Part shown: positions 1 through 41,381 of the stretch, one piece after another
Numbering within the stretch: the first letter of the stretch is position 1
Layout: each line of letters opens with the position of its first letter
Assembly (NCBI GenBank): GCA_031290885.1
Contig: JAISLQ010000068.1
Coordinates: 1 to 41,381, forward strand
DNA length: 41,381 nt
DNA from: Acidaminococcales bacterium
GTDB taxonomy: Bacteria; Bacillota; Negativicutes; Acidaminococcales; JAISLQ01
Reading direction: 5' to 3'
Notes under the pieces: generated by a model
Told to the model about the DNA's origin: nothing
Database searches by the model: none
What the model saw: only the letters and a program-made list of their open reading frames with translations
Position numbers and translations under genes: made by a program

Positions 1-719
1 GAAACGGCGCCGCAAACGGCGGTTTCCGCGTCCGTCCAGCCCGGCCGCCCCCATTGGCTGAGCGCGAGGATAAAAGCGGCGATCGCGCAAATGAGGGAAA
101 GCGCGCCGACAAGGTCAAAGCCGCCGGCCTTGCGCGGCTGCGCCCCGGGCATGTAGACGAGCGCGAGAAGGGCACCCAAGAGGGAAAAGGGCAATGTTAC
201 GTAAAAGATGGAATGCCAGTTGAAATATTCCAGCAAAAACCCGCCGACGGAAGGGCCGCTGATCGAGCCGAGCGCCACTATGGTGCCCAACATGCCGAAC
301 ACCTTGCCCCTTTGGTTGACCGGGAAAACGGCGGTCAGGGCGGCATAAGAATTGGCCGACTCCATGCTCGCCCCGATGCCCTGGACAATCCTTGAGAAGA
401 TAAGCTGGTTCAGCGAAGTGGATTGGGAACACAAGAAGCCGCCCAGCCCGAAAAGGAAAAATCCGGCGGCGATGACGCGCTTTCTCTGCAACATGTCGCC
501 CAGCCAGCCAAACACCGGCAGCACGCTGGATATGGTCAATAGATACGCCGTTACCACCCATTGGATGTTCGCCAGGGATGCGGAGAATTCCCGTTCGATG
601 ATCGGCAGGGCGACATTCACGCTGGTAGCGCACAGCATCGCCATAAAAATTCCCGTGGACGCCGTGCCAAAAATTATCCAGCGGCGAAAAAACCCAAATT
701 GTTCGTTATTGTCCGGCAT
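1..719 (-). CDS. MFS drug exporter, DHA2 (EmrB/QacA) type, partial
   Basis: Proton-driven multidrug efflux permease of the inner membrane. The reading frame starts with ATG at 719 behind an AGGAGG box 4 nt upstream and stays open to the left window edge, so only the first 239 residues are visible. They contain hydrophobic helices starting with RWIIFGTASTGIFMAML. The MFS motif A (GWLGDMLQRKR) lies near residue 75 and motif C of antiporters (SISGPSVGG) near residue 155, which supports a drug:H+ antiporter. The DHA2 assignment rests on the N-terminal pattern NVALPIIEREF and is good but not proven, because the 14-TM count cannot be made. It lies about 107 bp downstream of the aminotransferase on the same strand, with no clear terminator between them. 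Confidence 0.88.
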   Translation of the reverse strand, partial: MPDNNEQFGFFRRWIIFGTASTGIFMAMLCATSVNVALPIIEREFSASLANIQWVVTAYLLTISSVLPVFGWLGDMLQRKRVIAAGFFLFGLGGFLCSQSTSLNQLIFSRIVQGIGASMESANSYAALTAVFPVNQRGKVFGMLGTIVALGSISGPSVGGFLLEYFNWHSIFYVTLPFSLLGALLALVYMPGAQPRKAGGFDLVGALSLICAIAAFILALSQWGRPGWTDAETAVCGAV

Positions 720-826
720 GGTCCCTCCTGTATTAAGCCCGCGCTTTTATGGGCGGCGGGCGGCAAAGGGCATATTGGTCCAGCGGCCAAAGGCAATATC
801 TTAAGCAGGGGCGCCGCCGGAAAATT

Positions 827-1705
827 TTATTTTTTAGAAAATACGACTTTTTGCTCCGCCAGATATTTTTTGAATTGCGCTTGGAGCTTTTGCGCCAAAG
901 GCCCCGGTTTGCCTGTGCCGACAGACGTTTTGTCGATTTTTACGACCGGCATGCCGCAGTAACTGGCGGCGCTCATGAACGTTTCATCGGCCGCTTTGGC
1001 AAATTCAAGGTTGAAGGCTTTTTCCACCACCGGCACGTCTATTTTGGCGCACAAGTCATGGATGATGATCCTTTTGGTGCAGCCGGGCAAGATCAAGTCG
1101 CTGTCGGGATGTGTCCAGACAACGCCGTTTTTTACCGCGTAAAAATTGCTGGACGAACACTCCGTAACATGGCCGCTTCCCTCCCGGTAAAAGAGCGCGT
1201 CGTCAAAACCGGACTCTAAGGCTTTTTGTTTGGCCAGCGCGTTGGGCAAAAGATTGATGGTCTTGATGTCGCAGCGGTGCCAGCGGATGTCCGGCATGCT
1301 CAAAAGAGCTACGCCATCTATGTATTGCCGGTTAATTTTCTCATAGCTTCTCTGGCGGCCGACCATAGTCATGACGGGAACCGTCTGCTCCGGGAACTGG
1401 TGCTGGCGCGGGCTTACGCCGCGCGTGATCTGAAGGTAAATATTGCCGTCGTATATTTCGCCTTTTTCGATCATGGCGACGAAAAATTCATAAAAATCCG
1501 CATGCGTGTATACCGCCGGTATTTTAAGCTCGCGCAGGGATCGGTCAAGGCGTTCCATGTGGTACTCAAATCCCGCCATGCGCCCGTCCATGACCGGCAC
1601 TACCTCATAAACGCCGTCGCCGAACTGATATCCCCTGTCCTCGATGTGGATGAGCGGCTGATTTATATCGACAAACTGGCCGTTCAACATAGCTACTGTG
1701 TTCAT
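827..1705 (-). CDS. dat: D-amino-acid aminotransferase (class IV PLP enzyme)
   Basis: Fold type IV PLP transaminase of 292 residues that interconverts D-alanine/2-oxoglutarate and pyruvate/D-glutamate, supplying D-amino acids for the cell wall. The N-terminal YQFGDGVYEV and the catalytic lysine K148 in DIKTINLLPN match the D-alanine aminotransferase family (K145 in the Bacillus enzyme). The cofactor-binding glutamate lies in GHVTECSSSNFY. Length is typical (about 280-290). The ATG has an ideal GGAGG box 7 nt upstream. Branched-chain aminotransferases share the fold, but the K148 context fits Dat better. The gene diverges from the plus-strand gene at 1843. Confidence 0.9.
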   Translation of the reverse strand: MNTVAMLNGQFVDINQPLIHIEDRGYQFGDGVYEVVPVMDGRMAGFEYHMERLDRSLRELKIPAVYTHADFYEFFVAMIEKGEIYDGNIYLQITRGVSPRQHQFPEQTVPVMTMVGRQRSYEKINRQYIDGVALLSMPDIRWHRCDIKTINLLPNALAKQKALESGFDDALFYREGSGHVTECSSSNFYAVKNGVVWTHPDSDLILPGCTKRIIIHDLCAKIDVPVVEKAFNLEFAKAADETFMSAASYCGMPVVKIDKTSVGTGKPGPLAQKLQAQFKKYLAEQKVVFSKK

Positions 1706-1731
1706 TTCGCTTACCTCCGCATAAATTATTA

Positions 1732-1760
1732 TTGACCTGGAGCTGCTCTAATTATAATAT
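1732..1760 (+). promoter_or_regulatory. Sigma-70-type promoter for the PK-C domain gene
   Basis: TTGACC at 1732-1737 and TAATAT at 1755-1760 are spaced by 17 bp. The run continues with overlapping TATAAT matches at 1753 and 1758, so the exact -10 is uncertain. Transcription would start near 1768, about 75 nt before the start codon at 1843. Confidence 0.55.
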
Positions 1761-1842
1761 AATATCTAAGCGCGCGGCGCAACTTAACTTAAAAACAAAA
1801 CCTAAAACCGCGCGCAAAAGCAAAAAAGGGAGATGTTTTGTT

Positions 1843-2361
1843 ATGTCGGCAGAGGAAACCATTGCCAAAGCTTCCGCCCGAAGCCGGGAGCTAAGCATAG
1901 AGTATGCGGTCGTCGCGTCCAATACCGGCGAGACCGTTGAAAAAGCGCTCGGTAAATTTCCCCGGATCATTTGGGTGTCCCATCATTTTGGCTATATCAA
2001 GCCGGGGCAGTTCGGCTATACGCAGGAAAGCAAGGAGCGCCTCACGCAAAAGGGCGTGGCCGTGCTTACCACCGCGCACGTCTTGTCCGGCGCCGAACGC
2101 GGGCTAAGCTCCAAATTCAGCGGCTACGGCCCGGTAGAGATCATCGCGCAAGCTTTGCGCATGTTTGGGCAGGGAACCAAAGTTTGCGTGGAAGTGGCGA
2201 CGATGGCGCTGGACGCCGGGCTTGTCCCTTTCGGGGAGAAAATCATCGCCCTGGGCGGCACCGGCCGCGGCGCCGACACGGCGCTTATCCTCACCCCCGC
2301 CAACTCGTCCAAAATATTGGACACTAAAATACATGAAGTCATCTGCAAGCCCTCGTTATAA
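1843..2361 (+). CDS. Pyruvate kinase C-terminal-domain-like protein
   Basis: Stand-alone protein of 172 residues resembling the pyruvate kinase alpha/beta (PK_C) domain without the catalytic barrel. Such proteins occur in Firmicutes and archaea and have no established role. Residues 20-60 hold a beta-alpha unit with VVASNTGETVEKAL and a short WVSHHFGY motif. The C-terminal half carries GLVPFGEKIIALGGTGRGADTA, cited here only as positions 127-148, typical of the nucleotide-like pocket of the family. The upstream in-frame extension to 1732 is rejected because ATG 1843 follows a GGGAGA box by 8 nt and matches the domain boundary. It is monocistronic, convergent with metA. Confidence 0.75.
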   Translation: MSAEETIAKASARSRELSIEYAVVASNTGETVEKALGKFPRIIWVSHHFGYIKPGQFGYTQESKERLTQKGVAVLTTAHVLSGAERGLSSKFSGYGPVEIIAQALRMFGQGTKVCVEVATMALDAGLVPFGEKIIALGGTGRGADTALILTPANSSKILDTKIHEVICKPSL

Positions 2362-2370
2362 AGCAAAGCG

Positions 2371-2398
2371 CGCGGACGGGAAGCTGCCCGCTATTTTT
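2371..2398 (+). terminator. Probable intrinsic terminator after the PK-C gene
   Basis: A short GC-rich hairpin (GCGG/CCGC or CGGG/CCCG, several registers) is followed by TTTTTT at 2393-2398. The T-run overlaps the last codons of the convergent metA gene. The stem is short, so the call is tentative. Confidence 0.4.
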
Positions 2399-3317
2399 TG
2401 TCAAGCCGCGCCAAATCAAAGGGCGTTTCCTGATAAACGTAGTAATTGAGCCAGTTGCTGAAAAGAAGGTGCGCGCTGCTGCGCCAGCGCACGACCGGCG
2501 GCTGCGCCGGGTCGTTCCCGGGATAATAATTGTCCGGTATGTCCACTTTAAGGTTCATGGCCACGTCCCGTTCGTATTCCGCCTTTAACGTCAGCGGGTC
2601 GTATTCCGAGTGCCCGGTGATAAAAAACTGCCTGCCCTCGACATCCGATATGGCGTAGACGCCGGACGCGGGCGATTCCGACAGTATGCGCAATGCGCCG
2701 GTTTTTTCTATGTCGGCCTTGCGCACTTCGGTATGCCGGGAATGAGGCACATAGAAAACATCGTCAAAGCCGCGAAAGAGCTTGTCGTTGGCCGTGTAGT
2801 TACTGCTGTGCTCAAACACGCCGAACATTTTCTGCGGCAAGATGTATTTGGGTATGCCGTAATGATAGTACAGACCGGCCTGCGCGCCCCAGCAAACATG
2901 AAGGGTCGAGTACACGTGGGTTTTGCTCCACTCCATTATTGCGCAAAGCTCCCGCCAGTAAGCCACTTCTTCAAACTCCAATTTTTCAACCGGCGCGCCG
3001 GTTATGATCATGCCGTCATAAAGGCGCTCCCTGACGGAGCCGAAGGTTTCGTAAAACTTTATCAAATGTTCCTGCGACGTATTGGAGGGCTCGTAGCTTT
3101 CGGTATAGATAAAGTCAACCGTCACCTGCAGCGGACTGTTGCTCAAAAGCCGCAGGAACTGCGTTTCCGTTACGGCCTTGGCTGGCATCAGGTTCAAAAG
3201 GAGTATTTTCAGCGGCCTGATGTCCTGGGTTTGCGCGCGGTTCTCGCTCATAATGAAAATGTTTTCTTTTTCCAGTATGCTGGCGGCCGGAAGATCGTTG
3301 GGAATATTGATCGGCAT
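2391..3317 (-). CDS. metAA: Homoserine O-acetyltransferase (MetA family)
   Basis: First committed enzyme of methionine synthesis: it activates homoserine by acylation for sulfhydrylation. The 308-residue length and full motif set match the MetA family: nucleophile Cys142 in [18 protein letters not shown], and His236 and Glu238 in ITGHSEYD. The acyl donor is set by residue 111. In characterised MetA enzymes Gly111 selects succinyl-CoA and Glu111 acetyl-CoA. Here [10 protein letters not shown] places Glu at 111, so acetyl-CoA is predicted despite the common 'succinyltransferase' label. An AAAGGA box lies about 9 nt before the ATG. I found no SAM-I/SAM-II or T-box signature in the roughly 150 nt upstream. 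Confidence 0.93.
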
Positions 3318-3474
3318 AAAATATCATCCTTTCGTTAAGCGGCGGATTCAGGTTTTGGGCAGCAGGGGGGACGCCGCGCGTCCGCTGGCTGCCGCGCGGC
3401 GCCCCGACGAGGGGAAAGCATGGGCCTTGTTCCCCTTTCCGGGCGGACGGTTAGGCCCGTGCGTGTATTTTGTC

Positions 3475-3503
3475 TTGCGTTGCCGTCCTAAGTAAGCTAT
3501 AAT
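3475..3503 (+). promoter_or_regulatory. Promoter of the tRNA-Cys-like gene
   Basis: TTGCGT at 3475-3480 and a perfect TATAAT at 3498-3503 are separated by exactly 17 bp. The expected start site, near 3510, is at the 5' end of the tRNA-like sequence (3512), so the gene should be transcribed. Confidence 0.75.
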
Positions 3504-3511
3504 AATCATAC

Positions 3512-3586
3512 GGCGGCGTAGCCAAATGTTAAGGCAAAAGCCCGCAAGGCTTTGAGTCCCGCGTTCGATTCCGGGCGCCGCCTCCA
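3512..3586 (+). tRNA. tRNA-Cys (GCA), structurally aberrant
   Basis: The acceptor stem is a perfect 7 bp (GGCGGCG with CGCCGCC), U73 and an encoded CCA are present, and the anticodon stem AAAGC/GCTTT encloses anticodon GCA. U73 and GCA are tRNA-Cys identity elements. Three things are wrong. Position 33 is C, not the near-universal U. The D-loop (AAATGTTAA) has T where G19 is expected. The T-stem has one extra base: pairing CCCG.G with CCGGG leaves C3562 bulged. The T-loop TTCGATT is normal. It could be a decayed copy, a specialised tRNA or a sequencing error; the intact promoter argues against a long-dead gene. Confidence 0.8.
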
Positions 3587-4026
3587 AAATATCTTTATGG
3601 CTATGGCCGCGATCGCCGGCAGGAAAAGCAAGGTTTTTCATGGGCGAAAACACGTCCCGAGATTAAAAACAAATGCGGCAAATAAAGGCGGCCCTGTCCC
3701 TTTCAGGCGCGCTACTCTTAGACTATATGCCCGTCCGCGCCAATAGTCAATATTTTATTTTATGGCGCCCGGCATGGCGATTTGGCACGGGACTTGCCGG
3801 CGGCGGGCAACGGTTTGGTTTCCCTTTGCGTGAAGCCGCGCCGTTGAAGTCGAAGGGGGTTTTGCCGATGGCAATGTGATTTTCCTTTGCGCGAAGCCGC
3901 GTCCGCGCGTCAATTGTTTTTTTGCCGAAAGCGGCGGCGGTTTGTCTTTTCGCGGCAAAGCGCGATGGTTACGGCATTTTTTTAAGTTAAATCATGACCG
4001 AAGATCTGAGAGGAGGATCATTATCA
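3587..4026 (+). other. Gene-free stretch with a degenerate 62-bp tandem repeat
   Basis: I see no credible gene between the tRNA and the chemoreceptor. An imperfect direct repeat is visible: 3819-3880 and 3880-3941 share a TTTGCG/CGAAGCCGCG block and a TTTTGCCGA block about 61-62 bp apart. AT-rich DNA at 3746-3764 could hold a promoter for the chemoreceptor, but no well-spaced pair of boxes is present. Confidence 0.4.
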
Positions 4027-5766
4027 ATGGCATTTTTTACAAATTTAAAGACCCGCACAAAAATTCTTTCCCTTATATTTGTTTCGGTGCTCATTACCAT
4101 CCTGATTGGCGCGGCGAGCGGGTATCTTCTCAACGACAGCATCAAAGCCGCGGAATTCAAGGACGCTAACTTTGTCCGCCCGATTATTTATATAAACCAG
4201 GTGAAAGGCAATTTGTGGAGAAGATACGCCTTGGTTGTGGATGCCGCCGTGGAAACTGACGCCAACCGCGTCAGGCAGCTGGGCGCGGATACGGAACATG
4301 CCGCCAAAGAAAACAATGAGCTCATCGCCGCCTTTTTGAAGACCACATCCTCTGGCGCGGCGGAAGACGCGGCCAGGGCCAAAATGCAAAAAGAGTTAAC
4401 GGAATTTCGCGCGATCAACGAACGGGCGCGCGAACTGGCCAGGCAATCCAATGGCGATCCGGCCAAATTGCGGGAGTTCAACGAATATAAAGACAAAGTT
4501 TTGCTGAAAGCGTTTGACGAACTTAACACGGCTTTGATCGAACTGATCGACATACTGGTTAAAGCGAGCGACAACATGGACGAAAAGCAGGCTGAAGACG
4601 TGGCCACAATTTTGAAGATTATGGCCGGCGCAGTTTTCTTGTCCGTAATCATCCTGTTGGCCTTTGGCCTTTATATTGCCCGCATTATAACGACCGTGCT
4701 CAGCGAAGTTACGGCCGTCGCGCTGTCCATATCCAACAATGATTTGACCGTCCGCATCAATCCGGGGACCGTCGCGCGCGGCGACGAGTTCGGCGTGATG
4801 GGGAACGCTTTGCTCAAAATGGAGGAAACCCTCATAACGGCGGTCAAAGGCATCGGCAGCATAGCGGAAAACATCGCCGCCTCCAGCCAGGAGCTGCACG
4901 CCAACGCGGATCAGACGGCCAACGCTTCGGGCGAAGTCGCCAACGCGTCAACCACCATGCTGGAATCTACCGAGAAGGCCAGCCAAAGTTTGAACCAGGC
5001 CAAGTCGATGGTGGAAAATTCCGTGAAATCGTTGAAAAACATCGCCGACACTACCGGCAGCATCGCGTCCACCGCCGATGAAACATCCAGAACTTCGCGC
5101 GCCGGCAACGAAAGCGTTGAAACCGCCGTCAAGAGCATAAACTCCTTGGGCGAAGGCACGGCGAAAGTTACCGAAGCCGTAACTGAGCTGCAAGACAGTT
5201 CCAACAAAATAAGCGAAATAGTGGAGATGATCACAAGCATCGCCAGCCAGACCAACCTGTTGGCTTTGAACGCCGCCATTGAAGCCGCCCGCGCGGGCGA
5301 ACACGGCAGGGGTTTCGCCGTGGTCGCCGAAGAAGTGCGCAAGCTGGCCGAAGAGTCCGGCAAAGCCGCCCAGGAGATTGGCGGGCTTATCGCCAAAAAC
5401 ACCCAAAGCATCCAGCGTACCGTTGACCTGATGAACGAGCAGCGCAGCCTGGTCGGGCAGGGCGTGGACAAAGTAAACGGCGCGGGGCAGTCTTTCGTGC
5501 AAATCGCTGCCTTGATCGACTCGCTCGCCAAACAAATAACCGACGTTAAGTTGATCGTGCAGTCAACCGTGGAGGAAGGGGAACACACCGAAGCGTCCAC
5601 CCGCGACGTCCGGGCCGCAGTGGACATAATACTGAGCGAAGTTTCCAACATATCCGCCGCCGCGCAGGAACAGGCGGCCTCGACCGAGGAAATAGCCTCT
5701 TCCAGCCAAGTATTGGCGCAAATGGCGGAAGACCTGAGCGTTATTTCTTCTAAGTTCAAATACTGA
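4027..5766 (+). CDS. Methyl-accepting chemotaxis protein
   Basis: Transmembrane chemoreceptor of 579 residues that passes ligand signals to CheA/CheW. TM1 spans about residues 13-35. A helical extracytoplasmic sensor of about 165 residues follows, apparently of the four-helix-bundle type. TM2 is about 200-225, followed by a HAMP domain and a long signalling coiled coil. The hairpin tip carries the invariant pattern [20 protein letters not shown], then [15 protein letters not shown]. The start is ATG 4027, 6-8 nt after AGGAGG; the upstream in-frame ATG at 3994 has no ribosome site. No other chemotaxis gene adjoins it, but a CheX-domain protein lies at 22383. Confidence 0.95.
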
Positions 5767-5773
5767 AAACCCG

Positions 5774-5818
5774 AAAAAAATCTCCGGCGGCGCCTTCTTG
5801 GCGCGCCGGAGATTTTTT
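5774..5818. terminator. Bidirectional intrinsic terminator
   Basis: TCTCCGGCG (5781-5789) pairs with CGCCGGAGA (5804-5812). The stem is preceded by seven A and followed by six T, so it can stop transcription from both sides: the chemoreceptor on plus and the HAD gene on minus. Confidence 0.9.
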
Positions 5819-5970
5819 CGCGTGCGCGGCGCGCGGCTTTAAAAGGCCATTGCGGGGACGCGCCGAATATTTTTCGTCCGAACAACCGAGGGGCGCTATG
5901 CAAAAACCAGCGGCCCATTGCGGGCCTCATGCGTCCGCCTCCGGCGGTTTTTGCCGGCAGCGCGGTGCTT

Positions 5971-6849
5971 TCATCCGCGACTTGCGGGCGCTTGCAATAA
6001 TTCAAGCATATCGCCGATGCCGTTCAATACAAGATCGGGCTGCCAGGCGCTGTTTTCCAAGTCCTCTGCCCCGGTCTCGCCCGAAAGCAGCAGTATGGAA
6101 AATATGCCGGCGGCGCGCCCCAAAGCGATGTCGGTATAAAGCCGGTCGCCCACCACGGATAGTTCTTCCGGCTTAAAGCCCGTGCGCCGCAAGGCGGCGG
6201 CGATCATGTAGCCGCTGGGCTTTCCCGCCGTCGCCAGGCAATCTTGGCCGGTGGCCGCTTTGATGAGCGCCAGCAAGCTGCCGCAGTCGGGAATGTATTT
6301 GCCGCCTTCCAGCGGGCAGCGCACGTCAGGGTGCGTGGCGATGTAGGGCGCGCCGCCGTCCACGTACTGGCAGGCGGTGGCAAGCTTTTTATAGTTCAGC
6401 CCGGTGTCAAACCCGACGACCACGTAATCGACGGCGCGGCCGGCCTCCTCAACGACCGTGTGCCCTTCCCGGCGCAAAAGGTTTTTGAGCGCCGCGACGC
6501 CAAGCACAAACAGTCTCCGCCCGGGCTGCCCGGACAGATAGTCAACAAGCGCGTGGGACGATATTATTATGTCCGCGCTTTTTGTTTCAATGCCCATCTT
6601 GCGCAGTTTGTTCCGGTAATAAACGGGGGAGCGCGAAGAATTGTTGGTGAGAAAACAATATTTGAGCCCGGCGGCCTTCAGCGCGGCCAAGGTTTCCGCC
6701 GCGCCCGGCAAGGGCCGGTCGCCGAGGCAAATGGTGCCGTCCATGTCAAAAAGGAAGCATTTGATTTTGGCCAGGCGCTTTTTCATATTTACATTCAATT
6801 TGTTTTTTATCTCCCGCGTTTGTGTTATAATGTTTCTGGCAGAAGTCAT
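5971..6849 (-). CDS. HAD-IIA sugar/aryl phosphatase (NagD/AraL type)
   Basis: Cytosolic HAD-superfamily phosphatase; exact substrate unknown. Motif I is FLFDMDGT with the nucleophile Asp, motif II is LTNNSSRS, the motif III lysine lies in AGKPSG, and motif IV is VGDRLYTDI. The large C2-type cap between motifs II and III marks subfamily IIA. The start is uncertain. ATG 6849 overlaps the mgtC stop (ATGA), suggesting translational coupling, but adds 21 residues atypical for the family. ATG 6786 gives the usual N-terminus but has no good ribosome site; a TTG at 6798 follows GGGAG by 12 nt. It is the second gene of an operon with mgtC and ends toward the terminator at 5774. Confidence 0.88.
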   Translation of the reverse strand: MTSARNIITQTREIKNKLNVNMKKRLAKIKCFLFDMDGTICLGDRPLPGAAETLAALKAAGLKYCFLTNNSSRSPVYYRNKLRKMGIETKSADIIISSHALVDYLSGQPGRRLFVLGVAALKNLLRREGHTVVEEAGRAVDYVVVGFDTGLNYKKLATACQYVDGGAPYIATHPDVRCPLEGGKYIPDCGSLLALIKAATGQDCLATAGKPSGYMIAAALRRTGFKPEELSVVGDRLYTDIALGRAAGIFSILLLSGETGAEDLENSAWQPDLVLNGIGDMLELLQAPASRG

Positions 6850-7541
6850 TTTATTTGCGTGATGTTTTCCAAGCCGGTAACGCTGGCGAAATTTTTGATC
6901 TCCGCCAAGATGTCGTTAAAACAGTCGATTTTTTCGTTGGCGATGCGCACTTGGATGCTGAGCGCGATCGTTTCTTTCATCAGGTCGCGTTTAATGTTGA
7001 CGCTTTTTATTTTTGCGCCGTCAATGCGCAGGTGTTCCGTGATTTTTTCTATATTGCCCGGCCGGTCTTCGGCTTTTATCGTAAGCAGGTAAAGTTCGCT
7101 GTGCCTGGCAAAATTGACAATCCTGCCCCAGCGGCCAAGAAAGAGCAGCGTGCTTAGCATGAGCGCGGTAGCGAACACGCCTATGCTGTAAAGCCCCGCG
7201 CCCACCGCCAGCCCGATGGCCGATATCATCCAGATGCTGGCCGCAGTTGTCAGCCCTTTGACATTGACGCCTTCGTGCAAAATAGTGCCGGCGCCGAGAA
7301 ACCCTATGCCGCTGACCACCTGGGCCGCCAGCCGCGCGGGGTCGCGCACCGTCCCCATGCCGGCGAAACCGTAAATGGATACCAGCATGAACAGGCAGGA
7401 ACCCATGCAAACCAAAGTATGGGTGCGAAAGCCGGCCGGCCGGTCCCCGCTTGCCCTTTCCAGCCCGATAAGCCCGCCGAGGACGCAGGCCAGGACCAGC
7501 CTCATGATCATTTGCGATTCTTCGTAAGTAAATATCGTCAT
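6846..7541 (-). CDS. MgtC/SapB family membrane protein
   Basis: Inner-membrane protein of 231 residues. The N-terminal 140 residues form about four or five hydrophobic helices with the family signatures GGLIGLERA, GFRTHTLVCMG and GIGFLGAGTI, followed by VKGLTTAASIW. The C-terminal 90 residues look like the soluble ACT-like domain of the family (LYLLTIKAEDRPGNIEKITE). MgtC proteins are linked to growth in low magnesium and to modulation of the F1Fo ATPase; the function here is inferred. The gene overlaps the HAD phosphatase by 4 nt. An extended -10 promoter lies 35-45 nt upstream. No Mg2+ riboswitch was recognised in the short leader. Confidence 0.88.
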   Translation of the reverse strand: MTIFTYEESQMIMRLVLACVLGGLIGLERASGDRPAGFRTHTLVCMGSCLFMLVSIYGFAGMGTVRDPARLAAQVVSGIGFLGAGTILHEGVNVKGLTTAASIWMISAIGLAVGAGLYSIGVFATALMLSTLLFLGRWGRIVNFARHSELYLLTIKAEDRPGNIEKITEHLRIDGAKIKSVNIKRDLMKETIALSIQVRIANEKIDCFNDILAEIKNFASVTGLENITQIK

Positions 7542-7575
7542 GGCGTCCCACCTGCGTGATTTTTAATTTTGCTTT

Positions 7576-7584
7576 ATTATAGCA
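7576..7584 (-). promoter_or_regulatory. Extended -10 promoter for mgtC-HAD operon
   Basis: On the minus strand TGC-TATAAT forms an extended -10 (TGnTATAAT). No good -35 is seen at 16-18 bp. The site sits in a small inverted repeat, TTTGCT/AGCAAA, within the divergent gap to the GlpA-like gene. Confidence 0.5.
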
Positions 7585-7642
7585 AATTTTTGCGGATAGA
7601 ACAGAAAAATATTCATTTTAGCAAGAAAGACGAGCGATTAAG

Positions 7643-9106
7643 ATGCGAAACGCCATGACGGCCGACGTCGTCGTTATCGGCGGCGGAATCGTTGGCGCCG
7701 CCATAGCGCGTGAGTTGTCAAAATATCAGCTTTCGGTAACGCTGATTGAAAAAGCGCCCGACTTGTCAACCGGGACGACCAAGGCCAACAGCGGCATACT
7801 GCACGCCGGCTTTGACCCCGCGCCGGGCAGCGTCAAGGGGCGCGCCAACGTGCGCGGCAATTTTTTGTACCGTCAGTTGGAGGAAGAGCTTGGGCTACAA
7901 ATCCGCTGGACGGGCTCCCTGGTCGTGGCCAAGACCGAAGAGGAGACAGCCGCCCTCAAAGGACTTATCGCGCGCGGCGCGCAAAACGGAGTGCCCGGCC
8001 TCGCTTTGCTTGCAGGCGATGAAATCTTCCGGCGCGAGCCAAATCTCGCCAAAGACATAAAAACCGCCCTTTACGCGCCGACGGCCGGCGTCATTTCTCC
8101 TTTTGCCGCCGCGATCGCCTTTGCCGAATGTGCCGCGCAAAACGGCGCGCGGATAATGCTTGACTGCGAAGCGGAAGGATTTGAGGTCAAAGGCGGCCGG
8201 ATTCGCGCCGTCCATACCAACAAAGGCAAGATCGTTACCTGTTACGCCGTAAACGCGGCCGGCCTTGACGCCGACAAGGTAAGCGGGCTGGCCGGCGATG
8301 CGAGTTTCGCCATTATGCCGCGCCGGGGCGAATATCTGGTTTTTGACCGCGCGGTTGCAAAGAGCTTGGTCAATTCGGTCGTTTTTCCTACGCCCGGGCC
8401 GCACGGCAAAGGGGTGCTGGTCGCCTCCACGTACAACGGGGAATGTTTCATCGGCCCTAACGCGCAGGACGTAGACTGCCGCGCCGATACCGGCACAACC
8501 GGCGGCGGTCTGGACTTCGTGGCGCAAACCGCGAAAAATATAATCCCGGATTTGCCGCTTTCTTCCGTTATTGCGCAATTTTCCGGCTTGCGCGCAGTTT
8601 CCGATACGGACGACTTTATTGTGGAAAATTCGTCCGTAACGCGCGGGCTCGTGCAGGCGGCCGGAATGCAGTCGCCGGGGCTGACCGCGGCTCCGGCGGT
8701 GGCGGAGATGGTCGCCGGGCTCTTGCAAGAAGCCGGGCTGAAAATGTCGGGAAAAAGCGATTTCAACGGCCGCCTGCCGGCAAAAATACAAACGCGCCGG
8801 CTAAGCGACCGGCAAAAAGACAGCCTTATCAAGGACAATCCGGCTTTCGGCCGGATCGTCTGCCGTTGCGAAACAGTCAGCGAAGGAGAAATAGTGGCCG
8901 CCATCCATTCGATTTGCGGGGCCCGGACCGTAGACGGAGTAAAAAGGCGCGTCCGCGCCGGTTTCGGCCGTTGCCAGGGCGGGTTCTGCGGCCCGCGCGT
9001 CGCGGCCATCCTTGCCCGGGAACTGGGCATTGGCCTGACCGCGATTGTCAAAGAGTCGTCCGCGTCGGTATTATATTTTGCCAAACACGGCAGCGAGAGG
9101 ATTTAG
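7643..9106 (+). CDS. GlpA-like FAD-dependent dehydrogenase with [2Fe-2S] tail
   Basis: Flavoprotein of 487 residues, probably an anaerobic-type glycerol-3-phosphate or related 2-hydroxyacid dehydrogenase. Residues 8-30 form the dinucleotide fold (VVVIGGGIVGAAIARELS), followed by a DAO-type domain with TTKANSGILHAGFD. The C-terminal 90 residues carry a BFD-like [2Fe-2S] site: CRC near 412 and CQGGFC near 447. This architecture matches the GlpA/YurR-type family of Firmicutes and Thermotogae. It is the first gene of a tight operon with the GlpB-like gene and the DUF1667 gene, whose members co-occur widely. Start ATG 7643 is weakly supported; ATG 7655 is an alternative. L-2-hydroxyglutarate oxidase relatives cannot be excluded. 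Confidence 0.85.
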   Translation: MRNAMTADVVVIGGGIVGAAIARELSKYQLSVTLIEKAPDLSTGTTKANSGILHAGFDPAPGSVKGRANVRGNFLYRQLEEELGLQIRWTGSLVVAKTEEETAALKGLIARGAQNGVPGLALLAGDEIFRREPNLAKDIKTALYAPTAGVISPFAAAIAFAECAAQNGARIMLDCEAEGFEVKGGRIRAVHTNKGKIVTCYAVNAAGLDADKVSGLAGDASFAIMPRRGEYLVFDRAVAKSLVNSVVFPTPGPHGKGVLVASTYNGECFIGPNAQDVDCRADTGTTGGGLDFVAQTAKNIIPDLPLSSVIAQFSGLRAVSDTDDFIVENSSVTRGLVQAAGMQSPGLTAAPAVAEMVAGLLQEAGLKMSGKSDFNGRLPAKIQTRRLSDRQKDSLIKDNPAFGRIVCRCETVSEGEIVAAIHSICGARTVDGVKRRVRAGFGRCQGGFCGPRVAAILARELGIGLTAIVKESSASVLYFAKHGSERI

Positions 9107-9108
9107 TT

Positions 9109-10371
9109 TTGGAGACAAAAGAATGTGCCGTCGCCATCGTCGGCGGCGGGCCGGCCGGGCTGGCCGCGGCTAAAGCGGCGGCGCAAGCGGGCGCGGGCGA
9201 AGTCGCCGTTATTGAGCGCGATCGCGAATTGGGCGGAATATTGCAGCAGTGCATACATAGTGGCTTCGGCCTGCGGCATTTCAATGAGGAACTGACCGGC
9301 CCGGCCTACGCCGAGCGCTGCATCCTCCCGCTGAAACGTCTGCCCGGCGTCCGCGTCTACACCGATACTATGGCACTCGCCGTACAAGGCGGCAATACGG
9401 TCGTAACCAGCGGGCCGCGCGGGATTGTGGCAATAAAAGCCGGCGCCGTCGTTTTGGCTATGGGCTGCCGCGAGCGCGCGCGCGGCGCCGTGCGGATCGC
9501 CGGCACCAGGCCGGCGGGGGTGTTCACCGCCGGGGCGGCGCAGCGCATGGTCAACATGGAAGGGGCGCTGCCCGGCAATACGGCGGTGATACTCGGCTCC
9601 GGCGACATCGTCCTGATCATGGCCCGCCGCCTGAGCATAGAGGGGGTGCGCGTCCGGGCCTGCCTGGAAATAGCCCCTTGGTCAAACGGGCTTTTGCGCA
9701 ACATTGCGCAGTGTTTGGACGACTATGGCATACCGCTTTACCTTTCGCACACCATTTCCGCCATCCACGGCCGCGACCGGGTAACCGGCGTTACCTGCGT
9801 GAAAGTGGACGAAGCCTTCCGGCCGGTAGCGGGCGGGGAGTTTTATTTGGAATGTGACACGGTGCTTTTGTCTGTGGGGCTTATACCGGAAAACGAACTT
9901 TCCCGGCAGATGGGGCTGCCGCTTGATCCCCTGACCGGCGGCCCGCGCGTCGGGCAGGACAGGCAAACCGAACGCCCCGGCGTATTCGCCGCCGGCAACG
10001 TACTGCACGTGCATGACTTGGCCGACTTCGCGTCCGAGGAAGGGGCGATTGCCGGCCGCGCCGCCGCGCTTTACGCATCCGGGCAATCCGGCGCGCGCGG
10101 GCGCTCTCTCCCGGTAATTCCCGGCGACGGGCTGCGCACGGTCGTGCCGCAGTTCTTAAACATTTCCGGCGGCCCCCAAAACATCAAGCTGTTTGCCAGG
10201 GCCAGCCGCCCCAAAGAAAAACCAATTCTTGAAGCGGCGGCCGGCGGCCGGGTCGTTTTTTCGCGGGCTTTGCCGGCGGCGCGGCCAAGCGAGATGATCG
10301 TTGCCGACCTGGAAACGGACAGGCTGCCCGAAACAGCCGGCCATATAGATATACGGCTCAGGCAGGGGTGA
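9109..10371 (+). CDS. GlpB-like FAD/NAD(P)-dependent oxidoreductase
   Basis: Flavoprotein of 420 residues in the pyridine-nucleotide-disulfide reductase class. VAIVGGGPAGLAAAKAAAQAG is the FAD-binding fold at residues 8-29 (shown shortened as GGGPAGLAAA). ELGGILQQCIHSGFG and MGCRERARG are typical of the subunit paired with GlpA-like proteins in Firmicutes. A second dinucleotide fold (VILGSGDIVLIMARR) is near residue 165, and VFAAGNVLHVHDLAD near 290 closes the FAD site. TTG 9109 is chosen as start because GAGAGG precedes it by 8 nt and only 2 nt separate it from the upstream stop; there is no nearby ATG at the family boundary. It likely relays electrons between the GlpA-like partner and an acceptor. 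Confidence 0.85.
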   Translation: METKECAVAIVGGGPAGLAAAKAAAQAGAGEVAVIERDRELGGILQQCIHSGFGLRHFNEELTGPAYAERCILPLKRLPGVRVYTDTMALAVQGGNTVVTSGPRGIVAIKAGAVVLAMGCRERARGAVRIAGTRPAGVFTAGAAQRMVNMEGALPGNTAVILGSGDIVLIMARRLSIEGVRVRACLEIAPWSNGLLRNIAQCLDDYGIPLYLSHTISAIHGRDRVTGVTCVKVDEAFRPVAGGEFYLECDTVLLSVGLIPENELSRQMGLPLDPLTGGPRVGQDRQTERPGVFAAGNVLHVHDLADFASEEGAIAGRAAALYASGQSGARGRSLPVIPGDGLRTVVPQFLNISGGPQNIKLFARASRPKEKPILEAAAGGRVVFSRALPAARPSEMIVADLETDRLPETAGHIDIRLRQG

Positions 10372-10375
10372 TACA

Positions 10376-10741
10376 ATGGCGGTTGAAACAAAATGCCTAA
10401 ACTGCGTCGTCTGTCCTTTGGGCTGCCGCCTGTGGGCGCAGATACAGGACGGGGAAATATTGTCGGTCGGCGGCAATTCTTGCCCGCGCGGCGAAACATA
10501 CGCCCGCAGCGAACTTACCGCGCCCCGGCGCGTGCTTTCTTCAACGGTGAAGATAAAAAACGCCTTCCTGCCGCTTCTGCCCGTGGTCTCCGAAAAAACG
10601 CTGCCCAAGGAAAAGATACTTGACTGCGCTTTGTTTTTGCGCTCGATTGAAGTCAGCGCGCCGGTGAGCGCCGGCCAGGTGGTTGTCCATGACATTCTCG
10701 GTCTGGGGGTAAATATCGTTTCCTCCAGAAGCATGGACTGA
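10376..10741 (+). CDS. DUF1667 cysteine-rich protein
   Basis: Small protein of 121 residues with a probable metal or Fe-S site. The N-terminus has CLNCVVCPLGC, followed by a further Cys in GNSCPRGETYA at residue 40. The four-to-five-cysteine pattern and the conserved SCPRG motif are hallmarks of DUF1667, a family almost always encoded directly after GlpA/GlpB-like flavoproteins. It starts 4 nt after the upstream stop with AGGGG as ribosome site, so it is the third gene of the operon. It plausibly does the job of the Fe-S subunit GlpC, but this is inference: it lacks the membrane anchor and size of GlpC. Confidence 0.85.
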   Translation: MAVETKCLNCVVCPLGCRLWAQIQDGEILSVGGNSCPRGETYARSELTAPRRVLSSTVKIKNAFLPLLPVVSEKTLPKEKILDCALFLRSIEVSAPVSAGQVVVHDILGLGVNIVSSRSMD

Positions 10742-10745
10742 CGAG

Positions 10746-10789
10746 AAAAAAGCCTTTTTCCATAGCCGGCGGGCGGCAAAGAAAAAGGC
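10746..10789 (-). terminator. Intrinsic terminator of the 116-residue unknown gene
   Basis: GCCTTTTTC (10752-10760) pairs with GAAAAAGGC (10781-10789). Read on the minus strand the stem is followed by TTTTTT, so it ends transcripts from the gene starting at 11155. It can also form on plus, after the DUF1667 stop, but without a good T-run there. Confidence 0.75.
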
Positions 10790-10804
10790 CGAAGGAAGCC
10801 GCGA

Positions 10805-11155
10805 TTAAATTTTCATGTAACAGACAGCTTCCTCGTTGCCGCCGTAAAGTGCCGCGCCGAGCGCGCGCGCTACCGCTTCCTCAGGATCCTCGCCGCCTTT
10901 CGCCTCATAGAACAGCCGTTTGTTGTTGTGCGCGTACCCGCAGGCAAACGCCGCATCGACAGTTATGTCTTTGATATATTTGCCGAGCGCCATGAATATC
11001 CGCAATTCGTAAAGAGATTTTTCTTTGCTGTAACCTTCCACGTGGGTATAAACGATAGGGCAATTTTTCAGATCTTCATTTTTCGCGCTTTCTTCCTGTG
11101 CTTTAATTAGTTTCGCTAAATATTCTATGCTGGTTTCTTTCATCAGATTGTTCAT
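10805..11155 (-). CDS. Conserved-looking hypothetical protein, 116 aa
   Basis: I do not recognise this family. It is a soluble mixed alpha/beta protein with no signal peptide or membrane segment. The N-terminal 30 residues are helical and charged (YLAKLIKAQEESAKNED), the middle holds YELRIFMALGKYIKDITVDAAFACGYA, quoted here only by positions 51-77, and the C-terminus has EDPEEAVARALGAALYGG. It is a real gene by its own signals: GGGAGGGA 10 nt before the ATG, a promoter at 11196-11224, and a strong terminator after the stop. It stands alone between two plus-strand units. Confidence 0.7.
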   Translation of the reverse strand: MNNLMKETSIEYLAKLIKAQEESAKNEDLKNCPIVYTHVEGYSKEKSLYELRIFMALGKYIKDITVDAAFACGYAHNNKRLFYEAKGGEDPEEAVARALGAALYGGNEEAVCYMKI

Positions 11156-11195
11156 GCAATAAGTCCCTCCCCAACAAATAAACGGCTATGACGCT

Positions 11196-11224
11196 ATTTT
11201 ACCACAAACGCGCGGCAATTGTAA
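11196..11224 (-). promoter_or_regulatory. Promoter for the 116-aa unknown gene
   Basis: On the minus strand TTACAA (11219-11224) and TAAAAT (11196-11201) are spaced by 17 bp. TGG just before the -10 makes it an extended -10 type. Confidence 0.6.
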
Positions 11225-11325
11225 ATGTTGCGCTGCGCGGCCTTCTTCCCGGCCCCAAACAGAAGGAGGGGCGCGCGGGCGCGCCCGCTCCCCTAAGGCC
11301 ATAGCCTTTCCAAAGGAGACAGTTC

Positions 11326-11961
11326 ATGTTTTTCCCATTTCCTTGGCCAAAAAATTTTTTCCTTTATGTGTTGCTGGCGGCAATATTGCTGGCTACCTGC
11401 GTATTTTCGTCCCTTCTCGCGTTTAAGATGAAAAACCGGGGACCTGACGTTGTTTGGACAAAAACGGAATTGGCGGCGCACAATTCCGCCATAACATTGG
11501 ATCTGCCTTTTACCGCGGCGGAAGACCCCAGCTTCACGATAGATCCGGAAATCAGGTTTTATGTGCGGAGCACCAAGGCTTTTTTTGGGCACAACGATGA
11601 TTTTATGCTTTATGTATATTCCGTAACCTTCCGTACGGAAATATTGCAAAGCGATTGGTCGCCCAACATAGAAAATATGTCCGACGTTACGATATCGACG
11701 CTGAAAAAAAACGAACTCTTGTCTAATCTCGCCTATCAAAAGCGCTATGTAACCATAGGCAAAACCAAGGCGATGGAAGTTGCCAGCCGTTACAAACTGC
11801 GCGGCGAAAATTATATGCAAAGGGTGCTGCATCTGGCGTTCCAAGGCTCCATATGGTCCCTGAAGGCGACCTTCAGGGAAAAGGACGGATTGTCCGATGA
11901 AATGATCACAAAAATATTCCGGTCGATCAGCGTTACGGCCAACGCGCAAAAAGCCGGCTGA
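11326..11961 (+). CDS. Membrane-anchored hypothetical protein, 211 aa
   Basis: Unknown family. Residues 11-32 form one N-terminal hydrophobic helix (FLYVLLAAILLATCVFSSLL), either an uncleaved anchor or a signal peptide, so about 175 residues should face the extracytoplasmic side. That part looks like a beta-rich fold with few cysteines. It ends with a segment (LSDEMITKIFRSISV) reminiscent of small lipoprotein-like domains that measure changes in periplasmic proteins, but I cannot name a family. The ATG has an excellent AAAGGAGA box 7-8 nt upstream. It appears monocistronic; hairpins at 11968 and 12142 follow it. Confidence 0.7.
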   Translation: MFFPFPWPKNFFLYVLLAAILLATCVFSSLLAFKMKNRGPDVVWTKTELAAHNSAITLDLPFTAAEDPSFTIDPEIRFYVRSTKAFFGHNDDFMLYVYSVTFRTEILQSDWSPNIENMSDVTISTLKKNELLSNLAYQKRYVTIGKTKAMEVASRYKLRGENYMQRVLHLAFQGSIWSLKATFREKDGLSDEMITKIFRSISVTANAQKAG

Positions 11962-12376
11962 ATGTCCGCCATATTGAACAGGCGGGACGCCCCGCTGTTC
12001 AAGATGGCCTGCGCCCGCAATCCGTTTGGTTTCTTTATTTAAATATGAGCATCGCGCATAGTGCCTTGCGGTCCGGCGCATTGCTCTCGCGGCTTGAGCC
12101 CGCGCCCCAAGGCATCGTTTCCCCCGATGCCTTCCAACGGCCAGCCGCGCCTTGCGGCTGATTTTTTTTGCCGCCGTTTCAGAGCCTGCCAACGCTGTCG
12201 GAAATGTTCGGATTTTGAGTGAATTTTTTCGTCAGGCGCAGCGCAAAACGCCAGCGGGCCCGTAGGTTCGGCGCGGCCTTCGAGCAAAGCGGCCGCGTCT
12301 TTTGCCCAGCCAAACATGCGCGCCGGCGCCGGTTGTTTTGGGGACGCCGCCGGCCTTCGGCCTTCATCCCGGGCTT
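11962..12376 (+). other. Gene-free interval with two hairpins
   Basis: No convincing gene is present. An 18-bp imperfect inverted repeat at 11968-12013 (GCCATATTGAACAG with its complement) follows the stop of the 211-aa gene, without a T-run. The terminator at 12142 is annotated separately. A 92-codon minus-strand frame at 12039-12317 crosses that terminator and lacks a ribosome site, so it is not called. Confidence 0.5.
12142..12169 (+). terminator. Intrinsic terminator
   Basis: CAGCCGC (12142-12148) pairs with GCGGCTG (12154-12160), with loop GCCTT, followed by ATTTTTTTT. It would end transcripts of the 211-aa gene. Confidence 0.85.
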
Positions 12377-13552
12377 TTATTCAGGATCTTTTTGCGCGAT
12401 TGTTCCTTTTTCGCGCAGCCTTGCTATTTCGTCGCCTGAAAAGCCCAAGCTTTCAAGCACCGCGCAGTTGTCCTCGCCCAGATGCCGCGCCCGCGCGCCG
12501 GGGATTCCCGGCGTTTCCGACAAAACCGCCGGGCAGTTGAGCTGCCGGTAACCGCCAAGCTGTTTGTCGGCCAAATTAAGCAGCATGCCGTTTTCCGCCA
12601 AAACTCCTTTTTCCATCATTTCGCGCAAACTATAAACAGGCGTTACGCAAATGTCTTCCCCGGCAAATATTTCTTCCCACTCCGCCCGCGCCTTTTGCGC
12701 GAATATATCGCCAATGCGCCTGAACAAAGCGGGATGGGCGTTGACGTCGGCAATGTCCTTTTCCAGCTCGGGAACCTCCAGCAATTCGCAAAACCTCCGC
12801 CAGAACTTCATTTCCATGGCGGCTACGGTAAAATGCCCGCCGTCTCCGGTGCGGTATGTGCAGTAGTTCGGCGCGCGCCGCGGGTACATGGGAACGCCGG
12901 TATCCTTCTCGCCCATATAATTGGCAAAATTTACCGGCAGCAAAGACAGAGCGGAACGCATAAGCGAGATATCGACCGCTTGCCCCCGGCCTGTAAGGGC
13001 GCGGGCGCAGACTGCCGCCAGTACGGCGAACGCCGCCTCCAGCGCCGCGCTCAGCCCCGCCAACTGCACGTTGTATATAAAAGGATCGCCCCCCCCTTCC
13101 TGATGATTGATGCCGGCCAAGCCGAGCGCGTTGATGTCGTGGGCCGCCCGGGCGCTGAACTTTCCCGTCTGCCCGTAGCCTGACAAAGAACAGTATATCA
13201 GGCGCGGATTGACTTCCCGCAGGGCGCCGTAGTCCAGGCCAATTCGCGCCATCGACCCCGGCCTTGACGACTCCAGCAATATGTCCGCCTGCCGCGCCAA
13301 AGATAAAAAAATCCGGCGCCCTTCTTCCCTTTTAAAATCAAGGCAAAGGCTTTTTTTTCCGCGGTTAAGCGTCAAATGCCAGTAACTCAGCCCGGCTTTC
13401 AGCGGCTGGAAAAAGCGCAGCGGATCCGGGGCGTCCGGCCGCTCCACCTTGATTACCTCGGCGCCGTAGTCCGCCAGCAGCATGCCGCAATAATTGCCGG
13501 GCAAAAGTTTGGTCAGGTCAAGCACTTTTATGTTTTTTAGCGCCATGATCAT
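12377..13552 (-). CDS. Class III CoA-transferase (CaiB/BaiF family)
   Basis: Enzyme of 391 residues that moves CoA between carboxylic acids by the family III mechanism (formyl-CoA transferase, CaiB, BaiF) or racemises 2-methylacyl-CoA. The N-terminus has LLPGNYCGMLLADYGAEVIKVE, cited as residues 14-35, a near-universal family block. The catalytic-Asp region (AAHDINALGLAG) is around residue 155-165, and GRGQAVDISL follows near 220. Exact substrates cannot be deduced. ATG 13552 is used because GGAG lies 10 nt before it; the longer frame to 13744 runs through the promoter. A GC-rich hairpin sits in its leader. It diverges from the sensor kinase. Confidence 0.88.
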   Translation of the reverse strand: MIMALKNIKVLDLTKLLPGNYCGMLLADYGAEVIKVERPDAPDPLRFFQPLKAGLSYWHLTLNRGKKSLCLDFKREEGRRIFLSLARQADILLESSRPGSMARIGLDYGALREVNPRLIYCSLSGYGQTGKFSARAAHDINALGLAGINHQEGGGDPFIYNVQLAGLSAALEAAFAVLAAVCARALTGRGQAVDISLMRSALSLLPVNFANYMGEKDTGVPMYPRRAPNYCTYRTGDGGHFTVAAMEMKFWRRFCELLEVPELEKDIADVNAHPALFRRIGDIFAQKARAEWEEIFAGEDICVTPVYSLREMMEKGVLAENGMLLNLADKQLGGYRQLNCPAVLSETPGIPGARARHLGEDNCAVLESLGFSGDEIARLREKGTIAQKDPE

Positions 13553-13579
13553 CTGAAAATCACTCCTTTTCCCATTGTC

Positions 13580-13603
13580 GCCGCCGCGCAAAGGCGCGGC
13601 GGC
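13580..13603 (-). promoter_or_regulatory. Perfect 10-bp leader hairpin of the CoA-transferase
   Basis: GCCGCCGCGC (13580-13589) and GCGCGGCGGC (13594-13603) are perfectly complementary around a 4-nt loop. The hairpin lies in the transcribed leader, 13 nt before the GGAG box, and lacks a T-run. It may affect mRNA stability or translation. Confidence 0.5.
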
Positions 13604-13664
13604 TTTCACAAAAAACTGCCGGGAGGTCAAATAATGTGTTAAAATAGATAATAGATAATATGTC

Positions 13665-13673
13665 ATTATACCA
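13665..13673 (-). promoter_or_regulatory. Extended -10 promoter for the CoA-transferase gene
   Basis: On the minus strand TGG-TATAAT (TATAAT complement at 13665-13670) forms an extended -10. The -35 region is weak. Confidence 0.55.
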
Positions 13674-13755
13674 CTTATTGCCAACGGGCACACCAAAGGA
13701 CATCTTGAAACGTCTTTTGCCGCAAGGGAACTTTCAACATGCAAACAATTTTATC

Positions 13756-13769
13756 GTTCAACGTTGAAC
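13756..13769. promoter_or_regulatory. 14-bp perfect palindrome upstream of the sensor kinase
   Basis: GTTCAACGTTGAAC is a perfect palindrome in the divergent gap, about 80 nt before the kinase start. It has the size and symmetry of a dimeric repressor or activator site. No cognate regulator is visible in the window. Confidence 0.4.
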
Positions 13770-13849
13770 TGAATCCGGCCTATTGTTCCAGCGGCGGCCA
13801 TGCGGCACAAAAATCGCCATGATTTTTCGCGCTAATCTGGTGAAATGAG

Positions 13850-16800
13850 TTGGTTTTTGTGAAAAAACTGTCAGTAACTATAATGGCGGGTTTGTGGTTT
13901 TTGCTTTCCGGCCTGCCCGCTTTTGCGGCTTTGCCGGATCGCCCGAACGATTATAAATCCATACCGGGAGTTACGCAAGACGAGATAGACGCAATCGAGG
14001 CAATTAAGGCAAAATACGGAACACTGACTTACGGCACCCTGCGCAGCAGCGAAGCGTTTGAAACCGAAGGCGCCGCTGACGGGTTTGCCATAAAGCTTGC
14101 CGCTATGCTTACGGATATTTTCGGCGTAAAATTTGAACATCGCTTTTATGATTGGAACAAATTGCTGCAAGACTTGGAGAACAACAAACTGGATTTCGCC
14201 GGCGAACTCAGCGCGAACCCAGAGCGGCGGCTGCGCTATTTCATGACCGGCGCGCTGTACGAGCGCACGATTAAAATATTCACCCTGCGCGGCGCGCCCG
14301 ACATTAGGGAAATAGCCAAAACCCGCCCAGTTCGCCTTCTTTTCCTCCACAGGACGATTACCGGCGAGCAACTGAAAAGGATTATTGATTTTCCCGTGGA
14401 GATTTCTTTCGCGGACGACTACCGAAAGGCCGCCGAAAGCCTGCTTGCCCACGCAGCCGACGCTTTTTTGGGAGACGATGCGTCCGCTTTTTATTTTGAG
14501 CCTTATGATCTTATCAAAGCGCAGACCTATTTCCCTCTTATCTATTCGCCCATTTCCCTGTCTACGGCCAATCCCGAATTAAAGCCCGTCATAGACGTAA
14601 TGCAAAAATACGCGCAAAACGGCGGCATAAACTATATCGAGCGCCTGTACGCGGAGTGCGCCCGCGCCTATATCCGCCATAGATTTTATGCGGAGCTGGA
14701 CGCCGGGGAAAAAGAATACTTGAAAAATCTGGCGGCGCAAGGCGGCGAAGTTAAAATCGTCGCGGAGTCGGACAATTATCCGGTTAGCTTTTACAACGAC
14801 ACGGAAAAAGAATTTCAGGGCGTGGCGATCGACGTCCTTAATGAGATAGGATCCATATCCGGCCTTAAATTTGTTCCGGTCAACAAGCCGGGCCTTTCCC
14901 TGCCCGAGATCACGGCTATCTTGATGAGCGGCCAGGCTTCTTTGGCCACGTCGCTGGTAAAACCGTCCGGGCAGTATAATTCCAACCTTTGGGGCGACGA
15001 GGCCTTTGCCGTGGATAAGTGCGCCTTGCTTGCTGCCGCCGGGCATCACGACATACAGATCAATCAAATACTTAACTACCGAGTCGGCCTGATCCGCGAC
15101 AGCGTACAAGCGGCCATATACAATGAATGGTTTTATGGCCGCACCAACGCCATTTATTACGATACCTCCGATCAGGCCTTTAACGCTTTGCGTTCGGGCG
15201 AAATAGATTTTTTTCTGGCTTCGCGCGACATGCTGCTCCAACAGGGCAATTACCGCGAAAAATTCGGCTTTAAGGCGAGCATTGTCTTTGAAAGCGACAT
15301 ATTCTACAAATTTGGTTTCAACTATGACGAAGGCAAGCTCAAGGCAATCGTCTGCAAAGCCCAGAAATTTGTTCCGGTCGGCAAAATAAACGACCAATGG
15401 ATAAGAAAAGTATTTGACTACCGCGATAAATTTTTCAACTATGTTACCCCCTACATTTTTGCCTTTATCGTTGTCTTGGCGACGTCTTTGGTCGGCATCT
15501 GCATACTGTACGCGCATAACCGCAAATTGAGCGGGAACTTGGCGCAGCTTGTCCGCGAACGCACGCATGAGCTTGAAGTGCAGACCTCGACTTTGTCAAC
15601 GATATTTTCCGCCATTCCCGACCTGATGTTTGTCAAAGACGCGCAAGGCCGCTACATCCAATGCAACAGCAGTTTCGCGCGTTATATGAGCCTAAGGCGC
15701 GAAGACATTATCGGCAGGGCCGACTATGAGCTTTTCGGCCCGGAACGCAAACAGCAGTACGACAAATATTTCGAAATGGACAAATTTATCATGGACACGC
15801 TGGAGACACGGTCAATCGAAGAAGAAATCTATTCCGAAAGCGCCAAAACGTCGCGGCTATTCGAGGTAATCAAAACGCCGTTCATACAAAACGGCGACGC
15901 GACAGGGGTCATGGGCATAGCGCGCGACATTACCGAGCGCAAGGCGATTGAGGCGGCCGCCAATGTCGCGTCCAAGGCAAAAAGCGATTTCCTTGCGCGC
16001 ATAAGCCATGAAATAAGGACGCCGCTGAACGCGATCATCGGCATGACCCATATCGCCCGCAATTCCATCGACGACAAAGGCAAGGCGCTCGCTTCCATCG
16101 ACAAAATAACTACCGCTTCCAGCCACCTGTTGGGCTTGATCAATGATGTGCTTGATATGTCCAAGATAGAATCGGGCAAATTTGAAATATCCCGGGAACC
16201 TTTTAAATTGGTCGGCGCGCTTTCGGAAGTATCCAGCATCATTTCGCAGCGCTGCAAGGAAAAGTCCGTCAATTTCCAAAACAACATCGCCTCCCTGCCG
16301 AACCTTGCCCTAGTCGGCGACAAACTGCGGCTTAACCAAGTGCTTATCAACATTCTCGGCAACGCGGTAAAATTCACCCCGGCGCTGGGCGAAGTCAAAC
16401 TGCAAGTGGAAACGCTGCAAGATGACGACCAACAAATCAGCTTGCGCTTCGTCCTCTCCGATAACGGCATCGGCATGACGCCGGAGCAAATGGAAAAACT
16501 CTTCATCGCCTTCGAGCAAACCGACAATTCGATTGCCGCCCGTTTCGGCGGCACCGGCTTGGGGCTGGCGATCAGCCAGAACCTTGTCAATCTCATGGGC
16601 GGCAATATCTGCGTAGAAAGCCGGTCGGGGGTCGGTTCCGTCTTCAGCTTTGAACTGACCTTCCCCAAAGCCGCCGCGGCGCTGTCTGAACCCGCGCCGG
16701 AAGAAGAAGGCGGCGAACTTGATTTTGTGGGCAGCCGGCTTTTGCTGGCCGAGGACGTCGAAATAAACAGGATAATCTTAAAAGAACTGCTCGCGGCCAC

Positions 16801-17113
16801 TCATATCGCCATTGAAGAGGCCAAGGACGGCAAGCAGGCGGTGGAAATGTTTGCCGCTTCAACAGTCGGCTATTACTCGCTTATTTTCATGGACATACAA
16901 ATGCCGGAAATGGACGGCTATGAAGCTACTGCGCATATCCGCCAACTGCCGCGCGAAGACGCCAAAACCGTCCCGATCGTCGCCATGACCGCCAACGCCT
17001 ACCAAGAAGACGTCAACAAGGCCATCGCCGCCGGCATGAACGGGCATCTTTCCAAACCGATTGACATCGGCCTGGTGCTGAAAACAATCACCGAAATACT
17101 CGGTCGGCCCTAA
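13850..17113 (+). CDS. BvgS/EvgS-type hybrid sensor histidine kinase
   Basis: Inner-membrane hybrid kinase of 1087 residues. A signal peptide (residues 5-27, ending PAFAA) is followed by two tandem periplasmic solute-binding-protein-3 domains (about 40-290 and 295-535), a TM helix (537-560), a PAS domain (about 585-690), HisKA with phospho-accepting His720 in ISHEIRTPLN, an ATPase domain with DNGIGM and GTGLGLA, and a receiver with Asp1015 in FMDIQMPEMDG and Lys1069. It should sense a small ligand such as an amino acid and phosphorylate its own receiver. No Hpt domain is visible and no DNA-binding partner adjoins. TTG 13850 follows GGTGA by 6 nt; GTG 13859 is an alternative start. Confidence 0.92.
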   Translation: MVFVKKLSVTIMAGLWFLLSGLPAFAALPDRPNDYKSIPGVTQDEIDAIEAIKAKYGTLTYGTLRSSEAFETEGAADGFAIKLAAMLTDIFGVKFEHRFYDWNKLLQDLENNKLDFAGELSANPERRLRYFMTGALYERTIKIFTLRGAPDIREIAKTRPVRLLFLHRTITGEQLKRIIDFPVEISFADDYRKAAESLLAHAADAFLGDDASAFYFEPYDLIKAQTYFPLIYSPISLSTANPELKPVIDVMQKYAQNGGINYIERLYAECARAYIRHRFYAELDAGEKEYLKNLAAQGGEVKIVAESDNYPVSFYNDTEKEFQGVAIDVLNEIGSISGLKFVPVNKPGLSLPEITAILMSGQASLATSLVKPSGQYNSNLWGDEAFAVDKCALLAAAGHHDIQINQILNYRVGLIRDSVQAAIYNEWFYGRTNAIYYDTSDQAFNALRSGEIDFFLASRDMLLQQGNYREKFGFKASIVFESDIFYKFGFNYDEGKLKAIVCKAQKFVPVGKINDQWIRKVFDYRDKFFNYVTPYIFAFIVVLATSLVGICILYAHNRKLSGNLAQLVRERTHELEVQTSTLSTIFSAIPDLMFVKDAQGRYIQCNSSFARYMSLRREDIIGRADYELFGPERKQQYDKYFEMDKFIMDTLETRSIEEEIYSESAKTSRLFEVIKTPFIQNGDATGVMGIARDITERKAIEAAANVASKAKSDFLARISHEIRTPLNAIIGMTHIARNSIDDKGKALASIDKITTASSHLLGLINDVLDMSKIESGKFEISREPFKLVGALSEVSSIISQRCKEKSVNFQNNIASLPNLALVGDKLRLNQVLINILGNAVKFTPALGEVKLQVETLQDDDQQISLRFVLSDNGIGMTPEQMEKLFIAFEQTDNSIAARFGGTGLGLAISQNLVNLMGGNICVESRSGVGSVFSFELTFPKAAAALSEPAPEEEGGELDFVGSRLLLAEDVEINRIILKELLAATHIAIEEAKDGKQAVEMFAASTVGYYSLIFMDIQMPEMDGYEATAHIRQLPREDAKTVPIVAMTANAYQEDVNKAIAAGMNGHLSKPIDIGLVLKTITEILGRP

Positions 17114-17159
17114 GCGCAGCCGGGTTTGCCGTTTTAACCGCATTTGAGGGGGACAGGCA

Positions 17160-17495
17160 ATGTCAAATCTTTTAAGCAATGGGGAATTCGTCAAAAATCC
17201 CGCGCACGAAGGCGTATTCGTGAAATTTTTCTATTCCGGGGCGGACGGCGGCGCAATCAGCAACCAAGAAACCATTATCGTGCCCGGATTTGCGATTTTG
17301 CCGCATGCGCACGAAAACAGCACGGAATTTTTCTACTGCGCCGCCGGCGAAGGGGAATTTCTCGACGCTGACGAATGGCGGACGATTAAAAAAGGAGACG
17401 CTTTCAGGGCGCCGCAAGGCACGGTTCACGCTTTAAGAAACACCGGCCGCGAATTGCTGGTGCTTTTCTGTACCTTCAGCCCCGCCATCCGTTGA
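17160..17495 (+). CDS. Small cupin-domain protein
   Basis: Single-domain cupin of 111 residues. Cupin motif 1 is visible as PHAHENSTEFFYCAAGEGEF (residues about 43-62), with His-x-His and a downstream Glu as metal ligands. Motif 2 is GTVHALRNTG (about 86-95), supplying the last His. The role is unknown; such proteins bind metals or small sugars and acids, or act as sensors. GAGGGGGA 8 nt before the ATG supports the start. It lies 46 bp after the kinase stop on the same strand and may be cotranscribed, which would suggest a link to the kinase ligand, but that is inference. Confidence 0.85.
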   Translation: MSNLLSNGEFVKNPAHEGVFVKFFYSGADGGAISNQETIIVPGFAILPHAHENSTEFFYCAAGEGEFLDADEWRTIKKGDAFRAPQGTVHALRNTGRELLVLFCTFSPAIR

Positions 17496-17566
17496 ACATA
17501 AAGCGGCGTCGGCCGAAACAGAAAAAACTGCCGCAAACGCCGAGCCGCCAGCCGCCATGCCTAACA

Positions 17567-17595
17567 TTGACAGGCGTTTAAATTAATGCTAAAAT
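17567..17595 (+). promoter_or_regulatory. Strong sigma-70 promoter upstream of the LRR locus
   Basis: Perfect TTGACA (17567-17572), 17-bp spacer and TAAAAT (17590-17595). Transcription would begin near 17602 and read toward the LRR gene at 18085, giving a leader of about 480 nt. The leader contains two palindromes and three consecutive hairpins. A 16-codon TTG frame at 17670-17720 follows an AAGGAAAG box by 9 nt and could be a leader peptide (low confidence). Confidence 0.7.
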
Positions 17596-17685
17596 ATTAA
17601 TAGTTGCATAACAATTGCCGTCCGCGCCTATACGGACGCGGCGCAAATATAAAAGGAAAGCGTTACGCGTTGGCAAACTGCCGGC

Positions 17686-17713
17686 AGGCAACATTTTATA
17701 AAGAATGTTACCT
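17686..17713 (+). repeat. Interrupted palindrome, copy A
   Basis: Arms AGGCAACA and TGTTACCT (one mismatch) flank a 12-nt AT-rich centre. TATAAAGAATGTTACCT at 17697-17713 is the exact reverse complement of 17837-17853 in copy B. Confidence 0.65.
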
Positions 17714-17835
17714 AACATAAATAAAAATAACCACCTGATAAGCGGTTTGTCGGGTTTGCGGCAAGATGTTTCTCCCGAGTCAAAAAAACGGCAGGCACAT
17801 AAATCGCCCTGTTTATCGGGAAAACAGAAAACTGC

Positions 17836-17864
17836 AAGGTAACATTCTTTATATTCTGTTACTT
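17836..17864 (+). repeat. Interrupted palindrome, copy B (inverted)
   Basis: Arms AAGGTAACA and TGTTACTT flank a 12-nt AT-rich centre. Copy B is the reverse complement of copy C (19721-19750), with one substitution and one missing base. A and B together enclose about 120 bp and could be the terminal repeats of a MITE-like element of about 180 bp. Confidence 0.65.
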
Positions 17865-17988
17865 AAGGGAAAGGGCGGACAAAAAACCGGTTTGCGCGTA
17901 CGCTTGCCGTTATTCGCCCTGTAAGACCTTTGCGCCGCATGAAAAGCGCTTTATTTATGCCGAAAGTTCATTTTTTAAAGTAGGGCGG

Positions 17989-18052
17989 TTGCCTATGGCA
18001 GGAAAGGCAAACAGCTATTTCAAGCGAAAGCTTGGCATATTTATCCTATGCC
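17989..18052 (+). ncRNA. Three-hairpin structured leader of the LRR gene
   Basis: Three adjacent stem-loops precede the gene: TTGCC/GGCAA (17989-18010), CAAGC-GAAA-GCTTG with a GNRA tetraloop (18021-18034), and GGCATA/TATGCC (18034-18052). The second and third share G18034. The last stem ends 33 nt before the start codon. The layout resembles a cis-regulatory RNA. I compared it by eye with c-di-GMP-I and other classes and found no convincing match. Confidence 0.4.
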
Positions 18053-18084
18053 GCAGAGCGGCGACAGGACGTGGGAGTGCGTGA

Positions 18085-19419
18085 ATGAGCGTGAAAAACA
18101 ATGTTGTGGCAACATGTCCCCTCGGCACGGCGGACGCGCCGCCGGAGTTTGTCCGTATTGGCGGCAAGCGGTTTTACGCCGGACAGTCGGAAATTGGTTT
18201 GGACAGCCTGACCGATGCCGATGCCGTGGCGCTGGGACACATGACGAAACTGAAGAGGCTTTCTCTTTTCAGCAATAACATCCGCGACCTTGCGCCATTG
18301 TCGGGGCTGGTGAATCTGGAAGAGCTCAGCATCATGAGCGACGAGATCGGCGACCTTGCGCCGCTGTCGGGGCTGGTGAATTTGGAAAGGCTTGATATCA
18401 CCGGCGACAAAATCCGCGACCTTGCGCCGCTTTCGGGGCTGGTGAATCTAAAACGCCTTTTTATCATTGGGAGTGAAGTCGATGGGCTTGTGCCGCTGTC
18501 GGGGCTTACAAATTTGGAAAGCGTTTCTTTTCTTTTCGGCGACAAAATCCGCGACCTCGCGCCGCTTTCGGGACTGGTAAATCTAAAAGAGCTCAGTATC
18601 AAAGGCGGCAACAAAATCAGCGACCTCGCGCCCCTTTCGGGGCTATTGAATCTAAAAGAGCTCAGCGTCATGGGCGACGAGATCCGCGATCTCGCGCCGC
18701 TGGCCGGGCTATTGGATCTAAAAGAGCTTAGCATCGGCGGCAATAACATCGGCGACCTCGCGCCGCTCACAAGGCTGGCAAAGCTGGAAAGGCTCAAAAT
18801 CGGCGACAACAACATCAGCGACCTCGCGCCGCTCGCCGGGCTGGTGAATCTGACAGGGCTCAAGATCGCGGGAGGCAAAATCGGCGGCCTCGCGCCGCTC
18901 GCAAGGCTGGCAAAGCTGGAAAGCCTTGAAATAACGGACAATAACATCCGCGATCTCGCGCCGCTGTCGGGGCTATTGAATCTAAAAGAGCTAAGTATCA
19001 TAAGCGACGAAATCCGCGACCTCGCGCCGCTGGCCGGATTGGTGAATCTGGAAGGGCTCAAGATCGCGGGCGACGAAATCGACAGCCTCGCGCCGCTTTC
19101 GGGGCTGGTGAATTTGGGCAGGCTTGATATCACGGGCAACAAAATCCGCGATCTCGCGCCGCTGGCCGGACTGTCAAAGCTGGAAAGACTTGACGTCGGC
19201 GGCGACAAAATCGGCGACCTTGCGCCGCTGGCCAGACTGTCAAAGCTGGAAAGGCTTGATATCAGCGGCAACAAAATCAGCGATCTTGCGCCGCTTTCGG
19301 GGCTGGTGAATCTGAAATTGCTTGGCGTCAGATTTGGCTCAGGGCTGGCGAAGGGGCAAATCGACAAACTAAAAATGGCATTGCCGGACTGTATGGTGTT
19401 TGGGCAACCGACATGGTAG
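18085..19419 (+). CDS. Leucine-rich-repeat protein, 22-residue SDS22/internalin-like units
   Basis: Protein of 444 residues. A 60-residue N-terminal region (contains FVRIGGKRFYAG) is followed by about 15 full units plus partial end units of the form DLAPLSGLVNLERLDITGNKI, mostly 22 residues and twice 23. A short cap ends in QIDKLKMALPDCMVFG, as in other bacterial LRR proteins. No signal peptide, TM helix or wall anchor is present, so it is predicted cytosolic or exported by an unrecognised route. It probably binds protein partners. Units are nearly identical at DNA level (66-bp period), indicating recent duplication or gene conversion. GGGAG lies 7 nt before ATG 18085. No adjacent enzyme suggests its job. 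Confidence 0.88.
   Translation: MSVKNNVVATCPLGTADAPPEFVRIGGKRFYAGQSEIGLDSLTDADAVALGHMTKLKRLSLFSNNIRDLAPLSGLVNLEELSIMSDEIGDLAPLSGLVNLERLDITGDKIRDLAPLSGLVNLKRLFIIGSEVDGLVPLSGLTNLESVSFLFGDKIRDLAPLSGLVNLKELSIKGGNKISDLAPLSGLLNLKELSVMGDEIRDLAPLAGLLDLKELSIGGNNIGDLAPLTRLAKLERLKIGDNNISDLAPLAGLVNLTGLKIAGGKIGGLAPLARLAKLESLEITDNNIRDLAPLSGLLNLKELSIISDEIRDLAPLAGLVNLEGLKIAGDEIDSLAPLSGLVNLGRLDITGNKIRDLAPLAGLSKLERLDVGGDKIGDLAPLARLSKLERLDISGNKISDLAPLSGLVNLKLLGVRFGSGLAKGQIDKLKMALPDCMVFGQPTW
18280..19311 (+). repeat. Tandem 66-bp repeats in the LRR gene
   Basis: About 15 direct units of 66 or 69 bp share the block GACCTCGCGCCGCT followed by a GGGCTGGTGAAT-type block. Some units differ in only a few bases. Two units (around residues 135-180) have a one-codon insertion. 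Confidence 0.85.
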
Positions 19420-19526
19420 AAAACAGGAACGGGTTCAATTTTGACTCGCCCGAGATCGGGCAGGCCGGCGCGCTGTATCGCGCAAGCCGCATTGGCGGCA
19501 AGACGGGGGATGTGAAAACGGACTGA
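19413..19526 (+). CDS. Possible 37-aa ORF overlapping the LRR stop
   Basis: ATG 19413 overlaps the LRR stop by 7 nt and encodes 37 residues (contains FDSPEIGQAGALYRAS). In a second frame, downstream bases to about 19709 read as a coding-like segment (EVAERLASEVVTGLEKLIDK) without a start codon. The two pieces may be halves of one gene broken by a frameshift near 19515. I do not recognise the product. Confidence 0.3.
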   Translation: MVENRNGFNFDSPEIGQAGALYRASRIGGKTGDVKTD

Positions 19527-19720
19527 AGGACGCGCCGCAACAAAGTAAAACAGCGTTCCCGGCGCGCCGGGAAGTGGCCGAGCGCCTTGCTTCGGAGGTC
19601 GTAACCGGGCTGGAAAAACTCATTGACAAGCGCAGGTCGCTGACATATCATAGACATAAAGGCCAGTATGCTGCCATTATCTTTTGTCCAGCAGCTAAAA
19701 AAATATAGTCATGGACCGGC

Positions 19721-19750
19721 AAGGTAACAGAATGTAAAGAATGTTACCTT
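19721..19750 (+). repeat. Interrupted palindrome, copy C
   Basis: Perfect 9-bp arms AAGGTAACA and TGTTACCTT flank a 12-nt centre. It sits at the point where the truncated methyltransferase loses homology to its second copy, downstream of the LRR gene. Confidence 0.7.
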
Positions 19751-20216
19751 GCGTTTTTTCGTCCAGCCAGCAGGCGCGGGGATTCCCGCGCTTTTTTCTT
19801 TTGCCCCTTGGCGGTTCGCAGCTCGGGCAGCAGGACTCCGTGGCAGTCCCCACAGGGCAATGTAAACATGGGATCGCCCTCGTCCTTTGCTCGGCGACCG
19901 TTTTGCCACTTTTTGAGTTTCTCCGGGGCGGACACGGCCTTGACCAGTACGTCCGGCCGCCCCCGTTTCGCCCCTAACCCCTTGCCGTAGCTGGCGACAA
20001 GGCAGTCCACAGTTTCCCGGAGTCCAATGCCCATTTTGGATGCCGACACTAAATAAAGCCCCGTGCAGGCGGCAAAGCCGCCGCCGTTAGATGACAGCGC
20101 GCAGGCCAGGCCCGCCGAATTGTATACCCTCATGACCTGGCGGCCGCCTACAAGCTCCTCAAGAGCCGAGCCGTTTTCCCCGGCGACAGGAAATGGACTT
20201 CCTGCGCAACCTAAAC
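19751..20216 (-). pseudogene. Truncated cytosine-5 DNA methyltransferase, copy 1
   Basis: The minus-strand frame holds part of the target-recognition half of a phage-type C5 methyltransferase: GRQVMRVYNSAGLACALSSN, TGLYLV, ETVDCLVASYGKG, and KLKKWQNGRRAKDEGDPMFT followed by HGVLLP. Family members continue with an RRLTP-type motif IX and the C-terminal QAGN motif. Both are missing here; after HGVLLP the frame turns into unrelated lysine-rich sequence and meets palindrome C. The N-terminal catalytic half is also missing: at about 20217 the sequence switches into an IS5-type end. It cannot be active. Copy 2 at 40863 shares a 38-nt identical block (19824-19861 with 41065-41102). Confidence 0.75.
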
Positions 20217-20606
20217 GGCTCTGTCAAAGTTACACAACCCACAAATCAAGCTGAAGCGGAGAGGGAAGCGTTTTCTGCGGTTACGGTAATGTTCAGCAAC
20301 GATTCTGAACCGCTTGACAAAGCCAATCACATGCTCGCTTAGCACACGCCGGCTTGAAATGTCGTGGTTGCGGAGCTTGTCTGCCTTGCTCAAAGGTCTT
20401 AGTTTGAAACGCTTCTTGGGCAGTACGCAATTGAAGTGGATATTTGCCATCCCTTAACGCCCTGTGTCGGCCTCAAGTACGGTTCCCGATTTCGCATGTG
20501 CGCCGGATTCCTTGAAAAGACGCAAGTCGTGCCGTTTCCTGTCGGCAAACGCAAGGCAGAGAACCTTGCCGTCCGCTTTGTTGAATATGGCCCGTGTTTT
20601 CAACAG
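20217..20606 (-). mobile_element. IS5-family transposase remnant (DDE_4 type)
   Basis: The minus strand encodes the C-terminal half of an IS5-like transposase: AIFNKADGKVLCLAFADRKR, HDLRLFKES, then ADTG, an in-frame TAA at 20454-20456 where the family has Gln (GYQG), and finally ISSRRVLSEHVIGFVKRFRI followed by YRNRRKRFPLRFSLI. The N-terminal half is absent, as the DUF4037 gene ends 8 bp away. The last codons reach a GGCTCTGTCAAA-like terminal sequence near 20217. It is non-functional because of the truncation and the nonsense codon. Confidence 0.8.
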
Positions 20607-20611
20607 GAAGC

Positions 20612-21574
20612 CTAATCAATCATGACGTGCGATGCGCGCAGTTCCCGGTTCTCGATATGAGACATTATCGCCGGGCAGTGATCGAGCAAAAAATCGTTTT
20701 CCAGGTTTGTCAGGCTCTGTCCGCGCAACTCTTGCAAAACACAGCCGCAAATCTTTTCAATTGTTTCCTGCATTTTTTCCCGCGCAAGGCCATTGCCGCC
20801 AAAGGCGGCGGCGAAAAAATTATTGTCGCAAAGCGCCCGCAACAAATCGTAACATTCCCGCAGACGCGGCAAGGACAAAATGCTCCTATGCATCCACTTG
20901 TAAAATGGGGTGTAGCGCTTATTGAGCAAATGAATCATCGAGCAGGACTTGCCCACAAACTCGGAAAGCGCCGCCAAAGCCGCAACCGGCTCATTGCGGC
21001 GAACGCAGCGGGGATAGTTGTACTGGCCTGTTTGCGCCATTGCCGCCGCCCGGGCCGCTATCTTTTTAACGCGGACATCCTCGGGGTAAAACTCAAGCAA
21101 CGACTCGCGGATGCTCGAAAACTCCCCTAAAGGGTCATGAAATACCGCCCCATTGGTCGCCTGGGCCAAAAGATGTTCCGGCAGCCGGCGCCATTGCGCC
21201 AAGGAGACAGGCGCCCCGGCAATTCCGATAAACTTGCGGTAAAAATCACTTGTGCGAAGGGCTCCGACGCGCCCAGCCGCTTCGGGCGTGTTTTTTCTCT
21301 TGGCCTGCCCCAAAGGGGCAGGATCCAGCGCTTCATAGCGCACTTGCAGCTCGGCGCCGATCTCGGCGAAATCCCCGTCCGCGAGCCACAGGCAAAAACT
21401 CGGCCCCCAATCGTGGTCCCGTGAAATTTCGTCGTCAAAGCCAAAACACTCGGACCCCTCTCCGGCCAGCCCTGCCGCTATGCGGCCCTGATAGGACGGA
21501 AAGCTGTCCCTTATCATTTTTGCGCCCATGTTCTCATAATATTGACGGGCCAATTCCAAGCCTTTCATCAGCAT
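20612..21574 (-). CDS. DUF4037 nucleotidyltransferase-like protein
   Basis: Soluble protein of 320 residues in the DUF4037 family, whose N-terminal part resembles a nucleotidyltransferase. The key block is CFGFDDEISRDHDWGPSFCL (about residues 41-60), with the acidic residues that would bind metal. The rest is helical with FVGKSCSMIHLLNKRYTPFYKWM, given here as positions 214-236, another family hallmark. Function is unknown. ATG 21574 is chosen; ATG 21568 is possible. GGGGCGGAGG lies about 16 nt upstream, so the start is not certain. The gene lies 26 bp after the yczE-like stop. Its own stop is 5 bp from the IS5 remnant; the C-terminus seems close to complete. Confidence 0.8.
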   Translation of the reverse strand: MLMKGLELARQYYENMGAKMIRDSFPSYQGRIAAGLAGEGSECFGFDDEISRDHDWGPSFCLWLADGDFAEIGAELQVRYEALDPAPLGQAKRKNTPEAAGRVGALRTSDFYRKFIGIAGAPVSLAQWRRLPEHLLAQATNGAVFHDPLGEFSSIRESLLEFYPEDVRVKKIAARAAAMAQTGQYNYPRCVRRNEPVAALAALSEFVGKSCSMIHLLNKRYTPFYKWMHRSILSLPRLRECYDLLRALCDNNFFAAAFGGNGLAREKMQETIEKICGCVLQELRGQSLTNLENDFLLDHCPAIMSHIENRELRASHVMID

Positions 21575-21600
21575 GCGCCCGCGCAGGACGCCTCCGCCCC

Positions 21601-22284
21601 TTAGGCGGCGGGATTCTGCGCATCCCCCTTTTTCCGCTCGAAGCATATTTTGTTTATAACGGGATTTAATATTCTTTGCGCAGGCTGCATCAACGGCCCC
21701 ACCAGCAGCGCACACAGCGCCGTGCCTTCACGGACGCCATGCAAACCGCCCATGGCCAGCAAGGACAGCGCTGCCGCAACGAACACAACCGTGCAATCCA
21801 AAACAACCTTGACCTGCTGGAAACTCTTTCCGGGAAGCACGCTTGTAATTGCGGCCACCAGACCTTCCATAGGCATATTCACAAGTTTTGTATCAACATA
21901 CATGGACACGCCGATGGCGTACAAAACGATGCTAATGGCCAACATTGCCAACTTGCCGGCATAGGTGGGAATTTCAAAGCCGCCGAGCACGTGTCTGGCG
22001 AAATCCACAAAATATCCAAACAGCGATGAAAACACCAGTTGCGTCAAGTTTATCCATTTGAAGTTTTTGCGCAAAATTATATATTGCAGCAAAATATAAC
22101 CTGAAAATATCAATATAATACAGATGCCCATGTCTACCTTCGTAACAAGAGAAAGCACGTAAGGGATCGAATTCACGGGGGGTATGCCCAGCTTGGCGTT
22201 AATGCCAAACGCCACTCCAAAGGCAAGGCAAAGCAAGCCTATGGCATAAATAAGGATGCGCAAAAATAGTTTTTGACAACACAT
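21601..22284 (-). CDS. YczE/YitT-like integral membrane protein
   Basis: Polytopic membrane protein of 227 residues with about five hydrophobic helices. GVAFGINAKLGIPPVNSIPY near residues 22-41 and a VSMYVDTKLVNMPMEG segment near 125-140 match the YczE family. Function is unknown; relatives affect lipopeptide production in Bacillus. ATG 22284 is preceded by GAGGGG at 7 nt; the upstream extension to 22416 is arginine-rich and not family-like. It precedes the DUF4037 gene on the same strand and is probably cotranscribed with it. Confidence 0.82.
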   Translation of the reverse strand: MCCQKLFLRILIYAIGLLCLAFGVAFGINAKLGIPPVNSIPYVLSLVTKVDMGICIILIFSGYILLQYIILRKNFKWINLTQLVFSSLFGYFVDFARHVLGGFEIPTYAGKLAMLAISIVLYAIGVSMYVDTKLVNMPMEGLVAAITSVLPGKSFQQVKVVLDCTVVFVAAALSLLAMGGLHGVREGTALCALLVGPLMQPAQRILNPVINKICFERKKGDAQNPAA

Positions 22285-22382
22285 AGGGGCACCCCTCAAC
22301 ATGCAGATTCCGGCGCGGCACAGGCAGATCGCGCGCGCCATGCCCTGGCTGCCTTGCCCTGCCTCCCGTTGGCCTTTTGATT

Positions 22383-23237
22383 TTAAAAAGCGACCATCAA
22401 TGTCCCCAAGTCGCATTTTATGACCCTGCTGTTTTTAAACAGGGGATATTGGCCGCGGTATATTTTGGGCGTGGTAATGTCGCAGGCGCAGCCTGCTTTG
22501 GCAATTTTGGCGGCGGCGTTGCCGCTTATGATATTGGAAATTTCTTTAAGGGCCGAATCCATCATTTCGCCAAGTTCGGCCGGATCCATCATGGTTATAT
22601 GTTGTACGATGCAAAGGGCGGTTACCAGCGGAAAAACAAAATCCACCTCGCCCGGGCGATCGCCTACAAGTCCGATGCTCACGCTTATGTCGCCCGCCTG
22701 TCCGACAAGCGCCGGGGCGCAGGGCGCGGGTTGGACAGGCATATTCAGCATCTGGCCGAGCACTTCGCAGGCGCTGTCGGCAAAACAGGCGACAAACTGC
22801 TCGGGCTGCGCCATGTCCTGAGGGGCGGGGGGCGATGCCTGCGCCGCGGCGCCGGTGATTTTCCCGTCCTCCCCCACCACGTGGTAGATCAGCCAGCCGA
22901 TCAATGTCCCGGCAAATTGCTGCATGGTTTTGCGGTTGAAATTGCTTTCAATCAATTTTTTCTCGTGTTGCAGGACGGTAGAAACAAAATCCCTGTGCAA
23001 TATTTTATGCCCCGGCAGGCCTTCATAGCGCAAAGAAGCCTGCAATTCTTCCTCGTCGGCGAAATGCTTCACAACGTAATTTTTTAAAAACCCAACGGAG
23101 CGGGCGCAGGCTGCCCGGCTGTCCGGCCCTTCGCGGCTCATTGCCGCCGCCAAGTCGTCAGCCATCCGAAAAAGTTCTTTATGCTGGCTGTCAATTAGCT
23201 CGTTGCCTACGGCATAGGCGTCTTTCCACATTCCCAT
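22383..23237 (-). CDS. Bacteriohemerythrin-CheX fusion protein
   Basis: Cytosolic two-domain protein of 284 residues. Residues 1-126 form a bacteriohemerythrin with the full di-iron ligand set: His19, His58, Glu62, His77, His81, His119 and Asp124. A Pro/Ala-rich linker (about 128-145) leads to a CheX-type domain with the CheC/CheX phosphatase signature EISNIISGN (Glu and Asn as catalytic pair) near residue 237. CheX removes phosphate from CheY-P. The fusion suggests that O2 binding tunes flagellar-switch or twitching signalling; this is inference. AAGGGGG about 9 nt before the ATG supports the start. The next genes downstream, yczE-like and DUF4037, have no evident link. Confidence 0.88.
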   Translation of the reverse strand: MGMWKDAYAVGNELIDSQHKELFRMADDLAAAMSREGPDSRAACARSVGFLKNYVVKHFADEEELQASLRYEGLPGHKILHRDFVSTVLQHEKKLIESNFNRKTMQQFAGTLIGWLIYHVVGEDGKITGAAAQASPPAPQDMAQPEQFVACFADSACEVLGQMLNMPVQPAPCAPALVGQAGDISVSIGLVGDRPGEVDFVFPLVTALCIVQHITMMDPAELGEMMDSALKEISNIISGNAAAKIAKAGCACDITTPKIYRGQYPLFKNSRVIKCDLGTLMVAF

Positions 23238-23386
23238 TTGCCGGCCCCCTTTTTCATTAGGTAACCTATTGCTAAGTGCCTTTGGATGCTATGGCAAAAG
23301 ATTCTCCCTCTGGCATGGCGGCGTTATTTTTTAAGACAGAGGCGCGGAGAGCATGCCGCCGTGCAGCAAACAACTGTCAGAGGCCG

Positions 23387-24802
23387 CTACTGATCATGGA
23401 CGGGAAGCGCCCGTTGCGCCAGGCCGCTTATCCGGCTGCCCAATACCCGCGCCACGTGCACGCCGCTCGCGCTGGCCTGGGCCAGGCCCCTGGTTACGCC
23501 CGCCCCGTCGCCTATGGCAAACATGCCTTTGACTGCAGTTTCCAAGTTGCCGTCCAATTCAAGCCTTGAACTGTAAAATTTTACCTCCACCCCGTAAAGC
23601 AGCGTGTCGTCATTTTTGGTTCCCGGCGCGATTTTATCCAGGGCGTAAATCATTTCAATTATGTTGTCCATGTGCCGCTTGGGCAAGACCAGGCTCAAAT
23701 CCCCCGGGGTGGCCGCCAGGGTGGGGACGAGAAAACTTTTCGCCAGCCGCCGGCCGGATGTCCGCCGGCCTTTGATCAAGTCGCCGAAACGCTGCATGAT
23801 CGCACCGCCGCCCAACATATTGGAAAAAGAAGCGATGCGTTTGCCGTACTGATGGGGCTGGTTGAAAGGATGGGTAAAATTATTGCTGACCAGCAAAGCG
23901 AAATTGGTATTGGCGCTGTTTTTGCTCGCGTCATGGTAACTGTGGCCGTTAACGGTTATGATGCCGTCCGTGTTTTCCGTTACGACGTAGCCGTAGGGAT
24001 TCATGCAAAAAGTGCGTACAAGGTCGCCGTATTGTTTGGTAAGATATACCAGTTTCGCTTCGTAGACCTCGTCGGTGATGTGTTTGAAAATTTCAGCCGG
24101 CAGTTCCACCCTTACGCCTACGTCCACCTGATTGTTAAATACCGGCACGCCCAGTTCCCCGCACTGGCCGGCGAACCATTCCGAGCCGCTTCGGCCGGGA
24201 GCGGCGATCAGCCAGTCGCTCCTTATTTCCGCGCCTTTGGCCATTTGCAGGGTAAACCCGTCCCTTTTGGCTATTATGCGCTCGACCTTGTCGTTAAAAC
24301 GCATCAAGACTTTATCTTTCAGCATTTCATACAGCCCGCGCAGGATGCGCATGTTGTTTTCCGTGCCGAGATGCCGCACTTTGGAGCCCAGCAGATGAAG
24401 GTCGTGCTCCAGCGCGCGTTTGCCGATCGAGCTGCCAACCGAACTGAAAATGTCTTCCGGCGCGCCCAGAGAAAGGTTTATCCTGTCGACATATTCGATC
24501 AAATCCATGACAAGGGCTTCCGGAAGGTAATCGGTAAGCCAGCCGCCAAAATTAGCCGTGATGTTATATTTGCCGTCAGAAAAAGCCCCCGCGCCGCCAA
24601 AACCGTGCATTACCGCGCAGCTTGGGCACAAAACGCAGGCGGGGACCTTTTTCTCCGCCAAGGGGCAGCTGCGCGCATAAATATCCTGCCCTTCTTCCAG
24701 CAGGATTATTTTTGTTTGGGGAAACTTCCGTGCCAGCTCATAAGCGGCAAAAATGCCCGCCGGCCCGCTGCCGACAATCGCGGCGTCATATTTTTCCGCC
24801 AT
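23387..24802 (-). CDS. COG2509-type FAD-dependent dehydrogenase
   Basis: Flavoprotein of 471 residues. The FAD fold DAAIVGSGPAGIFAAYELA begins at residue 6. The block CPLAEKKVPACVLCPSCAVM (cysteines near 46-63) and FGGAGAFSDGKYNIT are hallmarks of the uncharacterised NAD(FAD)-utilising dehydrogenases of COG2509. GMFAIGDGAGVTRGLAQAS near residue 433 closes the FAD site. The substrate is unknown. The gene starts 37 bp after the stop of the OmpH-like lipoprotein gene. The ribosome site (AAAGG) is weak and distant. No partner reductase or ferredoxin adjoins. Confidence 0.87.
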   Translation of the reverse strand: MAEKYDAAIVGSGPAGIFAAYELARKFPQTKIILLEEGQDIYARSCPLAEKKVPACVLCPSCAVMHGFGGAGAFSDGKYNITANFGGWLTDYLPEALVMDLIEYVDRINLSLGAPEDIFSSVGSSIGKRALEHDLHLLGSKVRHLGTENNMRILRGLYEMLKDKVLMRFNDKVERIIAKRDGFTLQMAKGAEIRSDWLIAAPGRSGSEWFAGQCGELGVPVFNNQVDVGVRVELPAEIFKHITDEVYEAKLVYLTKQYGDLVRTFCMNPYGYVVTENTDGIITVNGHSYHDASKNSANTNFALLVSNNFTHPFNQPHQYGKRIASFSNMLGGGAIMQRFGDLIKGRRTSGRRLAKSFLVPTLAATPGDLSLVLPKRHMDNIIEMIYALDKIAPGTKNDDTLLYGVEVKFYSSRLELDGNLETAVKGMFAIGDGAGVTRGLAQASASGVHVARVLGSRISGLAQRALPVHDQ

Positions 24803-24839
24803 ATTTAAACACCAGGCCTTTATTTATTCAGCGCGCCGT

Positions 24840-25697
24840 TCATTTTTTTAATAGTGCCGCCATGGCGTCATCTGTTATATCCACCGCTTTTACATTGGCC
24901 AATACCCGCGAAAGCACTACTTCCAGTTTTTTCTCCTTCGCCACCGTCTCGATCGCTTTGTCTATCCGCTCGGCAATAGTTTTTTGCAAAGCTTCCCGCC
25001 GGGCGATCAAGTCGTTTTGCTTTTTCTGGTCGTCGCCCAGCTGCTCCTCGGCGAATTCCCGCAACTGCTTTTTCCGCTCCTGCGTCAATCTTTCCCGCAG
25101 GGAAACGGCGTACTCGTCCAGATTTCTTTTCGCGGCGGCGCGGCTTTCCGCAAGCGCATCGTCTATTTCTTTCTGTATCTGGGCGTCTTTTTCTTTTATC
25201 TCTTCGTCCGCCTGGGACTTGGCTTCATCTGCCGATCTTTCAAGGTTAGCAAGCTGCGTTTCGGTCAAGAGCGGGGACGAGGCCTTTTTCGTGATTTCAT
25301 TGAGCTTTTTGTTCGTCTCTTCTTCCACGGACGCGATAAAATCTTGCATCTCCTTATTTTTTCTCTCTAAAAACCCTTTGAATTTTTCATTGAGCGCACT
25401 ATTTAATTTCTCTTCCCGTTCCTCCACGCCGGCAGCCCATTCTTCCTTAAGCGACTCGTTCGCCTCTTCTTCCATCTCCCGGAGTTCTTCCCGCAACTGC
25501 TCTTTTTTGTCGAGCAATAATTCTTCCAAAAGGGCAATCTCCGCGTCCAAGGCGGCTATGTCGCCGAATATGGCTTTCTCCCGCACGATTTTATCGCGGT
25601 CAAAAACGCCGATGCGCACCGGGGCTTCGGAACAGCCGCCCAGCAGCGCCAGCGCAAAAACCAGCAAAACAGTCAGAAATATTTTGTTTTTCCTCAA
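24840..25697 (-). CDS. OmpH/Skp-like coiled-coil lipoprotein
   Basis: Envelope lipoprotein of 285 residues. A signal peptide (KIFLTVLLVFALALLGGC) ends in a clear lipobox LGGC. IGVFDRDKIVREK just after resembles the start of OmpH/Skp chaperones, followed by about 200 residues of highly charged coiled coil rich in Glu and Lys and a hydrophobic end (KKLEVVLSRVLANVKAVDIT, then DDAMAALLKK), again as in OmpH. Classic Skp is soluble periplasmic and about 160 residues; here it is longer and lipid-anchored. TTG 25697 is chosen because AAGGGTG precedes it by 7 nt; a TTG at 25727 is possible. It probably helps in outer-membrane protein handling. Confidence 0.78.
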   Translation of the reverse strand: MRKNKIFLTVLLVFALALLGGCSEAPVRIGVFDRDKIVREKAIFGDIAALDAEIALLEELLLDKKEQLREELREMEEEANESLKEEWAAGVEEREEKLNSALNEKFKGFLERKNKEMQDFIASVEEETNKKLNEITKKASSPLLTETQLANLERSADEAKSQADEEIKEKDAQIQKEIDDALAESRAAAKRNLDEYAVSLRERLTQERKKQLREFAEEQLGDDQKKQNDLIARREALQKTIAERIDKAIETVAKEKKLEVVLSRVLANVKAVDITDDAMAALLKK

Positions 25698-25786
25698 AGC
25701 GCATTCACCCTTTTGGCCGATATTCAAGCGTATGCCGCGTAAACCCGCGTCCGTGCCGGACGGTCAGGAAAAATCGGCGCGCCCGG

Positions 25787-26155
25787 TTATTTTTTGCCGG
25801 CTATGTCCGGCCTTAATGCCGCCGCTTCCCGCAGGTAAACATGTTTTATGTCCTTTTGCCCCTTGTCGGTGTTCCACAGCGCCAAGATACGCACGCAGCG
25901 CTTTACCGCGCCCGGCGGCTCAATCTCGGCCGCGCCGAAAAGCGGCGTGTCCGCCCAGCCCAAGGCGCGCACGGCCGCCGCCGGAAAGATCGCCGAAAGA
26001 TCGGGCGTCGAGCTGAAAATAACCGCCGCCAAATCGTCTTCGGCGAAAGAGTTTTGTTCGCACATCGCCAGCCATAGCTCTTTTACGGCATCCATAATTT
26101 CATTTTCGCCGTTGCCCGCGCAGGCGGTCGCGCCCCTTACGCCGCGTAGCTTCAT
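25787..26155 (-). CDS. aroH: Chorismate mutase, AroH type
   Basis: Monofunctional chorismate mutase of 122 residues that rearranges chorismate to prephenate for Phe/Tyr synthesis. The family frame is clear: MKLRGVRGAT, FSSTPDLSAIFPAAAVRALG (residues 47-66) and KHVYLREAAALRPD. The active-site set of Bacillus AroH maps one residue earlier: Arg7, Arg63, Glu77, Arg89, Tyr107. The Cys75 equivalent is Gly74, a small deviation. The gene follows thioredoxin by 9 bp on the same strand, so both belong to one transcript together with the lipoprotein gene about 90 bp downstream. Confidence 0.92.
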   Translation of the reverse strand: MKLRGVRGATACAGNGENEIMDAVKELWLAMCEQNSFAEDDLAAVIFSSTPDLSAIFPAAAVRALGWADTPLFGAAEIEPPGAVKRCVRILALWNTDKGQKDIKHVYLREAAALRPDIAGKK

Positions 26156-26164
26156 GAGAGCGCC

Positions 26165-26491
26165 TCACAGATGTTTTTCTATAAATTCCTTGATAGCTGC
26201 CTTGGGGCGGTAGCCAACCAACCGATCTTTTTCCTGTCCGTCCTTGAACAGCACTAAAGTCGGCACTCCCAAAACCTTGTATTGCGCAGAGGCAAGATCG
26301 GCGAAATCGTCAATATTGACTTTCAATACTTGCAATTTCTCCCCGAACTCTTCGCCGGCGCCCGCCAGTTCCGATGCCAGCATGCGGCAGGGGGCGCACC
26401 AAGGCGCCCAAAAATCCACGATGACAATGCCCTGCTGGTTCCGGGTCAACTCGGCGAATTTGTCCTCTGCCGTCAAGTTTATAACACCCAT
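26165..26491 (-). CDS. trxA: Thioredoxin with CAPC active site
   Basis: Small thiol-disulfide oxidoreductase of 108 residues, standard thioredoxin length. The fold is intact: VIVDFWAPWCAPCRM holds the redox cysteines, VLGVPTLVLFKDG contains the cis-Pro loop, and a C-terminal helix ends in EFIEKHL. The active site is WCAPC instead of the usual WCGPC, which may shift the redox potential slightly. ATG 26491 has GGAGGGA about 7 nt upstream; the longer frame to 26665 runs into rnpB and is rejected. First gene of the trx-aroH-lipoprotein group. Confidence 0.92.
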   Translation of the reverse strand: MGVINLTAEDKFAELTRNQQGIVIVDFWAPWCAPCRMLASELAGAGEEFGEKLQVLKVNIDDFADLASAQYKVLGVPTLVLFKDGQEKDRLVGYRPKAAIKEFIEKHL

Positions 26492-26610
26492 GCCATAATC
26501 CCTCCGGCTGCCGGCATCGGCAACCTTTAAATTGTACCGAGCGAAGCTCCCGCAGCGAGCCTGAACTGCCGCCGGAAACTGGCCGCGTCCGCGCCCCGGG
26601 CTTATAAAAT

Positions 26611-27092
26611 TATAAAGTGAGTAATCAATAAGCCGAGTTCTGTTCCGCCAGCATGGCGGCGGCAATCATTTATCTAGGCCGACGGTTGCCCGGCGGCTCA
26701 AGCGACGCAACCCGGAAGGATCGGCGGGCCGCTTCATCCCTTCCCTATTCGGTCTTGCTCCAGATGGGGTTTACCTAGCCAGGCAGTCGCCTGCCTGCTG
26801 GTGCGCTCTTACCGCACCGTTCCACCCTTGCCGGCGCCTTGCGGCGATCCGGCGGTACGCATTTCTGTGGCACTGGCCCTAAGGTCGCCCTCGCTGGACG
26901 TTATCCAGCATCCTGCCCTATGGAGCTCGGACTTTCCTCGTCTGCGCGCCGCGCTCTGCCACGCCCGAAAAACAACCGTATCCGGCCTTTCCCGCCCCAA
27001 AACATCACGGCGGGGAAACGCCGGTCGCCGCTATTTCCCAAGTGTCGCAGAACACGGGCACAGCCGCGATTGCCTTTCATACTCACTTTATA
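26611..27092 (-). ncRNA. rnpB: RNase P RNA, A type
   Basis: Catalytic RNA that removes the 5' leader of pre-tRNAs. Universally conserved pieces are present on the minus strand: GAGGAAAGTCCGAGCTCCAT near 26940-26920, AGGGTGGAACGGTGCGGTAA, TAAACCCCATCTGGAGCAAG, and CCTAGATAAATGATTG near the 3' end, followed by ACAGAACTCGGCTTAT. P1 is a perfect 13-bp pairing of 27080-27092 with 26611-26623. P2 is GGCAATC with GATTGCC. The layout is the ancestral A type. The P3 region (about 115 nt) is much longer than the roughly 45 nt of E. coli, making the RNA about 480 nt. A strong promoter stands upstream. Confidence 0.95.
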
Positions 27093-27097
27093 TTTTG

Positions 27098-27126
27098 AGA
27101 ATATCACATACCGCCCGAACGGTCAA
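27098..27126 (-). promoter_or_regulatory. rnpB promoter
   Basis: On the minus strand TTGACC (27121-27126) and TATTCT (27098-27103) are spaced by 17 bp. The start site falls at about 27091, exactly at the 5' arm of helix P1. Confidence 0.85.
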
Positions 27127-27188
27127 CAGGCGGACGGCACTATTTTGAAAACCGGCGGCGGCGAGGCGGCGCGAAAAATGAAACGAAC

Positions 27189-27209
27189 AAAAAAACGCGG
27201 GCAGTCCCG
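27189..27209 (-). terminator. Intrinsic terminator of the trmK-nif3-yhaM unit
   Basis: On minus, CGGG-ACTG-CCCG is followed by CG and a run of seven T. A second GC-rich stem (CCGGCGC/GCGCCGG) precedes it. It separates yhaM from rnpB. Confidence 0.7.
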
Positions 27210-27234
27210 GCGCCGGTTTTTGCCGCGCCGGCCA

Positions 27235-28161
27235 TTATTCGCCCAGGAAAATATTGCGGGCCAGCATTTTGTTGTACAGCCAGCCTTTGCCCTCCCGCGG
27301 CTGAAATTGGTTGAGCACGGAATCAAGCTCGTCGGCGTAATGCACGATGAATGCCTCTTTTGTCCGGCAGTTGACCGGCGAACCCTTCTCCTGCGCGCCG
27401 TGGTGGGAAATTATTATATGAACGATCAGTTGGAGTTTCTCCTCGGGAATCGGCGGATCCATTTTGAGCGCCGCTTCTTCGGCCATTATGGCGCCGATGG
27501 CTATATGCCCGAGCAACTTGCCTTCGCCGGTGTACGGGAAGCCTATGTCCCGCGATATTTCGCGCAATTTGCCTATATCGTGCAAAAGGCTGCCGGCGAT
27601 GATTATGTCCATATTGGCGCCTTTCGCCTTTTCGCCCATGGCGGCGGCTAATTCCGCCGTATCCACCGAATGTTCCAGCAGGCCGCCTATGTAGGCGTGG
27701 TGATAGCTCATGCCGGCCGGGTTCGCCCGGAAAGAAGCCATTGTCCGGTCGGAAAAAACCTGGCGCAAAAGCCTCAAGACATCGGCATCTTTTATTTTGC
27801 CGAGCAAAAGTTCAAAACGCCGCCCGTATTCGTCCAAATTGACGCCCCCGTCAGGCAAGAGATGGGACAAATCTTCTTCCGGCAAAGGCGGTTCTATTTT
27901 CTGTATTAAAAACTGCAATGAGCCGTCGCCGGCAAAACGGTTCAGGTCGATTGTCCCGGTAGCCACAAAAGCGCGCGGCCCGGCCTGGGCGCGAAAAACA
28001 TCCACAGTATGGCCGTCAAAAGAAACAAAAGGCAGCGCGGCGGTGTTGTCGCTGGCGAACCCGCGGGCGAACACGCCGCCGTTGGCCGAATTGCCAATCT
28101 TTTGCACGCGGCACAAAACGATGTGCCTTATTCTGTCTCCGGCTTTAAATTCTGCAAGCAT
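27235..28161 (-). CDS. yhaM: YhaM-type 3'-5' exoribonuclease (OB fold plus HD domain)
   Basis: Protein of 308 residues. The N-terminal 90 residues form an OB-like nucleic-acid-binding domain. Residues 150-300 form an HD metal-dependent phosphohydrolase domain: HHAYIGGLLEHSV, then SLLHDIGKL with the His-Asp pair, LGHIAIG and IISHHG. This architecture matches YhaM/CBF1, which degrades RNA and DNA from the 3' end. GGAGAG precedes the ATG by about 6 nt. It is the last gene after trmK and nif3, with 13 bp between nif3 and itself. Confidence 0.9.
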   Translation of the reverse strand: MLAEFKAGDRIRHIVLCRVQKIGNSANGGVFARGFASDNTAALPFVSFDGHTVDVFRAQAGPRAFVATGTIDLNRFAGDGSLQFLIQKIEPPLPEEDLSHLLPDGGVNLDEYGRRFELLLGKIKDADVLRLLRQVFSDRTMASFRANPAGMSYHHAYIGGLLEHSVDTAELAAAMGEKAKGANMDIIIAGSLLHDIGKLREISRDIGFPYTGEGKLLGHIAIGAIMAEEAALKMDPPIPEEKLQLIVHIIISHHGAQEKGSPVNCRTKEAFIVHYADELDSVLNQFQPREGKGWLYNKMLARNIFLGE

Positions 28162-28174
28162 GGTCTGCTCTCCT

Positions 28175-29284
28175 TCATAACATAAGCAAGGACGGTTCTT
28201 CCTCGGCTATCAATATTTTTATCTTGCGGCCTTTGGCGCTTGCGGCGATTTTGTCGGCCAGAAAAGGCAAAACAGGACGCTCCGTTCCCTGATGGCCGGC
28301 ATCGAGCAGGCTCAGGCCGGCCAACTTCGCCTCCTGCGCCGCGTGGTGGCCCAAATCGCCGGTTACCAATATATCCGCCCCGCCGGCCAGCGCATCCTGC
28401 ACCAAGTCGCCGCCGGCACCGCCGCAGACGGCCACTTTGCGCACCGGGCGGCCGGCGTCGGCGTAAAGGGCATAGTCCAAACGCAAGGCGGATTTCGCCA
28501 TAAGGGCAAAATCCCTGACCGTCATCGCCTCTTTCAACGCGCCTATCCTGCCCGCGCCCCATACCCCCGTCCGGTCGTTGGCCAATTCGTATACGTCATA
28601 GGCGGCTTCCTCATAAGGGTGCGCAGCCAGCATGGCTTTAAGCACGGCGGCAAGTTTTTCGGCGGGCGCTACCGTTTCTATCCGCGTTTCTTTGACGGAG
28701 GACATCTCGCCCTCCCGGCCGGCAAAAGGATGCGTCCCCGCCAGGGGGCGGAAAGCGCCGGTCCCTTTCACGCGGAAAGAGCAGTCGCTGTATTGTCCTA
28801 TATGCCCCGCCCCTTCCCGCGCCATGGCCGCCATTACCCTGTCGGCGTATTGGTCGGGGACAAAGACCGCTATTTTGCGCAGAAGGCAATGGCCGGACTT
28901 TCTTAGTACGGCAACATCCGACAACCCGAGTTTTTGCGCGAGCGCGTCGCTGACGCCGCCCGCGCAAAAATCAAGATTGGTGTGCGCCGCGTAAACGGCG
29001 ACGTTATCTCTGATGAGCTTGGCCAGCAGGCGCGAGCGCCAATCGGTTTCCGCCAGTTTTTTTATTTCGTGGAAAATCAGCGGGTGATGGGAAATTATCA
29101 TTTGCGCTTTTTCCCCGGCCGCCTGCCCGGCAACGCCCGGCGTAACGTCAAGGGCGAGCATGACCCGCTCTACCGCCGAAGCGGGACAGCCGCAAAGCAG
29201 CCCCACGTTGTCCCATTGCGCCGCCAGATTTTCCGGCGCACATTCGCCCAATACAGCTATTATATCGCCAACCGTTACAGGCAT
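28175..29284 (-). CDS. Nif3-like dinuclear metal protein (DUF34)
   Basis: Protein of 369 residues of the Nif3/YqfO family, a hexameric ring protein with a di-metal centre, often misnamed GTP cyclohydrolase type 2. N-terminal AQWDNVGLLCG, MIISHHPLIFHEIK (metal His pair) and VAVYAAHTNLDF are typical; the C-terminus has VTGDLGHHAAQEA with the last ligands. An inserted PII-like domain of about 110 residues sits between the halves (VFVPDQYADRVMAAMAREGA), as in the long Firmicute form. ATG 29284 overlaps trmK by 10 bp and has GGAGG 10 nt upstream. The trmK-nif3 pairing is conserved in Firmicutes. Confidence 0.92.
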   Translation of the reverse strand: MPVTVGDIIAVLGECAPENLAAQWDNVGLLCGCPASAVERVMLALDVTPGVAGQAAGEKAQMIISHHPLIFHEIKKLAETDWRSRLLAKLIRDNVAVYAAHTNLDFCAGGVSDALAQKLGLSDVAVLRKSGHCLLRKIAVFVPDQYADRVMAAMAREGAGHIGQYSDCSFRVKGTGAFRPLAGTHPFAGREGEMSSVKETRIETVAPAEKLAAVLKAMLAAHPYEEAAYDVYELANDRTGVWGAGRIGALKEAMTVRDFALMAKSALRLDYALYADAGRPVRKVAVCGGAGGDLVQDALAGGADILVTGDLGHHAAQEAKLAGLSLLDAGHQGTERPVLPFLADKIAASAKGRKIKILIAEEEPSLLML

Positions 29285-29973
29285 CGCAAACAATCCTCCG
29301 CCGCCGCCCAAATTGCCCGCGCCGTTTCGTATCTGGCGCCGCGCGCCGCCGGGCGGCCGTTTTCCATGCTGCGGCAGACGCGGGCGTAACGCGCGGCTAT
29401 GTTGCCGACATGCCGCTTTAAAAGAGGATGCCCGGCCTCCAAAAGCAGCGGCCCCGCTTCCAGCCGGAAATGGTCATAAACCATGTGTTTCGCGGCGGGA
29501 TTTTTTTGCGCGAAAATTATTTCATACAATTTTCGCCCCTCCGCCGCCAGCTCCTCCCCCGCGAGCGGCCAGCCGCTGGCGCAAAGCCATGAACGCAGGC
29601 GGCCGCCGCCGGTCATGGGCTGCAAGATCAAAGAATCCACCCCTGCGAGCAGATCGGAACCTTTGTCCAATATTTGCGCAATCGTCGACCCTCCCATGCC
29701 AGCAATGACAATGGCGTCGACTTCGCCCGACTTGAGCGGGGACAGGCCATATCCTTGCCTTACCTTTATCCGCCCGTCCGCGCCGGCCGCCGCGACGGAC
29801 GCTGCCGCCGCCCGGCACGGCCCGTCCGCGACATCGACGGCAACGGCAAAATCAATGATCCCTTTTTCAAGCAGCCAAAGCGGCAAATAAGCATGATCGG
29901 CGCCGATATCGGCGATCCGCGCACCGGATGGCACAAAGCCGGCGATCTTTTTCAGCCTGTCCGCAAGCCGCAT
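29275..29973 (-). CDS. trmK: tRNA (adenine-22-N1)-methyltransferase
   Basis: SAM-dependent enzyme of 232 residues that makes m1A22 in the D-loop of tRNAs. Motif I is ARIADIGADHAYLPLWLLE (residues about 19-37), and the VDAIVIAGMGGSTI block near 84 is specific for TrmK. LILQPMTGGGRLRSWL follows. ATG 29973 has GGGGAGG 8 nt upstream; the ORF upstream of it runs back into the tRNA gene and is not coding. It lies about 60 bp downstream of tRNA-Ile(CAU) on the same strand, separated by a terminator, so expression may come partly from readthrough. Confidence 0.92.
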   Translation of the reverse strand: MRLADRLKKIAGFVPSGARIADIGADHAYLPLWLLEKGIIDFAVAVDVADGPCRAAAASVAAAGADGRIKVRQGYGLSPLKSGEVDAIVIAGMGGSTIAQILDKGSDLLAGVDSLILQPMTGGGRLRSWLCASGWPLAGEELAAEGRKLYEIIFAQKNPAAKHMVYDHFRLEAGPLLLEAGHPLLKRHVGNIAARYARVCRSMENGRPAARGARYETARAIWAAAEDCLRCL

Positions 29974-29994
29974 GGCCAAAGCCTCCCCGCAAAT

Positions 29995-30021
29995 AAAAAA
30001 GCGAAGTCCAAAACACTTCGC
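29995..30021 (-). terminator. Terminator between tRNA-Ile and trmK
   Basis: On the minus strand GCGAAGTG and its near-complement ACTTCGC form a stem followed by TTTTTT. It ends the tRNA transcript, or attenuates transcription into trmK. Confidence 0.8.
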
Positions 30022-30033
30022 CGCAAAATAAGC

Positions 30034-30108
30034 TGGTGGGCCCACCTGGGATCGAACCAGGGACCGACCGGTTATGAGCCGGTGGCTCTACCGCTGAGCT
30101 ATAGGCCC
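30034..30108 (-). tRNA. tRNA-Ile2 (CAU, lysidine type)
   Basis: The 75-nt gene includes the encoded CCA. The cloverleaf is complete: acceptor GGGCCTA/TGGGCCC (one G-U), D-stem GCTC/GAGC, anticodon stem ACCGG/CCGGT with loop CTCATAA, and T-stem CCTGG/CCAGG. Anticodon CAU would read as Met, but the CTCATAACCGGTCGGTC context and A73 match the Ile2 tRNA of Firmicutes, whose C34 is changed to lysidine by TilS. An elongator Met assignment is less likely. Confidence 0.88.
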
Positions 30109-30156
30109 GCGCAACAGGCGGCTGGCAGAAACAAAGCCCCGCAAGCCAACGGATAT

Positions 30157-30186
30157 ATTATAATATCAGGCTTTATTTCGTGTCAA
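30157..30186 (-). promoter_or_regulatory. tRNA-Ile promoter
   Basis: On minus, perfect TTGACA (30181-30186) and perfect TATAAT (30157-30162) are spaced by 18 bp, 48 nt before the tRNA. It sits just behind the rpoD stop. Confidence 0.88.
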
Positions 30187-30190
30187 GCGG

Positions 30191-31792
30191 CTATTCCAAA
30201 AAATCCCGGAGTTTCCTGCTGCGGGTGGGATGCCTTAACTTGCGCAGGGCTTTTGCCTCTATCTGCCTGATGCGCTCGCGCGTGACGCCAAAAAACCTTC
30301 CCACTTCCTCCAACGTGCGCGAACGCCCGTCTTCCAAACCGAACCGCAGCTCCAGCACCTTCTTCTCGCGCTGGGTCAGCGTTTCCAAAACCTCATTGAG
30401 CTGTTCGCGCAGCAGGATAAAAGAAGCGGCGTCGGCGGGCGCGGGCGCGTCATGGTCTTCGATGAAATCGCCCAAATGCGAATCTTCCTCTTCGCCTATT
30501 GGCGTTTCCAAAGAAACGGGCTCCTGCGCGATCTTCATTATTTCGCGCACCCGCTCGACGGTCGTGTCCATCCCCTGGGCCACTTCCTCCGGCAGGGGCT
30601 CGCGCCCCATCTCCTGCAACAACTGCCGGGACACCCTGATTAATTTGTTGATGGTTTCCACCATGTGCACAGGGATGCGAATGGTCCTGGCCTGATCCGC
30701 GATCGCCCTGGTTATGGCCTGCCTTATCCACCAAGTGGCGTAAGTGCTGAATTTGTAGCCCTTGGTATAGTCAAATTTTTCCACCGCCTTGATCAAGCCG
30801 AGATTGCCTTCCTGGATAAGATCCAAAAACAACATGCCGCGCCCCACATAACGCTTGGCAATGCTCACGACAAGGCGCAGGTTGGCCTCCTCCAGGCAGC
30901 GTTTGGCGGCGTCGCCCTGGCTGACGGCTTCATTTAATATATCGTCGTATCTTTTGTTATAGTCGCGCAGCTGGGCGGCGGTTATTTCTTTGTCATTTTG
31001 TTTCGCGCGCTTTCCCAGGAGTTTGATTATATAACAAATTTCCAAAAGCTTGTTGGCCTCGCTGCCGCTTTCCGGCGGATTCAGGCGCAGCGGCAAATCA
31101 TCGGCAAGACTTACGTTGCGCGATTGCAGGTTGCGGACAAGGTAGGACATTTCGCTTTTGGTCAGCTCGCCGGCGGTCGCGACGATGTCTGAATGTTTGG
31201 CCTGGTGTTTGTTCCTGCCGGCCAACAGCATATTTTTTGACAATACATAGGAAGAATCTCTCTCCAGCGCCGCCGCCCGTTCCTGCTTGAGCAATTTTTC
31301 CACAGATTGCCGCAAAGCGCCGGTTTTGCGGCGTTCATAGTTGAAAGTGAAAAAGCTGGCTATCTCTTCTGGATCGCCGGATAGGATCAGGGACGCGTAA
31401 GCGCCTTTGTCCTTCCTCTTGGCCAGTTTTATTTCATCGTCGCCGGTCAGAAGGGGAACGCGCCCAATTTCCTTCAGATACATGCGGACGGGATCGTCGA
31501 TGCCTATGCCGTCGGGAACAGAGAGGTCTTCGGCCTCGCTTTCCTCGATAACGTGCGCGGCGGCCATGTCCGTAGCATCATCGGCGCCGCCTTGCACATC
31601 GTCCATTACGTCTATGCCTTTTTGCGCCAGGAAATCGCATATCTCTTCCATTTCTTCCAGCGTCATTTCTTCACTGTTCGGAACAAAATCAAGTATTTCT
31701 TTGTAGGTCAGTACGCCGCCGCGCTCCTTTCCCTTGCAGAGCAGTTCGTCAAAATGCTCCGGCGGTTCCGGGGGGGCTTTTTTTTGAGGCAT
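30191..31792 (-). CDS. rpoD: Primary sigma factor RpoD with about 160-residue insertion
   Basis: Housekeeping sigma factor of 533 residues. Region 1.1 is at about 13-65, region 1.2 at 99-128 ([18 protein letters not shown]), regions 2.1-2.4 at 301-370 ([20 protein letters not shown], then [20 protein letters not shown]), region 3 at 371-450, and region 4.2 at 494-533 ([20 protein letters not shown]). Firmicute SigA has about 40 residues from DPVRMYL to EANLRLVV; here there are about 200, because residues 131-290 are an extra segment rich in Lys, Arg, Leu and Glu. It occupies the place of the proteobacterial non-conserved region. ATG 31792 has GGAGG 6-7 nt upstream. It follows dnaG by 70 bp, as in the classic operon. 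Confidence 0.95.
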
Positions 31793-31862
31793 GTTATCCC
31801 TCCTCTCCACAAAAATCACTCTGCTTTCTCATAATTTGCATCCAGCCTGTGAACTCATGCCC

Positions 31863-33740
31863 TTAAAACAATTTACGGATCTCGTTTTTTATTTTCTGGC
31901 TTTTGCCCAATTCCCGCGCAAGGCGGACGTCGCCCGCGCTTTCGTATGCCGCCGCGCGTTTGCGGTGCTCGTCGTATTTTTGTTCCCAGAACGATTTTTC
32001 CAGCAGCCTTATGCAATCCTTAGCCAATTGCCCTATGTCCGCCCCTTTGTCCTCATCCACCAGCAAGCCGGCCTCGTCGGTTAAAAGTTCCGCGACCTTT
32101 GCCCTGCTTTCATCGCCCAAATAAGGCAAAATGCCGGAAAGCCGCTCGTCCGCCCCTTCTTTGTCCGGCTGTTCGCGCAAAAGGCCGGCAATCTCTTTCA
32201 GCTCATGATAACACGGCGCCGCTATGCCTGCGGTTTCCTCGCCTTCCGCGCCGGCTTCCTGCCGAATGCCGCCCCAACGGTTGCTTAGCCGCGTTTGCAT
32301 GTCTTCAACCCATTCCATAGCTTCCGGCCTTTGGGCTATCGCCCAGATGAGCTGCTTTTCCGCTTCCGCCCGCGCGCCCTTGCCTTTGCGCAATTGAGCC
32401 GCAGGGACGGGCCGGGGGGAAAGCGCGCCGTATTTTTTTTGCCTGGAAAGATATTTATTGAACTCGCCGGCAATCGCCGCTTCGTCTATGGTCAGCTCGC
32501 GCGCCAGTTCCGATATGGCGTTTTGCGTCTCCAAGCTGTTTCCCAACTCCGCGATCACCGGGATAATGTTCGACACGGCTTCGACTTTTCCTGCCAAAGT
32601 GGAAAAATCTGTTTGCGACAAAACAAAAGCCTTTTGAAACGCCCAACCGTCGGGAGCCTGCCGGAGCAAAGCGGAAAACTTCTCCGCGCCGAATTTTAAA
32701 ATAAACTCGTCCGGATCTTTGGCTCCGTCAAGCAATATGGCCTTTGTCCTAACGCCCGCCGCCCGCGCGATGGAAACGGCGCGCATCGCCGCCTTGCGCC
32801 CGGCCGGGTCGCTGTCATAGCAAAAAACCAGTTCTTTGGCGACCCGCGCGATTAAATTCGCTTGTTCGGGCGAAAACGCCGTGCCCATTGAAGCGACCGC
32901 GTTCGTGAACCCGGCGGCGTGCAGCGCGATGGCATCCATATACCCTTCCACCACGATTGCCGCGCCAGAGGACTTTATTTGCGCAAGCGCCAAGTCCAGG
33001 CCATACAGCAAATGCCTTTTGTTAAAAACTCCGCTTTCCGCCGTGTTAAGATATTTGGGCTGCCCTTCGCCCAACAGCCGGCCGCCGAAACCTACCACAT
33101 TGCCGCGGGGATCCTTGATCGGTATCATGAGGCGCGAACGGAAAACATCATAACAATCGCCGCCTTCCCGGAGGGCGGCCAGCCGCGCTTTCAGCAAAAG
33201 TTCGAGGCTGACCTCTTTTTGCATGAAAGCCTTGCACAAAGATTTGCCCCCGCCCAAAGCCACTCCTAAGGAAAAGCGCCCCGCCGTGCCGGCGTCTATG
33301 CCGCGCCCGGATAGGTAAGCCCTGGTCTCTTGCCCGAAAGCGGTCTTTTGCAGACAGGCGGCAAAATAATTGACGGCCAGCGCGTTGACGGCGTAAATCT
33401 CCCCGGCTTCGTCATCTTTTTTCCTCTGCCGCCCGGCCTTGCGCCCATCGGGAACCGGTACGCCAAATTTGCCGGCGATCAGCTCGAGCGCCTCCGAAAA
33501 AGACAGATCCCCGATTTTCTGGGCGAAGGCGATGGCATCGCCACCGGCACCGCAGCCGAAACAATAGAAAAGGCCCTTGTCCGGGCTGACCGAAAAAGAC
33601 GGGGTCTTTTCCTGATGGAACGGGCAGCAGCCCCAGAACTTGCCGCCGCGCTTTTTCAGCGTTACGTGCTCGGATACCAAGCTGACGATATCGCAGCGGT
33701 TTTTCACCGTTTGGATAAAGTCCTTATAAGAATCGTCCAT
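31863..33740 (-). CDS. dnaG: DNA primase
   Basis: Synthesises RNA primers at the replication fork. Protein of 625 residues with the N-terminal zinc finger (CCPFHQEKTPSFSVSPDKGL, then FYCFGCGAGGD), the primase core, a TOPRIM domain (AIVVEGYMDAIALHAAGFTN near 260, EGYMD acidic motif; SDPAGRKA following) and a C-terminal helicase-binding region of about 190 residues. Length is typical. The ATG has a weak site (AAGGCAAG). Its 5' flank (33741-33880) is AT-rich, but no unambiguous promoter is seen. Confidence 0.95.
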   Translation of the reverse strand: MDDSYKDFIQTVKNRCDIVSLVSEHVTLKKRGGKFWGCCPFHQEKTPSFSVSPDKGLFYCFGCGAGGDAIAFAQKIGDLSFSEALELIAGKFGVPVPDGRKAGRQRKKDDEAGEIYAVNALAVNYFAACLQKTAFGQETRAYLSGRGIDAGTAGRFSLGVALGGGKSLCKAFMQKEVSLELLLKARLAALREGGDCYDVFRSRLMIPIKDPRGNVVGFGGRLLGEGQPKYLNTAESGVFNKRHLLYGLDLALAQIKSSGAAIVVEGYMDAIALHAAGFTNAVASMGTAFSPEQANLIARVAKELVFCYDSDPAGRKAAMRAVSIARAAGVRTKAILLDGAKDPDEFILKFGAEKFSALLRQAPDGWAFQKAFVLSQTDFSTLAGKVEAVSNIIPVIAELGNSLETQNAISELARELTIDEAAIAGEFNKYLSRQKKYGALSPRPVPAAQLRKGKGARAEAEKQLIWAIAQRPEAMEWVEDMQTRLSNRWGGIRQEAGAEGEETAGIAAPCYHELKEIAGLLREQPDKEGADERLSGILPYLGDESRAKVAELLTDEAGLLVDEDKGADIGQLAKDCIRLLEKSFWEQKYDEHRKRAAAYESAGDVRLARELGKSQKIKNEIRKLF

Positions 33741-33884
33741 TTTCGTTTGTCTTGCCTTTTTGTTTATCAGCTCTAAAATGTATATTCCATAATTTTCTTT
33801 TATTTCCTCTTTTATAAAAAATTCCGGGAAAATCTTTTTGCGCAGAACCGCAAAGCGGCGGCGCGGCCGAAAATATTAAAACAC

Positions 33885-34146
33885 AGTTAAGTTATCGGCC
33901 GTCCGGCGCGTGTCTGCGCAGCGGAGCCTGATAGTCGCTCTCCAGAACCGGCTGGAAAATTCCGTCAACGCCCTTGGTACGGCCTCCGAAAACAGCGGCG
34001 CGGCCGAATCGCGCATCCGCGACGCCGATCTGGCGGCCGAAATGTCCGGCTGCCTCAAAGAAAACGTCAAGGCGCAAGCCGCCCAGTCCATGCTGGCGCA
34101 GGCCAACGCCCGCGCCGGGCGAGCGCTCGACTTGTTGCGGCAATAA
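33885..34146 (+). pseudogene. Flagellin C-terminal shard
   Basis: About 87 codons encode only the conserved C-terminal D1/D0 helix of flagellin: RRVSAQRSLIVALQNRLENS, NALGTASENSGAAESRIRD, then AAEMSGCLKENVKAQAAQSM and LAQANARAGRALDLLRQ. A stop codon (TAA near 33876) precedes the homology and there is no ribosome site; GTG 33910 is the only nearby start. Real flagellins are 270 residues or more and need the N-terminal helix to polymerise, so this fragment is not functional by itself. It is followed by a hairpin with a T-run that fits a former flagellin terminator. It suggests a deletion or recombination event upstream of dnaG. Confidence 0.85.
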
Positions 34147-34164
34147 AGGCCAAAGGCCGTAGAA

Positions 34165-34220
34165 AACACGCACGCAAGCCAAAGATTTATAGCTTTGAAC
34201 CGCGTGTTGCGTTGCTTTTT
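34165..34220 (+). terminator. Terminator after the flagellin shard
   Basis: AACACGC (34165-34171) pairs with GCGTGTT (34202-34208), with an inner CAAAG/CTTTG stem, followed by GCGTTGCTTTTT. Confidence 0.6.
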
Positions 34221-34671
34221 GGGGCCGTCCCTGGCTGACGAAGGCTCTTGCGGACTTTGGGCAAAACGCGGCCATGCGCCTGTTTGTCCGCCGCCGGCTT
34301 GGCAGCGCGCCGCTTTAAATCCTTGCCCTGACTTGTTCCCCGGCGTAAACTTTGCCCGGCACAGTTTGCTTTTTGCCTGCGGCTATGGAAATTTATTTGT
34401 GCAAGCCGCCACAGCCTTATGTTATAATTTATACGTAAGCTTACCGATGCCCTTCCCGAATCAAAAGCACACTGTCTTTGCGGCTGGTTTGCCGCCCTGC
34501 TTTGCCCTGAAGCCTCGCCGGGCCCATGGCGTTTTGCTGCGCGCAAGGCGGCAAATTATCTCGCAAATCTCAAGGAGCGTTTTGATCCGGGAACAATGCA
34601 AATTTGACCGGGCCGGCACCTGGTTGTTTTGATTCTGAACTGGTTCGCCGCAAGGCGGCGCGGGGGCAAGC
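34221..34671 (+). other. Intergenic region with LptA promoter and a possible decayed frame
   Basis: No gene is called. Downstream of the promoter at 34420, a plus frame (about 34431-34606) looks coding-like (RFAARKAANYLANLKERFDP) but has no start codon, so it may be a gene fragment. A 61-codon frame beginning at ATG 34447 in another phase has no ribosome site and odd composition. Confidence 0.35.
34420..34428 (+). promoter_or_regulatory. Extended -10 promoter upstream of the LptA-like gene
   Basis: TGT-TATAAT forms an extended -10. A TTGTGC at 34397-34402 is 20 bp away, too far for a normal -35. It would give a leader of about 235 nt. Confidence 0.45.
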
Positions 34672-35163
34672 ATGAGAAAGTTTTTGTTCGTCCTGGCGGT
34701 TTTCCTGGCCTTCGCCGCCACAGGCGCGGACGGCGGCGAAGCCGCCAAGCAGCGGCCGGTCATCACCTGCGCGAAACAGCGTTTTGACCCGTCGCAGGGC
34801 TTGTATTTTCTGGAAGGCAACGTTTATGTGGCCGTCTCCGACAGGACAATCACCGCCGACAAAGCGTCGGTGGACATAGCCGGCCTCAAAGTCTGGGCGC
34901 AGGGCAACGTAACGCTGAAACAGGGCGACATCACGTTTACCGGCGACAGCCTGTACGTGGACGGCGGCAAGAATACCGCCGAAATAACCGGGCATCTTTT
35001 CTTTGCGCGCGACGGCCTGTCGATGACCGCCGAATACGCCGAATTTAACTGGAAAACAAAAATAGCCCATCTTACGGGCAATGTGGTGGTAAACCGGCAG
35101 GGCGAGGAGGCCCGTTGCGAATCCTTGCGCTACCATGTCAAAGAAAACCGTTTCCTGCCTTGA
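34672..35163 (+). CDS. LptA/OstA-like periplasmic protein
   Basis: Exported protein of 163 residues with a signal peptide (KFLFVLAVFLAFAATGADGG) and an OstA-type beta-jellyroll made of repeated strands: LEGNVYVAVSDRTITADKAS, VWAQGNVTLKQGDITFTGDS, and HLTGNVVVNRQGEEARCESL. LptA forms the periplasmic bridge that carries lipopolysaccharide to the outer membrane, so it marks a diderm cell. Unlike proteobacteria, no lptB or lptC adjoins. GCGGGGGC is a modest ribosome site. A hairpin follows the stop, and the gene is convergent with the QueG-like gene. Confidence 0.85.
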   Translation: MRKFLFVLAVFLAFAATGADGGEAAKQRPVITCAKQRFDPSQGLYFLEGNVYVAVSDRTITADKASVDIAGLKVWAQGNVTLKQGDITFTGDSLYVDGGKNTAEITGHLFFARDGLSMTAEYAEFNWKTKIAHLTGNVVVNRQGEEARCESLRYHVKENRFLP

Positions 35164-35179
35164 GCTCCGGGCAAAGGAT

Positions 35180-35219
35180 TGCGCAGGGGGCATCCGCGTT
35201 GGCGGGCGCCCCCTGCGCA
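35180..35219 (+). terminator. Hairpin after the LptA-like gene
   Basis: TGCGCAGGGGG (35180-35190) pairs perfectly with CCCCCTGCGCA (35209-35219). Only TTT follows, so it may be a weak terminator or an mRNA end-protecting stem. Confidence 0.55.
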
Positions 35220-35246
35220 GTTTCGCGATTTATAACGTGGACGCCG

Positions 35247-36101
35247 CTAACTCGGTATGGCGCTCTCGCAGGGAACGCCCACCTGGCAGAAGCCGCAGCC
35301 GTAACCGTCAAGGCCGAAATGCTCTTTGATGTAAGCGGGCGTTTCCCCGTGCAAAAAGTCGTAGCACTTCCTTTTGTCATGCCCGCCTTCCAACGTGATC
35401 GCGCCGGCCGGGCATTTTTTCGCGCACAGGCCGCAGGTTCCCTTGCGATGGTAAAGGCAGTATTCATAAATGTCTTTGTAAGGACGGGCGTCCGGCGCGA
35501 TCTTTAGTTTCGCCACGACGGAGCCGAGCCGGTGGGCTTTGCCGACTTGCGTAATCAACGCGTCGCACAAGCCGAAAGTTCCATGCCCTGCGGCGTAAGC
35601 GGCATGCCGTTCCGACCATTTGGAAGAGTAAACCCGCCGGACATTCTCCAACCGCCGCCACTCCGGATGCAGCATGGGAGCGCCAGCCTCGTAGCCGGCC
35701 GCGCGCAGCGCGTCCGTCACATGAAGGCGCAGCGCATCGTTCGCCTTTTCCCCGATGATCCTGGCCCTTGCCCAGCGTTCGGACGGATTGGCCGTTTCCC
35801 GGCGCAGGGACTCTTTGGTTGCCGCAGTCTGCGGCAGTATCCAGCTGATTACGGCAAGTTCTTCCGCCGCCGCCCGGGAATCCGGGTAAAATTTGGCGAA
35901 AGCTTCCGCCGGCAGCCAATGTTCTTCACTGCAAACTTCGGGGGTTTTATATTTTTGAAAAAGCTCGTCCGCCCCGGACGCGAACCTTACCACGGGCATC
36001 CCCCAGATTTTTTCCTCCCCGAAAGCCTCCCCCATGCGGTTGACGGGGCTTGTCGCCATAAAATCCTGAATCATGGAAACAATCCAACTTTTCTCTTCCA
36101 T
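35247..36101 (-). CDS. QueG-like 4Fe-4S protein
   Basis: Protein of 284 residues related to epoxyqueuosine reductase (COG1600) but shorter than QueG (about 340-380). The C-terminus has a bacterial ferredoxin-like site: CGLCAKKCPAGAI with an upstream Cys, and CGFCQVGVPC. This arrangement is typical of QueG-related proteins that bind two [4Fe-4S] clusters. The N-terminal part carries WSERHAAYAAGHGTFGLCDA (positions 163-182), also a family block. True QueG needs cobalamin-binding residues and C-terminal HEAT repeats; the latter are absent, so the substrate is uncertain. Convergent with the LptA-like gene. The metallophosphoesterase gene lies upstream and ends 34 bp before it. Confidence 0.8.
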   Translation of the reverse strand: MEEKSWIVSMIQDFMATSPVNRMGEAFGEEKIWGMPVVRFASGADELFQKYKTPEVCSEEHWLPAEAFAKFYPDSRAAAEELAVISWILPQTAATKESLRRETANPSERWARARIIGEKANDALRLHVTDALRAAGYEAGAPMLHPEWRRLENVRRVYSSKWSERHAAYAAGHGTFGLCDALITQVGKAHRLGSVVAKLKIAPDARPYKDIYEYCLYHRKGTCGLCAKKCPAGAITLEGGHDKRKCYDFLHGETPAYIKEHFGLDGYGCGFCQVGVPCESAIPS

Positions 36102-36134
36102 ATCAACTTCCCCCTTTGGCTCAATTTGGCCTTG

Positions 36135-37268
36135 TTATTTACTTTTCAGCGTAAATACCGCTATTTCGGGCGGGCATCCGAACCGGAAAGGGAACCAGCC
36201 GCTCACGCCGGTGCTGACATACCCATACAGGCCGCCTTTTCCATAAACGCCCCGTATGTACTTAAAAGCTTCCCTGTAAAGCGGCCGCCCGAACAATCCG
36301 ACTTGCGTGCCGTGCGTATGCCCGGCGAGGGTCAGATCGATCCCCTGGGCAAAAGCTTCGTCAATGGCGGCCGAGTGATGGCTGAGCAATATTTTTGTCG
36401 CCTCCCGTGGGACGCCCTCCAAGGCCGCTTTGAGCATGCGGCCATATTCACGGCTCCGCGCGTCCGGGTCGCGCGCAAAAGAATAGTCGACGCCGAGCAT
36501 GTAAAGGGGACTGGCTGTCCCCAACAGGCGGGCGCTCGCGTTTTTCAGCACTACGGTTTTGCTTTTGGCCAGGCTTTCCGCGACCGTCCGTTCGCCGCGC
36601 ATGTATTCGTGGTTGCCCCATACATAGTATATGCCGTACGGAAAGCAGCCGGCGAATTCATCCAGGACGGCCGCCATGTCGGCTGCCTGGCTTGCGTCGT
36701 CAATCAGGTCGCCGGTAATGGCCATGGCGTCGGGATTTTCCGCCCGGGCCTGTTCCAAGACGGAACGCAAATCGGCCAAAGAAAAAAACATGCCGAGATG
36801 CAAGTCGGTCAAATGCGCGATCTTAAACCCGTCCGCCTCCGGGTCAAGGTTTGGCAGGATCAGTTCCCGCCGGGAGGTAGTTACCGTTACGCTTTCATAA
36901 AAAGCGCCGTAGCCGCTCACGGCGAAAGCAAAAACAAGCGCGGCGGCTCCCCCGGCCTTGATTGCGCCCGCCGCGGCCGGTCCCGCCGCGAAAGTTGCCG
37001 CGCCTCCGAAAAGAAAAAACGGCAAAAGGATGATTTGCCCCACAAACCAAAAAACGCAGAAGCGGCTGATGAATTCCGCGCCGGGCAAAGCTTTTGTCCA
37101 GGCGAGGGTTGCCCCCCAAGCCGCCGCGGCATTAAACAGCAAAAAAACAAAAACCGCGCCCTTTTTCGCCGGAAGGCGCAAAACCCGCATCCCCAGCATA
37201 CAGTTGGCGAAAGCGATGAAGAAGGCCAGCCCCAGCGCAATTGTCGTAAAAAAACCCGGGCCGCGCAA
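36135..37268 (-). CDS. Membrane-anchored metallophosphoesterase (YkuE/YaeI type)
   Basis: Protein of 377 residues. About four N-terminal hydrophobic helices (residues 8-125) precede a calcineurin-like phosphoesterase domain with all five motifs: HLTDLHLG, GDLIDD, WGNHEYM, LSHHSA and AGHTHG. Members act on lipid-linked substrates such as UDP-diacylglucosamine or phosphatidylglycerol phosphate, but the specific substrate is unknown. The start codon is TTG 37268 with GGGAGG 6 nt upstream; no ATG fits. It follows threonine aldolase on the same strand, with a strong hairpin in the 68-bp gap. Confidence 0.88.
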   Translation of the reverse strand: MRGPGFFTTIALGLAFFIAFANCMLGMRVLRLPAKKGAVFVFLLFNAAAAWGATLAWTKALPGAEFISRFCVFWFVGQIILLPFFLFGGAATFAAGPAAAGAIKAGGAAALVFAFAVSGYGAFYESVTVTTSRRELILPNLDPEADGFKIAHLTDLHLGMFFSLADLRSVLEQARAENPDAMAITGDLIDDASQAADMAAVLDEFAGCFPYGIYYVWGNHEYMRGERTVAESLAKSKTVVLKNASARLLGTASPLYMLGVDYSFARDPDARSREYGRMLKAALEGVPREATKILLSHHSAAIDEAFAQGIDLTLAGHTHGTQVGLFGRPLYREAFKYIRGVYGKGGLYGYVSTGVSGWFPFRFGCPPEIAVFTLKSK

Positions 37269-37281
37269 AGCGCACCTCCCT

Positions 37282-37327
37282 GTTGCCTTGTCGCGTGGCG
37301 GGCGGACGCGCCGCGCGACAAGGCAAC
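37282..37327 (-). repeat. 14-bp perfect inverted repeat between two genes
   Basis: GTTGCCTTGTCGCG (37282-37295) and CGCGACAAGGCAAC (37314-37327) form a perfect 14-bp stem around an 18-nt loop that can extend it. It ends directly at the AGGGAGG ribosome site of the metallophosphoesterase gene. There is no T-run on minus, so it may be a processing or translation-control element rather than a terminator. Confidence 0.6.
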
Positions 37328-37336
37328 ATTTTAAAA

Positions 37337-38353
37337 TCAGCCGTTTTTGATCTTTTTGAGTTTTTCCAAGGTATAATCAACGGCGTCATCGTCTATGCCG
37401 TAATGAGTAACCATGCGAAACCGCCCGGCGCCAAACTTGTTGGCAAGCACCCCTTCCGCTTTCAGGGCGGCGGATATCCTGTCCGGGTCGTCGGCGGGCA
37501 CGATCACGATATTGGTTTTGACGGCGGCCGCGTCAAATTCAAAACCCAGGGCCAGGCAGCCCTCGGCTAAAGCGCGGGCGCGGCGGTGATCATCCTCCAA
37601 CCGCTCCGCCATTTCATTGAAAGCGACAAGGCCGGCCGCCGCCAATATACCGGCCTGCCGCATCCCGCCGCCCATTCTTTTGCGCGCGCGGCGCGCCTTC
37701 GCGATAAATTCCGCCGCGCCGGCCACCACGGCGCCGACCGGCGCGCCCAGGCCTTTGGACAGGCAGATGGAAATACTGTCGACATGCGCCGTTATAGAAG
37801 AAAGTTTGACTTTCAGGGCAACGGCGGCGTTCATGACGCGCGCGCCGTCCATATGCACCTTTATTCCGTATTTTCGCGCCACGGCGGCCACGCCGGACAA
37901 TTCTTCCAGGCGGTAATAATTCCCGCCCGCGTGGTTGTGGGTGTTTTCCAAGCAAATCAATTTAGTCAAAGGCTGGTGCACGTCGTTGGCTGGCCTGACA
38001 TAGCTTTCAAGCACATCCGGCGCCAAAACGCCGTTGCGCCCTTTGACCGGCCTGGCCTGCGCGCCGGACAGCCCGGCTATGCCGGCACCTTCGTACAAAA
38101 ACACGTGCGCCGACTCCTCGCAGATAACCTCGTCCCCGCGCCCGGCATACGACATGACGGCGGCCTGGTTGCCCATGGTGCCGCTCGCGGCAAACATCGC
38201 CGCTTCCATGCCGCAGGCGGCGGCTACCGTTTTCTCCAGCAGGTTGACCGTTGGGTCTTCACCGTACACGTCGTCGCCTACCTGGGCGGAGGCCATGGCC
38301 AAACGCATTTTTTCGGTCGGAACGGTTACGGTGTCGCTGCGCAAATCAATCAT
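37337..38353 (-). CDS. ltaE: L-threonine aldolase (low specificity)
   Basis: PLP enzyme of 338 residues that splits threonine or allo-threonine to glycine and acetaldehyde. Start MIDLRSDTVT and GDDVYGEDPTVN are signature blocks. The PLP-binding lysine is K200 in SICLSKGLGAPVG, HMDGARVMNA holds the Asp that binds the pyridine nitrogen, and RKRMGGGMRQ follows. All catalytic residues are present. The leader ATG has GGGAGG within about 12 nt. It belongs to the minus-strand cluster with the YgjP-like and YlxP-like genes upstream. Confidence 0.93.
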   Translation of the reverse strand: MIDLRSDTVTVPTEKMRLAMASAQVGDDVYGEDPTVNLLEKTVAAACGMEAAMFAASGTMGNQAAVMSYAGRGDEVICEESAHVFLYEGAGIAGLSGAQARPVKGRNGVLAPDVLESYVRPANDVHQPLTKLICLENTHNHAGGNYYRLEELSGVAAVARKYGIKVHMDGARVMNAAVALKVKLSSITAHVDSISICLSKGLGAPVGAVVAGAAEFIAKARRARKRMGGGMRQAGILAAAGLVAFNEMAERLEDDHRRARALAEGCLALGFEFDAAAVKTNIVIVPADDPDRISAALKAEGVLANKFGAGRFRMVTHYGIDDDAVDYTLEKLKKIKNG

Positions 38354-38386
38354 TTTCCCTGTAGCCTCCCTAAAAGTCTTTAACCC

Positions 38387-39142
38387 CTAAACATCTATAT
38401 ACGCGTCAAGCCGGTTCAGTTCCTGCCGACATTCGCGCCAGGCGGGCGATATTTTCTCTAAAAGGCGCCAAAAATGCTGGCTGTGGTCAAGAAATTTAAA
38501 ATGGCACAACTCATGCGCGACTACGTAGTCAATAAGTTGCGGCGGCAGATGCGCCAAGCGGTTGCTGAAACAAAGCTCGTTTTTAAACGGCCGGCACACC
38601 CCCCACCGGCTGGTCATTTTACGGTTTTTGACTGCCGGCGGGACGGCAATGTCCAGAAAAGGCGCGCAAAGAGGCAAAACGCGGGCAAGCGAAAGATCAA
38701 TCAGCGGCGGCAAGAGGCGGGCGAACATTTTTTCCAGGAGCGCCCTGCGCCTGTCGGCGGGCGCATCCGGCCGGCAGCGCAGGATTATCCCGCCGCCGGC
38801 GATTTCCGCCCGCTCCGCTTCTGCCGGAAAACACGCAAGCGCCAAGGGCTCGCCCAGATAATAGAAAACATCGCCCGGCAAATAAGTATGCTTGGGCGCC
38901 AGCAACGGCAATATCCTTTGCAGTTGTTTTTCCAGCCACGGCTTGTGCCGGTTGAAAAAATCCCGCGCGTATGCGTCCGGCGTGTTGAGCGGCACGGAAA
39001 AAACCACTCGCGCCGTTTTCGGGTATACGCGCAAAATCAATTGCCGGCGCCTTTTGCGCTCGTATTCTATGGGGATTGTATAAGTGTCGCCGCCGCTCGT
39101 TACGGCGAGACGATAATCCGGATCCATCCTTGCCTTTGCCAT
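38387..39142 (-). CDS. YgjP-like zinc metallopeptidase (M48-related, DUF45)
   Basis: Predicted metal-dependent hydrolase of 251 residues. The N-terminal half has the family strand pattern IPIEYERKRRRQLILRVYPK (starts near residue 22). The zinc site is VAHELCHFKFLDHSQHFW: His-Glu-x-x-His plus a third His, near residues 206-223. RKMTSRWGVC before it is a strong YgjP/DUF45 block. Substrate unknown. The start is ambiguous: ATG 39142 has GAG 6 nt upstream, while ATG 39160 and ATG 39127 are alternatives; the first two overlap the YlxP gene. Translational coupling is likely. Confidence 0.85.
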   Translation of the reverse strand: MAKARMDPDYRLAVTSGGDTYTIPIEYERKRRRQLILRVYPKTARVVFSVPLNTPDAYARDFFNRHKPWLEKQLQRILPLLAPKHTYLPGDVFYYLGEPLALACFPAEAERAEIAGGGIILRCRPDAPADRRRALLEKMFARLLPPLIDLSLARVLPLCAPFLDIAVPPAVKNRKMTSRWGVCRPFKNELCFSNRLAHLPPQLIDYVVAHELCHFKFLDHSQHFWRLLEKISPAWRECRQELNRLDAYIDV

Positions 39143-39149
39143 GAAATTC

Positions 39150-39455
39150 TCAAAAAACATCTTCGCCCGCAAAATATTTCACGGAAAAAGAAATTACCTC
39201 AACATCAAAGTGGCCGGCTATGATATTTTTCGCCAGTTCCGCCTGTTTCTCCAACACCCGGCGGTCGCTGCCCGCCCAGGCCATGCCGACGGCCGCGCGC
39301 CGCCACAAATCGTGAAAGTCCGTTTCCGCCGCCGAAGCGCGCGTGCGCGCCCTTATTTTCTCCACGGCGCTTTTGACGATTTGCCGTTTGTCTTTTAAAG
39401 AATTGGCGGCCGGCAGGAAAAGTTCGGCGGCGGCCAAAACAAAAATAACTCCCAT
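39150..39455 (-). CDS. YlxP-like DUF503 protein
   Basis: Small protein of 101 residues. ELFLPAANSLKDKRQIVKSA is the DUF503 hallmark, followed by FHDLWRRAAVGMAWAGSD. In many Firmicutes the gene stands beside infB and rbfA, suggesting a role in ribosome maturation; here it is instead upstream of the YgjP-like gene. Function remains unproven. Its 3' end overlaps the region of the next gene start. Confidence 0.87.
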   Translation of the reverse strand: MGVIFVLAAAELFLPAANSLKDKRQIVKSAVEKIRARTRASAAETDFHDLWRRAAVGMAWAGSDRRVLEKQAELAKNIIAGHFDVEVISFSVKYFAGEDVF

Positions 39456-39500
39456 CAGGCGCCTCCCGCGCGTTTGCGGCGAAAGCCGCCCAGATCCCGG

Positions 39501-40601
39501 CTACTTTATGCCGTTCAAAATGCCGGCCAGTTCCGCGGCGCCCGGATCGCCCTGGGACACCGTAACGATCGCCTTGCCGCCAATGCGCACCACGTTGCCT
39601 TCCGCCACCGCCGCCGCGCTGACGGGGCCGGCGTGATATACGAAAGCCAAATTGCCGGCTATGAGATAGGCCCGTTCCAGCCCGCTCATGCCGGCGGCTG
39701 CGGCCGGTTTCAGGAAAGGCTTGCCGTTTACCTTTACCTCGCCCGTGTTTTCGTCCACGGCGACTTTGTTGTTGCTATATGCCGTGAGCTTTTTCGCGTA
39801 ATTGGCGCGCCGGTCTTTTTCGGACGGATGGGTGGAAGGGTTAAATATGCTGCTGAAAAAGTTCGCGCCCGCCTTGGCCTTGGTGTTATCAATGACGCGC
39901 TGCCACACGGCGGCCGGCGCGCCCACATTATAGCCGGCGTCCGCCAGATAAACGAAGGCTATGTTGTCGGCTTCCCATTCGTTGGGCTTGGTTATGCCGG
40001 CGTTTTTCACATTGACCGCGACCACGTCCGCCGCCAGCCTTCCCGCCCCGCTCAAATCGGCGCCGACGGCTTTTTGCAGGAACTCGACCGTCAATTTCTT
40101 CTTCGCTCCCTCAATCGGGTGATTTCTCTGGCCGTGCACCATTTCATGGGCGACGACTGCGGCGACCTTGTCCTCATTGTTGTCAAAAAAATAAAAAACG
40201 CCCGCGTTTACGGAAATGTTATGCCCCAAAGTGCAAAAGGCGTTAAAATCCTCCTGCGTGTTGACAAAATAATTGTAGGGCCGCTCTTTGATGGAAGGCT
40301 CGGTCTTGGCGACAGTCGCGGACAGCCTTTGCATTATCCTGTCGAGCACGGCGTTCATCGTAGGATCGGCGCTGACGCCTTCAGATTTTTTGATTTCCGC
40401 GAAAAGTTCGCCGCGCCCGTCATTGTCGTAATATTCAAGCGATTTTTTGATTTTTCCCTGCTCCTGGGCAGCGCCTATAATATTGCCGATTTTAATGGCG
40501 CCCGCAGGCGGCGGCGAAAATGACGCCACAACCGCCAATGACAGCAGAAGGCCTAATGCCCGGGAAAAAGTTTTTGATGCGATATTTCTTAAATACGGCA
40601 T
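39501..40601 (-). CDS. Exported M48 family zinc metalloprotease
   Basis: Protein of 366 residues with a signal peptide (ALGLLLSLAVVASFSPPPAG, residues 15-34). The M48 zinc site is VVAHEMVHGQRNHP near residue 150, and the third ligand is the Glu in NEWEADNIAFVYLADAGY (about 208-225). HPSEKDRRANYAKKL is a conserved element of the BepA/YfgC-like periplasmic group. BepA takes part in outer-membrane protein quality control, which would fit the OmpH-like and LptA-like genes, but this is inference. AGGAG lies 8 nt before the ATG. It has its own promoter. Confidence 0.9.
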   Translation of the reverse strand: MPYLRNIASKTFSRALGLLLSLAVVASFSPPPAGAIKIGNIIGAAQEQGKIKKSLEYYDNDGRGELFAEIKKSEGVSADPTMNAVLDRIMQRLSATVAKTEPSIKERPYNYFVNTQEDFNAFCTLGHNISVNAGVFYFFDNNEDKVAAVVAHEMVHGQRNHPIEGAKKKLTVEFLQKAVGADLSGAGRLAADVVAVNVKNAGITKPNEWEADNIAFVYLADAGYNVGAPAAVWQRVIDNTKAKAGANFFSSIFNPSTHPSEKDRRANYAKKLTAYSNNKVAVDENTGEVKVNGKPFLKPAAAAGMSGLERAYLIAGNLAFVYHAGPVSAAAVAEGNVVRIGGKAIVTVSQGDPGAAELAGILNGIK

Positions 40602-40862
40602 GTCTCCACTCCTTTTGACGATAGTTTGCTGACGGGCAGGCGCGCCCGCCGCCCCTGAAAGGCAGGCGCTTGCAACTTTGCCTCGCCTGTTACAATATTT
40701 ATTCTATCATTATTTTCCTTAAAAGCAAATCTTATACAGTTCTTGTAGCTTTCCAAAAAATCTGCGAAAAATTTCCACTTTCTTTGCGAAAAACGCGAAC
40801 GAATAAAAATACAAAAAACCTTCCCTTGCTCTGTTGGCAGCGAAAGTTTTCTTTCGTTAATG
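40602..40862 (-). other. Intergenic AT-rich region
   Basis: It holds the M48 protease promoter at 40701-40728. No gene is recognised between the promoter and the methyltransferase remnant ending at 40863. A small stem (GCGAAAG/CTTTCGT) is visible near 40840-40858. Confidence 0.5.
40701..40728 (-). promoter_or_regulatory. Promoter of the M48 protease gene
   Basis: On minus, TTGCTT (40723-40728) and TAGAAT (40701-40706) are spaced by 16 bp. TGA before the -10 makes it an extended type. Confidence 0.55.
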
Positions 40863-41270
40863 CTATGGTTGTTTTCCTCTCAAGTTCTCCATGAGCTTCT
40901 TTGCCACGGCGTAGATCACGGAGACGGTCATCGGTTGACGGCCTGCTTGTATAGCCGGCTGTCGGATATGCCTGTGCCTGCGCTTTGGGCGGCAAGGCAG
41001 TGGCTGTCCGGGAAGGCTTGCAGCCGGAAGCGCTCCAGCGGTGTCAGCTTCCTGACCCGCGCCCCGGGCAGCAGGACTCCGTGGCAGTCCCCACAGGGCA
41101 ATATGAACATGGGATCGTTTTCAGCTTTTATGCGGCGGCCATGCTGCCGCTTTTTGAGTTTGTCCGGGGCGGACACGGCCTTGGCCAGTACGCCCGGCCG
41201 GCCCTATTTTGCTCCCAGCCCTTTGCCGTAGCTGGCGACAAGGCAGTCCGCAATGCCTCGAAGTTTATAG
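40863..41270 (-). pseudogene. Broken cytosine-5 DNA methyltransferase, copy 2
   Basis: C-terminal half of a phage-type C5 methyltransferase: DCLVASYGKGLGAK, then an in-frame TAG, AVSAPDKLKKRQHGRR, DPMFI and HGVLLP, motif IX RKLTPLERFRLQAFPDS, and the motif X start SDSRLYKQAVN. Near 40931 one base appears deleted; shifting the frame restores MTVSVIYAVAKKLMEN to a stop at 40863. Thus it has at least two disabling mutations, and the catalytic N-terminal half is gone, replaced at about 41270 by an IS630-type transposase end. It overlaps copy 1 in sequence and extends beyond it to the natural C-terminus. Confidence 0.82.
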
Positions 41271-41381
41271 TCAAATACTTTTAAAACAGTAGCAAAGAGC
41301 GTCATCAAAACAAGAAAAATTAGCGAGCGTTCTGCGCAGTTTAGCTTTTAGCCATGCCCAAAAGTTTTCAATTGGATTCAA
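41271..41381 (-). mobile_element. IS630-family transposase C-terminus, partial
   Basis: On minus the last 36 codons of a DDE_3/IS630-type transposase are visible: LNPIENFWAWLKAKLRR with the catalytic Glu of the NPIE motif, then FDDALCYCFKSI and TGA at 41271-41273. The gene continues beyond the right edge. The IS end would lie just left of the stop, in TATA-rich sequence near 41255-41270, where the methyltransferase homology begins. IS630 elements insert at TA. Confidence 0.7.

Follow-up and report, generated by a model that had tools for sequence, protein, structure and literature searches.

A hemerythrin-CheX fusion gene

The window analyzed here is the whole stretch of 41,381 nucleotides from an Acidaminococcales bacterium, and it carries on the minus strand a gene that joins an N-terminal bacteriohemerythrin domain to a C-terminal CheX phosphatase domain. 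The open reading frame begins with ATG and is laid out as follows.

22383..23237 (-): hemerythrin-CheX fusion gene, 284 aa; the span includes the stop codon at 22383-22385
23245..23249 (-): likely Shine-Dalgarno sequence GGGGG (within AAGGGGG, 7 nt 5' of the ATG), assigned from the sequence
22842..23237 (-): bacteriohemerythrin domain, residues 1-132, from Pfam, NCBIfam, AlphaFold2 and Foldseek similarity to DcrH-Hr
22806..22841 (-): linker, residues 133-144 (~12 residues), of low model confidence and fast-evolving
22386..22805 (-): CheX phosphatase domain, residues 145-284, from Pfam, AlphaFold2, Foldseek and PDB sequence matches

The AlphaFold2 model of the fusion was built from 48 natural sequences and has a mean pLDDT of 88; with its pTM of 0.66, the placement of the two domains relative to each other is only tentative. 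Another species of the genus has an orthologue that is 83% identical and has conserved neighbours. Comparison with this orthologue gives a dN/dS of 0.14 for either domain, as against 0.74 for the linker. Each domain is complete and evolves under purifying selection. The linker, called flexible in the initial annotation, has a pLDDT of about 64 over residues 131-140. A chance or artefactual fusion is ruled out by the orthologue, the purifying selection and the existence of other fusions. No Pfam match to an MCP or HAMP domain was found in the protein, which is therefore not an aerotaxis receptor of the DcrH kind.

The hemerythrin domain

The N-terminal half matches the Pfam Hemerythrin family over residues 11-127 (E 2.7e-12, above the gathering cut-off) and the NCBIfam hemerythrin domain (E 5e-29), with bact_hemeryth also above its cut-off. 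The AlphaFold2 model places it in a four-helix bundle (helices 13-34, 38-68, 74-97 and 102-132) and Foldseek aligns this half with DcrH-Hr, its nearest solved relative, at a target TM of 0.80. Seven di-iron ligands had been read from the sequence in the initial annotation, and all seven are exactly as it claimed.

23181..23183 (-): iron ligand His19, invariant in 99/99 relatives
23064..23066 (-): iron ligand His58, invariant in 99/99 relatives
23052..23054 (-): bridging ligand Glu62, invariant in 99/99 relatives
23007..23009 (-): iron ligand His77, invariant in 99/99 relatives
22995..22997 (-): iron ligand His81, invariant in 99/99 relatives
22881..22883 (-): iron ligand His119, invariant in 99/99 relatives
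22866..22868 (-): bridging ligand Asp124, invariant in 99/99 relatives

This set of five histidines, one glutamate and one aspartate is thus complete both in the window protein and in every one of the 99 related hemerythrins that belong to the gene module described below. Trp115 is likewise invariant in all 99, as is Gln66 (codon 23040-23042), which lies four residues past Glu62 at a position occupied by Met in most ordinary hemerythrins and could modulate the iron centre. O2 binding at the di-iron site is established for hemerythrins of this type (PMC9388753), and by analogy with this family the same would be expected of the hemerythrin half of the fusion.

The CheX domain

The C-terminal half matches Pfam CheX over residues 184-263 (E 2.3e-11) and Pfam CheC over residues 225-260, both above the gathering cut-off. 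Foldseek comparison of the AlphaFold2 model with solved CheX structures gives a target TM of about 0.71-0.77. The EISNIISGN signature that had marked this half as CheX contains the expected active-site pair.

22533..22544 (-): catalytic E232-x-x-N235 of CheX; E and N invariant in 96/96 and aligned with solved CheX

Glu232 and Asn235 align with the E-x-x-N motif in CheX proteins of solved structure, among them the Borrelia CheX co-crystallised with CheY, and Ser228, Glu232, Asn235 and Gly239 are invariant across 96 related CheX sequences. CheX proteins hydrolyse CheY-P by inserting an acidic residue and an asparagine into the CheY active site (PMC3035606), an activity that the CheX half of the fusion probably shares as a member of the same family.

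A conserved gene pair in Bacillota

The initial annotation had only the window to draw on; the gene neighbourhoods extend it and show the fusion to belong to a widespread module of two genes. A search of 398 Bacillota genomes with the fusion returned nearest hemerythrin relatives that are mostly stand-alone genes, and at all 18 of the unfused loci that were read (L087-L104) a CheX gene lies directly downstream. A scan for the hemerythrin subfamily across ~85,000 genomes gave at least 530 relatives. Among the best 80 of these, 76 are tied to a distinct CheX subfamily, 11 as fusions and 65 with the CheX gene directly after. The order is fixed in the module pairs, with one CheX per hemerythrin, and the two genes overlap in 56 of the 65 pairs and lie within 9 bp in 64, an arrangement that suggests translational coupling. 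Cultured species with the module include Kineothrix alysoides, Tissierella praeacuta, Desulforamulus putei and Anaerotruncus colihominis, so that the idea developed below is directly testable. A close relative of Clostridium thermocellum also has the pair (L172).

A profile of the module CheX separates members (at least 150.9 bits) from ordinary CheX (at most 120.0 bits) in the 398 Bacillota genomes and finds 43 copies in 42 of them. By coordinate comparison of the fusion search with the CheX profile search, 39 of the 43 copies are at a hemerythrin. The others are in G748, G494 and G552, together with one of the two copies in G710. G748, G494 and G552 each encode a hemerythrin-bearing MCP elsewhere in the genome and have the CheX without an adjoining hemerythrin (L196, L198 and L200), which implies that CheX can act without one. 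In G494 the CheX gene is convergent with a protoglobin-MCP gene (L198:415-1554).

The pair is not placed in a che/fla operon, and no recurrent third gene lies beside it beyond close relatives. Near-perfect FliA/sigma-D-type sites (11-12 of 12 positions) were present in only four of 100 upstream regions (L122, L131, L142 and L151, loci that may be related), with 0.2 expected in shuffles, and none was present in the window. Such a promoter was consequently dropped as general proof of motility control. The linkage and fusion of hemerythrin and CheX amount to a functional tie, and we infer beyond this that O2 controls catalysis.

Chemotaxis setting

The genome that contains the window has a full che/fla complement and encodes proteins named from their sequences and from searches as CheA, CheW, CheB, CheC, CheD, FliM, FliY, CheY and CheV, as well as FliG. 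Seven MCPs are present, one of them inside the window (3994-5766, plus strand, with a 4HB sensor module). The window also encodes a 1087-aa hybrid histidine kinase with SBP_bac_3, PAS and receiver domains (13850-17113, plus strand). Of three hemerythrin genes in the genome, the fusion is the only one with a signalling domain. No second CheX was found in this assembly, which is 95% complete; the sister species G001 additionally has an ordinary stand-alone CheX (L046:2511-3092, plus strand).

Among the 398 Bacillota genomes, CheA is encoded by 41 of the 42 that carry the module versus 288 of the 356 others (p = 0.002, with species that are not independent of one another). G557 is the one carrier without a CheA match, and it is among the genomes checked for FliG, which was found in 20 of 21 including this one.

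Phylogeny and origin of the fusions

In separate CheX and hemerythrin trees the module members form one clade each, with SH-aLRT values of 92 and 93 from short alignments, and these clades stand apart from ordinary CheX, receiver-fused CheX and ordinary hemerythrins. Hemerythrin and CheX distances are correlated over 92 loci (r = 0.89), which matches the expectation for a unit inherited together. The joined two-domain tree requires at least two fusion events. In this tree the window protein falls within a fully supported, nine-member fusion clade with Clostridia MAGs assigned to Gracilibacteraceae, Family XIII and a Peptococcaceae. These MAGs come from the sets Gx, Im, Nc and Ncb, among which Gx485 and Ncb351 are documented to derive from termite guts (Glyptotermes and Neotermes, PMC11707648). 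An unfused pair is present in six other Negativicutes genomes and branches away from the window's version in the joined tree, so that an earlier view of the module as absent from this class outside the window's genus was wrong. Related fusion loci have none of the flanking window genes in common, and the simplest reading would be horizontal transfer of a single gene among gut bacteria. An origin of the fusion from the receiver-CheX of the class by domain swap was considered on the basis of length and architecture, but the CheX tree rules it out. In Negativicutes, genes for receiver-CheX and stand-alone CheX commonly adjoin (L060, L063, L076, L083 and other loci of the class).

Proposed function and alternative explanations

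Textbook chemotaxis has signals entering at the receptors and CheA and assigns no sensory role to the phosphatase step. We propose, with a probability of a little under 0.6, that the fusion is a soluble O2- or redox-responsive CheY-P phosphatase and that it represents the single-chain version of a dedicated hemerythrin-CheX gene pair found in motile anaerobic Bacillota. O2 or a redox change at the iron centre of the N-terminal helices would make the neighbouring CheX more or less active or available; that the state of the iron centre acts on the joined CheX in this way is what we infer. The CheX domain would insert Glu232 and Asn235 into the receiver active site and remove the phosphate from CheY-P. 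Cytosolic O2 would in this manner set the lifetime of CheY-P and through it the swimming bias, in parallel with the receptors and CheA.

In Bacillus-type motors CheY-P favours smooth swimming. If the motor is of this type and O2 is a repellent, O2 would stimulate the phosphatase and runs would become shorter; this direction is a guess drawn from such motors and from the anaerobic lifestyle, and we would put it at odds of roughly three to two. Methylation-based adaptation operates upstream, and an input at the phosphatase would therefore give a sustained, non-adapting change in bias. A non-adapting response makes kinesis or gain control likelier than the gradient tracking of classical aerotaxis. 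The initial annotation had proposed a soluble aerotaxis device acting at signal decay. Its core, an O2-binding domain on a CheY-P phosphatase and not on a receptor, has strong indirect support from the conserved overlapping pair across Bacillota, the two or more fusions, the invariant residues and the co-occurrence with CheA and FliG, but the term aerotaxis is too specific given the kinesis or gain control that is expected.

A role in carrying or removing O2 has been ascribed to many single-domain hemerythrins, and the hemerythrin could accordingly be a scavenger or carrier that guards the cell or the flagellar apparatus, tied to CheX by shared conditions with no allosteric coupling. One clostridial hemerythrin, Cthe_1509 of Clostridium thermocellum, is reported at a 70-fold higher level in planktonic cells, a difference that was interpreted as scavenging (PMC5327387). 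Set against this, one CheX per hemerythrin, in fixed order, with overlapping genes and repeated fusion, would be unusual for mere co-expression, and a di-iron site at the level of a signalling protein is a poor O2 sink. We regard this explanation as unlikely, while giving it some weight.

The sensor may instead respond to a cue other than O2, such as NO, peroxide, iron supply or redox state, and gate CheX accordingly. Bhr-HD-GYP and other proteins have been described as redox sensors (PMC9388753), and the invariant Gln66 in place of the usual Met may alter the chemistry of the site. Retention of every ligand of the O2-binding type, with DcrH-Hr as the nearest solved relative, makes such a cue less probable still. 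The substrate of CheX could also be a receiver other than CheY, with the module serving another two-component pathway: it lies outside che/fla operons, the window itself contains a hybrid kinase with a receiver, and many genomes have CheX paralogues. The presence of CheA in 41 of 42 carriers and of FliG in nearly all genomes checked speaks for CheY, as does the failure to see another CheX in the window's genome, and we consider a different receiver distinctly improbable. Four-helix bundles are common interaction parts, and the hemerythrin might be a mere scaffold or dimerisation part with its iron centre unused, but scaffolding alone would not need the metal ligands that all 99 sequences keep, which leaves this very improbable.

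In its broader form, the O2- or redox-responsive reading would make hemerythrin-gated CheY-P phosphatases a widespread, receptor-independent input to chemotaxis in which cytosolic O2 directly sets the lifetime of CheY-P. This input would take the form of coupled genes in roughly one in ten of the Bacillota genomes sampled and of fused single chains in several lineages from the gut. We hold this generalization to be only slightly better than an even bet. If it is true, environmental signals would gain a second entry point through the conserved O2-binding partner of a CheY-P phosphatase, and this could explain O2 reactions of anaerobic clostridia and gut bacteria. Hemerythrin-CheX may also offer biochemistry a natural oxygen-controlled phosphatase.

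Relation to known systems

DcrH of Desulfovibrio vulgaris, an MCP with a C-terminal hemerythrin domain, is linked to chemotaxis and has the same type of hemerythrin as well as the nearest solved structure. It is, however, a membrane receptor that acts on CheA, whereas the hemerythrin of the fusion sits on a soluble phosphatase without an MCP domain. The CheX proteins of Thermotoga maritima and Borrelia burgdorferi, which belong to the CheC/CheX/FliY phosphatases, have the fold and E-x-x-N motif in common with the fusion but are single-domain and sensorless, and the CheX of the fusion falls in a separate, hemerythrin-linked clade. The receiver-CheX proteins of Negativicutes are likewise two-domain proteins of similar length with CheX at the C-terminus; their partner is a receiver domain and their CheX is only distantly related. 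The CheC-CheD pair (complex 2f9z) likewise couples a CheY-P phosphatase to a protein that it works with, but CheD connects to receptors and adaptation, whereas hemerythrin would supply an environmental signal. Soluble hemerythrin sensors on signalling enzymes have the same kind of join, with c-di-GMP as the output in place of CheY-P (PMC9388753).

A survey of hemerythrin architectures names MCP and GGDEF as the principal partners (PMC4919030), and a review from 2022 cites MCPs, c-di-GMP enzymes and P-type ATPases (PMC9388753). A 2026 review of aerotaxis has hemerythrin in receptors only and mentions neither CheX nor CheC (PMC13401364). In the open-licence literature we found no description of a hemerythrin-CheX protein or operon, and the one paper found there that names both describes no link between them; the architecture may be listed, uncommented, in domain databases. 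Each part comes from a known family; what appears to be new is their combination, together with the conserved linkage.

Other observations

Several other proteins, of two or three domains, join a hemerythrin to a domain of unknown type. These are a 516-aa hemerythrin-unknown-receiver protein (L203:1551-3098, plus strand), a 310-aa open reading frame (L209:628-1557, minus strand) and a 296-aa protein with an E-x-x-D motif (L146:3980-4867, plus strand). Their C-termini were considered as CheX and rejected: Pfam showed no CheX in L146 or L203, and the profile comparison gave nothing significant for L146 or L209. The window also encodes a 444-aa protein of near-identical leucine-rich repeats (18085-19419, plus strand).
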